IMG/VR virus record: IMGVR_UViG_3300046536_000720
Location: 1 to 50,520 of that record
Direction: 5' to 3' (one strand)
DNA: 50,520 bases
From: a virus
Shown here: positions 1-50,520 of the stretch, in pieces
How the letters are laid out: the number at the start of each line of letters is the position of its first letter
How positions within the stretch are numbered: the first letter of the stretch is position 1
Translations under genes and position numbers: made by a program
Notes under the pieces: generated by a model
What the model was told of the DNA's origin: nothing
The model's database searches: none
What the model saw: only the letters and a program-made list of their open reading frames with translations

Positions 1-126
1 GCTGGCCGGGGATGAAGATGACCGGGGACGGGGCCAGCGCGCGGCGGGCAACCGGCTCGTTGTGCTGACCCGGCGGCCGGCCGTATCCGCACCCGCACGT
101 CGGTCGGAAGCTCGGCCGGGCCGGAC
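1..126. repeat. Direct terminal repeat, left copy
   Basis: These 126 bases recur exactly at positions 50391-50516. Base 127 onward (gggt) differs from the four bases after the right copy (ctcg). Joining position 1 to position 50390 makes the membrane gene at 1-199 run on in frame to a stop, so the repeat marks either redundant ends or an assembly overlap of a circular or permuted genome. It is too long to be the core shared by serine-integrase attL and attR, and the integrase lies 3 kb away, so a prophage-boundary reading is unlikely. Confidence 0.95.
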
Positions 127-199
127 GGGTACGCGGCTCGTATAGCGCGGCGAAGAACAAGGCGGCGAACACGGCCGCTGCGCCGGTGAACCAGATCAC
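1..199 (-). CDS. Small membrane protein, 5' part (gene split by the ends)
   Basis: A GTG start at 199 overlaps the stop of the upstream gene as GTGA (196-199). The frame runs off the left edge still open. Continued into 50390 across the terminal repeat it ends with R-E-S-S and a TGA at 50377-50379, giving a 70-residue protein. The N-terminus (MIWFTGAAAVFAALFFAALY) is one hydrophobic segment, probably a membrane anchor, followed by an Arg/Pro-rich tail with CGCGYGRPP. Function unknown; it is a middle gene of the long leftward early operon. Confidence 0.75.
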   Translation of the reverse strand, partial: MIWFTGAAAVFAALFFAALYEPRTRPARPSFRPTCGCGYGRPPGQHNEPVARRALAPSPVIFIPGQ

Positions 200-720
200 T
201 GGGCACCGCCCTCGTTCGCCAGCGCCTGCCGAGCCCGAGCGGACGGGCAGCTCTCCGGTTCGAAGTCGCACCGCTCCTTGCGGCAGTAGCCGGCGATTTC
301 GGCCAGCGCCGCGCGCAGCCGAACCGCCTCGGCCGCCGGCTCCACGCCGGGCCGGACCTCGCTCTTCAGCAGCGCCGCGTCCACCAGCGCCTGCACGATC
401 TCCGCCGCCGTCGCACCCCGGCCCTGCTGCTGCCGCACCACCCGCTCCGCCTGCGCCAGGATCTGGGCGGGCGCCGACGTCAGCCGGGCGACCTCGGCCA
501 GCAGCGCCGGCACCATCTCCCGGGCCTCGGCGATGAAACGGGCATCCGCCACGGCGCGAGCCTCGTTGCCGGCCTCGCAGGTCTCCGCGATCCACTGACC
601 GTGAACCCTGCCGGCGTAGATCTCCCAGACATCGGCCACCCACGGGCCGGCCGTCGCTGCGGCCTCCAGCGCCAGGTACTCGGCCAACTGTGCCGCGCTC
701 AGCGGCTCCCGGGCGCTCAT
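196..720 (-). CDS. Hypothetical early protein
   Basis: This 174-residue protein starts at ATG 720, which overlaps the upstream stop as ATGA. It is Ala/Glu-rich and predicted to be largely helical, with a C-terminal Cys pair (residues near CRKERCDFEPESC) that could bind metal. No family was recognised. It sits in the leftward early operon between two small genes and is translationally coupled on both sides (ATGA upstream, GTGA downstream). Confidence 0.75.
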   Translation of the reverse strand: MSAREPLSAAQLAEYLALEAAATAGPWVADVWEIYAGRVHGQWIAETCEAGNEARAVADARFIAEAREMVPALLAEVARLTSAPAQILAQAERVVRQQQGRGATAAEIVQALVDAALLKSEVRPGVEPAAEAVRLRAALAEIAGYCRKERCDFEPESCPSARARQALANEGGAQ

Positions 721-896
721 CGGGCACCAGCCAGGTGGCACTTCCGGCAATGACGGATCGCCTTGCGGTACTGCCGGCGCGTCCGCGTCGACCAGTCCAG
801 CGGGTTCCTCCCGCAGCGGTCACAGAACGCTTCGAACAGGCGTGCCTCGACGCCGAGTTCGGCCGGCGGCAGCGCCGCCAGGGACGTGGCCTTCAT
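717..896 (-). CDS. Small zinc-finger-like protein
   Basis: The start is taken at ATG 896 because it overlaps the previous stop as ATGA; the frame stays open further upstream but only antisense to a better gene. The 59-residue product has two Cys pairs, FCDRCGRNPL and HCRKCHLAG, separated by a basic stretch, consistent with one zinc-binding knuckle. It resembles the many short zinc-binding proteins found in actinophage early operons. The specific role is unknown. Confidence 0.65.
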   Translation of the reverse strand: MKATSLAALPPAELGVEARLFEAFCDRCGRNPLDWSTRTRRQYRKAIRHCRKCHLAGAR

Positions 897-1273
897 GCCG
901 CCACCGCGATCCCGGCCGCGCTCGCCGTCGCCCGCACCGAGGCCGGGACCGATGTCGACAGCCAGATCCTCAGCTCGCCGCAGCGGGCCTGGACCCGCCA
1001 CTCGGTCATCGCGGCACCGGTCGACGGGGAGATGAACGCCTGCGAGCTGATCGCGGCGGGCGCGCCGAGCAGTTGGCGCCACTCCTCCAGGGCCCGCAGC
1101 GCGGTGTCGTCCGCGTCGTCGTCAGCCGGCCGCAGGTACCCGCTGATCAGGCAGCTGCTCGGGATGTTCCAGGTCGGCGCCATCACCGCGCCGGCGGCGA
1201 TGGCGTTCTCGGTCAGGTCGGCCAGGAAGGCCAGCGCGGCCGCCTGGGAGTGGAGTTCGGTAGGCTGGCTCAT
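893..1273 (-). CDS. Hypothetical early protein
   Basis: The 126-residue protein begins at ATG 1273, preceded by a strong AAGGAGG ribosome site. It is acidic in the middle (DDDADDTALRALEEW) and has alternating hydrophobic strands near the C-terminus, suggesting a small globular cytoplasmic protein. No family was recognised. It is coupled to the next gene by an ATGA overlap. Confidence 0.75.
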   Translation of the reverse strand: MSQPTELHSQAAALAFLADLTENAIAAGAVMAPTWNIPSSCLISGYLRPADDDADDTALRALEEWRQLLGAPAAISSQAFISPSTGAAMTEWRVQARCGELRIWLSTSVPASVRATASAAGIAVAA

Positions 1274-1315
1274 GGCCTGCCTCCTTCTCTGGGTTGAGGG
1301 ATGTGGGCTTGGGTC

Positions 1316-1341
1316 GCCCCCGGGGTCGCAATCCGGGGCGG
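1316..1341. terminator. GC-rich hairpin between early genes
   Basis: Arms of the form cgcccccgg and ccggggcg pair with one bulge in the 91-base gap between the genes ending at 1365 and starting at 1273. There is no clear T-run, so it may only attenuate or process the leftward early transcript rather than stop it. Confidence 0.3.
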
Positions 1342-1364
1342 CCCGCCCACGTGTTGGGGCGAAA

Positions 1365-1511
1365 TCAGGCCGCTTCGTCGTCCTGCTGCGGCGTGTCCTG
1401 CGGAACCTGCTGCTGCGGGCGCTGGTCGGGGCCCAAGCGCATGAGCTGCACCAGGCGGCGTGCCTGCACCTCGCTGAGGGGCCCGAGGAGTTCGAACAGG
1501 TCGGCGGCCAT
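1365..1511 (-). CDS. Short Gln-rich early protein
   Basis: This 48-residue frame starts at ATG 1511, which overlaps the stop of the XRE gene as TGATG, and ends with TGA at 1365-1367. The first half is a predicted helix (MAADLFELLGPLSEVQARRL) and the second half is Gln/Asp-rich. It is the second gene of the leftward early operon and is coupled to the Cro-like gene. Function unknown. Support comes from the coupling and from the lack of a better frame in this stretch. Confidence 0.6.
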   Translation of the reverse strand: MAADLFELLGPLSEVQARRLVQLMRLGPDQRPQQQVPQDTPQQDDEAA

Positions 1512-1804
1512 CAGCCGGCCACCTGCGCCAGGTGAAGCTCGCGCCGGGCGCTGGCCGTCCGCTCGTCGGGGACCCAGAGGACGAGCAGGTCCACGCCGAG
1601 GCGCCGGCTGATCGCGGTGGCGTGCTCGTAGGTGGCGGTCTTCTGCTCACCGTTCATCAGCTCGCCGATGTGGCTGGGGTAGCAGCCAGCGTGTTCGGCG
1701 AGGTCCCTGGCGCTGGTTCGAGTGCCGTCGCCGGTGTTCTGCATGAGGGTCTTGAGGAGATCCGGGCTCCGGAGCCTCCAGCGCATGGCAGGCGCGTCGG
1801 TCAA
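1511..1804 (-). CDS. XRE-family DNA-binding protein, Cro-like
   Basis: A 97-residue helix-turn-helix protein. The HTH lies at about residues 28-60 (TSARDLAEHAGCYPSHIGEL) and is followed by a short helical tail. A TTG start at 1804 is chosen because GGAGG lies four bases upstream; an internal ATG at 1786 is the alternative. It is the first gene of the leftward early operon and diverges from another XRE gene at 2071, an arrangement that in lambdoid-type switches fits a Cro-like protein acting against the repressor. That role is inferred from position. Confidence 0.8.
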   Translation of the reverse strand: MTDAPAMRWRLRSPDLLKTLMQNTGDGTRTSARDLAEHAGCYPSHIGELMNGEQKTATYEHATAISRRLGVDLLVLWVPDERTASARRELHLAQVAG

Positions 1805-1820
1805 CGTTCCTCCAGTGGAT

Positions 1821-1840
1821 TCACTCCCCTGCGGGAGTGA
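1821..1840. promoter_or_regulatory. Operator palindrome of the switch region
   Basis: TCACTCCC and GGGAGTGA flank the four bases ctgc as a perfect inverted repeat. Further copies of the half-site lie at 1855-1861 (GGGAGTG), 1873-1879 (TACTCCC) and 1906-1912 (AGGAGTG). The palindrome sits at the expected transcription start of the leftward promoter, so a bound XRE protein would block the early operon. Confidence 0.65.
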
Positions 1841-1868
1841 GATAAGACTGACACGGGAGTGGACGCAA
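1840..1868 (-). promoter_or_regulatory. Candidate leftward early promoter
   Basis: On the minus strand a TTGCGT -35 element (1868-1863) and a TTATCT -10 element (1845-1840) are separated by exactly 17 bases, containing a GGGAGTG half-site. The predicted start falls in the operator at 1821-1840 and is followed by the Cro-like gene. Element quality is moderate. Confidence 0.45.
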
Positions 1869-1883
1869 TGTCTACTCCCCGGG

Positions 1884-1893
1884 GATAGCTATC
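1884..1893. promoter_or_regulatory. Short palindrome GATAGCTATC
   Basis: A perfect 10-bp palindrome in the divergent region, just rightward of the TACTCCC half-site. It is AT-richer than its surroundings and could be part of a second operator or of the rightward repressor promoter. The remaining part of the region up to 2070 shows no ORF and no convincing promoter pair. Confidence 0.3.
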
Positions 1894-2070
1894 TTGCCCC
1901 CGTGCAGGAGTGGCGTGAACATGGTCACACGCTTCGATGCGCCTCTGGTGCGCCCACCCCCCTGCGATGGACAATGCGTTCCCGGCGTGCAGTGAACGCC
2001 ACCGATGACCAGTGCGTCTCTAGTAGGCGCGAGTGCCACCAGGTAGACACGTACGCAAGGGAGTAGAGGG

Positions 2071-2475
2071 ATGATGGCTGTTATGGCTGATGAGACACGG
2101 ACCCGCGATGAGCTGTCCCGCCTGTGCAAGGAGCGCCGCGAGGGGCTCGGGCTCTCAATGGCCCAGCTCGCGGCAGCGACTGGAGACGAGACGCTCGCCT
2201 CATCGTGGATCGCGCGACTGGAGAACGGCCAGTTGCGGGATATCCCCCGCCGGGACCGCCTCGCCGCGCTCGCGCGCGGCTTGCGCCTCACCTACCAGAC
2301 CGTCGCCCGAGCAGCCGCCCAGCAGTTCCTCGACGTCGAGGAGGACGCGGTGTGGTCGCACGACGGCACCGTGCGCCTCGTGGTGGACCGCATGGGCGAG
2401 CTCGACGAGACTGGCCGGCAGGAGCTCGCCGAGATCGCCGAGCTGTTCGCAAGGCGCCGCAGTTCCAGCACATGA
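2071..2475 (+). CDS. XRE-family regulator, probable immunity repressor
   Basis: A 134-residue protein with an HTH at roughly residues 25-62 (LSMAQLAAATGDETLASSWI then RLENGQ) and a C-terminal helical part (VVDRMGELDETGRQELAEIA) that could dimerise. The ATG at 2071 follows GGGAGTAGAGGG. It diverges from the Cro-like gene and heads the rightward block that ends with the integrase, the usual place of a lysogeny repressor. It has no LexA-type protease domain, so induction would need an antirepressor such as the one at 8100-8885. Confidence 0.75.
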   Translation: MMAVMADETRTRDELSRLCKERREGLGLSMAQLAAATGDETLASSWIARLENGQLRDIPRRDRLAALARGLRLTYQTVARAAAQQFLDVEEDAVWSHDGTVRLVVDRMGELDETGRQELAEIAELFARRRSSST

Positions 2476-2531
2476 GGATTGGTCACCTCCACATCTACCG
2501 CATGCCGTTCGGACACGGCATGATGCTGTGA
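2472..2531 (+). CDS. Possible 19-residue coupled leader peptide
   Basis: An ATG at 2472 overlaps the repressor stop as ATGA and opens a 19-residue frame (MRIGHLHIYRMPFGHGMML) ending at 2531. Its His/Met content is unlike chance high-GC frames, and the overlap is the same coupling device used throughout this genome. It is very short and has no independent support. Confidence 0.25.
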   Translation: MRIGHLHIYRMPFGHGMML

Positions 2532-2605
2532 CCGCCTGGGGGCGTCGTTCGCACGCAGGCTCAGTTGTGCCCTCACGCGGCTGAGCCGGAACTGAAGGGG
2601 GCCCT

Positions 2606-2875
2606 TTGTCAGGACACCATCAGCCAATCGAGGACCCCACCCCCCAAGTGCGGTTCGAAATCGTCGACCACCTCCCCAACGGACGGCTCGTCGCACGGGC
2701 CGAGGCCCCGCACGAGACCGTCTTCCTCGTCGACGAGGCCGGCGCGGTGAAGGACTTCCCGCGCTTCCTGGAGCAGATCGAGGGTTGTTGCCAGGAGGCC
2801 GTCGCGTCCCAGGCATGGGCGCGTAACTTTCTCTTCCCGCCGGACTGCATCATCGGCAGCATGTCGGAGGGGTAG
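2606..2875 (+). CDS. Hypothetical protein downstream of repressor
   Basis: An 89-residue protein from a TTG start preceded by GAAGGGGG. It contains beta-rich alternation (VRFEIVDHLPNGRLVARAEA) and an acidic Cys-Cys region. No family recognised. It lies between the repressor and the strong terminator at 2894-2935, so it is probably made in the lysogen together with the repressor. Confidence 0.65.
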   Translation: MSGHHQPIEDPTPQVRFEIVDHLPNGRLVARAEAPHETVFLVDEAGAVKDFPRFLEQIEGCCQEAVASQAWARNFLFPPDCIIGSMSEG

Positions 2876-2893
2876 TTCTAGCCAGACGAGCGT

Positions 2894-2935
2894 GGCCCGG
2901 TCACTCTGGTAGCTCAGAGTGACCGGGCCTTTTTT
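2894..2935 (+). terminator. Strong intrinsic terminator
   Basis: A perfect 15-bp stem (2894-2908 with 2915-2929), a six-base loop, and then six T residues (2930-2935). It ends the repressor transcript and isolates it from the integrase gene. It is the only hairpin in the window with a full classical T-run. Confidence 0.9.
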
Positions 2936-2999
2936 GGAGGATGCGTTGTATAGCTGGAAACATATGGGCACTCCGAAAGGGTAGTAGTAACCTATCGGC

Positions 3000-4421
3000 A
3001 TGCTGCCGAAGCAAGCCATCCTGCTTGTTCGTATTTCGGACGACCGCGAGGGGGAAGCCCTCGGCGTCGGACGCCAGGAAGATGACGGCCGGCGCCACGC
3101 CGACAAGATCGGCTGGGGCATCGCCCAGGTCATCGTCGAAAACGACGTCTCCGCCTTCAAGCGGCGCAAGGTCACGCTGCCTGACGGCACCACCGGTCTA
3201 CGCGTCTACCGCCCCGGGCTGCGCGAGTCCCTCGGGCTCCTGAGCTCAGGAGCGCGCGATGGGCTGCTCGCCTACGACCTTGACCGTTACACCCGCGACC
3301 CTCGCGATCTCGAAGACCTCATCGACGTGGTCGAGCAGAAGCGCGTGCCCGTCACCAGCGTGACCGGCTCGCTCCGACTCGACTCCGACGCCGACATCAC
3401 CATGGCCCGCGTCATGGTCGCCGTCGCCAACAAGTCCAGCCGCGACACCTCACGCCGTGTCGCCCGGAAGCACGAACAGCTCGCCGAGCAAGGCAAACCG
3501 TCCGGCGGCGGCCGACGCGCCTTCGGCTACGAACCTGACGGCATGACGATCCGCCAGGACGAGGCCGACGCCATCAAGAAGATGGCAGAGATCATCCTCG
3601 GCGACTACAAGAGCAGCCTCTACGACGTCGCCGCCTACCTGGAGGAACACGGTGTCCGGCCCGCCGCGGCCTCACGGTGGAACACCCGCTCGATCACCTC
3701 GATCCTCACCGGCGCGCGCATCACCGGCCTACGCGTCTTCCGCGGGGAGATCGTCGGCGAAGCCGCGTGGCCGAAGATCCTGGACCGTGAGACCTGGGAG
3801 CAGGTGCAGACCAGGCTGAAGGAACGCCGCACGGCATCGGGCGGCTCCAGCAACACGCTCGTCCGCTGGCTGAACGGGGTCTTCCACTGCGGCCTCTGCG
3901 ACTTCAAGTTGATGGCCTGGAGCGGTGGTGGTGGCCCGAAGTACTGGTGCGCAACTCCGCGGGGCGGCTGCGGGCGCATCTCGATCTCAGCGGCCCGGGC
4001 CGAGGCCGAAGTCGAACAGCAGGTGCTCGCCTACCTGAGTCGCCCCGAGAACCTGCTGGTCCTGCGCGGCTCCTACTCGTCCACCGCGGTCGACTCCGCC
4101 CGGGCTGACCTGGCTGCGGACGAGAAGCAGCTGAAGGAGCTGGCTGGGATGTGGGCGCGGCGCGAGCTGTCGTTCGCCGAGTTCACAGAGGCCCGCGGCA
4201 TCATCGCCGAGAGGATCCAGGGCAGCAAGTCCCTGGTCACCTCGTCCCTACCTGGCGTCGTAAGGTCGCTCCTCGCCGGCGACGTCGCGGCGGGCTGGCA
4301 GAAGCTGACCGCGGCGCAGCGCCGCGAGGTGGTACTGGCGATCGTGCCGGGGTACCGCGTGATGCCCGCTTCCCCTGGTTACCGGGTGTTCGAGCCGGAC
4401 CGGCTGAAGCCGATCGTCTGA
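3000..4421 (+). CDS. int: Large serine recombinase (phage integrase)
   Basis: A 473-residue enzyme that would integrate and, with a directionality factor, excise the phage. The N-terminal resolvase domain carries the catalytic Ser13 in LVRISDD and Arg residues further on (LDRYTRD near 94-100). The recombinase domain follows at about 168-280 (GGRRAFGYEPDG onward). A zinc ribbon has Cys297, Cys300, Cys317 and Cys324, followed by a predicted coiled coil. Length and domain order are normal for the phiC31/Bxb1 class. There is no clear ribosome site before ATG 3000, so the message may be leaderless. Confidence 0.95.
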   Translation: MLPKQAILLVRISDDREGEALGVGRQEDDGRRHADKIGWGIAQVIVENDVSAFKRRKVTLPDGTTGLRVYRPGLRESLGLLSSGARDGLLAYDLDRYTRDPRDLEDLIDVVEQKRVPVTSVTGSLRLDSDADITMARVMVAVANKSSRDTSRRVARKHEQLAEQGKPSGGGRRAFGYEPDGMTIRQDEADAIKKMAEIILGDYKSSLYDVAAYLEEHGVRPAAASRWNTRSITSILTGARITGLRVFRGEIVGEAAWPKILDRETWEQVQTRLKERRTASGGSSNTLVRWLNGVFHCGLCDFKLMAWSGGGGPKYWCATPRGGCGRISISAARAEAEVEQQVLAYLSRPENLLVLRGSYSSTAVDSARADLAADEKQLKELAGMWARRELSFAEFTEARGIIAERIQGSKSLVTSSLPGVVRSLLAGDVAAGWQKLTAAQRREVVLAIVPGYRVMPASPGYRVFEPDRLKPIV

Positions 4422-4426
4422 GTAGC

Positions 4427-4456
4427 GCCGCCCCCGCACCGAAGCGCGGGGGCGGC
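4427..4456 (+). terminator. Hairpin terminator after integrase
   Basis: An 11-bp perfect stem (4427-4437 with 4446-4456) with an eight-base loop starts six bases after the integrase stop and is followed by tcttcccc. The T-tract is weak, as is usual in high-GC actinomycetes. Confidence 0.7.
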
Positions 4457-4459
4457 TCT

Positions 4460-4590
4460 TCCCCGGGCCGCCTGGGGGGCTGGCTACCGGGGAGCATGTG
4501 GGAACAGTATCGAACTTACGTTCGGCGAAGGCGTACAGACTGTCATATGTTCAACGAGGTGTGCCCTCGGCGGGCACGGGCAAACTTGGC
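4460..4590. other. Candidate attP region
   Basis: This non-coding stretch between the integrase terminator and the XRE operator is less GC-rich than its surroundings and has small inverted repeats, for example CGAAC-ttac-GTTCG at 4511-4524. Serine-integrase attP sites are typically next to int. The 60-base gap upstream of int (2936-2999) is an equally possible location, and no core can be picked without the host attB. Confidence 0.25.
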
Positions 4591-4591
4591 G

Positions 4592-4615
4592 GTCTGTATC
4601 CAACTGGATACAGAC
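4592..4615. promoter_or_regulatory. Perfect 24-bp operator palindrome
   Basis: GTCTGTATCCA and TGGATACAGAC form a perfect inverted repeat around the two bases ac. It lies 31 bases upstream of the XRE gene at 4647, in the expected -35/-10 zone, so autoregulation by that XRE protein is the simplest reading. No second copy was seen in the window. Confidence 0.75.
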
Positions 4616-4646
4616 ATTCCGGATCGTCCCCGCGAGCGTGGGGAGG

Positions 4647-4889
4647 ATGTCCGCCAAGATCAACCTGACGGAGGGGCTCCTCGCCGAGCGCGCCGCCCTC
4701 GGCGTGCGCATCCGGACCCTGCGGACCCATCGCGGCTGGTCACAGGAACAGCTCGCCGAGCGGGCCGGCCTCGACCGACAGACCATCGGCCGCATCGAGC
4801 TCAGTACCCGCGGGCCCTCGATCGACGCTTACCTCGTCGTCGCCCAGGCGCTCGGCGTGCCGACCGCCTGGCTATTCCGGGACGAGTAA
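4647..4889 (+). CDS. XRE-family transcriptional regulator
   Basis: An 80-residue HTH_3-type protein, nearly all of it the DNA-binding domain (VRIRTLRTHRGWSQEQLAER, then AGLDRQTIGRIE). The ATG at 4647 directly abuts gggagg, too close for a normal ribosome site; a GTG at 4638 adds three residues, and a leaderless start is possible. It sits just downstream of a perfect palindrome, its likely own operator. It could control integration or the leftward cassette that faces it. Confidence 0.8.
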   Translation: MSAKINLTEGLLAERAALGVRIRTLRTHRGWSQEQLAERAGLDRQTIGRIELSTRGPSIDAYLVVAQALGVPTAWLFRDE

Positions 4890-4974
4890 GCAGCGGCCCG
4901 GCGCCGGCAGGGCGCGGCGCGCGGGCGTCGGGGGACTGTTCATCGGGGTAGCTCCTCTGGTGCCTCCCCCGGCT

Positions 4975-4990
4975 GGCGGGGATTCCCGCC
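4975..4990. terminator. Small hairpin between convergent genes
   Basis: GGCGGG and CCCGCC pair around gatt, 86 bases after the XRE stop. The stretch 4890-5089 otherwise holds only GC-rich sequence and the palindrome at 5000-5015; no gene is supported in it. Confidence 0.35.
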
Positions 4991-4999
4991 GACCCAGAG

Positions 5000-5015
5000 C
5001 ATATCGTCCGATATG
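5000..5015. promoter_or_regulatory. Palindrome CATATCGtcCGATATG
   Basis: A perfect 7-bp inverted repeat around tc, in a short AT-richer island of a GC-rich non-coding region between convergent transcription units. It looks like a protein binding site, but no promoter elements could be assigned to it. Confidence 0.4.
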
Positions 5016-5089
5016 TGAACGCTAGACGCCGGGTATCGGTGGCCGCCCGGGCCCGCAGGGGACGACGCCCGGACGGCCAGTCAGGGGAG

Positions 5090-5194
5090 CTACATCCAGT
5101 TCTCGTGGGTCAGTCTGTGATGATCGCCCCCGCACCGCTCGCATACGAGCGGCGTCGGCGGAGGCGGTGGCGGTGTCGGCTCGTCCGGCCTTAC
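5090..5194 (-). pseudogene. Start-less zinc-finger ORF after the terpene synthase operon
   Basis: An open frame of 34 codons ends in TAG at 5090-5092 and encodes a Pro-rich linker followed by CERCGGDHHRLTHENWM, a typical short Cys/His metal-binding tail. Its first codon would be GTA, overlapping the upstream TAA stop as GTAA and preceded by GGAAGG. Everywhere else in this genome the junction is GTGA, so one G-to-A change would turn GTG/TGA into GTA/TAA and remove the start. The frame has no ATG, GTG or TTG upstream. It is either a dead gene or one made from a non-standard start. Confidence 0.45.
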
Positions 5195-5373
5195 GGTCCT
5201 TCCGTGGGAGTGGTGATCAGTTGGCGTGCGGATTGCACGCCGAGGAAGAGCAGCAGCACGTCAGCCACGCTGATGGCCGGCCCGTCCGACCTGGGCCCAT
5301 AGAGGTAGCGGCCGACCACCGTTCGGCCGGCGCGGTGCGCCACCGCCAGCAGCGCGGGCGCGGGCGCCGTCAC
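5191..5373 (-). CDS. Small protein coupled to terpene synthase
   Basis: A 60-residue protein whose GTG start (5373) overlaps the terpene synthase stop as GTGA, so the two should be translated together. It contains a basic stretch (HRAGRTVVGRYLYG) and one hydrophobic segment (ISVADVLLLFLGVQSARQLI), which could associate with the membrane or form a helix against a partner. No family recognised. The tight coupling suggests a role with the synthase, but this is inference. Confidence 0.65.
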   Translation of the reverse strand: MTAPAPALLAVAHRAGRTVVGRYLYGPRSDGPAISVADVLLLFLGVQSARQLITTPTEGP

Positions 5374-6299
5374 GGTGCCGGCTCTGCGGGCGCGGCCAGC
5401 ACGTACCTGGAGCTCGCCGCCGTCCACTCGGCCAACGCCCGCCGGAACCGGTCCAGGTGCAGGGCGAAGCGGCTCGCGTCCAGGACCACATCGCCCGTCT
5501 CAGCCGCCGACTGGGGCGCGTCGGCCATCTCGCGGGCCGCCGTGTACAGCCACCAGTAGCGGAACTCCTCCGCTCGCAGCAGCTCCTGCACGCGCTCCCG
5601 CGCGACCCCGACCGTCAGGCCGGCCGTGCGGACGAGCGCCGCCACCGCAGTGAACGTGTCCCCAGGGCCGGCCGCGAGGTCGTTCGCCAGGATCCCGCAC
5701 ATCGAGAACGACCTGAGCAGCGACTGTACGAGCGGCGTCGACCAGTCCGGCGTGATGCACTGATGTGCGAGCTCGCACCACATCGCGGCCAGCACCATCC
5801 CGCCGTCGGCCGGCCGCAGCGCCAGGTACTCCCGCAGCGTCGGCGTCCGGGCCGGCTGTACGTAGCTCAGCAACTTGTCGGCGGCCGCGTGGAGCCAGAC
5901 CTCCAACTGCTCGCGGTACCGCACCCACCAGTCGCCGGGCATCGTCGTCTGGGTCCACACGACCAGGTCGGCGAGCGCCCGCACGGTCGGATGGTCGCCC
6001 AGGTGCGGCTGCTCGTCTTCGTACAGGACGTCGACCAGCTGGCCGACTAGCTGGCTGACCTCCTTGCGCGGTGCGTCGCGCAGTTCGGTGTCGAGCACGT
6101 CGTCGGCCAGCCATGTCCATAGGGCCCACTGGGTGGCCAGGTGCAGGGGCGCGCCGGTGGCGCCGGGCCACGCCCGCAGGCACAGGTTGACGTAGCCGTG
6201 GGCGAGGTACGTGTCCGGATCGGGGTGCAGGTCGTGCTGTGCCAGGAACGTCCGGGCGCTCAACGCCAGGTCGGTGGCGCGCGAGTCGGAGACCGCCAT
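5370..6299 (-). CDS. Class I terpene synthase
   Basis: This 309-residue protein has the signature of bacterial type I terpene cyclases, which ionise a prenyl diphosphate and cyclise the cation. Visible are the Asp-rich motif LADDVLDTE (D66, D67, D70), a candidate diphosphate sensor in EYLALRPADGG (R162) 44 residues before the second metal motif, NDLAAGPGD (N206, D207, A210, D214), and the C-terminal pair in WTAASSRY (R298, Y299). The second motif normally reads NDxxSxxxE; here Ser is Ala and Glu is Asp, so activity is uncertain. ATG 6299 overlaps the upstream stop (ATGA). No prenyltransferase, P450 or methyltransferase lies nearby, so host farnesyl or geranyl diphosphate would be the substrate. 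Confidence 0.85.
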   Translation of the reverse strand: MAVSDSRATDLALSARTFLAQHDLHPDPDTYLAHGYVNLCLRAWPGATGAPLHLATQWALWTWLADDVLDTELRDAPRKEVSQLVGQLVDVLYEDEQPHLGDHPTVRALADLVVWTQTTMPGDWWVRYREQLEVWLHAAADKLLSYVQPARTPTLREYLALRPADGGMVLAAMWCELAHQCITPDWSTPLVQSLLRSFSMCGILANDLAAGPGDTFTAVAALVRTAGLTVGVARERVQELLRAEEFRYWWLYTAAREMADAPQSAAETGDVVLDASRFALHLDRFRRALAEWTAASSRYVLAAPAEPAP

Positions 6300-6481
6300 C
6301 ACGACGCCTCCCCGGCATGCTCGGGGCAGGCGACCACGGCCCACGAGAGACCGTCGATCCGACGGTGGCCGGCCGGGCGTAGGTCGGTCATGGCCGGGCA
6401 GGCGATGCACTGCTGCTCATGCAGCTGGGCGTACGTGGGAGGCGCGGCGGCGGGCGCCGGGGCGCTACTCGGGGCGGCCAT
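6299..6481 (-). CDS. Small Cys-containing protein of the terpene cassette
   Basis: A 60-residue protein from ATG 6481. After an Ala/Pro-rich start it has QQCIACPAMTDLRPAGHRR and WAVVACPEHAGE, that is three Cys and two His that could form one zinc site. It overlaps the gene before it by 17 bases and the terpene synthase by ATGA. Similar very short proteins accompany XRE regulators in Streptomyces genomes; no function is known to me. Confidence 0.6.
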   Translation of the reverse strand: MAAPSSAPAPAAAPPTYAQLHEQQCIACPAMTDLRPAGHRRIDGLSWAVVACPEHAGEAS

Positions 6482-6635
6482 GGCGAGCGCCCCTGATCGG
6501 CTGTGCGATGGTGATCGGGCCGCCGTAGCCGAGCTCACCGGAGGCCGCGTCGAGCAGGTCGCGGCGTCGGGCCTGTTCCTGGGGGGTGCGAGGAACGCGT
6601 TTGGTGGGGGTGCTGCTGTGACGCTTCGCCGCCAT
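6465..6635 (-). CDS. Small basic hypothetical protein
   Basis: A 56-residue protein. ATG 6635 is preceded by AGGAGTGGCT, a good ribosome site, and is preferred to upstream starts that run into the hairpin at 6690-6723. The N-terminal half is Lys/Arg/Thr-rich (KRHSSTPTKRVPRTPQEQAR) and may bind nucleic acid. It overlaps the following gene by 17 bases and is first of the four-gene run that ends with the terpene synthase and its partner. Confidence 0.6.
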   Translation of the reverse strand: MAAKRHSSTPTKRVPRTPQEQARRRDLLDAASGELGYGGPITIAQPIRGARHGRPE

Positions 6636-6689
6636 AGCCACTCCTGTAGTCGAGGTATCACTGACAGCAAGAGTGTTGCCAAAAGCGAA

Positions 6690-6723
6690 CCCCGGAACTA
6701 CCACAGTTTGTGGTAGCCCGGGG
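6690..6723. promoter_or_regulatory. Long palindrome/hairpin upstream of the terpene cassette
   Basis: CTACCACA and TGTGGTAG pair perfectly around gtt (6698-6716), and ccccgg (6690-6695) with ccgggg (6718-6723) extends the structure across a small mismatch. On the minus strand it is followed by ...cgcttttgg. It lies in the 102-base gap between the XRE-TPR regulator and the terpene operon, so it may be a terminator for the regulator gene, an operator for the cassette, or both. Confidence 0.6.
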
Positions 6724-6737
6724 TAGCTGAAAAACGA

Positions 6738-7922
6738 TCAGATCCCAACCCATGCAGCCAGGTTGGTCAGCGAATCCGGCGCAGCCCGCCGCGCAGCCAC
6801 CAGACCAGCCACCGTCTCCCGGACCACCGGGTGGTAGCGCATCTGCTGCGGAGCCGCCGCCCGCGCCGCCTGGAGATTCCGCAGCGCCGCCTCGTTCTGC
6901 CCCACCCACAGCTGAGCCCTCGCCACCTCGGCCAGATGGTGGGAGCGGCGCGACGGCGGCCACCACTCCGGGATCACCACCTCGGCCGCCGCGCTCACCG
7001 CCTGCTGATACTGCGACAGCTCGGCCAACACGCTCACCCGGTGCGTCGCCACGTTCGTCGGCCCGAACGACAGCCAGTGGACCCGCTCGGCGGGCCCCGT
7101 CAGCTCCGCCACCCGGCCGGCCTCCGCCAGGTGGCTCTCCGCCCGGCCGCCATCCTGCGCCCGAGCAGCTATCACCGCCGCGCCAAGGTGCAGCTGACCG
7201 ACCGCCACATCCCGGACGCGGCTCGCCTCACCCTGCTGCAGAATCCCCAGGCCAGCCGTCACCAGGCGCTCGCCCGTGCGGTACTGGCCAGCCCGCAGGT
7301 ACACCAGCGAGCGCAGGTACTGCCGCACCCCGGCGAGGATCGGATCCGAGCCGCGCTCCGCAGCCCACGCCATCCGGTCGAGCGCCACCGCGCAGAGGTC
7401 CTGATACCCGAGCTTGGTCGTCACGTCGTAGGCGGTGCGGTAGGCGCTGGCCAGCACGGTCCACGCCTCGGCCGTGGGATGGGCGTGCGCGGCGGTCGTA
7501 GCCTCCGTGATCAGGCCGGGCAGCTCACTGGCGACGTCCCGCAGGCGCGTCTCCCGGACCGCGGCGCACAGGGCCTCCGCATGCGCGGCCAGCTCTGCCA
7601 CAGGGCGGGGAGCCACCTCGGGGTCCGCGCCGAGGTCGTACAGGTCGAGGGCCTCGCGGATCGGCTGGATCAGACCGTCCAGCTGATCCTGCTGCAGCTC
7701 GGCGAGGTACGGCTGGCCCGAGAGATCGCTGACCGGGACCTGGAGGGCTCGGGAGAGCGCACCGAGTGTGGCCGGGCTGGCGGGGCGTTCGCCCTGTTCG
7801 ATCTTCGTCAGAATGCTGTACGACAGGTGGGCGCGGTCCGCGAGTCCTCTCTGGGTGAGGTGGCGTAGTTTCCGGTAGTAGGCGATGCGCATGCCGGTGT
7901 GCTCTGGCCCGTGCTGGGGCAT
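6738..7922 (-). CDS. XRE-family regulator with TPR-like C-terminal domain
   Basis: A 394-residue protein. The HTH lies at residues 11-60 (MRIAYYRKLRHLTQRGLADR, then ILTKIEQGERPAS), followed by about 300 residues of Ala-rich helical repeats typical of TPR folds. This architecture is widespread among Streptomyces pleiotropic regulators and unusual for a phage repressor, which suggests acquisition from the host. ATG 7922 is the start; upstream in-frame codons overlap the terminator at 7993-8020. It is upstream of, and in the same direction as, the terpene synthase operon and is the likely regulator of it. Confidence 0.85.
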   Translation of the reverse strand: MPQHGPEHTGMRIAYYRKLRHLTQRGLADRAHLSYSILTKIEQGERPASPATLGALSRALQVPVSDLSGQPYLAELQQDQLDGLIQPIREALDLYDLGADPEVAPRPVAELAAHAEALCAAVRETRLRDVASELPGLITEATTAAHAHPTAEAWTVLASAYRTAYDVTTKLGYQDLCAVALDRMAWAAERGSDPILAGVRQYLRSLVYLRAGQYRTGERLVTAGLGILQQGEASRVRDVAVGQLHLGAAVIAARAQDGGRAESHLAEAGRVAELTGPAERVHWLSFGPTNVATHRVSVLAELSQYQQAVSAAAEVVIPEWWPPSRRSHHLAEVARAQLWVGQNEAALRNLQAARAAAPQQMRYHPVVRETVAGLVAARRAAPDSLTNLAAWVGI

Positions 7923-7992
7923 ACTGAACTCCGTTGCTCCGTTCCCGACTCGACATCTGGAACGGTACCCGCACTTCGCAGCGGGGAACACG

Positions 7993-8020
7993 GAAAGGGC
8001 CCTCATCAGAGGGCCCTTTC
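7993..8020. terminator. Bidirectional-looking hairpin terminator
   Basis: A perfect 12-bp stem (7993-8004 with 8009-8020) with a four-base loop; the stem ends in ttt on either strand. It separates the antirepressor gene from the XRE-TPR gene, both leftward. Confidence 0.7.
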
Positions 8021-8056
8021 GCGTGCTGAGACTTCTCCCGACCCCGGGCACGACGA

Positions 8057-8088
8057 AGCGCCCCGCCTCCCGAAGGAGACGGGGCGCT
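8057..8088. terminator. Second hairpin terminator after antirepressor
   Basis: Arms agcgccccg and cggggcgct plus inner cctcc/ggag pair across one mismatch, with a cgaa tetraloop. It begins 11 bases after the antirepressor stop; together with the hairpin at 7993 it forms a double terminator for leftward transcription. Confidence 0.65.
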
Positions 8089-8099
8089 CGTGGCTCGGC

Positions 8100-8885
8100 T
8101 CAGATGATGCGCTTCTGCCGCCACAAGTCGTCGACCAGGTCCAGCCCGCGAGCTGTCGAGTAGACCACGGGGTAGCTCACGCCCTTCCCGTTGCTCTCCA
8201 TCTTTACCTCGAACAAGCCAGACTGCTGATGGGCCGCCCTCGGCATGTTCCGACCACCCCCGCTCGCCGACACCTGACGCCTGAAGACACTGATCTCCAC
8301 GAGCCAGTTCGTCATCGTCTTCACGTCCGTCTTGAGCAGGTCGGCCAGCTCGCGCATTCCGATCAGCCCTTCGGCGTTGAGGAACGCATCCCACTTGCCA
8401 GCCTTCGGGGCCGCCACCTCCAGTTCCTTCGCCAGTTCCTGCTCGCGCTCAAGTACTGCGAGGTACTGCCGGGCCATCTCGATCTCGGACATGGGCCGGC
8501 TCGTGGCGACCTCGGCAGCGCGCGTCTGCATGGCGAAGTACGACTGCGCGGCCGCTACCGCCGGCTTGTTCGGGTCGCCGTTCATCGCCACGAGGTAGGC
8601 GGCATAGCGGCTCAGCTGATAATCGGCACGAGGAGCGCCACCTGTGGCTTTTTGCGTGACCGCACAAAAAGCCTGGTCAGAGTATGTGCCGGTGTTCTCG
8701 GAGGAGCGGATCGCGCGGCGAACGACCTCGTCGAAGTCCCGCCACTGCGCGTAGCCCATGATCGGCTGGAGGTCGCGGGCGGACCAGTACTCCTGGCCGT
8801 AGTCGTCGGTGCGGCGGATCCGGTCGAACGGGCTGCCCCCACTCGCGCTGGCGGGCTCGGGCAGGTTACCGTTGAGGTGAGACAT
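8100..8885 (-). CDS. Phage antirepressor (DinD-like N-terminus, KilAC-type C-terminus)
   Basis: A 261-residue protein. The N-terminal 130 residues follow the DinD/BRO pattern (EYWSARDLQPIMGYAQWRDF, later YQLSRYAAYLVAMNGDP and AQSYFAMQTR). A coiled segment (EREQELAKELE) leads to a C-terminal KilAC-like DNA-binding domain (IGMRELADLLKTDVKTMTNW). Such proteins inactivate phage repressors or, in the DinD case, interfere with RecA. It is transcribed alone with terminators behind it. Because the repressor here lacks a self-cleavage domain, this is a good candidate for the inducing factor. Confidence 0.85.
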   Translation of the reverse strand: MSHLNGNLPEPASASGGSPFDRIRRTDDYGQEYWSARDLQPIMGYAQWRDFDEVVRRAIRSSENTGTYSDQAFCAVTQKATGGAPRADYQLSRYAAYLVAMNGDPNKPAVAAAQSYFAMQTRAAEVATSRPMSEIEMARQYLAVLEREQELAKELEVAAPKAGKWDAFLNAEGLIGMRELADLLKTDVKTMTNWLVEISVFRRQVSASGGGRNMPRAAHQQSGLFEVKMESNGKGVSYPVVYSTARGLDLVDDLWRQKRII

Positions 8886-8933
8886 GAGCGCCTTTCAGGT
8901 GTGCTCTCGGCCCCGGTGAGATGTGGAGTCCCG

Positions 8934-8955
8934 CCGGGGCATCTTTCTGCCCCGG
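8934..8955. other. Hairpin in the antirepressor leader
   Basis: CCGGGGCA and TGCCCCGG pair around tctttc, 49 bases upstream of the antirepressor start, so it would be in its 5' untranslated RNA if transcription starts further upstream. The stretch 8886-9064 holds no supported gene. Confidence 0.35.
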
Positions 8956-9064
8956 CTGACGGGCCGGATGTTGATACGACAAGCGTAGACCCAGTTTCGA
9001 ACTCGCCCAGTTACACACCCATTTGGGTGACACGAGGTGCCGCCCCTGGCACGGCACGACAAAG

Positions 9065-9098
9065 CGCCCCCGCCCGGCCCGAAGGCCAGACGGGGGCG
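9065..9098. terminator. Hairpin terminator of the lysis operon
   Basis: CGCCCCCG (9065-9072) pairs with CGGGGGCG (9091-9098), and an inner ggcc/ggcc stem carries a cgaa loop. It lies nine bases beyond the stop of the last lysis-block gene. Confidence 0.65.
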
Positions 9099-9106
9099 AT
9101 GGCGTC

Positions 9107-9823
9107 TCAGGGATGACGCAGCAGACCGAGCGCCGTCGTTGACGGTGACGGGCTCGGGACCTGCGACGAGCACGTGTACTGCGGATTCGCGGGATCGAAG
9201 CCGGCCGCCCGGGAGCACGTGTACTGGGTGCCGTTCGACGTGAACGTCCAGCCCGCAGGCGGCTGGCCGGCCGCGCCGGGAGCCCCAGCGGGTCCTATGG
9301 CGCCCGGGGAACCTGCCTCGCCGGGAGGACCAGTCGGGCCGGGCGAACCTGGCGCACCCTCAGGCCCCGCCGAGCCAGCGACCCCTGGCAGCCCTGTAGG
9401 GCCAGGGATCGTCGAGTCCGCCCCGCGAGCCCCGGCCGGACCGGTAGGGCCCGCCTCAGTCGAGCCCGCCCCCGCCGGACCCGTGGGCCCAGCCGGACCG
9501 GACGGACCCGCCGGACCCGCCGGACCGGTACTTCCCGGAGAACCCGGATCCCCGCGGTCACCGGATGGACCCGGAGCCCCGGTATTGCCCGGATCACCGC
9601 GGCTCCCGGGAGGCCCCGCGACCGGCTGGCCACCCATCTGCTGCACCTGCCGCGCCAAGGCATCCCGCGCAGAGTTCGCCTGCAGCAGGGAGGAACTGAG
9701 ACTGTGCAAGGTCAGCAGCACCCAGACCAGGACGACAAGGACCGTGGCGACGGTCGCCACATACAGCACGTCAGAACGCCGCCGCCTGGTCGACGTGCGC
9801 CTCGCTCTCTCAGGGACCGTCAC
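9107..9823 (-). CDS. Collagen-like membrane protein
   Basis: A 238-residue protein with a basic N-terminus, one transmembrane helix at about residues 20-42 ([20 protein letters not shown]), a short coiled stretch, and then about 120 residues of Gly-X-Y repeats ([10 protein letters not shown] type), ending in a domain with two Cys ([16 protein letters not shown]). The repeats would form a triple helix outside the membrane. The GTG start overlaps the upstream stop as GTGA. It is the last gene of the lysis block. A structural collagen-like fibre is an alternative, but the membrane anchor argues for an envelope role. Confidence 0.85.
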
Positions 9824-10167
9824 CCACCTGCTCCCTTCGTCGACAGATAGACCTGCAATAGCAGCAGGAGAACCGGGGCGACCAGCGCAGTCAGCAGCAG
9901 GCGCCTGTCCGCGGCCCGCTGAGTCTCCCGGGTCCGGACCTCCAACTGCCTGTCCTCGGCTTCCTTCTGGCGGCCGTCCTTGATCGACCGGACCTCACCG
10001 GCGAGAGCCGCATGCCGCTCATCCTGCGCCTGCTGCTGCAGGGCGAGCGTGCCGACGTCGACCTTGCTGTCGAGCCGCTTCGCGAGGTCCCGCACGTCCT
10101 CTTTGAGGTCGCCGAACCCTGCATCGAGGCGGCGGGCCAGCTCCCCGTTCGACGGCTCGTCCGCCAT
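9820..10167 (-). CDS. Coiled-coil protein with C-terminal membrane anchor
   Basis: A 115-residue protein: a heptad-rich region at residues 10-85 ([20 protein letters not shown]) followed by one transmembrane helix ([20 protein letters not shown]). This tail-anchored design and its place beside the holin and endolysin suggest a second holin, a holin regulator or a spanin-like factor. It is coupled to the collagen-like gene (GTGA). Confidence 0.75.
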
Positions 10168-10216
10168 CTGTTACCTCCGGGCTGTTCAGGCGGTCAGACG
10201 GTGCGCGGCCCGCACG

Positions 10217-10471
10217 TCACACCGGCCGGATGTCAGCCGACTGGATGGCCGCCGTGTCCGAGCGCGCGGTATGCGGCGCCGCGTACCCGCCCAGGAACGT
10301 CAGCACGAACGGGACCAGGGCGAGCAGCGGCGCCTGAAGCCACGCGGGCAGTGAGCCGAGCAGAGCGTTGTTGGCGACGACCGCGTTCAGCAGAGCGACC
10401 GCCAGGCCGGCGAGGAAGCTGACGGACGCGGCCGCCTTCACCTTCGCCTCAATGGGGGCAAACAGGGACAT
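10217..10471 (-). CDS. Holin, two transmembrane segments
   Basis: An 84-residue protein with two hydrophobic helices at about residues 16-34 (VSFLAGLAVALLNAVVA) and 43-63 (WLQAPLLALVPFVLTFLGGY), separated by a short turn, and a polar C-terminal tail. This is the size and topology of small phage holins that time pore formation for the endolysin encoded just upstream. Confidence 0.8.
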   Translation of the reverse strand: MSLFAPIEAKVKAAASVSFLAGLAVALLNAVVANNALLGSLPAWLQAPLLALVPFVLTFLGGYAAPHTARSDTAAIQSADIRPV

Positions 10472-10488
10472 GGTGAACTCCAGTTCGG

Positions 10489-11331
10489 TCAGTGGGTGAT
10501 GGGGGCGTTCCAGGCCGCAGCCCAGGTCAGCGGACCGACGACGCCATCGGCGCCGAGGCCCTTCTCCTGCTGGAACTGGCGGCACACGCCGTCGGACTGG
10601 TTGCCGTACCAGCCGTCCACGGTGATCGGCCAGCCGCGGTCGGACATGCGCTGCTGCCAGGTACGGACGTGGTCGTCGTGCAGCATCGGGGACTGCAGAC
10701 GCAGGTACTCGCCGGGCCACGGCGGACCCGCCGGGACCGGGGCAGGCTGCGGAGCAGGGGCCGGCTGCGGCGCGGGCGCAGGGTCCGGGGTGGGCTGAGG
10801 CGCCGGGGCCGGGGCCGGGGAGTTCGGCCGAGGGGCACCCGCCTGGACCCAGGCGTACAAAGGCCCGCCGGGGCAGTCGGTGGCGTAGCCGTCCCGGTGA
10901 CCCTTGATCTCCGGGCCCGCCCCGTTGGCCTGGAGCCACTCGATCGCGTCCCGCAGGCCGCTGAGCATCGCGTCCGTGGGCTGGGTCAGGCCGCCGGCGT
11001 CCGAGCCGAGCAGGCCACACACCGCGAAATGCGCGTGGTTCAGCGGCTGGTTGCCGTTCGCCCCCGTCTCCTTGCGCAGGCCGCGGCCCTCGAACACGTA
11101 GCCGTGCGGGCACACGCCGGCGTTGTAGGCGACGTCGACCCAGTGCTGCACCGGGTCGGACATGTGCATCGAGCGGATGTTGCGCCAGAGCTGGACGCAC
11201 TGGTCGTGATCGCCGAGCAGGGCGAGGGGAACGTTCCCTCCCTCGTAGTGGACCTTCACGCCGAGAGTGGTCGGCTGGTCGGCGGCCGGTGTAGCTGGCC
11301 AGCCGAAGTCGGCACGGGTGACGAGCATCAT
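10489..11331 (-). CDS. Endolysin: N-acetylmuramoyl-L-alanine amidase with peptidoglycan-binding domain
   Basis: A 280-residue lysin. The N-terminal PGRP/amidase_2 domain (residues 15-165) shows HYEGG (H28), VAYNAGVCPHGYVFEGRG, an LNHAHFAV segment and GHRDGYATDCPGG (H145, C153), consistent with a zinc amidase. A Pro/Ala linker at about 168-205 leads to a PG_binding_1 domain (LRLQSPMLHDDHVRTWQQRM then GWYGNQSDGVCRQFQQEKG). ATG 11331 overlaps the stop of the peptidase gene (TGATG), so the two are translated together. Confidence 0.9.
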   Translation of the reverse strand: MMLVTRADFGWPATPAADQPTTLGVKVHYEGGNVPLALLGDHDQCVQLWRNIRSMHMSDPVQHWVDVAYNAGVCPHGYVFEGRGLRKETGANGNQPLNHAHFAVCGLLGSDAGGLTQPTDAMLSGLRDAIEWLQANGAGPEIKGHRDGYATDCPGGPLYAWVQAGAPRPNSPAPAPAPQPTPDPAPAPQPAPAPQPAPVPAGPPWPGEYLRLQSPMLHDDHVRTWQQRMSDRGWPITVDGWYGNQSDGVCRQFQQEKGLGADGVVGPLTWAAAWNAPITH

Positions 11332-12158
11332 CAGGAGACTCCGTTCTTCGTGGCCCAGGACTGCAGGGATCGATGGGCGGCCAGCACGTCCGCGTCCACG
11401 GACGGCGATGGAACAGGCGTCGGCGTCGGGGCAGGCGCCCACGCGGGCACGGTGACGTCGCCCTGCTGGGAGAGCAGCCAGGCCAGGTCCGCCGCGGTGA
11501 AGTAGCCGTAGCCCTGCTGGCCCCACGATGCACCCCAGGAGTTGGCGACCCAGTACTCACCGGCGGCTGCGTCGTACCGACAGATCGTCAGCTCGTGGCC
11601 GCCTGCGATGCCGCTGGCCCTGTCGACCGGGATACGGCCGTCCGCCGCCGGGGTGAAACTGCTGTTGAGCCACGGGATGCCGATCATCGCCGAGCCAGCC
11701 TGGAGCGCCGAGTTCAGCGCCGCCATCGAGAAGGCGTGCGAGTAGCTGACGGCGAGGCCGAGCACCTGGAGCGCCTTGGCGACGCCGATACCGGACGAGC
11801 CCGTGTCCGTAGGCGGGTACTGGCCGCTGACCCCGTCCAGGATCGTCGCCAGGCTGTACAGGGCCACGGCGAAGGTCTCGTCCAGCGCATGCACGCCAGC
11901 CGTGAACAGGCCGTGGCTCGCCGCGGCGCCGGCCGCCGAGATCGTCACCGAGGTGCTCGCGGTCCGGCCAGCCGAGTCCGTACCCAGCCAGCCCGTCCCG
12001 GCGTTGCCGGTGCAGCTGCCGAGCTGGCCTTGGTCGAGGATCGGCGTCCGACGAGCCCAGTCCACCGACTGGATCGCCGAGCTGGGCAGCACGCCGTGCG
12101 CGTACGCCAGGCTCCTCGGGTCGTGCTCGACATGGCGGCCGAGCGAATATGAGGTCAC
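11331..12158 (-). CDS. Papain-like (C1 family) cysteine peptidase
   Basis: A 275-residue protein with the full papain catalytic set: [13 protein letters not shown] (oxyanion Q43, nucleophile C49, the same six-residue spacing as papain Q19/C25), [10 protein letters not shown] (H188) and [17 protein letters not shown] (N206, W208). There is no signal peptide; a Pro/Thr tail with a short helical end follows residue 238. GTG 12158 has GGAGG six bases upstream. It is the first gene of the lysis operon, directly coupled to the amidase, so it may cut wall peptides or be an additional lysin; a host-directed protease is the alternative. Confidence 0.85.
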
Positions 12159-12235
12159 GATGCCTCCGAATAGATGATCACGCGAACGGGTCTCCTCTGG
12201 TACAGAGTTGTGGTGGTTCTGTCGCCCCACGGGTG

Positions 12236-12241
12236 TACCGT
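12236..12241 (+). promoter_or_regulatory. Candidate -10 element (TACCGT) for rightward gene
   Basis: TACCGT lies 28 bases before the start of the rightward gene at 12270 in the 108-base divergent gap. The same hexamer or its variant TACGGT precedes the other two rightward single genes (26552-26557 and 31478-31483). No convincing -35 box is present. Confidence 0.3.
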
Positions 12242-12269
12242 CAGCGCACAACGAGCCCAGGGGGGAATG

Positions 12270-12833
12270 ATGTTGACGATGAACAGACGGAGTTGGGTGG
12301 CCCTGAGTGCAGCGGTCGTCATCGCCGGCGGCAGCGCAACAGCGGTAGCCCTCACCGCTGATGGCAGCAGCCGGCCAGCGGTGCAGGTCGTTCAGGTCGG
12401 GGATGCGGCGCCGGTGGCGACGGACACGCCGAGCGCGTCCGGGAGCGTCACCGCGCCGGCCGCCGCCGCGGCGGCGCCGAGCAGCGCCACGGCGGACCCG
12501 ACCCCCAGCCCGAGCAGCACCGAGCCGAAGCCCAGCCCTACGAACCCAGCGAGTCGGCAAGCCGCAGCAGCCCCCAGCCCGACGAAGGAGACGACCATGA
12601 GCACCCCGCAGGCCCCCATGGACGATCCGTCGGCCTCGACCCCGGCCCCCAGCACCGCGCCGCCAGCCACCGAGGCGCCCACGGTCGCCACCACACCGCC
12701 CGTCCCAGGCTCAGCCGGGGAAACCGCAGGTCAGAACAACGGCGGCGGCGGCACCGTGGACCACGGCCCCTACCCCAGCCGGGCCCCCGACCCGACGAAC
12801 GCCCCCACCGTCGGCCCCACCACCACGCCCTGA
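12270..12833 (+). CDS. Secreted Pro/Ser/Thr-rich protein
   Basis: A protein of about 187 residues. A basic start and a hydrophobic segment ([20 protein letters not shown]) form a signal peptide or anchor; the rest is low-complexity Ala/Pro/Ser/Thr, like cell-surface stalks. The start among ATG 12267, 12270 and 12279 is not certain; 12270 best fits AGGGGG upstream. It is a lone rightward gene between leftward lysis and tail genes, which marks it as a moron-type gene possibly expressed in the lysogen and altering the host surface. Confidence 0.7.
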
Positions 12834-12838
12834 TCAGG
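12829..12838. other. Palindromic junction of two convergent stops
   Basis: CCTGATCAGG holds the TGA of the rightward gene (12831-12833) and, on the other strand, the TGA of the minor tail gene (12834-12836), directly abutting. No hairpin terminator separates these convergent units. Confidence 0.7.
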
Positions 12839-13568
12839 ACTGGACACCGAACGTCGTCAGGCCCTTGACGCCGATCGTCCCCGAGCCCGCCGTGGTGCGG
12901 GCCTGCCAGTGCAGGTACAGCTGCTGCTCGTGCGTGCCGTTCAGCGATCCCACGACGCTGCCGTAGGTGAATCCGCCCAGGCCCACCACCACCGTCGGAC
13001 CGATCTGCGTGCCGACGTCGTCCACCAGACGAATCTCCCCCGAGGTCGAGCCGTCCGAGCAGCGGACCAGGTAGAACGCCTGGACCCGCGGATGCTGCTT
13101 GATCCAGGGCAGGTGGGCGACCGTGCTGAACACGCCGGACGTAGTCGTGGCGGTGGGCTGCTCGACGGCGCCGAACCAGCCGTCGCTGGAGAGGTAGGGC
13201 CGGGCGAGCCCCTGCCCGGTCAGAGCGTCGTCGCCGATGAGGACGTTGCCGAGCACGTCAGCGATCGACAGATGCTGCGGGTTGGTGTCGCTGGTGAACA
13301 CTGTCAGGACCTGAGTGCCGTCCTCACGCCAGACGATCAGCCCTCTCTGTGCCGAGCCGTCGGGGTGGTTCGGGCTGATCTGCCCCACGTAGAGCAGCGG
13401 CGACCCGTCCACGTCGTTGACCTTGAACGTGCCGCCCTGGCCGACAGTCACGTCACCGGCGAGGATCTGGTTGAGCGCCGGCCGGATCTGGGCCCGGCCC
13501 TCCAGGAACCGGATCCGGTCCTCCATCGCGGCCAGGCGGTCGAGGACGTCGAGCGGGACCTGCGGCAT
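12834..13568 (-). CDS. Minor tail protein
   Basis: A 244-residue protein. A short N-terminal coiled coil (LDVLDRLAAMEDRIRFLEGR) is followed by beta-rich sequence (GTFKVNDVDGSPLLYVGQ) and a C-terminal domain with the pattern of jelly-roll tail-tip proteins. It is the last gene of the structural operon and is coupled to the hub gene by ATGA. The coiled coil suggests trimerisation, as in fibre or receptor-binding components. Confidence 0.7.
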   Translation of the reverse strand: MPQVPLDVLDRLAAMEDRIRFLEGRAQIRPALNQILAGDVTVGQGGTFKVNDVDGSPLLYVGQISPNHPDGSAQRGLIVWREDGTQVLTVFTSDTNPQHLSIADVLGNVLIGDDALTGQGLARPYLSSDGWFGAVEQPTATTTSGVFSTVAHLPWIKQHPRVQAFYLVRCSDGSTSGEIRLVDDVGTQIGPTVVVGLGGFTYGSVVGSLNGTHEQQLYLHWQARTTAGSGTIGVKGLTTFGVQS

Positions 13569-14668
13569 CAGATCACCTCCAGGTACAGGTCGGCGGACTC
13601 GGGGCGGCCGCGCTCCTCGGGTGTGACCCGGTAGCCGACGAGTCGGTAGCGGACGGTGTAGCCCTGCGGGTACCAGATCGGATCTTGGATCTTGACGCGG
13701 ATCGTGGATCCGAGGGCCGGCAGTGGGCCGGACGCGGTGAGGACGCGGACGGTGGGGATCGTCACCGGCCGGACTTGCATGGCGAGGTCGGCCTGGGCGT
13801 GTTGATCGAGCTCGGCCTGGTTGCTCACGCTGGTGTAGTCGGAGGAGCCGTCCAGCCTCGGCCAGCCAAGCGTGTAGTCCGCCGCTGTGGTGAACGGGCC
13901 GCTCATCAGCGGGTAGCTGGTGGCGGCCAGGTTGGTGTTGATGCTGGCACCCCGCGACGACCAAGCGTTGGCCTGCACGGTGGCGTCCTGCGGCAGGCTG
14001 AAGGCGGTGATCGGCCCGGGGCTGGTCAGTACGGTGTCCGTAGAGCCGACGGAGATCTTGGGGTAGCCGAGCTGCAGCTGCTTGTGGCGCGCGCCGGTGC
14101 TGTCGCGGAAGCAGTTGATCCGCCACTCGAAGCCGTTCTGTGTCGCGGCGAGCTGGTCGACCAGCTGGCCAATCCACGGCAGGTCGTAGGACAGGTAGGT
14201 GCGGTCCCGAGCTACACCCGAGGTCAGCGTGTAGTCGATCTCCACGCCGATGTTCCCGCCGGTCCGGGCCTGCGCGTAGGAGATCAGGCCCCGGGCGATG
14301 TCCAGCTGATCCACGCCCGCGGACACCTGTGTGTCCGTCAGCTGCTGGTGCTGGCGGAAGTAGGACTCCACGCCGGCGCCCTGGAAGGGAAGCGTCCAGC
14401 GGCCACGCTCGTCCCGCGTCGGCGTCGCCGTCCACAGGATGCCGCCCCAGGCGATGTCCATGCCGCGCTGGAGCCACAACATCGTGCGCCCGGGCAGCAT
14501 CGCGGCCTGCACGCGGGCGGCCATCGCGGCGTCCGGCACCGGGATCGTGCCCGAGATCGAGCCGCTCTTGCCGATGTAGTCGTCGAAGGATGCCCCGACG
14601 ACCGGTAGGCGGTCCATTAGCTGGTCCGAACGCAGGTCGCACACCAGGAGTGTGCTCGACTGTGCCAT
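13568..14668 (-). CDS. Minor tail protein, probable baseplate hub
   Basis: A 366-residue protein just downstream of the fibre-like gene and two genes after the distal tail protein. The sequence (DRLPVVGASFDDYIGKSGSI, WGGILWTATPTRDERGRWTL, later VKIQDPIWYPQGYTVRYRLV) matches the general layout of siphovirus tail-associated hub proteins of actinophages. It lacks an obvious enzymatic motif. It overlaps both neighbours as ATGA-type junctions. Confidence 0.7.
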   Translation of the reverse strand: MAQSSTLLVCDLRSDQLMDRLPVVGASFDDYIGKSGSISGTIPVPDAAMAARVQAAMLPGRTMLWLQRGMDIAWGGILWTATPTRDERGRWTLPFQGAGVESYFRQHQQLTDTQVSAGVDQLDIARGLISYAQARTGGNIGVEIDYTLTSGVARDRTYLSYDLPWIGQLVDQLAATQNGFEWRINCFRDSTGARHKQLQLGYPKISVGSTDTVLTSPGPITAFSLPQDATVQANAWSSRGASINTNLAATSYPLMSGPFTTAADYTLGWPRLDGSSDYTSVSNQAELDQHAQADLAMQVRPVTIPTVRVLTASGPLPALGSTIRVKIQDPIWYPQGYTVRYRLVGYRVTPEERGRPESADLYLEVI

Positions 14669-15852
14669 CAGCCCACCCGGGTCAGCCGCATGTAGCTACC
14701 CGCGTACATGATCGTCGCATTGGCGACAACGTTGTTCTGCGCCCAGGTGTACTTGAAGGTGCCAGCGGTGCCGCTGGTGACGAGCAGGCCGGTCAGCTTG
14801 CCTGTCATTTTGGTTGCGTTGCTGGTGATGCCGCCCATGATGTAACCGAACGTTCCGATTGCCTGATCGTCCAGGATGACCGGCGAGATGGTGGAGCTGG
14901 CGCCGCCAGCCGCACCGGTGACGTTCCAGTCGAACGTGGCTCCGGCCGGCCCGACGAAGCCGATCTTCAGGTTGGCCGTCGGGTCAGCGCCGTAGATCAA
15001 GTAGCCGTCTACGGCGTACACGGCGTTGGCGGCGACGCTGAACGTCAGGTTGGCGTCGTCCTGCTGGGCGTTGGAGTTTGTAACGTTCTGGTTGGTGGTC
15101 TTGCGGGCGAAGAGCGTCTGTCCGATGCCGGTCACGCTCAGGTTGCCGCCGACCTGCATGGTGCTGGTCGCGGACCGGGTCAGGGGGACGTCGCCGACCT
15201 GCACCGTGCCCGAATTCTGCACTCGCAGGGCCGATTCCCACACGGACCCGGTGTAGCGCTCCAGGACGCCGTTGTTGTCCCGCCACTGCCCGGGGTGGGC
15301 GCCGGCCACGACGGCGTTCGGGGTGATCCCGCCGACTGCCACGGTGTAGACGCGCTGATCGGTCAGCGCGGTGGCCCAGTTGATCGGGGAGCCCGCCGAG
15401 GCGCCGGCCGGAACGAGGATGTCCCACAGGCGCAGGTAGGCCGTGCCCGTGGCCGGAGCGGTCGGTGCCGTCGGCGAGCCGGCGGCGGTGCCCTGGGTGT
15501 AGACCACGGCGGCCAGGGTCTGGCCGGAGGTGTCGTACAGCTGGTCGTAGGCCACCAGCCACACGGTGTCGATCCGGGGCAGGGACGCGTGACCGTTGGC
15601 GACGGTGATCGCTTCGGCGGCGGTGATCGCGACCGGGTAGGCGCCCTGCGCGGCCGTGCCCTGGACGATCGCCCGGCCGGTCGCCACCGTGCCGGACATC
15701 CCGGAGCCGGTCAGCAGCATGCCGGTGCCGCCCGGGATGACCCCGGCACGGGTCTGCATCGCATCCAGCGGGGTGTAGGCGCCGACCGGAGACAGCCGGG
15801 TGTCCTGGCGGGTCTGACCGGGGTTCAGGTGCCAGGCGGAACGGACCGTCAC
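14668..15852 (-). CDS. Tail fibre / receptor-binding minor tail protein
   Basis: A 394-residue protein rich in Gly, Ala, Thr and Asn with many short beta strands. The N-terminal part (HLNPGQTRQDTRLSPVGAYT) is of the type that attaches to a baseplate, and the C-terminal part (FVGPAGATFDWNVTGAAGGA) looks like a beta-sandwich head. GTG or ATG at 15852 follows the distal tail gene by eight bases. Receptor binding is inferred from composition and position. Confidence 0.7.
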   Translation of the reverse strand: MTVRSAWHLNPGQTRQDTRLSPVGAYTPLDAMQTRAGVIPGGTGMLLTGSGMSGTVATGRAIVQGTAAQGAYPVAITAAEAITVANGHASLPRIDTVWLVAYDQLYDTSGQTLAAVVYTQGTAAGSPTAPTAPATGTAYLRLWDILVPAGASAGSPINWATALTDQRVYTVAVGGITPNAVVAGAHPGQWRDNNGVLERYTGSVWESALRVQNSGTVQVGDVPLTRSATSTMQVGGNLSVTGIGQTLFARKTTNQNVTNSNAQQDDANLTFSVAANAVYAVDGYLIYGADPTANLKIGFVGPAGATFDWNVTGAAGGASSTISPVILDDQAIGTFGYIMGGITSNATKMTGKLTGLLVTSGTAGTFKYTWAQNNVVANATIMYAGSYMRLTRVG

Positions 15853-15860
15853 GGGGCCTC

Positions 15861-16793
15861 CTACCAGTAGGCCGAGCGGTACCGCACGGTGGCGGACGCT
15901 GCGGGATCGACAGAGCCGGGGGCTGCCCGGAACGAGAGAGTGGAGCTGCCGGGTGGCAGCACGAAGCTGCCCTCGGGGCTGGAGCGGTTGGTGGCGGTGG
16001 CGAGGCGGGACTGGCCACCGAGGAGGACGGTCCCGGCCCAGGTGTCCACGATCAGGACGTCGCTGGCCGCGAGCGTGATCCCGTACTCCAGGACCTGCCC
16101 CGTGGCCAGGAGCGTCACCGACGGCGTGACGACCGGCCCACGGATCTCGATGATCGGATTCGCCTGGGCCGTGCCGGAGTTGACGATCGTGATGTCACCG
16201 GTCGACCCGGGCGTTCCCCAGACAAGGCCGGTCTCCGGGCTGCCCCAGGCGAGCCCCGTCTCGGTCGGCGTCCCCCAGGACAGGCCGGACTCGGGGGCCG
16301 GCAGGCCGCTGACCCCGGTCTGCTCGGCGACCACGTACCGGCGCGGGTCCGTGCACTCCCACTGGAGCGCACCGCCCGTCGTGTGGCCGACCTGCCAGGC
16401 CGGGGTGACCGGCAGGGCGCGGCGGGTCAGGCGGGCCCAGACGAGTAGTGGGCCGCGCTCGTCGAGCTGGATGACGAGCGGCTGTTCGGTGTCTGGGCCC
16501 GGAGCGGTGGCTGACTCCAGGGTGCGCACCGCGGCGCCCAGGGCGCCGGGGGCGGTGCGGACCGTCAGGTCGGGCACGGTGATCGTGCGGGTCTGGGCGA
16601 GAAGCCGGCCGGGCCACGCGCCGTGGTCCTGTGCGCGCAGCACCGTGCCGGAGTCCAGACCCGGCGTGTCCTCCCACCCTGTTAGCGACCGCCACCGGTA
16701 CGGCGTCGAGGTGACGCCGCCGGCCCGGGAGCGGCCGATCAGCAGGGTGCCCCACTGGATGAGGCCGGGGCCGGTCACCAGCTCACCTGCCAC
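15861..16793 (-). CDS. Distal tail protein (Dit-like)
   Basis: A 310-residue protein located immediately after the tape measure gene, the usual place of Dit. It has repeated TGLAWGSPETGLVWGTPGS strands and a C-terminal galectin-like stretch (SFVLPPGSSTLSFRAAPG). GTG 16793 is chosen because the tape measure stop ends five bases before it and AGAGGGGG lies upstream. Confidence 0.75.
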   Translation of the reverse strand: MAGELVTGPGLIQWGTLLIGRSRAGGVTSTPYRWRSLTGWEDTPGLDSGTVLRAQDHGAWPGRLLAQTRTITVPDLTVRTAPGALGAAVRTLESATAPGPDTEQPLVIQLDERGPLLVWARLTRRALPVTPAWQVGHTTGGALQWECTDPRRYVVAEQTGVSGLPAPESGLSWGTPTETGLAWGSPETGLVWGTPGSTGDITIVNSGTAQANPIIEIRGPVVTPSVTLLATGQVLEYGITLAASDVLIVDTWAGTVLLGGQSRLATATNRSSPEGSFVLPPGSSTLSFRAAPGSVDPAASATVRYRSAYW

Positions 16794-16797
16794 CGGA

Positions 16798-19700
16798 TCA
16801 CCCCCTCTGCTTGCCGAGCCACCAGAGCTCCTCCGCCGTGGAGCGGGCGGAGCCGTTGGCGGACTCGTGGTAGTTCTCGATGTGGAAGCCGCCGCCCATG
16901 CCGACCCCGGCGCCGCCGGCCAGTGCGAACTGACCGCCGAGGCCGCCCCCAATGCCGCCGTGGGCGGTGGCCATCAGCGACTGGGTGGCCGCCCGGACGC
17001 GGCCCTGGCCGCCGAGGATGCCCTCCGCCAGCGCATGGCTGATGGACTGTCCGGAGTAGAGCGTCCAGCCGGACCCGGAGAACGGTCCCTCGCGCGCTGG
17101 GCTGAAGGGCAGGAGGTTGCGGGCGCCGGAGAGGACGCTGGAGACGGCGTCCTTGACGTTGCCGATCTTCGACTTGATGCCGTCGATCAGGCCGCCGATG
17201 ATCTTCGCGCCGGAGTCGAAGAGCTGCCTGCCCAGATCGATCATCAGGCCCTGGATCTTCCCCGGCAGGTCGGCAAAGACGCTGATGAAGAGCCTGCCCA
17301 GGCCGCTCAGCAGGTTCCCGACGTCGCCGATCGCTCCCCTGAGATCGCCCCTGAGGAGATCGGTGACGAACTTCAGGGCGGGCACCAGCACGCCCTGGAT
17401 GGCCTGTGCCAGCACCCCGGCGAACAGGGCGGCGAGCTGGGCGACCGCGCCGATGATGGGCACCAGGATCGGCATCAGGATCTGCAAGTACTGCCCGATC
17501 ATGACGGCCAGTTGGGCGAGCAGCGGCGCCAGAGCAATCGCGACCTGAGCGAAGCTCTGGCCGAGGCTCGCGAGCGGCAGCTGGGTGATCAGCTGGGCCA
17601 GGATCGGCAGTACCGCGCCCGTCAGGCTGGTCAGGATCGTGACGAAGGGGCCGATCAGGTTGGGCAGTTGGGCCAGGATCGGCCCGAGCGCCGCGCTCAG
17701 CGCCGTCGCTACGGCGGCCACCAGCGGAGCGAGCTGCGTGAACAGCGTGGACGCCCCGGCCAGCAGCGGAGTCAGCGCCGGCAACAGGTCGGCCGCCAGC
17801 TGACCGACCAGACCCAACAGCGGCGCCGCCGCGACGATCAGGCTGCCGACCGCCTGAGCCGCCGCCAGCAGCACCGGCCCCAGCGCCACGATGATCGGGC
17901 CCAGTGCCCCGCCGATGGCCGTGATCAGGGCCTGGAGTGGCGGCGCCAGGGCCACGAGCACCTTCGAGAGGATCGGCAGGGCGGCCGCCGCGAGGTTGAC
18001 GACCTGCGTTCCCACGGTCGCCATCACCGGGCCCAGTGCCGCGAGCACCGGCCCAAGGGCACTGCCCAGGGCCTGCACCAGCGCCTGAACCGGCGGTCCG
18101 AGCGCCGACAGCACCGGACCGATCACCTGGAGGGCCTGCCCGAGCAGCGGCGCCACCGTGCTGGCCAGCACACTCATCGTGGTGAACAGGGTTGCCAGTC
18201 CGGCCTGCACGGCCGGCGTCCCGAACGCCTCCTTCAGCGAACCGGTGATCTTGACGAGGGTGCTGGCGAAACCGGCGCCCGACTGCTGCGCGGCCCCGAA
18301 AACCTCGCCGAGCACCGAGCCGATGTTCCCGGCCGCCGTGCCCAGCTGCCCGAGGATGTCGAGAGCGGCGTTGATCGCCTTCTCCAGGCCGCCACCCGAG
18401 AACGCCTTGCCGAGGCTCTCGGAGACCTTCGTCGCCAGGTTCCCGGCGCCGCTGGTCACCCGGTCGAACGCCCCACCCGCAGCAGCACCGATCTGCCCCA
18501 GCCCCGTGACGAACTGGCCGGGCAGACCGATCAGGTTGCCCAGGCCCTTGTTCGCGCTGCTCAGCGCCTGCCCAAGCACGCCCGACTCCGACAGGCCGAT
18601 CGCCGCGGATCCCACGCCCTTGGCCATGTCGTTCAGGTGGCCGGCCGAATCCACCAGGGCCTGACGGAACACGGGCAGCGACGTCGCGGCGAGCTGCGCC
18701 AGCGTGCCGTCCAGACCCTGCATGAGGCGCTGCTGGACATCCAACTTCAACGCTTCGAGCTGCGGCTTGAGGCGGATGATCTCCTCGACGAACGCGCGCG
18801 CGGACGGCGACAGCTTGGCCAGGGCGGCCGCCAGCGGGTCGACCCCGCCGCCGGCCGCCTTCGCCCCAGCCTGCCCCAGAGCCTCCATGGCTTTCTGGAT
18901 CTGCTCCGCACCCTGATAGGCGGTCTTCGCCTGCTGGTCCTGCGCATCGGCGACGGCCCGAACCTGGTCGCCGACCTTGCGAAGTGCGGCCGCGACCTTG
19001 TCCTGTGCCTGGATCTGGGCGTCCGTCAGTGCCTGCTGCTGGTCGCCGACCGCCCGGTCCGCAGACACGACCTTGGCCTGCGCGGCGACGACGAGCGCGC
19101 TGCCGTCCACGCCGGCCTGAGCGGCCTGGGCCTGCTTGTCCTTCAGCCGGTCGAGTGCGAGCCCCTGCTCCTGGAGCCGCTGCACTGCGGTGTCGTAGGC
19201 CAGCTGCGCCTGCGCGATCTGCGCCTCGGTGGAGGCCGGGTTGGCCTTGGTCTTGTCCAGCTCCTGCTGGGCCTGCTGGACCGCGAGGACATCGCCGCGC
19301 TGGCTGAGGCTGGCGTCCGTGACCTGGTTGGTCAGGTCCTCCAGATCCATGGAGGCCTGCCTGCGCGCCGCGTTGAGGTCGAGTTGGGCCTGCTGTGAGG
19401 CCTTCTCGGCGTCCGCGAGGCTCCGCTCGGCCGAGGCGACCTGGCGGGCGCCCTGCACCTGCGCGTCGGTGACGGCCTTCTGGTCGTCCGCCAGGGTCCG
19501 CTGGGCATCGCCGACCGCACGGGCGGCCTTGACGTTGGCGTCGGCCGCGTTCTGGGTCGCGTCCTTCAGGTTGCGCTGGGCGTCGGCGAGTTGGTTCGTG
19601 CCGCTGGCCGCCGCGCCTGCCGACGCCGGTACGTCCGCGAAGGCGGCGTGCAGGGCGCCGCCGATCCCCGATGTGCCGATCTTGATGGCGGCGCCGGCCG

Positions 19701-20460
19701 ACGCCACCATGAACAGGCCAGTGGCCGCGATCCCGGCCGCCGGCAGGATGTTCTGCAGCATTGCGACCAGGCCGGCCACCACTGGGATCGCGGAGCCGAC
19801 CGATGCCGCGCCCATCGCGAAGGTGCTGCCGAAGCTGCTCGCGCTGCCGGCCGCCGAGCCGAGGGCACCCGTCAGCGCCGAGACGTCACGCTGCGCCGTC
19901 TTGGCCTCGCTGGTGTCAGTGTGCACGTCGACATGCGGATCCTCGGCCCCCACATGGTGGGCCTCGGCGATGACCTCCTCCAGCTCGGCCAGCGCCCGGG
20001 CGTTCTCGACGTCGATCTGTACCGTCGGGTGCTCGTAGGCGATCCGCTCGATGCCCTGATCGACGAGGTCCAGGGCGAACAGCGCGTCCATCGCCCTGAT
20101 CTGGATATCCACGTCCGGGTGGTGATTCTGGAGGTCCTCGCAGCTCACCCGGATCTCGTCGAGCTCGCTCAGGACCTGCGCGATCGGCACGTCCACGCCG
20201 ATCTGGACGTCGCGCAGATCCCTCATGTGCTGGATCAGCGTCGCGACCTCGGCGTCCGCCGGGGTCGTGTCCGCGTCGACCATGAACTCGGGATGGAGCG
20301 AGGCCATGACCTCGTCCATGCTGTCCCGGATGTGCTCGCCGACCGCGTCGGCGTTCGCCTCCAGCCCGACCATGGCGGCCTCGGCCTGGGCAATTCCGCG
20401 CTCAGCCCCGCGGGCATCGACGTCGAAGGTGGCCGTCAGCTCGCCAACGTTCACGGGCAC
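16798..20460 (-). CDS. Tape measure protein
   Basis: At 1220 residues this is the longest gene in the window, as expected of the protein that sets tail length and passes through the host envelope during DNA injection. Residues 270-520 are coiled coil (NLKDATQNAADANVKAARAV), and residues 690-1060 hold repeated hydrophobic segments (ALGPVLAALGPVMATVG). By the common rule of about 1.5 angstrom per residue the tail would be near 180 nm. It follows the frameshifted chaperone pair, the canonical order. Confidence 0.95.
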   Translation of the reverse strand: MPVNVGELTATFDVDARGAERGIAQAEAAMVGLEANADAVGEHIRDSMDEVMASLHPEFMVDADTTPADAEVATLIQHMRDLRDVQIGVDVPIAQVLSELDEIRVSCEDLQNHHPDVDIQIRAMDALFALDLVDQGIERIAYEHPTVQIDVENARALAELEEVIAEAHHVGAEDPHVDVHTDTSEAKTAQRDVSALTGALGSAAGSASSFGSTFAMGAASVGSAIPVVAGLVAMLQNILPAAGIAATGLFMVASAGAAIKIGTSGIGGALHAAFADVPASAGAAASGTNQLADAQRNLKDATQNAADANVKAARAVGDAQRTLADDQKAVTDAQVQGARQVASAERSLADAEKASQQAQLDLNAARRQASMDLEDLTNQVTDASLSQRGDVLAVQQAQQELDKTKANPASTEAQIAQAQLAYDTAVQRLQEQGLALDRLKDKQAQAAQAGVDGSALVVAAQAKVVSADRAVGDQQQALTDAQIQAQDKVAAALRKVGDQVRAVADAQDQQAKTAYQGAEQIQKAMEALGQAGAKAAGGGVDPLAAALAKLSPSARAFVEEIIRLKPQLEALKLDVQQRLMQGLDGTLAQLAATSLPVFRQALVDSAGHLNDMAKGVGSAAIGLSESGVLGQALSSANKGLGNLIGLPGQFVTGLGQIGAAAGGAFDRVTSGAGNLATKVSESLGKAFSGGGLEKAINAALDILGQLGTAAGNIGSVLGEVFGAAQQSGAGFASTLVKITGSLKEAFGTPAVQAGLATLFTTMSVLASTVAPLLGQALQVIGPVLSALGPPVQALVQALGSALGPVLAALGPVMATVGTQVVNLAAAALPILSKVLVALAPPLQALITAIGGALGPIIVALGPVLLAAAQAVGSLIVAAAPLLGLVGQLAADLLPALTPLLAGASTLFTQLAPLVAAVATALSAALGPILAQLPNLIGPFVTILTSLTGAVLPILAQLITQLPLASLGQSFAQVAIALAPLLAQLAVMIGQYLQILMPILVPIIGAVAQLAALFAGVLAQAIQGVLVPALKFVTDLLRGDLRGAIGDVGNLLSGLGRLFISVFADLPGKIQGLMIDLGRQLFDSGAKIIGGLIDGIKSKIGNVKDAVSSVLSGARNLLPFSPAREGPFSGSGWTLYSGQSISHALAEGILGGQGRVRAATQSLMATAHGGIGGGLGGQFALAGGAGVGMGGGFHIENYHESANGSARSTAEELWWLGKQRG

Positions 20461-20469
20461 CTCCGCTGT

Positions 20470-21242
20470 TCAGTTGTCGGGCGGCTCGCTCAGGGGCTCG
20501 CCCAGGAAGGTGCCGAAGATCTCGCTGATCGCGGCCGGACTGTCAGCCACCGCGGGCATCGCCCGGTAGGCCTCCGCCCACAGGGCATCTCGGCTGAGAC
20601 CGCTGACGTAGATCAGGAACTCGCGGGTCGATAGGTCCGCGACCTCGGCCGGCCGCAGCCCGTACTCCCGCCGCAAGTCCGCCTCCAGCAGCCGCCAGTG
20701 AGTCAGCGTCGCGCGCCAGAACCGGCTCGTCTCTGGGCGCGATTCAGGGCTTTTCCCCGGGCCTCCCGGGTGTCGTACTCCCGGACCGCGTCCTCGAAGC
20801 TGAGGCTGTGCGGCTGGTGCATGTTCTGCGCCGACCAGAGCAGGACCACGCCGAGCCGGCGCTGGTCGATCCCAGCGGCGAGCCAGGTGTCCAGGGCATC
20901 CGGCCCGAAGACGGGCGCCAGCACGGTGCGCATCGTCGCCAGCGACTCGTCCTCACGGTGACGCTCCGCCAGCAGCGAGAACGCCACGGGCATGGTCAGC
21001 GGCAACGTGTAGTCCTTGCCGAACAGCCGCAGGCTGACGGGCTGGACGGTGGAGACCTCGGCGGCGAAGAAGGCGTCCGCGTCGACCGTGTCGAACTCCG
21101 GCTCGTCGTCCTCGTCGTCCTCGTCGTCGTAGTCGTCCAGGTCGTCGTCCTCGAAGTCGTCCAGCTCCGGTTCCGGGCTGGGCGCGGCAGGCCTGGGCCG
21201 GCGCTGCGCGGCCGGGCGCCGGGCGGCAGGTCGGCGGCTCAC
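20470..21242 (-). CDS. Tail assembly chaperone GT (made by -1 frameshift)
   Basis: The T part (20470-20751) has no good start of its own. In the upstream gene the codons CGG GGA AAA contain the slippery heptamer GGGAAAA (20757-20751) in the correct X XXY YYZ phase. Slipping back one base and continuing with AGC CCT gives a 257-residue fusion whose C-terminus (EYGLRPAEVADLSTREFLIY) is shared by tail chaperones. The fusion helps to load the tail tube protein on the tape measure. Confidence 0.85.
20703..21242 (-). CDS. Tail assembly chaperone G
   Basis: The 179-residue zero-frame product. It has a basic Arg/Pro/Ala N-terminus, a very acidic tract at about residues 25-52 (DDFEDDDLDDYDDEDDEDDE), then a helical domain (LTMPVAFSLLAERHREDESL). 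GTG 21242 overlaps the tail tube stop as GTGA. It lies between tail tube and tape measure genes, as in lambda and mycobacteriophages. Confidence 0.85.
   Translation of the reverse strand: MSRRPAARRPAAQRRPRPAAPSPEPELDDFEDDDLDDYDDEDDEDDEPEFDTVDADAFFAAEVSTVQPVSLRLFGKDYTLPLTMPVAFSLLAERHREDESLATMRTVLAPVFGPDALDTWLAAGIDQRRLGVVLLWSAQNMHQPHSLSFEDAVREYDTREARGKALNRAQRRAGSGARR
20751..20757 (-). other. Programmed -1 ribosomal frameshift site GGGAAAA
   Basis: On the minus strand GGGAAAA occurs in phase G GGA AAA, 48 bases before the stop of chaperone G. The downstream frame remains open to 20470. Heptamers of this kind drive -1 frameshifting in many siphovirus tail chaperone pairs. Confidence 0.85.
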
Positions 21243-21685
21243 GGCGCCGCCGTGTACGTCTCGGCACCGGTCCGGGCCAATTCCATGCCCCACTTCCCGA
21301 GGTCGTTCGTCGCACCGCCCTCCTCGGCGGGCTTCGCGGTGACGTTCCACACGCGCCACTGCACCTCGGTCTGGTACCTGAAGCGGATCGTCCCGATCGA
21401 GGTGTCGGACAGGCCCTGCGCCAGGGTGTCGAGCGCGGCCTGTCCCGGGTCGGCGAGGCCGGTCGCCGGGTCCCGGCGCCGGGTCCCTTCCAGCTTCAGG
21501 CTGCCGCCGCGCTGCAGCACGATCTCCTCGTACTGGCCCTGGCTGTCGAAGTCGGTGGCGTCCACGTGCTGGTCGTGGTCGCCGTAGTTGACGGTGAACG
21601 TCTTGAGTCCGGCGATGGGGAGCCAGGACGCCCCGGACGCGGCCTGGAAGATGAACCCCCTGGCTGCGATCTTCTTCGTGGCCAT
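21239..21685 (-). CDS. Major tail tube protein
   Basis: A 148-residue protein directly upstream of the chaperones. It is beta-rich (GLKTFTVNYGDHDQHVDATD, VLQRGGSLKLEGTRRRDPAT, IRFRYQTEVQWRVWNVTAKP), matching the tube fold of siphoviruses in size. ATG 21685 lies 12 bases downstream of the previous stop with GGAGG nearby. Expected to be among the most abundant virion proteins. Confidence 0.8.
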   Translation of the reverse strand: MATKKIAARGFIFQAASGASWLPIAGLKTFTVNYGDHDQHVDATDFDSQGQYEEIVLQRGGSLKLEGTRRRDPATGLADPGQAALDTLAQGLSDTSIGTIRFRYQTEVQWRVWNVTAKPAEEGGATNDLGKWGMELARTGAETYTAAP

Positions 21686-21697
21686 CCGGCCACCTCC

Positions 21698-22138
21698 TTA
21701 GCTGCGGTGCGCTGTCGAGTTGCTGTAGGTGATGCGGTAGTTGACGACGTGCTCGTGCCGGCCATTGGCGTCGAGGCCGAGTGAGCTGGTGGTCTGCTGG
21801 GCAATCGAGAGGATCAGGTAGGTGCCGTCCGGCAGCACTGTCTGGGACAGGCCGTGGAGCTGGCTGTAGATCGCGGCCGAGCGCTGCCGGGACGGCCGCG
21901 GGTCCGACGTGCCACGGCACCGGACCTGGAGGCTGACCTCGTCGTCGTCATTGACCGGGTCCGGTTCGCCGGAGCCGTAGAGAGTCAGGGCGACCGCCTC
22001 GTCCGGCTGCGGCGGCATCGTGTCGATGAACGTGTCGCCAGTGACCCCGGCCGGGTCGTAGACGAGCAGGCCGGCCGCGACCAGGTACTCAGCGATGCCC
22101 TCTGCGAGATCAGCCAATGCGGCCCCCAAGGAACGCAT
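21698..22138 (-). CDS. Tail terminator protein
   Basis: A 146-residue protein between the neck proteins and the tail tube, the standard terminator slot. It has an N-terminal helix (LAEGIAEYLVAAGLLVYDP) followed by strands (AVALTLYGSGEPDPV, VSLQVRCRGTSDPRPSRQRS), as in the minor-capsid/tail-terminator family of Gram-positive phages. It overlaps the previous gene by 29 bases. Confidence 0.75.
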   Translation of the reverse strand: MRSLGAALADLAEGIAEYLVAAGLLVYDPAGVTGDTFIDTMPPQPDEAVALTLYGSGEPDPVNDDDEVSLQVRCRGTSDPRPSRQRSAAIYSQLHGLSQTVLPDGTYLILSIAQQTTSSLGLDANGRHEHVVNYRITYSNSTAHRS

Positions 22139-22481
22139 CGCGGCGGATCTGAGCTGCGACGATGGCCAGCATCGTGGCGGCTTCGGTGTTCATCGGCTGC
22201 TCCAAGTATTTGGCCTGGCGCCCGGGGGCGTGTTTCCAGGTCAACTCCTCGTGCTGCCGGCGGGCGTAGACCGTGTCGAACACGATCTCGCCCTGCGCGG
22301 TGCCGTCGAGCATGACGACCTTGCCGGAGCGTTCCAGGGTGCCCTCGCGCAGCGGCACCAACTTCCGGGCCTCGCCCAGGGTGTGCTCCAGGGCCTTCTC
22401 GACGCCAGCCCGGCTGGCGGCCTTCGTGCGGGCCAGCCACGCCCTGCCCTCCCACCGGAAGCTGGTGCGCTGCGCGGCCAT
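22110..22481 (-). CDS. Neck protein, HK97 gp10-like
   Basis: A 123-residue basic protein (ASRAGVEKALEHTLGEARKL VPLREGTLERSGKV) with the helix-strand pattern of gp10-type head-tail joining proteins, which end capsid assembly and receive the tail. Position between the stopper and terminator genes agrees. Confidence 0.75.
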   Translation of the reverse strand: MAAQRTSFRWEGRAWLARTKAASRAGVEKALEHTLGEARKLVPLREGTLERSGKVVMLDGTAQGEIVFDTVYARRQHEELTWKHAPGRQAKYLEQPMNTEAATMLAIVAAQIRRDAFLGGRIG

Positions 22482-22490
22482 AGCGCCTCC

Positions 22491-22811
22491 TCAGGTGAGC
22501 TGGACTTCGAGGTGTGACGGGAGGGGCAGTCCGGCGCCGTCACGGCGCAGCGCCGCGATGACGGTGGCCTGACGGCCGTCAGGGAGCGTCACGCGGGAGT
22601 CCGGCGGCGCGACGGCTGCCAGATGGCAGTAGGCCGTGCCGGTCGACGTGATCTCGGTGCCGGTCTTGGAGCGGACCATGCGGGTCTGCTGGTCCAGGAA
22701 GCACCGCACCGTGACGGGCCCGCCGTACTGCGGCCCGTACGCTCCGTCCCCCTGGTAGGGCTCCACGGTGATCTGGTGGACGAGTAGGTACTCGGGCACG
22801 GTGCCGCTCAC
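22491..22811 (-). CDS. Head-tail stopper protein
   Basis: A 106-residue beta-rich protein (YLLVHQITVEPYQGDGAYGP, VTVRCFLDQQTRMVRSKTG). GTG 22811 overlaps the adaptor stop as GTGA. Size and place match the stopper (gp16/FII-like) that closes the neck after DNA packaging. Assignment is mainly positional. Confidence 0.7.
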   Translation of the reverse strand: MSGTVPEYLLVHQITVEPYQGDGAYGPQYGGPVTVRCFLDQQTRMVRSKTGTEITSTGTAYCHLAAVAPPDSRVTLPDGRQATVIAALRRDGAGLPLPSHLEVQLT

Positions 22812-23239
22812 CAGGTGCTCACCGCCCCCAGTCGGAAGTGGTGGTCGTGGACGGTCAGCTCGGGCGCCTGGAGGGCGTCCCACACGCCCGGGGCGATCTG
22901 GCGGGCCGCCGATGTGCCGTTCGGCCCGACCGGCCGCGGGTCCTGCATGTGCACGGTGCCGATCTTCACGGTGCCGTACGTGCCGATCCCGCCGATCCCG
23001 ATGTTGTCCCCGACGGCCGCCCACCACTCGACCTGGGCGCACACCGCCGCGCTGAACGCGGCGGCCACGACCGAGTCGGTGGGCAGGCCGGTGACCGGGT
23101 CCGCCTGGTAGTGACAGACCCGGAACACCTGGGCGTCCAGCATCGTCGAGGCGCGGGCCAGGAGCCGGTCCGTGTCCGGGCCGGCCGCCTGCCCGCTGTA
23201 CGCCTGGTAGTCGGTCGAGGTGGCGTAGACGCGGGCCAT
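22808..23239 (-). CDS. Head-tail adaptor protein
   Basis: A 143-residue mostly helical protein at the N-terminal side (DYQAYSGQAAGPDTDRLLAR, AFSAAVCAQVEWWAAVGDN), typical of the gp6/gp15 adaptor family bound to the portal. It starts with ATG 23239 after a short gap and is coupled to the stopper. Confidence 0.75.
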   Translation of the reverse strand: MARVYATSTDYQAYSGQAAGPDTDRLLARASTMLDAQVFRVCHYQADPVTGLPTDSVVAAAFSAAVCAQVEWWAAVGDNIGIGGIGTYGTVKIGTVHMQDPRPVGPNGTSAARQIAPGVWDALQAPELTVHDHHFRLGAVSTW

Positions 23240-23248
23240 CGTCTCCTC

Positions 23249-23767
23249 CTACGCGCTGGAGCCGATCACGATGACGTCGTACGTCACCGAGGTGCCGGCG
23301 CCCGAGTTGGCGACGTGGAGCAGGTCGGCGGTGCCGCCGGTGACGGCGTAGGCGGTGGCGTCGGGCGCGGCGATGGCGAAGAAGCCGCCCGGCCGGACTG
23401 TGACGGTGTGGGCCGCGCCGCCGCACCAGGAGATGAAGCCGTTGCTCGCCGCGTTGCCGACGATCACGTTGTTGGTGTTCGCCGAGCTGGCGACGACGAT
23501 CAGGGCCTTGACGCGGGCCAGGGTCAGCGTGCCGCCGAGCGCGTCGACCAGGGTGCCGGCCAGGTCGAGGTCCTCGCCGGTGCTGGCCGCCAGGCTGCGG
23601 GAACCGGAGACCCAGAGCTTGTCGGCCTGCCCTGCGCCGGTGCCCGAGGACAGGCCGATGGCCAGCGGGTAGTTGACCTGCATCTGCGGTGTGGCGCCGG
23701 TGAGCGGCGCCGCCCCGGTCAGCAGGCTGGCCAGGCTGAGGGCCAGTTGCGTGTTCTGGAGTGCCAT
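23249..23767 (-). CDS. Virion structural protein, possible capsid decoration
   Basis: A 172-residue Ala/Gly/Thr-rich beta protein (LSLASLLTGAAPLTGATPQM, VIVGNAASNGFISWCGGAAH). It lies between capsid and connector genes, where decoration proteins are often coded. No family was recognised. Confidence 0.6.
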   Translation of the reverse strand: MALQNTQLALSLASLLTGAAPLTGATPQMQVNYPLAIGLSSGTGAGQADKLWVSGSRSLAASTGEDLDLAGTLVDALGGTLTLARVKALIVVASSANTNNVIVGNAASNGFISWCGGAAHTVTVRPGGFFAIAAPDATAYAVTGGTADLLHVANSGAGTSVTYDVIVIGSSA

Positions 23768-23780
23768 GAGTGACCTCCTC

Positions 23781-24377
23781 TCAGGTGACGATGACGAGCG
23801 GTACGGTGGCCGCAGCGGTCGGGGTGGCGATGGTGGCCGGGGCGGTGCCGACCAGGGCGGAGCCGGACGTCTGGGCGAGGTTCTTCTCGCTGGTGACGAT
23901 GCCGGCCGACGCGGTGGTCGAGACCCCGACGAGGCTGGGCACGGTGGTGGCCTTGACCATGACCGCGGCCCAGTACCAGCCGTCCGCGCTGACCGTCACC
24001 GGGGAGGCCAGGGCCAGGGTCTTGTTGGTTGTCGCCGCCCACGCCGCGGTGAGCTGATCGGCGCTCTGACCGAGCAGCGCCGGCGTCGCCGCCGAGCTGT
24101 ACAGCGCGAACCAGTAGTTCGTCGGGGTGCCCGCCGCGGTCGCCCCGGAGCGGAACGTCAGGTTGGTGACGACGTCGCCCTTGCGCAGGTAGATCGGCGT
24201 CGAGGTCATGACCTGCGTGGTCAGGGCGCCGGTGTCCGCGACCGCATCCAAGCGGCGCATGTTGGAGCGGTAGTAGGCGGTGCCGGGGTCGGCGCCGCCC
24301 AGGAACTGACGGACGACGTCCGACGCGTAGGACAGCTCGTCCCGGACGATGCCGACGTAGCGGCCGAAGACGGTCAC
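23781..24377 (-). CDS. Virion structural protein, beta-sandwich type
   Basis: A 198-residue protein whose middle (MTSTPIYLRKGDVVTNLTFR, NYWFALYSSAATPALLGQS) resembles small beta-sandwich domains found in surface or decoration proteins. The start overlaps the previous stop (24374-24377). Function inferred only from the head-gene neighbourhood. Confidence 0.55.
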   Translation of the reverse strand: MTVFGRYVGIVRDELSYASDVVRQFLGGADPGTAYYRSNMRRLDAVADTGALTTQVMTSTPIYLRKGDVVTNLTFRSGATAAGTPTNYWFALYSSAATPALLGQSADQLTAAWAATTNKTLALASPVTVSADGWYWAAVMVKATTVPSLVGVSTTASAGIVTSEKNLAQTSGSALVGTAPATIATPTAAATVPLVIVT

Positions 24378-24616
24378 TGGTCCTCCTCGGTGGTCTTGCG
24401 GGGCTTGCCAGACGGGCCGGCGGCACGCGGGCGGCTGCTGTCGGCGACCGGCTCCTCGTGCGGGGCCGTCGGGTAGCTGGCGCGCTGGAAGTAGGCGTAG
24501 GCGGCGTGGCCGCCGGCCTGCTCGGTGTCGACGGTCGCGGCGCCGTCGGCGAAGACGACGCCGACGATCTCGCCCCCGAACGCCGGATCCGGGTGGCTGA
24601 CGCGGTACTTGGCCAT
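24374..24616 (-). CDS. Small head-associated protein
   Basis: An 80-residue protein directly after the capsid gene. It begins MAKYRVSHPDPAFGGEIVGV and ends in a charged disordered tail. Similar short genes follow the capsid gene in many actinophages and are often annotated only as hypothetical. Confidence 0.65.
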   Translation of the reverse strand: MAKYRVSHPDPAFGGEIVGVVFADGAATVDTEQAGGHAAYAYFQRASYPTAPHEEPVADSSRPRAAGPSGKPRKTTEEDQ

Positions 24617-24619
24617 GAG

Positions 24620-25681
24620 TCAGCTCACCTTCAGGTTGCGCATGACGCCGCAGGCGCGGGTGTTGCGCAGCACGCCGGCGATCGGGCCCATCTCGACCTC
24701 GCCGCTCTTGACCGCGCCGGGGAGCTCGAAGTTCGGCATGTAGGTGTTGACCAGCGGCTGGCCAGCGAGACTCGCGCCGTGCAGCGCGTCCAGGCCGAAG
24801 GACACGGCGTACAGGTCGGTCAGGCCGGAGATGTTGCCGCCCGCGCCGCCGCCGTCGGGGTCGCGGGTCTGGATCGGCACGATCGGGCCGGTGCCGAGCG
24901 CCCGGTCACCGGTGTCGACGAGGACCCACGGGCCGTAGCTCTCGACCATGCGGCCGAGGTCGTCCTTCTCGGCGGTGTACATCGCCGCCCACCTGGCCAG
25001 CGCCCGCACGCGGGTGATGCTCTGGGTGTTGCCGCAGATCGCCTTCATACCAGGCGGGAGGGCACCGGCTACGCCCGCGTCGCCGCCACCGGTGTGGCTG
25101 GGGACGATCGTCGACAGGAAGCTGTCGAGCTGGTCCAGAGCGGCCATCGCCAGGGACTGGGAGTTGATGGTGCCGGGGGTCCAGTCGAGGTAGCCCGTGG
25201 CGGTGCCGTTGTTGATGGGCAGGTACTCGGTGTTCTGGCCGGTCAGCGACTTGTCGATGCCGTCGAAGCCGCCGTCGGTGCTGGAGTCGCCGAGGAAGAA
25301 CTGCTGGATCGCCATCGTGCGGATGGACGTGAGCAGTTGCTGGGTCTGGAACGCGACCTCGTTGGTCGCGGCCGGGCCGAGGCGGGCCAGGGTCCGGTCG
25401 ATGTCGAACGAGCCGCCGAGCGGCTTGAGGTCGACGGTGAACCGCTGACGCTGCGCCTGACCGGCGGTGTACTCCTCGTTGTAGTTGCGGAACGAGGCGT
25501 TGCGGGCGGTGGTGAGGCGCGTGTACCCGTAGGTGAGGGTGCCGCCGCCGGTCCCGGGGGTGACGCTGTCGTCAAAGACGATCTGGTCGAGGAACCACGA
25601 GTAGCGGCGCAGGTTGTCGATGACGGCGTAGTCGATGTCGTTCTGGGTGTTGATCGCCGCCTGAGCGAGCGTGACGGGCAT
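24620..25681 (-). CDS. Major capsid protein
   Basis: A 353-residue protein directly after the scaffold gene. The sequence has the HK97-type layout: N-terminal helix (LRRYSWFLDQIVFDDSVTPG), an E-loop region, then the long central helix (TNEVAFQTQQLLTSIRTMAI) and a C-terminal P-domain segment. No protease gene lies nearby and no clear delta domain is seen, consistent with the separate scaffold. Confidence 0.85.
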   Translation of the reverse strand: MPVTLAQAAINTQNDIDYAVIDNLRRYSWFLDQIVFDDSVTPGTGGGTLTYGYTRLTTARNASFRNYNEEYTAGQAQRQRFTVDLKPLGGSFDIDRTLARLGPAATNEVAFQTQQLLTSIRTMAIQQFFLGDSSTDGGFDGIDKSLTGQNTEYLPINNGTATGYLDWTPGTINSQSLAMAALDQLDSFLSTIVPSHTGGGDAGVAGALPPGMKAICGNTQSITRVRALARWAAMYTAEKDDLGRMVESYGPWVLVDTGDRALGTGPIVPIQTRDPDGGGAGGNISGLTDLYAVSFGLDALHGASLAGQPLVNTYMPNFELPGAVKSGEVEMGPIAGVLRNTRACGVMRNLKVS

Positions 25682-25696
25682 GGGTGCCCTCCAGGG

Positions 25697-26485
25697 CTAG
25701 TTGCCGAAGTGGCCGCGGATTGCGGCATTCAGGGAGGTCGAGCGGGGCTTGGCCGTCTCTCCGGTCCCGCCGGTGAGATCAGGCCCGCTGCGGCCCGCCT
25801 GGGGCACGCTGCGAAAGGTGGGGTTGTCGGCGACGGCCTGCTTGATCGCCGCGTCGAGGTCGGTCGTGAACGTCTTCGAGGCGGGGTCCAGCTCGCGGAT
25901 CGCCTTCACGAAGGAGCGCGAGTCGAGCAGGGAACCGACCTTCGCCTGGTGCTTCTCCGCCAGGGAGTGCACGGCAAGCTCGGTGTCCTTCGCGCGGAGG
26001 GACGCCTCCAGCTCGGTGATCCGGCTGGTCTGTGTGGTGATCTGCTCGGTGAGCTTCGCCGGGTCGGGCGGGGTGTCGTCGGCGACCAGGCCGAGCGCCT
26101 TCCCGATCTGCTGCGCCAGCTCGGCTTTGGCCTCGTCGGCCGCAGCCTGCTTGGCGTTGACCCGCGCGGCGCCGGCGTCCTTGCGGGCGGCGGCGAGGTC
26201 CTTCTCCAGCCGGGCGACCGTGGCCGCCAGGTCGGCGCCGGAGTCCTTCGAGCCAGCGGCGTCGGGCTTCTGCCCGGCCGCCTGCTGGCTGCCAGAGGTG
26301 GCCTGCTGCTGGCCGTCAGTGCCCGTCTGACCTGCGTCAGCGCCGGTGCCGTCGGCCGTGCCGGAAGCGCCGTCGCCCTCGCCGTTGCCACCCGCGATCG
26401 GGTAGATGGGACGGCCGTCCCGCCGGTAGCCGAGGATGGCCCGGGCGGGGTACGTGGCGAGCGGGTGGCGGAAAGGGGCGTGCAT
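25697..26485 (-). CDS. Scaffolding protein
   Basis: A 262-residue protein: Gly/Ala/Gln-rich disordered start, long coiled coil at about residues 88-180 (LAATVARLEKDLAAARKDAG), and a C-terminal segment that would contact the capsid. This architecture immediately upstream of the capsid gene is diagnostic for scaffolds. ATG 26485 has AGGAGGG 8 bases upstream. Confidence 0.85.
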   Translation of the reverse strand: MHAPFRHPLATYPARAILGYRRDGRPIYPIAGGNGEGDGASGTADGTGADAGQTGTDGQQQATSGSQQAAGQKPDAAGSKDSGADLAATVARLEKDLAAARKDAGAARVNAKQAAADEAKAELAQQIGKALGLVADDTPPDPAKLTEQITTQTSRITELEASLRAKDTELAVHSLAEKHQAKVGSLLDSRSFVKAIRELDPASKTFTTDLDAAIKQAVADNPTFRSVPQAGRSGPDLTGGTGETAKPRSTSLNAAIRGHFGN

Positions 26486-26563
26486 GATCGGCCCTCCTGG
26501 GGACGGTCGGTGGGCGCCCGCTCCTGGCGGGCGAGACTGAGACGACGGGCCTACCGTCGAGAC

Positions 26564-26806
26564 ATGAGCGTTCTTGTAGAGCTGATGCCAGCGGCGCTGG
26601 GACCGAGTACCAGCGAGCTGGTAGAGACCCACGCGGATCAAACCGTCGCCGATGAATCAGTCGGCTATCGGTACGAGGTCCTTCCAAGTGGCGCACTCGT
26701 GGTCTGGCGGTGGTTCGAGGACCACGACCCCATCGCCGAGTGCACCTACAGTCCGGCGGCGTGGCGAAGCGTGAGGGGCGCGTACGCAGGACCGCCGCAT
26801 GTGTGA
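26564..26806 (+). CDS. Rightward single gene inside the head operon
   Basis: An 80-residue acidic protein (LVETHADQTVADESVGYRYE, then VVWRWFEDHDPIAECTYSPA). It reads against the head genes that flank it and is less GC-rich than they are. TACCGT at 26552-26557 lies six bases upstream of ATG 26564, and no ribosome site is seen, so a leaderless message is likely. These traits mark a moron. The stop comes three bases before the end of the convergent MuF-like gene. No family recognised. Confidence 0.6.
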   Translation: MSVLVELMPAALGPSTSELVETHADQTVADESVGYRYEVLPSGALVVWRWFEDHDPIAECTYSPAAWRSVRGAYAGPPHV

Positions 26807-26808
26807 CC

Positions 26809-27972
26809 TCAGCGAGCGGCGAGTTGCTCGCGCTCCCGCTGGCGGGGCAGGTCCTTGTCCGCGGTGAGCTGGCGGATCCGGGCCTGGTAGTCGCGGACGC
26901 GGGTGCTGGCCTTGCGCCGGGCGTCGTCGTCCAGGGCCACCGCGGCGCGGCGCTTCCACTGGCGGGCCTGCCGCTCCAGGTAGCGCTGCTGCTGGGTGTC
27001 CTCGTAGGTGGCGCCGCCTGGGTGGGGCGGCGAGCTGGGCCGGGTTGTCACCCCGGGCAGGTAGAGGGACAGGCTGTGGCGGCAGTTCGGGTGGAACAGT
27101 CCGGCGGCCCGAGCCTCCGGCAGACTCCCGGCGACATGCACGACTGCGGCCTGACCGACCTCGGTGGCGTGCTGCAGGCGCAGCACGTGCGGGCCCGACT
27201 GCCCGTTGATCGCGAGGACTTCGCCCTCCCACGGCCGGCACAGCGGGCACTCCAGCGGCGCATCGCTCACGATGACGAGCTGCTGGCCGATCGCCTCCAG
27301 GCGGTCAATGTGGCCTTGGACGGCGGCGCGGCCGGTGGCCGAGCGCATCGCCATCTCCGCGTACGAGGCCATGTCCCAGTTCCGGCCAGCCGAGTCAGTG
27401 AACCCGGTGATCCCGTGGTTCGCGAACTGGTCGAGGGCGCGCTGTGCGGCCTGGCGGCGGGTCAGGCTGCCGAGCAGGACCGAGCCGGCCGCCCGCTGCA
27501 CGATGGAGCGGTATGCGTCCGGGACGGCCCGCAGGATCCGCTGGTACAGGGGCCGCGTGGACGCGATGGTCTCCGCGGCGAGTCGGTCCACGGAGCGGGC
27601 GTTCGGCAGCGCGCGGGCGGCATCGTGGCGCAGGCCTTCGGGCAGCGCTCCGAGCTCGGCCACGGCCGCCTGCCCGCCGCGCCGGTACGCCTCGTGGAGG
27701 GCCCGGCCGATCGCCCCGTCCGCGTCATGCTGCAGGCCGCGTGTGACTTCCTCGACCGCGGCCCGCAGGTTCCCGACCGAGCGCAGCTTGAGCTCGGCCC
27801 ACTGCGGGGACTCGATGCCCTGGGCCAGGGCCCGGGCGAGGATGTCCAGCAGGGCATTCTCGGCGTCTTGGTAGATCAGGCCGATCGCGCGGGCGAGGTC
27901 CTCGCCGTCGGCTGGGGAGACCGGCACGGGCACCCCCTCGGCGAGCTGGTCAGAGTCCGGCGCCGCCGGCAC
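26809..27972 (-). CDS. MuF-like minor capsid protein
   Basis: A 387-residue protein after the portal gene. The first 230 residues are helical, then CPLCRPWEGEVLAINGQSG and LFHPNCRHSLSLYLPG give the Cys/His motif typical of phage minor capsid 2/MuF proteins. The C-terminus is a charged helix. It probably sits inside the head near the portal and may be ejected with DNA. It overlaps the portal gene by 23 bases. Confidence 0.85.
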   Translation of the reverse strand: MPAAPDSDQLAEGVPVPVSPADGEDLARAIGLIYQDAENALLDILARALAQGIESPQWAELKLRSVGNLRAAVEEVTRGLQHDADGAIGRALHEAYRRGGQAAVAELGALPEGLRHDAARALPNARSVDRLAAETIASTRPLYQRILRAVPDAYRSIVQRAAGSVLLGSLTRRQAAQRALDQFANHGITGFTDSAGRNWDMASYAEMAMRSATGRAAVQGHIDRLEAIGQQLVIVSDAPLECPLCRPWEGEVLAINGQSGPHVLRLQHATEVGQAAVVHVAGSLPEARAAGLFHPNCRHSLSLYLPGVTTRPSSPPHPGGATYEDTQQQRYLERQARQWKRRAAVALDDDARRKASTRVRDYQARIRQLTADKDLPRQREREQLAAR

Positions 27973-29458
27973 CGAGCGCTGCCGGGTCGGTCACCGCCAT
28001 GCCGTTCTCGGCGAGGATCCCGGCGACCTCGGCGGCGACCCGCTGGTCATCCCAGTCGGGGTGGACCAGCCGGACCCGGGTGTCGGTGGACGCGGCGTGC
28101 GCCTGGTCCAGGGCGAGCGCGGTGTTCGCGAGGTCCAGCGGTGACTCGCTGATGGAGTCTTGCCATTCGACGGTTGGCCGCTCGGCGGGGACGCCGCTGC
28201 CGAACTGGGCTGCCTCGACGGCCAGGAGCGCCTCGATCGCGTCCGCGAGTCCGGGCGTCCAGTACTCCGTTTTGCGGCCGCGGGTGGTCAGGGTGCGGGC
28301 TTGCCGGGCGCGGACCTCGGTGGCGGTCAGCGCGGATCCGTCCGGTTCGCCGAACGTGGCGGTCGAGTAGCCGGCCATGCGGATGGCCTGTTCGACCAGG
28401 GCGTCTGTGGTGGCCTTGTGCTCGGCGTGTCGGATGGCGAACTGGTTGAGCGTCAGGCCGTTGTCGCTGGTCGGTGGGATGTTCAGCTCGGCGTAGGCCT
28501 CACGGTCCTCATCGAAGCTGGCGCCGTGCCCGGGGCCGTTGCTGGTCAGGTACTGACCAGGGACGAGGATCCGCCCCTTGGCGAGGCGGATGTCCCGCAT
28601 CCACGATGACCAGGTCTCGTCGAGCTGGTCCATCAGCCCTTCGATGCCCTGGTAGTCGGAGACGCCCCAGCTCGCGGCGGTCGGGATGTCCCGCCAGTTG
28701 CGGGCGGGCCTCATGTTGGGCACGTAGGCGGCGGTGAGAATCGGGGTCCCCGTGGCGACGACGGGGTCCAGGTCGGCGGTGTCGGGGTAGGTGGCGAGCG
28801 GCTTGGCCTTGCCGAGGCTATCGATGGTGCCCTCATAGACGCCGTGGAGGATGGCGCCAGGCTCGTGCCGCTCCAGGTGGCGGACCACGCGCTGTCCGTC
28901 GGCGGAGATGACGGTCCAGAACGTCACTGCGGTGAGGACCCCGTACCGGAACTCCGGTACGGCATCGTCGGCAGAGACGGGGTTGAGCCATGGGCGGGGC
29001 CGGACGGTCTGGTCCCAGACGATGCGCAAGTAGATCCCGCCGAGCGCGGAGCAGAGTTCACCGGCCTCCAGCAGGGTGGCGCGGAGGCCGTTCTGCACGA
29101 GGTCGTCGATGCGCTCCTGTGCCGCTGCTCCCTCCAGGCTGATCTTCGGCGGTTCGGAGAACAGCAGGTCCGAGCTGGCGCGGGCGATGTCGCCGGCCAG
29201 CGGGATGTGCAGTTTGGTGCGGCGCTCGCCGAGCGGGGTGGGCTGGCCCCACCACCAGCGCGCCAGGACCCCAGTGATCCCGCCCCGGAACTGCGAGGGC
29301 CGGTTTTGGTAGGTGCGCACCCCGCGCGGGGTCCGGTACAGGTACTGCTCGGCGAGGCGGTCCGGGTCACCGGAGTACCAGGCCGACCAGTCGCCGAGGG
29401 CCTGGCGCACCTGCGGGGCGATCGGCGGCCACGGGGCGTTGTCAGCCGGCAGCGGCAT
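27950..29458 (-). CDS. Portal protein
   Basis: A 502-residue protein downstream of the terminase genes, in the size range of SPP1/HK97-type portals. Signature stretches include the wing (EQYLYRTPRGVRTYQNRPSQ), the stem region, and the crown helix. It forms the dodecameric ring through which DNA enters and leaves the head. The start overlaps the preceding small gene by 17 bases. Confidence 0.85.
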   Translation of the reverse strand: MPLPADNAPWPPIAPQVRQALGDWSAWYSGDPDRLAEQYLYRTPRGVRTYQNRPSQFRGGITGVLARWWWGQPTPLGERRTKLHIPLAGDIARASSDLLFSEPPKISLEGAAAQERIDDLVQNGLRATLLEAGELCSALGGIYLRIVWDQTVRPRPWLNPVSADDAVPEFRYGVLTAVTFWTVISADGQRVVRHLERHEPGAILHGVYEGTIDSLGKAKPLATYPDTADLDPVVATGTPILTAAYVPNMRPARNWRDIPTAASWGVSDYQGIEGLMDQLDETWSSWMRDIRLAKGRILVPGQYLTSNGPGHGASFDEDREAYAELNIPPTSDNGLTLNQFAIRHAEHKATTDALVEQAIRMAGYSTATFGEPDGSALTATEVRARQARTLTTRGRKTEYWTPGLADAIEALLAVEAAQFGSGVPAERPTVEWQDSISESPLDLANTALALDQAHAASTDTRVRLVHPDWDDQRVAAEVAGILAENGMAVTDPAALGAGGAGL

Positions 29459-29666
29459 CAGGCGTGCCTCCCGACTCGATGCGGTCCGCGGCTGCGCGCA
29501 GCAGGGCGGCCATGTGGGCGGGGACGCTGTCGGTGTCGACGGTGATCATCGCACTCGGCGAGGCGGCACTGGCGGTCACCGAGCATGGGATCTCCAGGTC
29601 GCCGATGTGGTGCTCGTCCTGACCGAAGCGCAGGTAGACCGGCTCGGTGATCGGCTGGAGTTCCAT
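29442..29666 (-). CDS. Small protein between terminase and portal
   Basis: A 74-residue protein, acidic and beta-rich (LQPITEPVYLRFGQDEHHIG) with a C-terminal helix (HMAALLRAAADRIESGG). ATG 29666 overlaps the terminase stop. No family recognised; its constant place in the packaging operon suggests a packaging or portal-related role, which is not shown by sequence. Confidence 0.7.
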   Translation of the reverse strand: MELQPITEPVYLRFGQDEHHIGDLEIPCSVTASAASPSAMITVDTDSVPAHMAALLRAAADRIESGGTPDAAAG

Positions 29667-30931
29667 CAGGCGGCCTCCGTCAGGTCGGGGTGGATGAGGT
29701 GCCGCCAGGTGTGGACGGTGGAGTGCAGGGCGTACCGCAGGGCGTCGACGCTGTGGTCGGCGATCTTGAGCGGCTTGTCCTCGCCCTTGGCTGCGGCTTT
29801 GTCGTCCCAGGCGTAGCCGGGCAGCTCGTCGAGCAGGCCGGCGCAGGAGCGGTGGACGGAGACGATGCCCGAGCCCAACGCGGTGCTCACCGAGCGGATG
29901 CCGTCCAGGACCGCGTTGTCGGCCGCTGCGACGTTGGTCAGGCCGTCGGCCCACAGCTGCGTCATGAAGGAGGCGGCCGAGGGGTCGACGTAGATCCAGT
30001 CCGGTCGGACGCCCCTGACTCGGCCATGCTGGTAGCTGGCCAGCCAGGTCCGCAGGTCGGCGCTGTACTGGGCGTCGGTCAGCTGGCGGCGCGCCACGCG
30101 AGAGTCGTGCCGGTACTCGGAGGCGACGTACAGCCTGTTGTCGACGCCGACTCCGAGGAGTAGCCCGGCGAAGGCGTTGACCGTTCCGTAGTCGACGCCG
30201 ACGGCCAGCCAGCGGCTCATCTGCGGCAGCAGGTCCACGACCTGCTGGTCGGGGTCCCACATGTCGTACACGGCGCCTTCGGCCTGCACCCATTGGCCGA
30301 GGATGAAGCGCTGGTACCAGAGGCCGACGTACTCGGATTTCAGGGCGGCGACGTAGGCGGGCGCCAGGCTCGGGTTGTCGTCGAGGGTGAAGTGCCAGCT
30401 GCGCAGGTCGAGCTCTCCGGCGCGCGCGATGAACTTCTTGCGGAGCCAGTGCGCGGGCCCGTCCGGGTTGGTGGTGGCGAACAGGCGGGCGCCGGGGACG
30501 GAGAGCCGGCCGAGGAGCTGGTTCCAGAATCCCTCTGGGATCAGGGTGGCCTCGTCCACGTATGCCAGGGAGGCGGTGAGGCCGCGGAGTCGGCCCTCGG
30601 CGCGGGCGTCGCTCGCGCCGATCAGGTGCACGGTCCGGCCGAGGATGACCGCGGTCGTGGCTCCCCGGGTGTGGCTGACCTGGCGGGCGAGCAGCCCGAA
30701 CAGGGAGTCGTCCTGGAGGGGGTCGAAGACGTTCCGCTCGATCGTCTGGAGCGACCTGCCGATGATGATGATCAGGCCCGAGGATGGGGCGACCGCGATC
30801 GCCATCAGGAAGGCGAGCAGCGAGGCTATGGTCTTGCCGGACCGGATCGCGCCCGACCAGATGTTGATCCGGGACGTGGCCTGAGCAATGGAACGGAGCT
30901 GCTTGCCGGAGAGCGGCAGCTGATCGAACAT
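29666..30931 (-). CDS. terL: Terminase large subunit
   Basis: A 421-residue packaging motor. The ATPase domain has Walker A GAIRSGKT (27-34), Walker B LAYVDEA (V125-D126-E127) and the coupling motif ATTNPDG (152-158). The RNase H-like nuclease has Asp247 in VGVDYG, Asp316 in YVDPSAA and Asp396 in ADHSVDALRY. The overall pattern is of the PBSX/XtmB type, which in related phages goes with headful or cos packaging; the mechanism cannot be fixed here. Confidence 0.95.
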   Translation of the reverse strand: MFDQLPLSGKQLRSIAQATSRINIWSGAIRSGKTIASLLAFLMAIAVAPSSGLIIIIGRSLQTIERNVFDPLQDDSLFGLLARQVSHTRGATTAVILGRTVHLIGASDARAEGRLRGLTASLAYVDEATLIPEGFWNQLLGRLSVPGARLFATTNPDGPAHWLRKKFIARAGELDLRSWHFTLDDNPSLAPAYVAALKSEYVGLWYQRFILGQWVQAEGAVYDMWDPDQQVVDLLPQMSRWLAVGVDYGTVNAFAGLLLGVGVDNRLYVASEYRHDSRVARRQLTDAQYSADLRTWLASYQHGRVRGVRPDWIYVDPSAASFMTQLWADGLTNVAAADNAVLDGIRSVSTALGSGIVSVHRSCAGLLDELPGYAWDDKAAAKGEDKPLKIADHSVDALRYALHSTVHTWRHLIHPDLTEAA

Positions 30932-31437
30932 CAGCCCTCCCCGGTGGCGTCCTCCCCTGCGATCCGACGAATGCCCTCGGCGAGTGCACCCAGCATCGAC
31001 CGGGCGTCAACGGCCCCGTCACCTGCGTCAACGGCCTCCAGTCGGGCCGCGGTGGCGAGGTAGCCGGAGATGCTGGTGGACAGGTGCCGCTCGTCCTGTG
31101 CCGGGGGGTGCTCGGCGCGGATTGTCTCGGGGCCGTCGGGGCCGGCGAGGACGTACAGGTACTGCTCCGCTTCGAGCCGGTCCAGGACCGCCTCGGTTCG
31201 GGTGTAGAGCCGGTCGACGATGGCGACGCGGCGCACCTTGTTGTCGATCTTTCGGGCCTCCGTGGCGGCGACCACCTCGGGGGCTCGGGCGAAGGAAAGG
31301 CCGGTGGCAGCGACGACGTTGGAGACGGTGCCGGCGGAGCGGCCGGTCGCGGCGACAATCTGGTTGCGGGTCTCGCCAGCGGCGTGACGGCGGAGGATCT
31401 CGGCGCGCTCGGCGTCGGTCAGCGGGCGTACGGCCAT
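30931..31437 (-). CDS. terS: Terminase small subunit
   Basis: A 168-residue protein with an N-terminal HTH (TDAERAEILRRHAAGETRNQ, then IVAATGRSAGTVSNVVAATG) that would bind the packaging start site, and a helical oligomerisation part. It is coupled to terL by an ATGA overlap and is the first gene of the structural operon. Confidence 0.85.
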   Translation of the reverse strand: MAVRPLTDAERAEILRRHAAGETRNQIVAATGRSAGTVSNVVAATGLSFARAPEVVAATEARKIDNKVRRVAIVDRLYTRTEAVLDRLEAEQYLYVLAGPDGPETIRAEHPPAQDERHLSTSISGYLATAARLEAVDAGDGAVDARSMLGALAEGIRRIAGEDATGEG

Positions 31438-31477
31438 CGTGACCTCCGATCGGCTGACGGGCGCCGCTCCTGCTGGG

Positions 31478-31483
31478 TACGGT
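31478..31483 (+). promoter_or_regulatory. Candidate -10 element (TACGGT), with TGACGG 17 bases upstream
   Basis: In the 93-base divergent gap between terS and the rightward gene at 31531, TGACGG (31455-31460) and TACGGT (31478-31483) are spaced by 17 bases. This is the best candidate promoter for that gene; a leftward terS promoter was not identified. Confidence 0.35.
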
Positions 31484-31530
31484 GGCGCGATTGCTGCCCG
31501 GCCGAGGGCGGCCTGGGTGCTGGGGTGCTG

Positions 31531-31926
31531 ATGTCGAAGAGCTCACTGCCGAAGGACGCGGCGGAGGCGGCTGCCAAGGGCCGGCGCCGGTTCGTGTGCC
31601 GCATCAATCAGGGTGCGTTCCAGATGTCGCTGAATGTGGAGCTGTACGGCATCGCCGAGGTGATCGAGGGGATCGAGGCGTCAGGCTGGGAGTTGACGCA
31701 TGTGACGTGGTTCGAGGATCGGCGTGATCACCCGTCGGCGTTCTGCATCTTCAAGCGGTCGGCCCCGCCGGTGCCGCAGCAGTACGCGGCGGCACCGCAG
31801 TTCGTGCAGCAGCCGTATCCGGCTCAGCCCTATCCGCAGCAGCAGCCGCCGGCGGTGCCGATGCACGGTCAGCCGCCAGCGCCGGGCCCGGGGCCGACGA
31901 GTTGGGGTCAGCCACCGCGGCGGTAG
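31531..31926 (+). CDS. Rightward single gene next to terS
   Basis: A 131-residue protein. The first 75 residues (RRRFVCRINQGAFQMSLNVE, then IEASGWELTHVTWFEDRRD and FCIFKR) fit a small alpha-beta domain of the DUF4177-like kind seen in actinobacteria; the rest is a Pro/Gln-rich tail (YPQQQPPAVP). The tail pattern is common in Streptomyces cytoplasmic proteins. It is divergent from terS and ends at a hairpin. Confidence 0.7.
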   Translation: MSKSSLPKDAAEAAAKGRRRFVCRINQGAFQMSLNVELYGIAEVIEGIEASGWELTHVTWFEDRRDHPSAFCIFKRSAPPVPQQYAAAPQFVQQPYPAQPYPQQQPPAVPMHGQPPAPGPGPTSWGQPPRR

Positions 31927-31939
31927 GCCGGGGAATGGC

Positions 31940-31974
31940 GAGAGCCCCGCGCCGGTGTGGGCTGCGGGACTCTC
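31940..31974. terminator. Hairpin between convergent genes
   Basis: GAGAGCCCCGC (31940-31950) pairs with GCGGGACTCTC (31964-31974) with one mismatch. It lies 14 bases after the rightward gene and about 60 bases beyond the leftward zinc-finger gene, so it can serve both. Confidence 0.55.
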
Positions 31975-32037
31975 GGTGGTCTCAATGTCCGGACACGCCG
32001 GACGTGGGGCCAGTGTGGATCACAAGGTGGCGGCCCG

Positions 32038-32247
32038 TCAAGCGATGCGGGCGGACGCCACGGTGATCAGGTTCTCCAGCGTGGCCATCATGTGGCGGGT
32101 GAGATCGGCGAGCTCGTCACGGCCGTGGGTGAGGAGGTGGGTTTCTCGGGCGTCGGGCGGCGTCTCGGCGTCGCAGAGGGGGCAGTGGCTGGCGTCGGCC
32201 AGCTTCCGGGCAGCACTGAGGTCCAGCTCGATGTGGTCGTCGCTCAT
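32038..32247 (-). CDS. Small zinc-finger protein
   Basis: A 69-residue protein with CPLCDAETPPDARETHLLTH, a C2H2-like finger, followed by a helix. ATG 32247 is preferred because GAGAGG then sits nine bases upstream; ATG 32256 abuts it. It is the last gene of the leftward block 32.0-35.5 kb, separated from it by the terminator and repeats at 32.27-32.40 kb. Confidence 0.7.
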   Translation of the reverse strand: MSDDHIELDLSAARKLADASHCPLCDAETPPDARETHLLTHGRDELADLTRHMMATLENLITVASARIA

Positions 32248-32270
32248 GCTGCTCATCCTCTCGCAGTTGT

Positions 32271-32298
32271 GCCCGCCCCGGCAGGTGTCGGGGCGGGC
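32271..32298. terminator. Hairpin upstream of the zinc-finger gene
   Basis: GCCCGCCCCG and CGGGGCGGGC form a perfect 10-bp stem with an eight-base loop. It lies downstream of the membrane-protein cluster (leftward) and probably ends its transcript. Confidence 0.65.
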
Positions 32299-32328
32299 GG
32301 GTTGAGGTAGGCGGGTCGGGTAGCTGGG

Positions 32329-32397
32329 GCGGTAGGGGGCCGGTAGGTGAGGCGGTAGGCGTGCGCTGACCTGCGGTTCCTACCGCCTGCCTACCGC
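32329..32397. repeat. Phased GCGGTAGG repeats, direct and inverted
   Basis: GCGGTAGG occurs at 32329-32336 and 32352-32359, CCGGTAGG at 32340-32347, and the reverse complement CCTACCGC at 32379-32386 and 32390-32397. Neighbouring copies are 11 or 12 bases apart, one helical turn. The cluster lies in a non-coding gap beside the Spd-like genes and looks like a multi-copy protein-binding site. Confidence 0.7.
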
Positions 32398-32436
32398 CCG
32401 GGTGGTGGGGACCGGCAGCAAACCAGGGGAGGGGTC

Positions 32437-33177
32437 TCAGGCGGCGCCACGAGCCACCGCCGGGACGGTCGCCGGGTCGGCCTCGGGGAGGGCGGTCAGC
32501 AGCACCGCCATGCGGGTGTAGTCGCGGCCCCCAACGGTGAGCTTCTTCTTCTCCACCACGGGTACCCCGAGGGAGGTCAGATGGTCGCTCAGGTCGGCCA
32601 CTTCCCAGCCCCCCAGAAGCCCTCGCTTCTCGCCCTGCTCCAGGACCTGGGAGAGGTGTGCGGCGGTGCCCTGCTTGGTGAGCCCGGCGACGTGCCGGAT
32701 CAGGGCGTACAGAGTGGCGTCGGCGGGGGCGTCCTGGATCTCGTCGTCCTGGTCGTCGTCGGCCTCGTGGGAGGCGTCGGTGGGCGCGGCCGGGGCGCCG
32801 GCTGTGGCGTCGGCCGGTCGTTCCTGACCGGCGACCAGGGCGGCGAGCACCCACAGCGTGACGAACGTGGTGAGGAACACGGGCACCCATCGGGTGATCT
32901 GGTGGTGCCAGACGTAGACGATGATGGCCGCTCCCCCGAGCCACGGCCCCCACTCCTGCGCCCGCTTGGCCGCCCGCTCCTTCAACGAGGTTCCGGCGGC
33001 GGCGGTCTTGGGCGCTGGGTGGGCCGAGCAGTGCTCGGCGTGCTGCGGCTTCTTGTGCTCGGGGTGCTGGCACGGGTCCGGCTCGGACTTGCGCAGCATC
33101 TTCTTCGCCCCGGTGATGAGGCGGCGGTTTCCGACGGCGAACGAGCGCAGGCTGACGCCTGCCAGGTAGCCGTGCAT
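32437..33177 (-). CDS. Membrane protein of the Spd-like cluster
   Basis: A 246-residue protein. A His/Cys-rich part near residues 33-53 (DPCQHPEHKKPQHAEHCSAH) precedes two transmembrane helices (GGAAIIVYVWHH and VFLTTFVTLWVLAALVAG), then an acidic linker and a C-terminal winged-helix-like domain (LYALIRHVAGLTKQGTAAHL). ATG 33177 overlaps the upstream stop. The layout resembles accessory membrane proteins of Streptomyces conjugative elements; exact role unknown. Confidence 0.7.
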   Translation of the reverse strand: MHGYLAGVSLRSFAVGNRRLITGAKKMLRKSEPDPCQHPEHKKPQHAEHCSAHPAPKTAAAGTSLKERAAKRAQEWGPWLGGAAIIVYVWHHQITRWVPVFLTTFVTLWVLAALVAGQERPADATAGAPAAPTDASHEADDDQDDEIQDAPADATLYALIRHVAGLTKQGTAAHLSQVLEQGEKRGLLGGWEVADLSDHLTSLGVPVVEKKKLTVGGRDYTRMAVLLTALPEADPATVPAVARGAA

Positions 33178-33590
33178 CAGTTCACCATCGAGCTGATGAA
33201 CCCGGTGAGGACGTTTACGGGCAGCGCCCACAGTCCTCCGGCTGCGAGGAACAGGGACGGCGCGACGATGCCGCACACGGAGTCAACGAACGGGCGGGGC
33301 TTGGTGCCGTAGACGAACAGGACCAGGACCAGGGCGACGCCGGCCGGGCCGACGTTGCCCACGCTCGCGCCGGGGCTAGAGAACGCCTTGGAGAACGCGT
33401 CGCCCGCCGTACTGGCTGCCGACCAGGACCCACCCGCGAGCGAGTAGAGGACGCCAGCGACGAACCCCCAGATCGGGGCGTTGTCAACGTCGCACTTGAT
33501 CTTGCCCTTGCCGCGCAGACCCAGGATCAGGTACATGGTGATGCCGAGAGCGAGGCCCCCGAACCCAACGGTGCCGATGATCGCTGTCAT
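33177..33590 (-). CDS. Multi-pass membrane protein of the Spd-like cluster
   Basis: A 137-residue protein with about four hydrophobic helices (VGFGGLALGITMYLILGLRG, WGFVAGVLYSLAGGSW, VALVLVLFVYG, VAPSLFLAAGGLWALPV). ATG 33590 is preceded by AGGAGACCTCGA. Short polytopic proteins of this type occur with spread genes in Streptomyces plasmids. A holin-like function is possible but the lysis genes are elsewhere. Confidence 0.7.
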   Translation of the reverse strand: MTAIIGTVGFGGLALGITMYLILGLRGKGKIKCDVDNAPIWGFVAGVLYSLAGGSWSAASTAGDAFSKAFSSPGASVGNVGPAGVALVLVLFVYGTKPRPFVDSVCGIVAPSLFLAAGGLWALPVNVLTGFISSMVN

Positions 33591-33601
33591 TCGAGGTCTC
33601 C

Positions 33602-34243
33602 TCAGAGGTGGGTGTGGCCGGTGAGGGCGAGCAGCGGCGCGAGTCCGACCATGCCGGCCAGGGCGGAGGCGACGGGGACGCGCACCAGGACGAGCACGAA
33701 CACGCGGCGGAACCCGCGCACCTGCGACACCGGGACCGAGAAAGCGCCCCGGATGCGCAGGTCGAGCGCCACGGCGGCGACCAATGCGCCGATGCCGACC
33801 GCGTAGGGCAAGTGGGCGACCCACTGCACCAGGTGCACCGCGTACCCGACCGACGCCGACAGGGCCGTGAGGGAGCACCAACGGCGGAACCGGCGGGCGC
33901 GCTCTCCGTGGGGCACGCGCCACGGCAGGGACGCGAGACGCTGCTGACGCTCGCGGTGTCGGCGGTCCTCGGCGCGGTGCCGCTTCGCGCGTTGCTGGGG
34001 GGTCTCGTTGTCCCGCTTGGCGCGGACAGCGTCGTCCTCCTCGCGCTCGCGCCGGGCGCGCTGCTCGGGGGTCTCGGTGATGTACAGGCCAAGGCGGTCC
34101 ATAGATGCGGCGAGCCGGGCTTGCGCCTGGTCGGCGGCGGCGATGTTCTCCGGCGTCCAGACGGCGGCGGCGGTCTGAGACCACCAGGTGGTGGACAGGC
34201 CGACGGTCGGCGCGTGGTTCGGCGGGGGTGGGGGCGTGGCCAT
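33602..34243 (-). CDS. Membrane protein with charged coiled-coil N-terminus
   Basis: A 213-residue protein. Residues 40-110 are highly charged helix (EQRARREREEDDAVRAKRD), followed by two or three transmembrane segments (VGIGALVAAVALDLRI, VFVLVLVRVPVASALAGMVG). It belongs to the same leftward membrane cluster. No family recognised. Confidence 0.7.
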   Translation of the reverse strand: MATPPPPPNHAPTVGLSTTWWSQTAAAVWTPENIAAADQAQARLAASMDRLGLYITETPEQRARREREEDDAVRAKRDNETPQQRAKRHRAEDRRHRERQQRLASLPWRVPHGERARRFRRWCSLTALSASVGYAVHLVQWVAHLPYAVGIGALVAAVALDLRIRGAFSVPVSQVRGFRRVFVLVLVRVPVASALAGMVGLAPLLALTGHTHL

Positions 34244-34246
34244 CGG

Positions 34247-34408
34247 TCAGCTCTCCTGCTGCTGGCTGGTGGCCGGCTGGTCGTAGATGGTGCCGTAGTC
34301 GCCGCCGAAGTTGCGGACGATGTCCTGCTCGACGGGCTGCGGGGTGCAGTCGCGCTGGCCGTTGGTGTAGGTGGCGGCCGTCGGGTGGTTCTCGCGGTCC
34401 TTGGGCAT
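34247..34408 (-). CDS. Small soluble protein of the Spd-like cluster
   Basis: A 53-residue protein from ATG 34408 to TGA 34247, three bases before the next start. It is polar (MPKDRENHPTAATYTNGQRD) with a Tyr-rich middle and Gln-rich end. Support comes from tight packing between two genes and the absence of another frame. Function unknown. Confidence 0.6.
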   Translation of the reverse strand: MPKDRENHPTAATYTNGQRDCTPQPVEQDIVRNFGGDYGTIYDQPATSQQQES

Positions 34409-34414
34409 GGCGGG

Positions 34415-34582
34415 TCAGCTCCTGGAGAGCAGGACGGGGAGGACGATGCAGGTGATGGCGATCCACAGGCCGAGGGCTGCGCGCATGACGGTGCTGCGGT
34501 GCTGCTCGGGGAGCAGGCACAGGAGCAGGGCGAGTGCGGCGAGCGCGGGCACGGCGGGGATCGCCCAGAAGAGGGCGTCCAC
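34415..34582 (-). CDS. Small two-helix membrane protein
   Basis: A 55-residue protein from GTG 34582 that is almost entirely two hydrophobic helices (FWAIPAVPALAALALLLCLL and LGLWIAITCIVLPVLLS) joined by EQHRSTVMRA. It fits between its neighbours with six-base gaps. Similar tiny membrane proteins are typical of spread (Spd) clusters. Confidence 0.65.
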   Translation of the reverse strand: MDALFWAIPAVPALAALALLLCLLPEQHRSTVMRAALGLWIAITCIVLPVLLSRS

Positions 34583-34587
34583 GGGGG

Positions 34588-35490
34588 TCAGGGGGTGGCG
34601 ACCGCAGCGAGCGGGGGCACCAGGTGCGGCTCGCGCCGTTCGACCTCGGGCCGCAGGGTGCCGCGGATCATTCCGTCGGACACCTGCCCGTAGCCGGCGT
34701 CAACGAGGGCCTGGCGCATGGCGGCGGTGCCGGGGCGCTGCCCGTTGATGTACAGGGCGCGGATGACGGCGCACCGCGGGTCGCTGTAGACGATCGGCGC
34801 CGGCGCGGGCGCCTGCTGCGCCGCGAGGACCGGGGCCTGGGCCACGATGGCCTGCTGAACCGCCGGTGGCAGCGCGGGCGGCGGCGGGATGACGGGCGAC
34901 AGCTGCGTCATGACGGGGGCTGCGGGCTGCTCAACAGCGGCCGGCTCCTCGTCCTCGGCGTCGGTCGCCTGCTGCTCACCGTCCGGCGCCGGGTCGGGCT
35001 TGGCGGTGAGCGCCCGGTAGATCTGCCGCATCAACGCGGTGAACGCCAGCAGGGCGGCCACGGGCGGCACGGCGGCGACGACTTGGGTGGTGTGGTCGAC
35101 CCGCGCGCCGACGGAGACGACGTTCAGGACGATCGAGCCGACAGAGCCGAGGGCGACGAGCGCGACGGCGAGCCAGTCGATCCGGCGCAGCAACGACGCG
35201 CGGAGGATCAGTACTTCGCCGACGACGAGGAACGCGTCGATGCAGCCGGGCCAGGCCCAGGCGCGGCGCCCGGTGAGGTGGTGGCCTGCGGCGAGGTCGT
35301 GGAGCGCCTCGTAGGAGAGCCAGAACGTCACGCCGGTCAGCGCGATGGTGGCGCCGGCCGCCGCGATGGCGAGCCAGACGGTGGGGCGCCAGGTGCGGGT
35401 GGGGCGCGGTTGCTTGGTGGGGCGCGAGGGCGTCATGACGGGGGTGTGCACCGTCAGGTCACCTGTCGCGCTACTGTGTGCGACAGCCAT
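34588..35490 (-). CDS. DUF2637-type membrane protein (SpdB2-like)
   Basis: A 300-residue protein. Four transmembrane helices (VWLAIAAAGATIALTGVTFW, CIDAFLVVGEVLILRASLL, LAVALVALGSVGSIVLNVVS, VVAAVPPVAALLAFTAL) with the Leu-Ser-Tyr-Glu-Ala-Leu motif after helix 1 match DUF2637, the family of Streptomyces plasmid spread proteins. A Pro/Ala linker leads to a C-terminal winged-helix-like domain (ALYINGQRPGTAAMRQALVD). It is the first gene of the leftward cluster. No TraB/FtsK-type motor is present in the window. Confidence 0.8.
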   Translation of the reverse strand: MAVAHSSATGDLTVHTPVMTPSRPTKQPRPTRTWRPTVWLAIAAAGATIALTGVTFWLSYEALHDLAAGHHLTGRRAWAWPGCIDAFLVVGEVLILRASLLRRIDWLAVALVALGSVGSIVLNVVSVGARVDHTTQVVAAVPPVAALLAFTALMRQIYRALTAKPDPAPDGEQQATDAEDEEPAAVEQPAAPVMTQLSPVIPPPPALPPAVQQAIVAQAPVLAAQQAPAPAPIVYSDPRCAVIRALYINGQRPGTAAMRQALVDAGYGQVSDGMIRGTLRPEVERREPHLVPPLAAVATP

Positions 35491-35577
35491 GGGAGGTCAA
35501 CTCTCCTGTGGTCAGGCCCTGCCGGAGAGAGTTCCAGTCTCCCGGTGGGGCCGCTTCTTTTTGCGGTTGTATCGGCG

Positions 35578-35607
35578 ACTTTAGCAGGGTTTGCGACGGT
35601 CCGTCAC
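35578..35607 (-). promoter_or_regulatory. Candidate leftward promoter of the membrane cluster
   Basis: On the minus strand GTGACG (35607-35602) and TAAAGT (35583-35578) are separated by 18 bases, and the DUF2637 gene starts 88 bases downstream. The -35 element overlaps a CGTCA half-site. Confidence 0.45.
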
Positions 35608-35660
35608 GGATTCGCTGACGCGTCAAGTCGACGCTGGTCAGCGGGCGTTGACGGGCGTCA
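35602..35660. promoter_or_regulatory. Cluster of TGACG/CGTCA operator half-sites
   Basis: Palindromes TGACG-CGTCA (35616-35625) and TGACG-gg-CGTCA (35649-35660), plus a CGTCA at 35602-35606, lie upstream of and overlapping the candidate promoter. The whole gap 35491-35784 holds no supported ORF. Confidence 0.5.
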
Positions 35661-35784
35661 CAGGATCGGTCGCGGCACTTCCGGCGGCCCGGATGGCGGC
35701 GTAGCTTCGATGGCCACGAGCGCAGCCGGCGGGAGGTGACTCAGATGCGAGACACGAACTGGGGCGGCTGACGGGCTGGCTTGC

Positions 35785-35988
35785 TCAGCCGTAGTAGTAG
35801 GCCAGGCGGTTGGACTCGTCGGCGTCGGCGGCGTCGCGCTGGACGGCGAGGCACTCGTCGCACACGCAGTCGTCGACGCGGCCGTCCTCGTAGGCGACGA
35901 ACTGGTCGGCGTCGGCCACGCGTTCGCAGGCCTCGCAGGTGAGCTGCTCGGCGTCCGGCGCGGCGACGAGGGTGTCAGCGGGCGTCAT
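35785..35988 (-). CDS. Small zinc-binding protein
   Basis: A 67-residue acidic protein with two CxxC pairs, LTCEACERV and CVCDECLAV, spaced to form one zinc ribbon. ATG 35988 overlaps the previous stop (ATGA). Role unknown; it ends the small-gene run that starts at 37219. Confidence 0.7.
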   Translation of the reverse strand: MTPADTLVAAPDAEQLTCEACERVADADQFVAYEDGRVDDCVCDECLAVQRDAADADESNRLAYYYG

Positions 35989-36356
35989 GACGGGGCTCCT
36001 GGCTGGTGGTCGGTCATGCAGTTGCGGCAGAGACGGGAGTTGCAGATCTGGCAGCTCGCGTGGGCGACGTAACTGCATTGGGAGCAGCGCCATGGATCAA
36101 CCTCCAGGTCCGTGCCGTTCCCGCTCGTGATGGGTCCGAACTCCAGGCGCCAGGCGCGGAGTAGCTCGCCCATCGAGTACTGCGACCCGATGCGGAGGTC
36201 GCGCCCGTCCGGGCCGATGGCGGCCCAGGACCAGGCTCCCTCGCTGAGCTGCCAGCCGTTGGCGTGGGTGCGGACCAGGCGCGCGCCCTCCGGGAGGTTG
36301 ATTCCGATCTCCCGAAGGCGCGCGATCAGTCGTTCCTGCGTGGTCGGCCGACTCAC
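35985..36356 (-). CDS. Protein with C-terminal zinc ribbon
   Basis: A 123-residue protein. An N-terminal helix (TTQERLIARLREIGINLPEG) and beta-rich middle (GWQLSEGAWSWAAIGPDGRD) lead to a Cys-rich end (WRCSQCSYVAHASCQICNSR LCRNC) with three CxxC pairs that probably bind two zinc ions. GTG 36356 overlaps the previous stop (GTGA). Confidence 0.7.
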   Translation of the reverse strand: MSRPTTQERLIARLREIGINLPEGARLVRTHANGWQLSEGAWSWAAIGPDGRDLRIGSQYSMGELLRAWRLEFGPITSGNGTDLEVDPWRCSQCSYVAHASCQICNSRLCRNCMTDHQPGAPS

Positions 36357-36829
36357 GCGGCGGCCCAGACCTTCGTAGCCGTGCCGCCGATGACGAAGGT
36401 GCGGCCGTCCTCTGTGGTTGCCTTCCACTCCTGGTAGGCGAGTGCAGCTGTGACGCGCATCGGCGTGCCGGTCGGGTTCTTTCGGTCGCGGGCCGGTCGA
36501 AGGATGGTGGTGTCCTTCCATGGGTGCTCGTCGACCCACAGGGTGAACGGGCCAGCGGCGCCGATGCCCTTGAGGGTGCGCCACTCGGGCGCGGCCGGCT
36601 CCGACTGCTCCGGGGCGCTGAGTGCGGCGATCTCTTCGTCAGTGGCGGGCCGGATGTCGACCTTGCGGCCGTCGCGGTACTCGATGTTGGCGGAGGAGCG
36701 GGCGGCGGACATCTGGCGGACGAGCCGCTTGGTGGGGCCCATCATCCCGGCGTTGATCTCGTCGAGGGCGGCGCGGGTGGTGACGAGGGTCGTGCGGCCG
36801 TTCTCGCTGCGGATGTGGGTGAGGTCCAT
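36353..36829 (-). CDS. Hypothetical early protein
   Basis: A 158-residue protein, basic in the first third (MMGPTKRLVRQMSAARSSAN) and with beta strands later (GPFTLWVDEHPWKDTTILRP). No family recognised. It is coupled to the following zinc-ribbon gene by GTGA and sits in the RHH-controlled leftward operon. Confidence 0.7.
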   Translation of the reverse strand: MDLTHIRSENGRTTLVTTRAALDEINAGMMGPTKRLVRQMSAARSSANIEYRDGRKVDIRPATDEEIAALSAPEQSEPAAPEWRTLKGIGAAGPFTLWVDEHPWKDTTILRPARDRKNPTGTPMRVTAALAYQEWKATTEDGRTFVIGGTATKVWAAA

Positions 36830-36880
36830 CGGGGTCTCCTTGCGGGTGGTGGTGCGCGGGCGGGTGGTCTGGGTGGCCGG

Positions 36881-37219
36881 TCAGGCGGCGGCGAGCAGCT
36901 GCGCCGCGGCGACGTGGTAGCAGCGGGTGCCGCGCAGGCCGGCCGGGCAGTTGCAGTGGCCGACGGTCGAGCTCAGGTAGAGCTCGGTGCCGTCCGTGCT
37001 GACGGAGCGGTAGATGCGGGGCCGGAGCTGCACGATGGCGCCGTCCTCGATCAGCTCGCGGGCGGACTCGACCTGCGCCGGCTTGTAGCTGCTCAGGTCG
37101 ACGACGGTGGCGGCCTGGCGGATGTGGGTGGCGCAGGTGCGGCCGTAGCCGCGCGCCTGGCTGGTGGCGCTCTTCAGGGTGCGGCCGCAGCGGAGGCAGT
37201 GGGTGTGGGTGGCGCTCAT
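36881..37219 (-). CDS. Double zinc protein: Cys knuckle plus SWIM finger
   Basis: A 112-residue protein. Residues 8-32 carry HCLRCGRTLKSATSQARGYG followed by a C and H, a knuckle seen also in the genes at 37589 and 44209. The C-terminus has HCNCPAGLRGTRCYHVAAAQ, a SWIM-type CxCxnCxH finger used for DNA or protein binding. It is the first gene leftward of the operator pair at 37261-37313. Confidence 0.8.
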   Translation of the reverse strand: MSATHTHCLRCGRTLKSATSQARGYGRTCATHIRQAATVVDLSSYKPAQVESARELIEDGAIVQLRPRIYRSVSTDGTELYLSSTVGHCNCPAGLRGTRCYHVAAAQLLAAA

Positions 37220-37260
37220 GGTGACCTCCGCTGGTTCGGTCTCCGTTCCCGCACTTCACG

Positions 37261-37274
37261 GGTGGTTGACCACC
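37261..37274. promoter_or_regulatory. RHH operator copy 1 (GGTGGTtgACCACC)
   Basis: A 14-bp inverted repeat just downstream of the candidate leftward -10 element. Its exact reverse complement occurs as copy 2 at 37300-37313, with 39 bases between centres, and an ACCACC half-site lies between them (37288-37293). Confidence 0.75.
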
Positions 37275-37279
37275 TCTTG

Positions 37280-37308
37280 AGTATGGCACCACCTTGCCGG
37301 GTGGTCAA
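37280..37308 (-). promoter_or_regulatory. Leftward promoter within the operator pair
   Basis: On the minus strand TTGACC (37308-37303) and CATACT (37285-37280) are separated by exactly 17 bases. The -35 element is part of operator copy 2 and the start point would lie near copy 1, so a bound regulator would shut the promoter. Confidence 0.6.
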
Positions 37309-37313
37309 CCACC
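37300..37313. promoter_or_regulatory. RHH operator copy 2 (GGTGGTcaACCACC)
   Basis: The exact reverse complement of copy 1. It covers the leftward -35 hexamer and ends 15 bases before the start of the RHH gene. Confidence 0.75.
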
Positions 37314-37328
37314 TGAGAGAATGCCCCC

Positions 37329-37586
37329 ATGGCCAATCAGCACAGCAAGAAACTCCGCGGACTCCGACAGATCGACGACGACATCTGGGACGACCTGGGG
37401 ACCGCCACCACGGGTGCCGGTACCGACCGATCCGCCATCAGCCGCCGGTTCTACGAGTGGTACTTGCGCCGGCCGGGTGCGAAGCTCCCGACCCGGCCCG
37501 AGGCTGGCGGCGGCACCGCGATGCCCGCCGACCCTGTGGCCAACCCCGGCCGGACCAAGGCGCCCGAGCCGGACGCCGAGGCCTGA
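37329..37586 (+). CDS. Ribbon-helix-helix regulator
   Basis: An 85-residue protein. Residues 9-48 (LRQIDDDIWDDLGTATTGAG, TDRSAISRRFYEWYLRRPG) fit the ribbon-helix-helix pattern of Arc/MetJ-type repressors seen in actinophages; the tail is Pro/Ala-rich. The two GGTGGT-ACCACC operators lie between it and the divergent zinc-protein operon, so it most likely represses both directions. It is followed three bases later by a small zinc gene. Confidence 0.8.
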   Translation: MANQHSKKLRGLRQIDDDIWDDLGTATTGAGTDRSAISRRFYEWYLRRPGAKLPTRPEAGGGTAMPADPVANPGRTKAPEPDAEA

Positions 37587-37588
37587 CC

Positions 37589-37774
37589 GTGCCCGCCGAT
37601 CCGGTGCTGCTCCCCGACCTGCACGCGGAGGCGCAGCGTGTCGTCCGCTGCGCCGACTGCCACCGCCCGCTGCGTGATGCCGCGTCCCGGGCGGCAGGCC
37701 GCGGGCCCGGCTGCCGGCACCAGGATCCGCCCCGCCGCTACGACGTCGACCAGGACGCGCTGCCGGGGCTGTGA
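37589..37774 (+). CDS. Small zinc-knuckle protein
   Basis: A 61-residue protein from GTG 37589, two bases after the RHH stop. CADCHRPLRDAASRAAGRGP followed by GCRH is the same Cys-knuckle as in the genes at 36881 and 44209. The C-terminus is acidic. Probably co-expressed with the RHH protein. Confidence 0.7.
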   Translation: MPADPVLLPDLHAEAQRVVRCADCHRPLRDAASRAAGRGPGCRHQDPPRRYDVDQDALPGL

Positions 37775-37876
37775 CCTGCGCCTATTCCGGCGCCGCCGGT
37801 GTGGCGCGAGGGAATGCGCCGCTGCCGGGCCGTGTTGTCGCTTGGATTGCCCACCCACCCGAGAAAGGAGCGCCCT

Positions 37877-38074
37877 ATCGCTACGCCCCGATTCGAAAAG
37901 ATCCTCGTCCACTCCACGCACATGCCCGACCTCGCAGAGTTCCTCCGCCGGCACGGCCTGCACCTCCAGCCCGTCAACGACGTGCGAGACGGCCCCGCCC
38001 TTGTCCTCACCGTCACCCCACACGGCGCCCGCACCATCCGCGAGCGGCAGGATGACACCAACGGCCCCCGGTGA
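37877..38074 (+). CDS. Hypothetical protein with apparent ATC start
   Basis: A 65-residue frame. The strong ribosome site AAAGGAG (37864-37870) is followed six bases later by ATC, not ATG, then GCT ACG CCC. The protein (TPRFEKILVHSTHMPDLAEF, then HGLHLQPVNDVRDGP) has a plausible small alpha-beta fold. GTG 37834 and TTG 37846 are in-frame upstream alternatives but lack ribosome sites. The stop overlaps the terminator at 38063. No family recognised. Confidence 0.55.
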   Translation: MATPRFEKILVHSTHMPDLAEFLRRHGLHLQPVNDVRDGPALVLTVTPHGARTIRERQDDTNGPR

Positions 38075-38086
38075 ACGCCGGGGGCC
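38063..38086 (+). terminator. Hairpin terminator over the stop codon
   Basis: GGCCCCCGG (38063-38071) and CCGGGGGCC (38078-38086) pair perfectly; the loop contains the TGA of the preceding gene. It also lies downstream of the long leftward operon ending at 38113 and can work on both strands. Confidence 0.65.
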
Positions 38087-38112
38087 TCGTGCTGCCCGGC
38101 CTGTGACGCCCG

Positions 38113-38859
38113 TCAGGCCGCGTCAGCGTGCAGCTCCAGGAGCTGGACGAGCTGCGGGCCGAACCACCGGATCCGGCACTTCTGGCACTCGACCTCCGGG
38201 TCCATCGCGCCGCCCTGCCGCATGACCATCGGTCCGCCGCACGGGCACCGCCGGGCGATCGGGTCCTCGCGCCGGCCGAGACCGAGGGTCTGCTCGATGC
38301 GGCGCCGGGCACCGGCCGCACCGCCGGCGATGCGCTCGCGCTCCCCGGGGAGCAGCGCCCTGAACGGGCCAGGGGCGCCATCGACCCGGGCGAGGAGCCA
38401 GGTGGCGGCAGTCAGGCCGGTGCGGTCGGCGCGCTGCCAGGACCAGCGGCGCGGGTCGGCGGCATCCTTGGCGGTGGCGAGCCGCACGGCCAGGCCAACC
38501 TGGTCGCCGGGTCCAGCCGGCCGGGGCGAGCTGAGCGCGGGGCGCTGGACGCTGGCGGCGATCTGGTCGGCGAGGTGCACGAGGTCGGCGTCCAGGGTGG
38601 TGATCGTGTCCAGCACCTGGAGCCGGATGGGGACGGGGCGTTCGCCGGGGGCGAGTGCGGTGCGCTCGGCGCGCTCGGCCGCGGCCTGGTCGTGCAGCTC
38701 GGCGAGCTCGTCGTCCGTCAGCTGCGCCTGGTAGTCAGCCATGCGGCCGGCGGGCGGCCAGGAGCTGGGTGCGGCGGTGGTGAGCATGTCGCGGAGGTCG
38801 GCCCAGGACTGGGTGATGGCGGTGAGGTCGGCGTGGGCGGTGCTGGGGGTGGTGGTCAC
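38113..38859 (-). CDS. Hypothetical protein with C-terminal zinc ribbon
   Basis: A 248-residue protein, last gene of the long early operon. It is mostly helical (YQAQLTDDELAELHDQAAAE, LVHLADQIAASVQ) and ends with a zinc ribbon (RCPCGGPMVMRQGG, then VECQKCRIRW). The pattern of helices plus a terminal ribbon is frequent in actinophage early proteins. GTG 38859 has AGGAG upstream. Confidence 0.7.
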   Translation of the reverse strand: MTTTPSTAHADLTAITQSWADLRDMLTTAAPSSWPPAGRMADYQAQLTDDELAELHDQAAAERAERTALAPGERPVPIRLQVLDTITTLDADLVHLADQIAASVQRPALSSPRPAGPGDQVGLAVRLATAKDAADPRRWSWQRADRTGLTAATWLLARVDGAPGPFRALLPGERERIAGGAAGARRRIEQTLGLGRREDPIARRCPCGGPMVMRQGGAMDPEVECQKCRIRWFGPQLVQLLELHADAA

Positions 38860-38954
38860 GGCGCGTCTCCTGGTGCTGGGGCGTAGGGTGTTGGGCACCG
38901 TGTGGGGCGTCCCTGTGGCTGGCAGGCTGGGGGCGCCCCTCGTGCTGTCCGAGG

Positions 38955-39131
38955 TCAGCTGGTGGGCTGGTAGTCGGCGATGTCGGGGAGGTCGGTGGCG
39001 ATGTGGAGCCGGCCGTGGTGGTGGACGATGCGCTGCCCGGGCGGGAGTTCGGGGTAGGCGTCGAGCTCGTCGGGGTCCTCGGCGTCGAGGGTGAGCCAGC
39101 GGTCGTCGGCGTACCGCTGGGTGTCCGTCAC
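38955..39131 (-). CDS. Small acidic protein
   Basis: A 58-residue acidic protein (YADDRWLTLDAEDPDELDAY, PPGQRIVHHHGRLHIATD). GTG 39131 overlaps the previous stop (GTGA). No family recognised. Confidence 0.65.
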   Translation of the reverse strand: MTDTQRYADDRWLTLDAEDPDELDAYPELPPGQRIVHHHGRLHIATDLPDIADYQPTS

Positions 39132-39628
39132 GACGGACCGTCGGCAGAGTGCCCGCCAGTGAGCGTCCGGATCCGCTGGTACTTCTCGGCGGTCGTGTGG
39201 CCGTCCCACTGGGCGCGCGGATCGTCGGCCCGCACCTGCTCGACGTTCCCGTACAGCTCGGCGTCGCGCGGGTGGATGTGCCAGCTGAGCTGCTGCCCGT
39301 CGGCGTTCAGGTAGAGGATCTGCCAGCCGGGCTCGTCGACGTCCGGCGCGGGGGCGAGGACGGCGGGGTGCGCGGTGGCGAGCCAGGCGAGGAGCTGGGC
39401 ACGCTCCCGGTACGCGCCGTCCCGCTCGGCTGCGGCCTGCTCGGCGCGGGCGTGCTGTCGGCGCGCCTGAACGATCGTCGACTGCCAGGCGGCGCGGACT
39501 CGGGTCCGCTCGGTCTCGGCGCTGATGAGCGCCTCGGTCGTGCCGCGGACGACACTGAGCCAGAACTTGACCGCGGCCTGCGCCCGGCCGAGCTGCTTGC
39601 GGACCTGGCGCCCGTACTCGTCGGTCAT
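39128..39628 (-). CDS. Coiled-coil hypothetical protein
   Basis: A 166-residue protein. Residues 10-85 form a long charged helix (VRKQLGRAQAAVKFWLSVVR, QARRQHARAEQAAAERDGAY); the C-terminal part is globular and aromatic (GWQILYLNADGQQLSWHIHP). ATG 39628 overlaps the previous stop. No function recognised. Confidence 0.65.
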   Translation of the reverse strand: MTDEYGRQVRKQLGRAQAAVKFWLSVVRGTTEALISAETERTRVRAAWQSTIVQARRQHARAEQAAAERDGAYRERAQLLAWLATAHPAVLAPAPDVDEPGWQILYLNADGQQLSWHIHPRDAELYGNVEQVRADDPRAQWDGHTTAEKYQRIRTLTGGHSADGPS

Positions 39629-39885
39629 CGGGTTCTCTCCTTCGCGGTGATGAGGTGGCGGGCGAGGTGGACGGCGTGGGCGCGGGTGACCTGCGGGACG
39701 TCGGTGCGGGCGCCGAGCTTGGCGTAGGCCCGGTGGAAAGCGGCGAAGACGGTGCCCCGGGAGAGGCCGAGTTCGGCGCGGATCTCGGCGTTGGTGAGGC
39801 CGCGTGCTGCTGCGGCGATGCACTGGAGCTCGCGGACGGTGAGCGGGTCACCGAGACGGGCCGAGGCGTCCTGGCGGGCCGTCAT
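39625..39885 (-). CDS. LuxR/GerE-type HTH protein
   Basis: An 86-residue protein that is essentially a GerE domain: LTVRELQCIAAAARGLTNAE, IRAELGLSRGTVFAAFHRAY, AKLGART. It has no receiver or sensor domain, so it is a stand-alone DNA-binding protein, maybe a late-gene activator or a modulator of host genes. Coupled on both sides by ATGA junctions. Confidence 0.8.
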   Translation of the reverse strand: MTARQDASARLGDPLTVRELQCIAAAARGLTNAEIRAELGLSRGTVFAAFHRAYAKLGARTDVPQVTRAHAVHLARHLITAKERTR

Positions 39886-40334
39886 GACGGGCCTCCGGCG
39901 GCCGTCAGGGCGGCGACGGCGATCCAGCCCTTGTGCCACGCCTGGTCCATCAGGTAGCCGGCGCCGGGGTCGCGTTGCAGCCAGCCGGCGTGCCCGGTGG
40001 CGGCGGCGAGCCGGGCGACTCCGCGCGGGTGCTCGTCGCGCCAGTGGCCGCCTTGACGGTCGGCGACGTAGTGGGTGATCGCGGAGACGGCGAGCGCAGC
40101 GGCGGCACGGCCAGGCCGGAGCCTCAGGCCGAGCAGCCGATCGGCGGCCAGCAAGGCCAGCCCCTGGGTGGCCACGTACGAACAGACGTGCGCTGCGCAT
40201 GCCCGGGCTCCGGCCGGCCCGGGCGCGCCCTTCGCGACGGCCTGGGTGTCCTGCTGGACCCAGTGGTCCGCGACTTCGTGGGAGGCGGTGAGGATGGCGT
40301 AGGTGGCTGCGAACCGCGCGGCGGGGTGGATCAC
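39882..40334 (-). CDS. DUF3307-like membrane protein
   Basis: A 150-residue protein. The start (ATYAILTASHEVADHWVQQD) matches the His-Asp pattern of DUF3307 membrane proteins often found in actinophages, followed by hydrophobic segments (VCSYVATQGLALLAADRLLG, AAALAVSAITHYVADRQGG). Its role in infection is unknown. GTG 40334 overlaps the previous stop. Confidence 0.65.
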   Translation of the reverse strand: MIHPAARFAATYAILTASHEVADHWVQQDTQAVAKGAPGPAGARACAAHVCSYVATQGLALLAADRLLGLRLRPGRAAAALAVSAITHYVADRQGGHWRDEHPRGVARLAAATGHAGWLQRDPGAGYLMDQAWHKGWIAVAALTAAGGPS

Positions 40335-40525
40335 TGGTCGGTCTCCTCGGGTGGCGGGATGTGGAACAGGCCGGATGCGGCGGCGTCCTGGGTGGGGAGG
40401 TGGGCGTCGAACGCGCGGCGGTCGGCCTGGTCCGCGTCGGCGGCGGCTCGGCCACCGCCGAGGACGACCGCAGCGGCGAACCCGACCACGGCGACTGCGG
40501 CGCCGGCGATGGCGTACCCGATCAC
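40331..40525 (-). CDS. Small single-pass membrane protein
   Basis: A 64-residue protein with one N-terminal membrane helix (MIGYAIAGAAVAVVGFAAAV) and an acidic cytoplasmic tail. GTG 40525 overlaps the previous stop (GTGA). No family recognised. Confidence 0.65.
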   Translation of the reverse strand: MIGYAIAGAAVAVVGFAAAVVLGGGRAAADADQADRRAFDAHLPTQDAAASGLFHIPPPEETDQ

Positions 40526-40683
40526 CGCTCACCCCCGGCGGCTGCCCGACACAGGCGCTCGGCTTCGGCGTACAGGGCGGCGAACGCCCGGGCGAACCGG
40601 TCGGCCCGCATCGCCCGGCGGACGCAGTAGACGCAGGCCAGCAGACTGACGGCGGCGAGCAGCCAGCCGATGACGGCCGTCAT
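40522..40683 (-). CDS. Small single-pass membrane protein
   Basis: A 53-residue protein with an N-terminal helix (AVIGWLLAAVSLLACVYCVR) and a basic amphipathic tail. ATG 40683 overlaps the previous stop. Consecutive with another tiny membrane gene, so the two may act together. Confidence 0.6.
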   Translation of the reverse strand: MTAVIGWLLAAVSLLACVYCVRRAMRADRFARAFAALYAEAERLCRAAAGGER

Positions 40684-41144
40684 GACGGGCCACCGAGGAG
40701 CTGGCGGGCCGCGTCGGTGCGCCGTTGCAAGTCCCGCAACGCTCGACCGCGCGTCCAGCCGGTGCCGCAGCGGGTCAGCCCGTCCGGCCAATCGGTCGGT
40801 TCGGCGAGGTAGCCGTTCAACAGCCACCGGCGCAGGCTGGCCCACCGCCTGGGGCGCAGGTTGGACAGCCCGTGCGCGCGCACGTCGTAGAACAGGCGGC
40901 GCCACGCCTCGCGCCGGTCGGGGTTGCTGGCCCAGTGCGCGAGGTGGGCGAGCAGGCCGACGGGGTAGATGTCGACGGCGGGGCAGGCGGCGCGGGTGAT
41001 GGCCTCGGCTGCGTCCTGCCAGGCGAGTTGGATGCTGCCGGGGAGGGCGTGCAAGGTGGGCATCGGCAGGCCCTGGTAGTTGAGGCCGCCGGTGCTGGCT
41101 CCATAGGCGGCGTAGGCGATCTGGGCGGGGGTCTGGTCGGGCAC
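40680..41144 (-). CDS. Hypothetical early protein
   Basis: A 154-residue protein rich in Trp, Arg and Leu (ALPGSIQLAWQDAAEAITRA, NLRPRRWASLRRWLLNGYLA). The first part (TPAQIAYAAYGASTGGLNYQ) is common among actinophage early proteins of unknown role. The following 182-base gap (41145-41326) holds only a 17-codon frame (41217-41270) that I do not call a gene. Confidence 0.7.
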   Translation of the reverse strand: MPDQTPAQIAYAAYGASTGGLNYQGLPMPTLHALPGSIQLAWQDAAEAITRAACPAVDIYPVGLLAHLAHWASNPDRREAWRRLFYDVRAHGLSNLRPRRWASLRRWLLNGYLAEPTDWPDGLTRCGTGWTRGRALRDLQRRTDAARQLLGGPS

Positions 41145-41326
41145 GGTGCTCCTTCGGGTGGCCGGGCCGCCGGTGTGCGGCGGCCCGGGACAGACGGTCA
41201 GTCGGCGTGCTGCTCCTCAGCAGTGGGGGTCGTTGTCGGTGTCGGGTGCGGGCGGCGGCTCGGCGGTCACGGTCGGGTGCTCCTCGGGTGGGTGGTGACG
41301 GCCGTCAGGCGGCCGGCGACGGGGCG

Positions 41327-42430
41327 TCAGGCGGGCGGGTTGGCAAGCCGGTCGTGCTGCTCGGCGGTGAGGAGGCCTGCGGCTTGCCACTGGTCCAGCA
41401 GATCGGTCTGGCCGGCGAGCTGCGGCGCCACGGTGCACGAAGAGCACAGGCGGCCCGCGGCGCCCGCAGGGGCCGTGCCGCCGTTCTTCTGACCCCAGTG
41501 GCAGTACTTGATCCCGGCCTCTTCGGCCGCGGCTTCCAGGGCGCGCAGGGGCGCCGCGGCCTCCGGGTAGAAGAACTCGACCTCGTCCAGCTCGCCGTCC
41601 TTGGCGTAGGCGCCGCACAGGCATTCGCCGGACATGTGGAGGTGCTCGGTGACCTCGTTCAGGGGCAGCGCGCCCGGCGTGCACAGGCGGTGCTCAGCGT
41701 GCTCATGGTCGAGCTGGCAGCGGTGGCGGCCCCGGTACTCGGTCATGTGCGCGTTCGTCCAGTGGACGAGCGGCGACACCCAGACGATCGAGCCGTCCAC
41801 GTCGGTGGCTTCGGCGTTGCGGAAGCGGCGCTCCGTCTCGGCCCAGCGCATCCCGCCCAAGTAGGCGATCCGCCGCCGCTCGGCCCGCGGCAGACGCTTC
41901 TGGTCGCCGAGCACGCTGGCGCGGAACGTCATCAGCGGCTCGTGCTTCAGCTGCCGGTACATCACCTTGTGGCCGGCCGGGCCGGGGAAGCCCTTCCAGA
42001 TGGGGCGGACGCCGGCGTTCGGGCCGGTGCCGGCGATGACCTTGCCGAGGACCAGGTCGGCGTAGGCGTTGCGTGGGTGCAGCTCGTGCAGGGTGTCGCC
42101 CCAGGCGGCAGCCACGTCCTGCACGTACTGGGTGGTCTGCGGGATGCCGGTGCCGGTGTTGACGTGCAGGACGGCGTCGTATCGGCCGCGGAGGAGGTGC
42201 CCGACGGTCGCGGAGTCGTTGCCGCCGGAGGAGAGCCAGTACGTGCCGACGATGGGGTGGGTGGCGAGTGCCTCGTCGAGGATCTCGTGCGAGCGGGCGA
42301 TGGCCTCGTCGAGGGTGCGGGCGACGTGCTCGCCGTCGATCGCCTTGGGCGGCTGCTTGGTGAGGACGTCGGGCATGCCGGGGAACATGTCGCCGGCCGG
42401 CGGCTTGTTGCGGTTCGAGCGGGCGGACAC
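41327..42430 (-). CDS. PAPS reductase-like / PP-loop protein
   Basis: A 367-residue protein of the adenine nucleotide alpha-hydrolase fold. The PP-loop is LSSGGNDSATVGHLL (S68-S73), followed by LHVNTGTGIPQTTQYV and the RIAYLGGMRWAETERRFRNA segment that in PAPS reductases and DndC binds substrate. Cys270, Cys272, Cys310, Cys329 and Cys332 could hold an Fe-S cluster or zinc. Phage members are common but of unproven function; sulfur transfer or base modification are possibilities. No dnd partner genes are present. Confidence 0.8.
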   Translation of the reverse strand: MSARSNRNKPPAGDMFPGMPDVLTKQPPKAIDGEHVARTLDEAIARSHEILDEALATHPIVGTYWLSSGGNDSATVGHLLRGRYDAVLHVNTGTGIPQTTQYVQDVAAAWGDTLHELHPRNAYADLVLGKVIAGTGPNAGVRPIWKGFPGPAGHKVMYRQLKHEPLMTFRASVLGDQKRLPRAERRRIAYLGGMRWAETERRFRNAEATDVDGSIVWVSPLVHWTNAHMTEYRGRHRCQLDHEHAEHRLCTPGALPLNEVTEHLHMSGECLCGAYAKDGELDEVEFFYPEAAAPLRALEAAAEEAGIKYCHWGQKNGGTAPAGAAGRLCSSCTVAPQLAGQTDLLDQWQAAGLLTAEQHDRLANPPA

Positions 42431-42443
42431 GGTGGCTCCCTGG

Positions 42444-42875
42444 TCAGTCGAGGTCGGAGGTGAGGTGCTGCCGGGCCGGGGCGTCAGGGGCCGTGCGAGC
42501 GGCGCGGTCGCGCATGGCCATCAGGGCGCCGATCGCGAAGTTCAGGCCGGGCGCCCGCTCGGAGTCCGGGGCCAGGTCGGCGAGGGAACGGAACCGGTCG
42601 ATCGCCTCGGCGAAGGCCCCGGCGCGGGCCTGGTCGCGTTCGGCGCGCACCCGGTCCACCTCGGGCTGGACGACGGCGAGCACGGCGTCCGCGAGCACGG
42701 GCACGTCCCCTCGGCACAGAGCGCAGCCGATGTAGTAGCGGTGTCCGCCGTCGAGGTGGTGATCCCACTTCTCCTCGCCGGGCTTGTGCGTCCAGCCCGT
42801 GGCAGCGGTGGTGCGGAGCGCGGTGGCGATGGGGTCACGCAGGTCGTCGGTCAGCGGGGGCGGGGTGGTGGGCAC
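42444..42875 (-). CDS. Hypothetical early protein
   Basis: A 143-residue protein from GTG 42875. A central Cys pair (YYIGCALCRGDVPVLADAVL) is preceded by His residues and may bind zinc; the C-terminal half is helical (VDRVRAERDQARAGAFAEAI). No family recognised. Confidence 0.65.
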   Translation of the reverse strand: MPTTPPPLTDDLRDPIATALRTTAATGWTHKPGEEKWDHHLDGGHRYYIGCALCRGDVPVLADAVLAVVQPEVDRVRAERDQARAGAFAEAIDRFRSLADLAPDSERAPGLNFAIGALMAMRDRAARTAPDAPARQHLTSDLD

Positions 42876-42877
42876 GG

Positions 42878-43090
42878 TCAGGCCTCCGGGTTGAGGCGCC
42901 GCAACTCCGCGGCGATGGCGGTACGAACGGTCTCGCTGGAGTGCATCGGCTCGTTCCAGCCGCACGTCACGCACCAGAAGGTCGCGGGGGCGGGCTTCGG
43001 CTGGAAGGCGCGGCACAGCGGACGCGGGTTGCTCGGTACCCAGCGCGCGGCACGTTCGGCGGCCAGCTCGGGGGTAGGTGCGTAGGGCAT
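42878..43090 (-). CDS. Small zinc-binding protein
   Basis: A 70-residue protein with PLCRAFQPKPAPATFWCVTC followed by GW, a three-Cys site, and a C-terminal helix (VRTAIAAELRRLNPE). It lies two bases from the next gene. Role unknown. Confidence 0.65.
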   Translation of the reverse strand: MPYAPTPELAAERAARWVPSNPRPLCRAFQPKPAPATFWCVTCGWNEPMHSSETVRTAIAAELRRLNPEA

Positions 43091-43093
43091 CGG

Positions 43094-43309
43094 TCAGGCC
43101 TCCGTGCAGGTCGAGGTGGCGGGGTTCGTTACGGTCTGGCCGGTCGCCGTGTTCGTCCACGAGGTCCAGCCGAGCCGGTAGCCGTGGCCCAGGCCGGCCG
43201 GGCAGCCGAAGCGAACACCGGCGTGCAGGGGGTTGTTGCGGAGGCGGATGGAGCATCCGCAGGTGAGTCGGACCTGGAAGTCGTGGTAGAGGGACGGCAG
43301 GACGGCCAT
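43094..43309 (-). CDS. Small Cys-containing protein
   Basis: A 71-residue beta-rich protein (YHDFQVRLTCGCSIRLRNNP, GVRFGCPAGLGHGYRLGW). Cys-x-Cys and later Cys residues suggest metal binding. ATG 43309 follows a GGAG site. No family recognised. Confidence 0.65.
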   Translation of the reverse strand: MAVLPSLYHDFQVRLTCGCSIRLRNNPLHAGVRFGCPAGLGHGYRLGWTSWTNTATGQTVTNPATSTCTEA

Positions 43310-43319
43310 GGCGGGCTCC

Positions 43320-44111
43320 TCAGGCAGTCGGGGCGGAGGCGGCGGCCACGAGCTCGGGAGCCGGCACGGCGGCCTTGGCCCGGTCGTAGGCGGCGATGCC
43401 CCAGACGATCGCGTGGCAGCACCACACGTAGTGCCAGGCGTAGTCGGTGACGACCCACTCGGTCGGGTCGAACGTGAACGGCTGCTCGCCGCGCGGGGCG
43501 CCGTCGGGGCGGTAGCTGAACTGCCGGACGCCGGCGAGGGCGTCACCCTCGTCCTCGAGGCACCAGCCGCTGTAGTCGCCGAGCAGCTCGTCGTCCAACT
43601 CCTCGCGCAGGCCGTCCATGTAGGCGGCGGACGCGGCGCGCACCTCGTCGGTGATGCTCGGCGGCAGCTGGCCGGCGACCACGCCGAGCTTCTCGGCCCG
43701 TGCGCGCAGTCGGCTGTCCAGGTCGACCTCGGCTGCGGCGGTCAGGTCGTCGGCGATGTGCTGCCGGAGGAGCTCCTCGGAGTAGGCGCGAACGCCGGAC
43801 TGGGCGTCCGCCGCGTCGAGCTTCTCCGCCCAGTAGCTGAGGTTCGGACCGCCGTTGTAGGCGGACCTGCGGAAGAAGTCGAGCATGTCCCGGTCGCGGC
43901 TGAACGTGTAGCTGCCCATGTCGCCCTTGATGGCCAGGCTGCCGGGCCAGGTGATCAGGTCGAACCAGTGATGGCCAGTGCCGGGCTGCTGGAGCCGCAG
44001 GTGCCGGTACAGGCCGTCCTCGTGGAGGACGGTGAGTTCGTGCTTGGCGGTGTCGGCCTTGAAGCGCTCGGCGGCGCGGGCCTCGACGGTCTCGGGCTGG
44101 GTGTCGGGCAT
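43320..44111 (-). CDS. Hypothetical early protein
   Basis: A 263-residue acidic protein. The N-terminal part has strands (KHELTVLHEDGLYRHLRLQQ, WFDLITWPGSLAIKGDMGSY) and the middle is helical (YSEELLRQHIADDLTAAAEV); a C-terminal aromatic patch (YAWHYVWCCHAIVWGIAAY) closes it. ATG 44111 has a GGAG site. It is a common actinophage early protein type of unknown role. Confidence 0.75.
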   Translation of the reverse strand: MPDTQPETVEARAAERFKADTAKHELTVLHEDGLYRHLRLQQPGTGHHWFDLITWPGSLAIKGDMGSYTFSRDRDMLDFFRRSAYNGGPNLSYWAEKLDAADAQSGVRAYSEELLRQHIADDLTAAAEVDLDSRLRARAEKLGVVAGQLPPSITDEVRAASAAYMDGLREELDDELLGDYSGWCLEDEGDALAGVRQFSYRPDGAPRGEQPFTFDPTEWVVTDYAWHYVWCCHAIVWGIAAYDRAKAAVPAPELVAAASAPTA

Positions 44112-44208
44112 GGGTGTCTCCTCGGGGCGTGGGCGGCTGTGTGGCGGGTTGTCGTTGGGTCGGCCGGGCGTGGGCCGGGTCGCGCGCTCGCGGGCGGCTG
44201 GTGACCGG

Positions 44209-44673
44209 TCAGGCGGCCGGGGCGGTGCCGGTGGCGGCGAGGTGTTCGGCGTGGGCTCGGCCGACTCGCGGCGTGAGGTAGTGGGCGAGCCAGGCGGGGT
44301 CCATGCCGGTGCGGCAGTCGGGGCCGATGCCGTAGGTCTTGCTGGTGGCGTCGCGGAGGGCTCGTCCGCACTGGCAGCAGCGGATGCCGAAGTCGGCGAA
44401 GCGCTTGCCGGCGGCCACGATCTCGGCGGTGATGGCGGCGACGATCTGGTCGAGGTAGGCGCGGCTGGTGGCGTGCCAGGCCTTGACGAAGGCGTCTCGC
44501 TCGGGGCCGGGTGGGGGCAGTTCGCTGCGGCGCGGGAGCGGCGGTCCGTATCGGGCTTTGGCGGGCCAGGCGGCAAGGCTGGTGCTGGTGCGCCGCCAGT
44601 AGGTGATCACGTCGGGGTTGTTGGGGTCGGGGACGGCGTAGTAGCCGGCGGGGATGGCGGTCTGGTCGGTCAC
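44209..44673 (-). CDS. Protein with Cys-knuckle near C-terminus
   Basis: A 154-residue protein. After a Tyr-rich N-terminal strand region and a long helix (YLDQIVAAITAEIVAAGKRF) comes IRCCQCGRALRDATSKTYGI followed by GPDCR, the same knuckle as in the genes at 36881 and 37589. GTG 44673 overlaps the previous stop (GTGA). Confidence 0.7.
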   Translation of the reverse strand: MTDQTAIPAGYYAVPDPNNPDVITYWRRTSTSLAAWPAKARYGPPLPRRSELPPPGPERDAFVKAWHATSRAYLDQIVAAITAEIVAAGKRFADFGIRCCQCGRALRDATSKTYGIGPDCRTGMDPAWLAHYLTPRVGRAHAEHLAATGTAPAA

Positions 44674-44981
44674 TGCGGCGTCCTTCCGGATGTGGTGGCG
44701 CGGCGTTCGGCTTCGGCGACGAGCTCGGCGAGCTGCTCGCGGACCGGCGATCGGTTGGGGCGGCCGTCCCAGAGGTCGCCGGGGAGGTAGCCGGTCCACT
44801 GGTCGGCGCGTTCGAGTGCGAGGGGCTTCTGTAGCAGTTGGGCGGCGAGGTCGGGGTGGGCAAGCACCAGGGCCTTGCGCCGGTCGTTGGTGGCGCGGGC
44901 TTCGGCTTGGAGATCGCGGAGGTAGGTGCGGAGGTCGCCTTGCTGCCGGATCTCGCGGATGTCGCCTTCGGTGAGGTCCAC
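44670..44981 (-). CDS. Hypothetical helical protein
   Basis: A 103-residue charged helical protein (DIREIRQQGDLRTYLRDLQA, VREQLAELVAEAERRATTSG). It lies between the loader-like gene and a zinc-knuckle gene; GTG 44981 is two bases from the preceding stop. No family recognised. Confidence 0.65.
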   Translation of the reverse strand: MDLTEGDIREIRQQGDLRTYLRDLQAEARATNDRRKALVLAHPDLAAQLLQKPLALERADQWTGYLPGDLWDGRPNRSPVREQLAELVAEAERRATTSGRTPQ

Positions 44982-44983
44982 GG

Positions 44984-45397
44984 TCAGTCGTCCTCGTCGT
45001 CGAGGGGGTGGACGATCTCGGCGAGGACTTCGCCGAGGAGTTCACCGCGGGCTTGGCCGGCCGGGGGGAGTTCGGCTACTCGGCGGCCGTCGGCGACGTC
45101 GGAGATTTGGGCGCGGAGCCGGCGGAGGTATTCGCGGGGGTCGTCGTCGCCGGGTTCGGGCTCGTACTGGAAGTTCTCCAGGCGGGTCCGGCGGTGCTTG
45201 CGGACTTCGGCGATGATCTCGGCGGGGGCAATGAACGGTTGGCGCTGGCCGAGGACGCGCGAGGCTTCCTTGCAGGCGGCGTATTCGTAGTCGCCGAGGA
45301 GGTCGTGCCAGGCGTCGGGGGTGTATTCGTCCATCTTCTGGTGGGGGCAGATCGCCCGGACGTAGCGGGCGAGCATGACGGCCTCTTTGTGGATCAT
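44984..45397 (-). CDS. Helicase loader-like replication protein
   Basis: A 137-residue protein. The N-terminus (EAVMLARYVRAICPHQKMDE, YTPDAWHDLLGDYEYAACKE) and the following PFIAPAEIIAEVRKHRRTRL are characteristic of actinophage proteins placed directly after the replication initiator and often proposed to load the host helicase. ATG 45397 overlaps the initiator stop (ATGA). Function is by family resemblance and position. Confidence 0.6.
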   Translation of the reverse strand: MIHKEAVMLARYVRAICPHQKMDEYTPDAWHDLLGDYEYAACKEASRVLGQRQPFIAPAEIIAEVRKHRRTRLENFQYEPEPGDDDPREYLRRLRAQISDVADGRRVAELPPAGQARGELLGEVLAEIVHPLDDEDD

Positions 45398-46362
45398 GCT
45401 TGGTTCTCCTGGCGGTCTCGCTCGTCGGCGCGGGCCATGGCTCGGGCGAACACCTCGTCGGTGTCGAGCTGCTGGCGGCTTTTGGGCTGGAGCGGGAGGA
45501 CGTTGGGGTCGACGGGGGTGGGGATTTGGCGCCAGCCGGGGTAGAGCCAGCGGCTGCTGAAGGGGCGGCGGCTGGCGCTGGCGACGGCGTCGACGGCGAA
45601 GCGGACCATGCGGGGGATGCCGAGGCGTTGGACGTCGTTGTGGAGCAGGAGTTGCTCGCTGCCGACGAACTTCCAGGGGAGGTCGATGCCGCTGGCGCTC
45701 ATCGCGGCCTGGAGTTGGACGAGCCAGTCGGGCCGGCTGTCGACCACGTCCGAGGCGGCCCGTACGGCGGGCAGGTTCTCGCCGAGGCCGGGTAGTGGTT
45801 GGTTCTCTGATGGTTCTGTTGGTGGTTCCTTTATGGTTCGGGCGGCGTTGAGTGCGTGACGGCCCGGCGTTGAGTGCGTGACGTCACGCTGTTCAAATGC
45901 GTGACGGCCGGACGCAGAGTGCGTGACAGGCCCTTCGGTCACGTCGTCTGAGTGCGTGACCGTCACGGGCGTTGAGTGCGTGACGGCCTTCGCGCGGGAC
46001 CGGCGCTTCCGCTCCGCCGCCGCCTCCCGAAGCTGCTCCTCCTCAGCCTCCAGCTCAGTCCAATCCGACTGCGGCCGGACCATCGCGAGCGCCAGCCGGT
46101 ACTCGGTGCAGCCCCGAACGACACCCTCGGCGGTGATCAGCTTCCCGTCTTCCAGCCGGCGCAGGGCCCGCTGGACGGTGCGCCGGTCGTAGCCGGTGCG
46201 GTACTGGAGCCGCAGGTTCGACGGTCGGGCGCCGCCGCCGTCTCGGTGGGCATGCTCGGCGAGCGCCTGAAGGACGTGCCGCGACGTGGTGTCGGGCTTG
46301 CCCTTCTCGGTGAGCAGCATGGGCGCGTCGTCCATAGCCCACTTCACTGCTTCGGTGCTCAA
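45394..46362 (-). CDS. Replication initiator with winged helix
   Basis: A 322-residue protein. The N-terminal 90 residues form a winged helix (TTSRHVLQALAEHAHRDGGG, DRRTVQRALRRLEDGKLITA). A basic linker is followed at 127-172 by repeated Val-Thr-His-Ser and Arg-His-Ala units, coded by the iterons at 45849-45984. The C-terminal domain (VQRLGIPRMVRFAVDAVASA, FSSRWLYPGW) would contact replication partners. Placing the origin inside the initiator gene is the arrangement of lambda O. Confidence 0.8.
   Translation of the reverse strand: MSTEAVKWAMDDAPMLLTEKGKPDTTSRHVLQALAEHAHRDGGGARPSNLRLQYRTGYDRRTVQRALRRLEDGKLITAEGVVRGCTEYRLALAMVRPQSDWTELEAEEEQLREAAAERKRRSRAKAVTHSTPVTVTHSDDVTEGPVTHSASGRHAFEQRDVTHSTPGRHALNAARTIKEPPTEPSENQPLPGLGENLPAVRAASDVVDSRPDWLVQLQAAMSASGIDLPWKFVGSEQLLLHNDVQRLGIPRMVRFAVDAVASASRRPFSSRWLYPGWRQIPTPVDPNVLPLQPKSRQQLDTDEVFARAMARADERDRQENQA
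45800..45839. repeat. Phased TGGTTC repeats, candidate unwinding element
   Basis: TGGTTC recurs at 45800, 45811, 45823 and 45834, spaced 11, 12 and 11 bases, in one of the least GC-rich stretches of the early operon. It directly adjoins the iterons, as expected of a DNA unwinding element. Confidence 0.6.
45849..45984. repeat. Iterons of the probable replication origin
   Basis: The core TGAGTGCGTGAC occurs exactly at 45849-45860, 45871-45882, 45949-45960 and 45973-45984, with degenerate copies at 45894-45905 and 45916-45927. Start-to-start spacings are 22, 23, 22, 33 and 24 bases. Inverted GTCACG cores lie at 45883, 45938 and 45962. The array is inside the initiator gene and beside the phased TGGTTC repeats. 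Confidence 0.8.
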
Positions 46363-46449
46363 CTGGCGTGCCTTCCGGTGGTGGTGGTTGGTCCCCGGGG
46401 CGGGGGGCTCGTGGCCGGCCCCGCCCCGGGGCCGTACAAGGGGTGGCGG

Positions 46450-46836
46450 TCAGGCGGGGATGGCGAGCTGCCCGGGGACCGTCACGGCGGCCTGCTGGGC
46501 AGCGTCGGCGGCGGCCTGTGCCGCGTCCCACTCGTCGACCCATGCCTGCGGGTCGTGGCCCAGCTCGACGGCGCGGTCCCACGCGAACTCCGGGAGCGCC
46601 CCGTCATCGAGGTACTCGGTCAGCTCCTTCGCCACCTGCTCGGCGCGCTCCGGGTCGACTTCGGCCAGGGCAGCGGCGTAGAAGTCGGCCATGAACGCGT
46701 GGACGGTCAGGCCGATCTCGGCGGCGAACAGGCGCCGCTGGTCGCTGGGGACGTGGCTCGCGCGGTTGAACACGACCTGGCGGAGGAGGTCGGCGCGATG
46801 GGCGGCGACGGTGGCGGGCGTCTCGGTGCTGCTCAT
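46450..46836 (-). CDS. Hypothetical helical early protein
   Basis: A 128-residue protein, acidic and helical (LFAAEIGLTVHAFMADFYAA, ERAEQVAKELTEYLDDG). ATG 46836 overlaps the previous stop (ATGA). It precedes the initiator gene by 87 bases. No family recognised. Confidence 0.65.
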   Translation of the reverse strand: MSSTETPATVAAHRADLLRQVVFNRASHVPSDQRRLFAAEIGLTVHAFMADFYAAALAEVDPERAEQVAKELTEYLDDGALPEFAWDRAVELGHDPQAWVDEWDAAQAAADAAQQAAVTVPGQLAIPA

Positions 46837-47069
46837 CGGATCTCCTGCTGGTGGCGTTGGGCGAGTTGGGCGGTGATCTCGGCCGGGTTGTCGAGGCCGA
46901 GGGCGGTGAGGAGCTGGCCGAGGTCGCGCATGCTGGTGGCGCGCGCGACGATCGCGTCCCGGGCGGCATCGCGGTCGGCGGCGTCGGTCTCGCACTGGCT
47001 CTGCAGCGGGTGCGCGGCGTGGTCGAGCGGGTCGGTCTCCGGCCTGTAGCCGCGCTGACGGGCCGTCAT
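46833..47069 (-). CDS. Small helical early protein
   Basis: A 78-residue protein (DRDAARDAIVARATSMRDLG, QLLTALGLDNPAEITAQLAQ). It is coupled at both ends by ATGA junctions. No family recognised. Confidence 0.65.
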   Translation of the reverse strand: MTARQRGYRPETDPLDHAAHPLQSQCETDAADRDAARDAIVARATSMRDLGQLLTALGLDNPAEITAQLAQRHQQEIR

Positions 47070-47530
47070 GCCGCCAGCTCCGGGGCTTCGCAGCCGTGGC
47101 GCCGGTGCGCGGCGCCGACGGCGTCCCAGGTGATGCCGAGCCGAGCGGCGATCTCCTCGCGGCCGAGGCCCCGGCGGGCAAGCTCGGCGGTGACCTCGAT
47201 GACAACGCTGGCCCGTTCCTCGGGGGGCGGCAGCATTTCGGTGGTGGCCGCGAGGTCCCGCACCGTGCCGGTGACGATGACTGGCCTGTCCGGGCGTCCG
47301 TGCTCGTCGAACGCGACCCAGCCGAGTGCGTCGGCGAGCGGCCGATCCGGGTCGGCGAGGGCTGCGGCTACGACGAGTAGCGCGGTCAGGTCGCGCGGGT
47401 CCAGGCGGGCGAGGAGCTGCTGGATGTCGCGGGGGCCGCCGTCGCCGTGCACTAGGGCGATCAGCTGGGCGGCGTACGGGAGCAGCCGCTCGGCCTGCGC
47501 CGCCCGCTCGGTGGCCGTCAGGGCCGTCAT
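47066..47530 (-). CDS. Hypothetical protein with C-terminal HTH
   Basis: A 154-residue protein. The N-terminal two-thirds are helical (LDPRDLTALLVVAAALADPD); the C-terminus (RRGLGREEIAARLGITWDAV then GAAHRRHG) fits a helix-turn-helix. It may regulate or bind DNA during recombination or replication. Coupled by ATGA on both sides. Confidence 0.65.
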   Translation of the reverse strand: MTALTATERAAQAERLLPYAAQLIALVHGDGGPRDIQQLLARLDPRDLTALLVVAAALADPDRPLADALGWVAFDEHGRPDRPVIVTGTVRDLAATTEMLPPPEERASVVIEVTAELARRGLGREEIAARLGITWDAVGAAHRRHGCEAPELAA

Positions 47531-48009
47531 GACGCACCGCCCGGGCTGGCGAGGAAGTCGCGCCGCCACTGGTAGCCGATCGTGGTCTTGCCGGTGGCCG
47601 GGTCGTCGGTGAGGGTGACGCGGCCCGCCATGGCCTCGATGTCGCTGGTGTAGACGGTCATCGAGAGGCGGGACAGCGGATTGGTGAGGAGGAACCCGAC
47701 GACCTGCTGCAGTCGGGCGTTCTCCTGCTCCAGGGCGACCGCGATCCGGCGCGCCCGCTCCAGCGCGGTGGCCTCCGGGTCGCCGAGGTACTGCGCCCAG
47801 ACGACGTGCTCGCCGTCCGCGTCGCGGCGGACCTCAGCGTCGAAGCTGCCCGCGGGCCGGTACGCCTCCAACCACCCGGTCTTGATCGCTCGGGCCGTGG
47901 ACATCGCGCTCCCGCGGGAGGGGTAGGAGCGGACCAGCTGCCAGTCCTCCGGGGCGCGGCGCAGGCTGGCGGCGATCGGATCGTGCCTGAAGTCCCCGGT
48001 CCGACTCAC
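47527..48009 (-). CDS. Hypothetical protein downstream of recT
   Basis: A 160-residue protein from GTG 48009, which overlaps the recT stop (GTGA); an internal ATG gives a 125-residue form. Residues 55-110 are mixed alpha-beta with a short coiled coil (LERARRIAVALEQENARLQQ). Because it is coupled to recT it may assist recombination. Confidence 0.65.
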   Translation of the reverse strand: MSRTGDFRHDPIAASLRRAPEDWQLVRSYPSRGSAMSTARAIKTGWLEAYRPAGSFDAEVRRDADGEHVVWAQYLGDPEATALERARRIAVALEQENARLQQVVGFLLTNPLSRLSMTVYTSDIEAMAGRVTLTDDPATGKTTIGYQWRRDFLASPGGAS

Positions 48010-48809
48010 TCGGCACCGTCCGACTGCCACTCGTCGTCGGGACCGGCCGCCAGCTCGCCGGGAATCCAGTCCGGGGTGTCGATGGCCTCCGGGGCAAGGT
48101 CCGTGCGAACCGTTCCGTCGTTGGCGAGCGCCCGCTGGGTGTCGGCGTTCTTCGGCAGCACCTTGTACAGCACCCGGATGCAGGTCTTCTCCGCCATCGA
48201 GCTGTAGTCCTGCACCCACGCCGGGGAGTCCGGCGAGGACGACCGGCGGCGGTGCTTCTCGACCTGCCAGGGGTAGAGCACCTTCCAGACCACGCCGCCG
48301 CTGACGGTCCGGGCGATGGCGTAGTAGGCGATCGGGTTGCCCGGGTTGGCCTGGGCCGACGGCTTGTGCCGGAGCTTCGGCTCCAGCCCTTCCTCGTGCT
48401 CGAAGTCGTCGCCCTCGTAGACCGTGGCGGTGGTGAGGCCGGAGGCGGCCGGGTGGCGCCAGAACAGGGTGACCATGCCCTGGTAGCCGAGCTGGAATTC
48501 GGCCTTGCCCTTGCGGGGGATCAGCCAGACCTCGCCGCCGGGGCCGGGCATCATGCCGAGCTGGGCGCACGTCATGACGGCGCCGAGAACGGACTCAGTG
48601 GTGCAGGTCATCAGCTTCGGCGTCTTGCGGAGCTGGGTGATGACCGCGCGGGCCATCTGGTCGGGGTCGATGTGGGCGGGCAGCACGCGGGCCATCTGCG
48701 GCCGCAGGATCTCGATCTGCTGGATCAGGCTGGGCGCCTGCTGCTGGGCGGGCTGGCCAGCGTTCTGGGCGCGCTGGGCGACCGCGTTGCGGGTGTCGGC
48801 GAGGGTCAC
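48006..48809 (-). CDS. recT: RecT-family single-strand annealing protein
   Basis: A 267-residue RecT-type annealase. Signatures are IEILRPQMARVLPAHIDPDQ, CTTESVLGAVMTCAQLGMMP, EVWLIPRKGKAEFQLGYQGM and the C-terminal KTCIRVLYKVLPKN. It pairs complementary DNA strands produced by the partner exonuclease coded just upstream, and so allows phage recombination and repair. The C-terminus is acidic. GTG 48809 overlaps the exonuclease stop. Confidence 0.9.
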   Translation of the reverse strand: MTLADTRNAVAQRAQNAGQPAQQQAPSLIQQIEILRPQMARVLPAHIDPDQMARAVITQLRKTPKLMTCTTESVLGAVMTCAQLGMMPGPGGEVWLIPRKGKAEFQLGYQGMVTLFWRHPAASGLTTATVYEGDDFEHEEGLEPKLRHKPSAQANPGNPIAYYAIARTVSGGVVWKVLYPWQVEKHRRRSSSPDSPAWVQDYSSMAEKTCIRVLYKVLPKNADTQRALANDGTVRTDLAPEAIDTPDWIPGELAAGPDDEWQSDGAE

Positions 48810-49789
48810 AGGTTCTCCAGGTGGACGCGCAGCTCGCGGGTGGGCTGGCCGCGGTACGGCTCGGGGTCGATGTCGGGGTCGGCGTCCAACGCGGCGGACT
48901 TCCAGCTGATCTGTCCGCGCTTGGGCTTCCACGAGTAGGCGTGCTGGCCCCGGATGTGGACTTCGGTGGCGTCGCCGGCGATGGCCTTCAGCCGGTTCTC
49001 GGCGGCCGTCAGCTCGGCCTCAACCGCCTTGGCCTGGGTCTTGGCTGCGGCTCGCTGGCGGAGCAGCTGCTCAACCTCGGTCGCATCAGCCACGACTGCG
49101 GGGGCGTCGCCGTCCGGGTGGAGGCGGTGCAGCAGGTCCCGGGTCGCCTCGGACCCGTCGACCGGCGGCGCGGTGCGGTTCTGGACCTGCTGCCAGAACT
49201 CGGCGCCGATCTGGACCAGGCCGGCGATCAGCTCGTCGTCCCGCTCGACGCGGTGGACGATGGTCCGCTGCCCGCCGATCAGGCACGCGACGTAGCCGAA
49301 GCGCCAGCCGGTGACGAGCAGCGAGTGCTGGACCTGGAGGTACGGTCCGGTCGGCGGCTCGTCCAGCCAGTCCTGGAGGGCGTACGAGGAGCGGGTCTTG
49401 AGCTCGACGACGCCGTACTCGCCGTGCTCCAGCGTCACCCCGTCCAGGTTGACGAGCGCCCACTCCGGGTCGAGCGCCTGGAGGGTGCCGGGCGTCGGGT
49501 AGAACGGCAGCTCGGTGATCGCCTGGAATCGCTCGGCGACGACCGGCTCCAGCAGGTGCCCCATCAGGGCGGCCTCGTCGAGGACCGGGTCCTCGCGGCG
49601 CGGCACCGGCTGGCCGGTCTTCGTGTACCAGATCTCCAGCGCCGACCGGTGCTTGTCCAGGCCGGCCACGGCGGCGATGTCCGAACCGCCCAGGCCCTGG
49701 AGGCGCGCGGCATGCCAGGCTTCGTCGTCGGGGCCCGCGCCCGGCGCCAGAACAACCTGGGCGCCGGACGGGTAGAGGTAGGACGTCAC
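48806..49789 (-). CDS. YqaJ/RecE-type exonuclease
   Basis: A 327-residue nuclease of the YqaJ family, partner of RecT. Visible motifs are WHAARLQGLGGSDIAAVAGL (W25, GGSD 34-37), MGHLLEP (E81), LVNLDG (D116), VVELKT (E129, K131) and LQVQHSLL (Q152, Q154), that is the lambda-exonuclease-like metal site. A coiled coil and a small domain follow at 250-327. GTG 49789 overlaps the previous stop. Confidence 0.9.
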   Translation of the reverse strand: MTSYLYPSGAQVVLAPGAGPDDEAWHAARLQGLGGSDIAAVAGLDKHRSALEIWYTKTGQPVPRREDPVLDEAALMGHLLEPVVAERFQAITELPFYPTPGTLQALDPEWALVNLDGVTLEHGEYGVVELKTRSSYALQDWLDEPPTGPYLQVQHSLLVTGWRFGYVACLIGGQRTIVHRVERDDELIAGLVQIGAEFWQQVQNRTAPPVDGSEATRDLLHRLHPDGDAPAVVADATEVEQLLRQRAAAKTQAKAVEAELTAAENRLKAIAGDATEVHIRGQHAYSWKPKRGQISWKSAALDADPDIDPEPYRGQPTRELRVHLENL

Positions 49790-50007
49790 AGCCAGCCCTC
49801 CGACGGAGTGCGCTCGACCAGCGGGCGCGTGGTGAGGTCGGTAGTCAGCGGGCACACGAGCCAGCCCGCACCGTCGCGACGGACCAACTCCAGCGCCGGG
49901 TAGGGCCACTCGATCCGCTCGAACCGCAGGACCGGCGCCCGCTTCGGGCCGACGACCGGCCGACGGCGCAACCTGGTCAGCAGCGGCATGGACAGGAATG
50001 GCGTCAT
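49786..50007 (-). CDS. Small basic hypothetical protein
   Basis: A 73-residue basic protein (LLTRLRRRPVVGPKRAPVLR, FERIEWPYPALELVRRDGAG). ATG 50007 overlaps the previous stop. It precedes the exonuclease and is coupled to it by GTGA. No family recognised. Confidence 0.65.
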   Translation of the reverse strand: MTPFLSMPLLTRLRRRPVVGPKRAPVLRFERIEWPYPALELVRRDGAGWLVCPLTTDLTTRPLVERTPSEGWL

Positions 50008-50234
50008 CAGGAGTCGCTCCCGTCGATGCCCGCGACGGCCTGCCACGAGCGGTAGTTGCCGAAGGCGTCGCTGCGCGGCGTTTCGTCGATCAGCGCCGTC
50101 GCGGCGGCCAGGGCGAGGGTGGCGTGCACCTGCGCCTCGGCCACCAGGTGCGCGGTGTCCTCCAGCGTGCGGTTCTCCTCCCAGGCCATCAGCAGCCGAC
50201 GCTCGGCCTCGCGGTAGTGCTCGGGTCCGGTCAT
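50007..50234 (-). CDS. Small helical hypothetical protein
   Basis: A 75-residue acidic helical protein (TGPEHYREAERRLLMAWEEN, AHLVAEAQVHATLALAAATA). Similar short proteins are found in actinophage early operons without known function. ATG 50234 overlaps the previous stop. Confidence 0.65.
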   Translation of the reverse strand: MTGPEHYREAERRLLMAWEENRTLEDTAHLVAEAQVHATLALAAATALIDETPRSDAFGNYRSWQAVAGIDGSDS

Positions 50235-50380
50235 CAGCGGCGGCCCTTCAGGGAGTTGGCGAGGCGCGTCCAGCCGGCGCCGAAGACGTCGAGCAGGTGG
50301 GTGGCGGCGCGGTCGAGGATCTCGACGGCGATCACAGAGCCGGCGGCGGTGGCGCCGAGGATCAGCAGGGTGTAGGTCAC
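50234..50380 (-). CDS. Small membrane protein
   Basis: A 48-residue protein from GTG 50380, with one hydrophobic helix (TYTLLILGATAAGSVIAVEI) and an amphipathic basic end. The GTG overlaps the stop of the split membrane gene (GTGA), which supports both calls and the circular join. Confidence 0.7.
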   Translation of the reverse strand: MTYTLLILGATAAGSVIAVEILDRAATHLLDVFGAGWTRLANSLKGRR

Positions 50381-50520
50381 GACGACTCCCGCTGGCCGGG
50401 GATGAAGATGACCGGGGACGGGGCCAGCGCGCGGCGGGCAACCGGCTCGTTGTGCTGACCCGGCGGCCGGCCGTATCCGCACCCGCACGTCGGTCGGAAG
50501 CTCGGCCGGGCCGGACCTCG
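50377..50520 (-). CDS. Small membrane protein, 3' part (gene split by the ends)
   Basis: This is the C-terminal part of the gene that begins at 199. It covers the Arg/Pro-rich tail with CGCGYGRPP and ends in TGA at 50377-50379. The frame is open to the right edge; bases 50517-50520 do not match the left copy. Confidence 0.7.
   Translation of the reverse strand, partial: RGPARPSFRPTCGCGYGRPPGQHNEPVARRALAPSPVIFIPGQRESS
50391..50516. repeat. Direct terminal repeat, right copy
   Basis: Exact copy of positions 1-126. The last four bases (50517-50520, ctcg) differ from 127-130, which is unexpected for a simple overlap of a circular contig and may be an end artefact or a real alternative junction. 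Confidence 0.95.

Follow-up and report, generated by a model that had tools for sequence, protein, structure and literature searches.

Does a temperate phage carry a terpene synthase, and if so, what could such an enzyme do for the bacterium that harbours it? The question is raised by a gene in a 50,520-nucleotide stretch of viral DNA (IMG/VR record IMGVR_UViG_3300046536_000720; hereafter the window), for which an original prediction, made from the letters alone, had described a class I terpene synthase with a full set of cyclase motifs. The features on which the following paragraphs draw are:

2071–2475, plus strand: XRE repressor candidate, 61% identical to the repressor at the same place in phage L005
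2606–2875, plus strand: small conserved immunity-region protein; a homologue adjoins the integrase of phage L005
3000–4421, plus strand: large serine integrase with Resolvase and Recombinase domains (PHROG 95, integrase)
4638–4889, plus strand: small XRE protein, transcribed towards the synthase operon
5191–5373, minus strand: small ORF of 60 aa, whose GTG start overlaps the synthase stop (GTGA)
5370–6299, minus strand: class I terpene synthase-like protein of 309 aa (Pfam PF19086, AF2, Foldseek)
6299–6481, minus strand: small CxxC protein of 60 aa, whose stop overlaps the synthase start (TGATG); present upstream of most relatives
6465–6635, minus strand: small basic ORF of 56 aa from the ORF list, overlapping the start of the CxxC ORF
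6698–6716, no strand: perfect 19-base palindrome CTACCACA-GTT-TGTGGTAG, between the regulator and the synthase operon
6738–8051, minus strand: XRE-family regulator with a helix-turn-helix and a long C-terminal part (PHROG 5823)
8100–8885, minus strand: phage antirepressor (Bro-N and ANT/KilAC), from domain and PHROG matches
10489–11526, minus strand: endolysin, on the lysis side of the slot (PHROG 1493, E 3.6e-53)
24620–25681, minus strand: major head protein, sharing 82% identity with its counterpart in the synthase-bearing prophage of genome G211

The synthase-like gene lies between the integrase and immunity side of the phage and its antirepressor and lysis side; tail, head and terminase genes follow beyond the lysis genes. 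The flanking integrase and repressor, and the antirepressor and endolysin, confirm the predicted position between the lysogeny and lysis blocks. The record has no terminal repeats, and a search of 70 Kitasatospora genomes for a prophage with the same serine integrase gave best matches of only 32–43% identity. The window is most likely a temperate phage of Kitasatospora, a host that we infer.

The gene coordinates and leftward frame had been given correctly: the ORF starts with an ATG at 6299, stops at 5370 and encodes 309 aa. Its G+C content at the three codon positions (0.74/0.53/0.90) is typical of a gene. The protein matched Pfam Terpene_syn_C_2 (PF19086) with 74.3 bits (E 1.4e-20), against a curated cut-off of 23.7, and it scored far below the cut-offs of NCBIfam models of characterised synthases. 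Searching PDB with a profile of 27 relatives matched 59 distinct synthase chains (best E 6.5e-23). The original prediction had proposed structure prediction as a check, and the AlphaFold (AF2) model was confident (pLDDT 92.1, pTM 0.90) and all-helical. Its top Foldseek match was T-muurolol synthase (TM ~0.83, E 5.5e-12), and the best solved structural matches were T-muurolol, geosmin (N-terminal), pentalenene and epi-isozizaene synthases. The all-alpha class I fold was recovered at a Foldseek TM of ~0.83 to 9hqi, as a predicted rather than a solved fold. Together, the Pfam, PDB profile and AF2/Foldseek matches settle the class I terpene synthase ancestry and the fold as modelled, and to this extent the claim of a class I terpene synthase was borne out.

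The active-site residues that had been named are indeed present. Of 34 aligned sequences, 33 belong to the family and one is an outgroup. D66, D67 and D70 of the Asp-rich motif (DDVLD, residues 66–70) were invariant in all 34, as were the candidate diphosphate sensor R162, N206 and R298, while Y299, the second residue of the C-terminal Arg-Tyr pair, was found in 33. The textbook second metal motif of class I synthases is N-x3-S/T-x3-E/D. Here the prediction stood for the Asn but not for the remainder of the motif. Position N+4 is Ala210 in the window protein, and across the 33 family members it is Ala in 30, Ser in two and Asp in one. The acidic residue preceding the conserved F216 shifts from N+7 to N+13 among relatives, and on this alignment it cannot be a ligand at a fixed, helix-borne position. 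In the AF2 model, the helix spanning residues 189–209 ends just past N206. The outgroup synthases L070 and L071 retain a canonical N-S-E, so that the change is probably derived within the family. The claimed full set of cyclase motifs was therefore overstated by one element, as the NSE triad is degenerate family-wide. In known synthases, degeneration of this triad weakens or abolishes activity. Judged by its residues, the window protein is a variant within the class I synthase fold family rather than a canonical cyclase, because it lacks the complete second metal triad. Bacterial class I synthases (PF19086; T-muurolol synthase, the N-terminal domain of germacradienol/geosmin synthase and pentalenene synthase) share its fold, Asp-rich motif, sensor Arg, Asn and Arg-Tyr pair, but are only ~20% identical to it by structure alignment. 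They also differ in that the window family lacks the Ser/Thr and Glu of NSE and has a shortened loop after N206, and in that the window gene is carried by a phage, where it is linked to an XRE regulator and coupled to the gene for a CxxC protein. The altered metal site provides a natural test of how much of the NSE triad is required for class I chemistry.

In the window, the synthase-like gene belongs to a small, translationally coupled operon behind the XRE regulator, a feature that the original prediction had missed. The 56-aa basic ORF, which had no match in a Pfam search, is the probable first gene of this operon, followed by the CxxC protein and the synthase. CxxC proteins of the same type occur at the loci of phage L007, the GAS204B prophage (L004) and L045, and at chromosomal loci. 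The 60-aa ORF at 5191–5373 had no similarity to the small downstream protein of relatives. We found no consensus promoter for the palindrome-led operon. Since the palindrome is 3′ of the regulator gene and 5′ of the operon, it may be an operator or the terminator hairpin of the regulator gene. In the 70 Kitasatospora genomes, CTACCACA-N3-TGTGGTAG had a single exact match, upstream of the chromosomal synthase L063. A search of the window for a second copy, as a repeated operator, gave only the one occurrence and none near the repressor or integrase. A scan of 2.9 million viral contigs gave 20 perfect matches to the palindrome, plausibly due to chance in so much DNA. The regulator adjoining L063 is 85% identical to that of the window and the 19-mer is identical, yet the two synthases are only ~57% identical. 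Neither a modifying enzyme, such as a P450, nor a prenyl diphosphate synthase was found beside the window synthase.

Relatives in host genomes show that this arrangement recurs. Within Kitasatospora, eight of the 70 genomes searched contained the family, in two to six copies each, some of them partial, and copies from one genome tended to cluster in the family tree. Samples of 395 family-level and 392 order-level genomes, for which five candidates per genome were scored and single misses are thus possible, yielded no further true members; the one additional sequence, from genome G343, was an outgroup. At most loci the synthase start overlaps the stop codon of a gene for a CxxC protein of ~50–70 aa; after the synthase there is often another small protein, joined to it by a GTGA overlap. 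In 25 of 32 loci, at least one of the three genes preceding the synthase encoded an XRE regulator no shorter than 200 aa, versus three of 216 more distant genes. The type of regulator differed by locus (XRE-TPR, XRE-DUF5753 and others), and NUDIX, HAD, DUF6879-like and DUF397-like genes recurred nearby. In synthase-free genomes, relatives of the window regulator precede different cargo, in some cases with a CxxC protein in between. The patchy and multi-copy distribution in hosts therefore identifies the synthase as one of several cargos of an exchangeable accessory cassette. A fixed regulator–synthase pair was considered and rejected, as the regulator P0005 of a plasmid homologue is unlike that of the window and P0003 and P0004, the small proteins downstream, are dissimilar. 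Genome G179 has a second, distant terpene synthase-like gene (L046, 9152–10246, minus strand) at a distance of 0.9 kb from one of its family members.

Known systems of similar build exist in Streptomyces. The whiJ/abaA/bldB paralogues and XRE-DUF397 pairs (Scr1/Scr2) share with these loci multi-copy XRE regulators, small partners and variable neighbours. As in Streptomyces XRE loci, the synthase of the G211 prophage and several chromosomal synthases adjoin DUF397-like, DUF6879-like and other XRE genes. The window differs in that its XRE regulator is present without DUF397 or DUF6879, and terpene synthases are not mentioned in the abstracts of two papers on the Streptomyces loci (PMC10294661, PMC6262351). 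According to these papers, the loci affect development and antibiotics, which makes host-directed effects plausible here as well.

From these observations we consider it reasonably probable that the window represents a temperate Kitasatospora phage with an exchangeable, terpene-making cassette, in which an XRE regulator and then a palindrome precede an operon where genes for small proteins and for the synthase-like enzyme are translationally coupled. In a lysogen, the regulator would release the operon under some condition, and the enzyme would bind a host prenyl diphosphate, probably FPP. By comparison with class I synthases, Mg2+ would be held by the Asp-rich motif, partly by Asn206, and with Arg162. 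The substrate would then be ionised and lose its diphosphate, giving a terpene or terpene alcohol that is probably small. We infer that the lysogen would produce this terpene and benefit from it, and infection may in this way supply a bacterium with a small molecule that is new to it. The degenerate NSE triad, and the lack of a P450 or a prenyl diphosphate synthase beside the gene, count against this reading.

Alternatively, the protein may consume or sequester prenyl diphosphates rather than make a terpene, as a growth-slowing, superinfection-blocking or toxin–antitoxin-like effector that the XRE regulator and the coupled small proteins restrain. This is unlikely, but several observations fit it: the degenerate NSE triad, the coupled small proteins, and a family that is multi-copy, patchy, prone to turnover and includes partial copies. 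Prophages and genomes that lack the synthase have unrelated cargo behind this regulator and CxxC protein, as would be expected of swappable effectors. PMC6262351 describes XRE-DUF397 pairs as proposed toxin–antitoxin systems, but the pair tested there, Scr1/Scr2, did not behave like one and instead raised antibiotic production. The synthase had no match in PADLOC, and hence a defence role has no support from that search, and its diphosphate-handling residues are conserved as in synthases.

A more doubtful proposal is that the protein is a catalytically dead member of the synthase fold, retained as a regulator, a ligand sensor or a partner of the XRE protein. Ala at N+4 and the unfixed acidic position are consistent with this, as are the near-constant XRE neighbour and the role of chromosomal XRE loci in governing Streptomyces development and antibiotics (PMC10294661 and PMC6262351). 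Against it, proteins of ~50–60% identity scarcely vary at DDxxD, the sensor Arg, Asn206 and the Arg-Tyr pair, a conservation that would be needless in a dead enzyme.

We see a slim chance that the product is a terpenoid signal sensed by the adjacent XRE regulator, with lysogeny or expression of the cassette following lysogen density, by analogy to arbitrium with a terpenoid in place of the peptide. If true, the terpenoid would be the phages' own signal and would tie lysogeny to the number of nearby lysogens. A regulator with a long C-terminal half does adjoin the synthase, close to the repressor, integrase and antirepressor, and the joint conservation of this regulator and the 19-mer at L063, beside a more divergent synthase, would agree with sensing. 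However, the regulator family changes between loci, and the palindrome, unrepeated near the repressor and integrase, may be a terminator.

Comparison with other phages supports the view that the gene belongs to the phage. The original prediction had proposed a search for homologues with the same neighbours. INPHARED gave none, but five other distinct phages or prophages carried a homologue in the same slot, with the lysis genes on one side and the integration site on the other, making six with the window and upholding the claim of true phage carriage. The search for these relatives was seeded by a Kitasatospora plasmid homologue 58% identical to the window synthase, and a two-row alignment of both recovered L005/L006, L007 and L004. 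L005/L006 is an IMG/VR phage from two metagenomes that is identical over the compared stretch. Its gene order is lysis, XRE regulator, synthase, attP core, tyrosine integrase and repressor, and the attP core between synthase and integrase matches the tRNA-His att site of the G211 prophage at 28 of 29 bases, a layout as in a non-integrated phage. The IMG/VR contig L007 has a 127-bp exact terminal repeat, which suggests that it is a complete genome. In four of the six phage loci, a small XRE protein of the type found at 4638–4889 lies downstream of the synthase.

The remaining three loci (GAS204B, NBC_01266 and G211) are bounded by exact att repeats. In Kitasatospora sp. GAS204B, 44-bp repeats lie at contig positions 193712 and 244252, the latter being the end of an intact tRNA-Thr, and the synthase (from 242139) is inside them. 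The G138 chromosome, presumably that of Kitasatospora sp. NBC_01266 in view of identical plasmid coordinates, has 76-bp repeats at 3400719 and 3436614 with the synthase inside. In the G211 prophage the synthase is again enclosed, by 29-bp repeats at 4167061 and 4214441, of which the latter falls at a tRNA-His. The GAS204B and NBC_01266 prophages thus offer a tractable system for lysogenic conversion by a small molecule; in addition to the prophage copy, GAS204B has three copies in its chromosome and NBC_01266 has one on a plasmid. An origin of the gene as host DNA, through misassembly or an over-long provirus call, has next to no probability: the record does lack terminal repeats and relatives are multi-copy in a few host chromosomes, but phage modules flank the gene on both sides and are collinear with relatives on each, making assembly error very unlikely for the window, and the same-slot copies in five other phages, three of them within att repeats, exclude it for those relatives. 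The GAS204B prophage shares its tRNA-Thr site with a tandem neighbour, an apparent integrative plasmid-type element (L073, contig G001:C3, ~189400–193811) with replication-like, excisionase-like and integrase-like genes.

We also compared phages that share structural genes with the window. The structural genes of the G211 prophage are collinear with those of the window and mostly 52–82% identical at the protein level, versus only 37.5% for the synthase. The prophage in genome G109 has the same structural genes, in a genome without a synthase of this family, and its slot contains an XRE-TPR gene, a small CxxC protein and another protein. In the family tree, in which some forks are weak and some branches long, a single phage clade was rejected (p-AU about 4.8e-46), and the six phage copies required six label changes. 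The rejected single clade and the swapped synthase in related phages show that the synthase is cargo that phages have gained more than once. Purifying selection acts between relatives, with dN/dS values of 0.14–0.56; wider pairs are near saturation. A prophage-like contig (L144, G203:C345) has an endolysin-like gene, a window-type regulator (65%), a CxxC protein and a phage-type small XRE gene without a synthase, and thus the same slot with other cargo.

Soil actinomycetes have terpene volatiles as a hallmark, and transfer of the underlying genes from strain to strain is known. Repeated gains by phages, always in the same slot, suggest that a prophage profits from terpenoid chemistry or from controlling prenyl diphosphates. 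As it is retained along with the prophage, the cassette would act as a conversion (moron) gene from a Kitasatospora-specific family. Like the morons of temperate phages, the synthase is an extra gene between the lysis genes and the attachment site that varies among related phages, being inside att-bounded prophages, present in G211 and absent from the related G109. Known moron cargo consists of toxins and surface or defence proteins. The window departs from this in its cargo, as we could not find the terpene synthase gene class in any catalogued bacteriophage: neither tblastn in INPHARED nor the searches of PHROGs and BFVD gave a phage homologue. A megablast of window positions 1–25000 against catalogued phages matched only 88 bases of the antirepressor. 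No report of a phage terpene synthase was found in the literature, by a search that was thin on subscription papers and is weak evidence of absence. For 4,831 actinobacterial prophages, a Mn/Zn transporter gene is the sole exception named among annotated functions (PMC9903846). The only good viral match in BFVD was the synthase of Orpheovirus IHUMI-LCC2, a viral precedent with characterised function (Jung et al. 2023, doi 10.1021/jacs.3c10603, cited in PMC12797696). It resembles our case in being a terpene synthase encoded by a viral genome. However, Orpheovirus is a giant virus rather than a bacteriophage and does not perform lysogenic conversion, and its synthase is 14% identical to the window protein, with a TM of 0.64.

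Other genes of the window drew our attention as well. Between the antirepressor and the lysis genes is a collagen-like protein with Gly-X-Y repeats (9107–9823, minus strand; Pfam Collagen, E 1.2e-15). Adjoining the endolysin is a protein with a papain-family cysteine protease domain (11331–12560, minus strand; E 4.5e-06), and a similar protein is found at the same place in the G109 prophage. A PAPS-reductase-like protein (41327–42430, minus strand; PHROG 424, Pfam PF01507, E 2.6e-06) is possibly another accessory metabolic gene.

Follow-up and report, generated by a model that had tools for sequence, protein, structure and literature searches.

What is a cluster of short DNA repeats doing in the middle of a phage replication initiator gene, between the parts that encode its DNA-binding and C-terminal domains? 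The question arises from a 50,520-bp viral record in IMG/VR, possibly a fragment, the whole of which is referred to here as the window. A sequence-only reading of this DNA had proposed that iterons and an unwinding element, both inside the initiator gene, make up an origin, and the comparisons presented here support this as by far the best reading of the site. We hold it very probable that the repeats constitute a phage theta-type replication origin, working by the mechanism of binding, melting and helicase loading that we propose below. Judged by sequence comparison, the class to which this origin belongs is a common alternative to the lambda-O family, combining phage-specific iterons on a 22-bp ladder with a conserved, 11-bp-phased putative unwinding element; the GAACC part is a motif common to phages of many unrelated hosts, and not generic AT-rich DNA.

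The initiator gene and its internal repeats

The features on which the argument turns are listed below, in coordinates of the window or residues of the initiator.

45394..46362, minus strand: initiator gene, 322 aa, TTG start; PHROG replication initiation / O-like, HTH_36
Initiator residues 1-92: winged helix
Initiator residues 98-126: helical basic arm
Initiator residues about 127-211: disordered linker, encoded by the putative origin
Initiator residues 212-322: C-terminal helical domain
45962..45984, minus strand: iteron 1, 23-bp dyad GTCACGCACTCAACGCCCGTGAC
45938..45960, minus strand: iteron 2, 23-bp dyad GTCACGCACTCAGACGACGTGAC
45916..45927, minus strand: iteron 3, single half-site GTCACGCACTCT
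45883..45905, minus strand: iteron 4, 23-bp dyad GTCACGCATTTGAACAGCGTGAC, left half-site degenerate
45871..45882, minus strand: iteron 5, half-site GTCACGCACTCA
45849..45860, minus strand: iteron 6, half-site GTCACGCACTCA, starting 22 bp before the first AACC
45800..45839, minus strand: putative unwinding-element array, four GAACC repeats, spacing 11, 12, 11 bp
44984..45397, minus strand: next gene, 137 aa, its start overlapping the initiator stop by 4 bp (ATGA)

The HTH_36 match of the initiator is borderline in Pfam (E 1.9e-5; 24.8 bits against a cut-off of 25), and PHROG families 1032, 391, 678 and 270, of the 'O-like', HTH_36 type, match it across the winged helix with E-values from 8e-12 to 1.3e-6. 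AlphaFold models the winged helix with a pLDDT of 92-98 and gives values below 50 over most of residues 141-207 of the linker; fold searches with the initiator returned generic winged helices only. Its best relatives come from Streptomyces genomes, one Streptosporangium and viral contigs, and also from the Streptomyces phage TurkishDelight, and the phage of the window appears to be of Streptomyces type. At least four classes of C-terminal domain, with no matches between them, occur in this family; the classes come from a crude clustering by shared BLAST hits in which at least three types that differ by eye were merged.

Upstream of the initiator gene and in the same direction, RecT and YqaJ/RecE-type recombination genes (48006-49909) lie in the early region, and the gap just upstream of the gene holds a perfect 13-bp GC-only inverted repeat, CCCCGGGGCGGGG, with a 13-nt loop (46393-46431), a hairpin that is possibly a terminator or a regulatory element. 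On the other side, the product of the next gene (44984-45397) is a candidate helicase loader, with a weak N-terminal match to a PHROG helicase loader (E 0.026) and a weak N-terminal profile match to SPP1 G39P (1no1; E 0.14, residues 1-47 to 1-50); fold searches gave no usable match and no support for that role. Several of its relatives (L005, L007, L031) are longer and have a C-terminal, ribbon-like CPxC...C stretch that the window protein lacks.

Six coding-strand GTCACGCA iterons occur in the initiator gene, starting at gene nt 379, 403, 436, 458, 481 and 503 (window 45984 down to 45853) with spacings of 24, 33, 22, 23 and 22; the earlier reading had put six copies here at this spacing, and had both the coordinates and the copies right. 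Four match the coding-strand 12-mer GTCACGCACTCA perfectly, one has a single mismatch and one, at gene nt 458, is degenerate with three. Allowing one mismatch, the 12-mer occurs five times in the 50,520 bp, always within the initiator gene, compared with a mean of 0.39 in dinucleotide shuffles, none of 100 of which reached five, while four exact copies appeared in none of 20,000 synonymous-codon shuffles of the gene. A search at up to two mismatches found it nowhere else in the 50.5-kb record, possibly a fragment. The 'inverted GTCACG cores' described alongside the iterons are present, as CGTGAC at gene nt 396, 420 and 475, but each completes a 23-bp imperfect dyad, and they are therefore second half-sites and not separate elements; this dyad geometry had been missed, as had the conservation of the GAACC motif.

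The four TGGTTC repeats reported beyond the iterons, phased at 11-12 bases in an AT-richer stretch, were also borne out. Corresponding to GAACC on the coding strand, they lie at 45800-45805, 45811-45816, 45823-45828 and 45834-45839, with GAACC units at gene nt 524, 535, 547 and 558, and the stretch that contains them ranks second in the window among AT peaks over 30-40-mers (57-58%, against a mean of 29%). A chain of four arose in none of 100 synonymous shuffles, and the triple pattern AACCN{6,8} is found in the window at the array only (two overlapping matches, none expected). GC skew at the site showed no clean switch of sign.

Conservation in close and distant relatives

The closest comparison set comprised about 50 non-redundant relatives that share the N-terminus, containing 303 forward and 151 inverted half-sites. 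Dyad length was 23 bp in 145 of the 151 forward sites with an inverted partner, and the spacings between forward half-sites in the 50 relatives were 22 (95 cases), 24 (65), 23 (30), 33 (29) and 30 (16). In 47 of the 50, exactly 22 bp separate the start of the last forward half-site from the first AACC, from which it follows that the GAACC array is in helical register with the iterons.

Within one phage the iteron bases shift in concert, alongside changes in the DNA-binding domain. Three phages (L027, L042 and L068) have GTAAC in place of GTCAC in each of the 23 half-sites counted, 15 of them forward and 8 reverse, and all three carry V..H in the basic arm, a combination seen in 0 of the 47 others, which have K/Q..S/A; this may be a natural specificity switch, and we offer it as a lead. 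Half-site position 7 is best explained by residue 61, the top-scoring column (eta squared 0.40), being mostly C with Arg61 and moving toward G with Thr, Val or Ala (mean C 0.81 versus 0.52; Mann-Whitney p 1e-4). Residue 61 stands near the start of a helix (60-72) in the AlphaFold model, which from its position is predicted to be the recognition helix. The tree indicates that the residue-61 and arm changes go back to few independent events, and both associations are consequently leads and not proof. A strongly palindromic variant of the iterons, GTCACAGGCGCA with AAAGCCTGTGAC partners, occupies nt 379-540 of the initiator gene in L022, where the array is down to two AACC units.

At a greater distance, three or more AACC at 10-13 bp were present in 59 of 72 non-redundant initiators related to those of Streptomyces, Arthrobacter and Pseudomonas phages, compared with 5.8 under synonymous shuffling. 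We also scanned viral contigs blind to protein for three successive AACCRYCN{3,5} units, using N{8,10} spacing of that motif as the control; 70 of the 120 phased matches listed fell inside HTH_36-type initiator genes, against 2 of 120 control matches (Fisher p about 1e-24), the counts in both scans being samples among the matches listed and not totals. Among the matches listed, the coding strand carries all 70 of these arrays, each 77-292 nt 3' of the winged helix, and the other 50 of the 120 listed are outside any recognised O-like gene. Counted as ORFs, 67 of 101 matched an O-like PHROG profile, compared with at most 5 of 89 for those families in the control (again among the matches listed), and some array-bearing proteins match DnaD-like PHROGs. 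The control scan also returned large ORFs with several consecutive AACCRYC matches at 15-bp spacing (L317, L343, L370), which are probably in-frame protein repeats unrelated to origins.

Across 57 non-redundant genes the array has the consensus GAACCRTCA, in three to five copies every 10-12 bp (11 bp in 71 cases, 12 in 46 and 10 in 22) and in all three frames. Its units are G-poor and A/C-rich, and the G before AACC (72%) and the terminal A (86%) formed no part of the search pattern. Though iteron sequences differ, the linkers upstream of the arrays contain repeated 7-mers in 70 of 71 cases, and a lag of 22 in 57 of 71, against 8.6 by synonymous shuffling. A lag of 17 is seen in 19 of the 71 (4.2 expected), and a second iteron geometry may therefore exist. 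Named phages with the array include Arthrobacter phages Coral and RedFox, Pseudomonas phages JBD68 and MD8 and Bordetella phage PHB09; Psychrobacter phage Y8A has three GAACCTATCAAT-type units. Nested origins are already known (PMC7466680, PMC6316719); what looks new is that a phased GAACCRTCA array is conserved and keeps register with 22-bp iterons, the literature searched containing no description of a GAACC array in phage origins, although subscription journals were thinly covered and an earlier description is possible.

Readings other than an origin

The repeats might be conserved for the sake of the protein, as VTHS and EPS motifs with a function of their own to which the DNA pattern is secondary, and both motifs do recur in the proteins of many relatives. 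The iteron copies, however, use two reading frames in the window, and those of the relatives use all three (134/56/10), identical DNA being read as VTHS, RHAL or SRT depending on frame and, in L005, giving both VTHS and MSRT; since more than one frame is occupied, it is the DNA and not the protein that is conserved. None of the spacings 22, 23 and 11 is a multiple of three, and the segment is predicted to be disordered. The change from GTCAC to GTAAC in the three phages described above falls largely on Val codons that it leaves silent, as in frame 0, and in the other frame alters the protein from RHAL to SNAL or CNA. Because several frames are used and synonymous shuffles lose the pattern, we rejected this explanation, which we rate as extremely improbable, and the Val-Thr-His-Ser repeats are indeed, as had been suggested, a protein echo of DNA repeats. 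A role in the mRNA, for instance as a Rho-type or antitermination site, would suit the GAACC array, an unstructured A/C-rich strand with 11-nt periodicity that is G-poor and, in 70 of 70 arrays among the matches listed, on the coding strand. This bias may simply reflect an origin nested in a gene of set direction, and an element acting in RNA is at odds with the fixed register between array and double-stranded iterons (22 bp in 47 of 50), with the unremarkable RNA folding of the array region (z -1.38), and with the association of the motif with one winged-helix type and its absence from lambda and P22. We consider such a role very unlikely.

Winged-helix proteins often repress their own genes, and repeats within the gene of one such protein could be operators through which it controls its own expression, or a transcriptional roadblock, and no origin at all. 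Yet these are found about 380-560 nt into the coding sequence, in every case between the winged helix and the C-terminal domain, and the conserved array follows them in fixed register; the annotated origins of lambda and P22, moreover, occupy the same place in their initiator genes. We think regulation of this kind very unlikely. Sites for partition, incompatibility or packaging are also known to hold iteron-like arrays, but it is extremely improbable that the repeats serve any of these purposes, given that they fall between the two domains of the initiator in unrelated phages and covary with its own DNA-binding domain.

Proposed mechanism and comparison with known systems

If the site is a replication origin, we infer that binding, melting, strand capture, helicase loading and the start of replication all take place there, in the following way. 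The N-terminal winged helix would bind the GTCACGCACTC half-sites, in dimeric form where these make up 23-bp dyads, and because iterons recur every 22-24 bp, or two turns, the initiator would assemble on one face of the DNA. This complex would strain the adjoining GAACC array, which begins 22 bp on and is phased every 11 bp, and the array would melt; one of its strands would then be held, most likely by the initiator itself, and the replicative helicase would be brought in by the exchangeable C-terminal domain and, probably, by the product of the next gene (44984-45397). The protein segment encoded by the origin would be a disordered linker, taking whatever sequence the DNA requires.

The layout had been likened to lambda O, and this comparison holds for the layout only. 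At the lambda ori, initiator iterons lie inside gene O between the DNA-binding and C-terminal domains and are followed by an AT-rich unwinding region (PMC7466680); in P22 gene 18, as in lambda, iterons are placed within the initiator gene as they are in the window, and an AT-rich region comes next. The DNA-binding domain is different, being of HTH_36 type in the window, and lambda and P22 have no GAACC array: three units were found in 0 of 124 distinct sequences of lambda/P22-type O genes, and there is none in the annotated lambda AT-rich tract. The lambda and P22 N-termini had no phmmer match among 129 family members, and Pfam searches gave HTH_36 and other HTH domains only; in view of this lack of a homologous N-terminal domain, membership of the lambda O family (Phage_rep_O N-terminal domain) was rejected.

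A lambda O C-terminal domain is nevertheless found in L240 (E 1e-29), L094 and L228, initiators that combine it with an N-terminus of HTH_36 type and whose genes contain arrays; they provide evidence of domain exchange at the linker encoded by the putative origin. Since lambda and P22 lack the array, these three carry it with a lambda O C-terminus, and C-terminal classes vary, the array follows the winged-helix type and not the C-terminal domain or the host. Most simply, then, the initiator's own N-terminal part would read the array, as a single strand, by analogy with TrfA and RepE, each of which attaches to one strand of its unwinding element and depends on the full set of repeats there (PMC4081077).

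We lean, by a little, towards a wider proposition, that the HTH_36-type initiators of Actinomycetota and Pseudomonadota phages have a single origin grammar in common, consisting of phage-specific iterons on a 22-bp ladder and then a nearly universal 11-bp-phased GAACCRTCA array, read as melted single strand by the winged-helix initiator and not by the C-terminal domain or the host. If this is true, the shared grammar would be a dedicated and undescribed unwinding code, and many phage origins could be found from sequence alone. Most phage origins are unmapped, and the array would locate both origin and strand in this initiator class whatever the iterons, setting a recognition part that varies apart from a melting part that stays constant. 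The GTCAC to GTAAC switch, together with the association at residue 61, would provide a test of how initiator and origin specificity change together, both being written in the same DNA.

Other systems share parts of this arrangement. SPP1 oriL, in gene 38, has repeats and an unwinding element nested in the initiator gene, in a phage with its own loader and helicase genes (PMC6316719), and the window has an adjoining candidate loader gene; a second origin (oriR) was not found in the 50.5-kb record, possibly a fragment, and the link to the loader G39P is weak. The three-part initiator with a linker encoded by the putative origin resembles that of pSK41, whose Rep has an N-terminal ori-binding domain, an ori-encoded linker that is dispensable as protein and a host-specific C-terminal domain (PMC5703833), but pSK41-type RepA_N initiators belong to plasmids and not phages, have different repeats and carry a RepA_N domain, which is absent from the Pfam matches of the window initiator at E up to 1. 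The DnaD recognition element of B. subtilis, made up of TnnT repeats, likewise places copies of a motif that DnaD reads as single strand within an unwinding region (PMC10201434); its motif and spacing rule are different, and the double-strand binder at oriC is DnaA, not DnaD. The 13-mers of RK2 oriV and of E. coli oriC are also short unwinding-element repeats that adjoin initiator sites, whereas those of the window have 11-bp spacing and the motif GAACCRTCA, and lie inside a coding sequence, where they keep register with the iterons.
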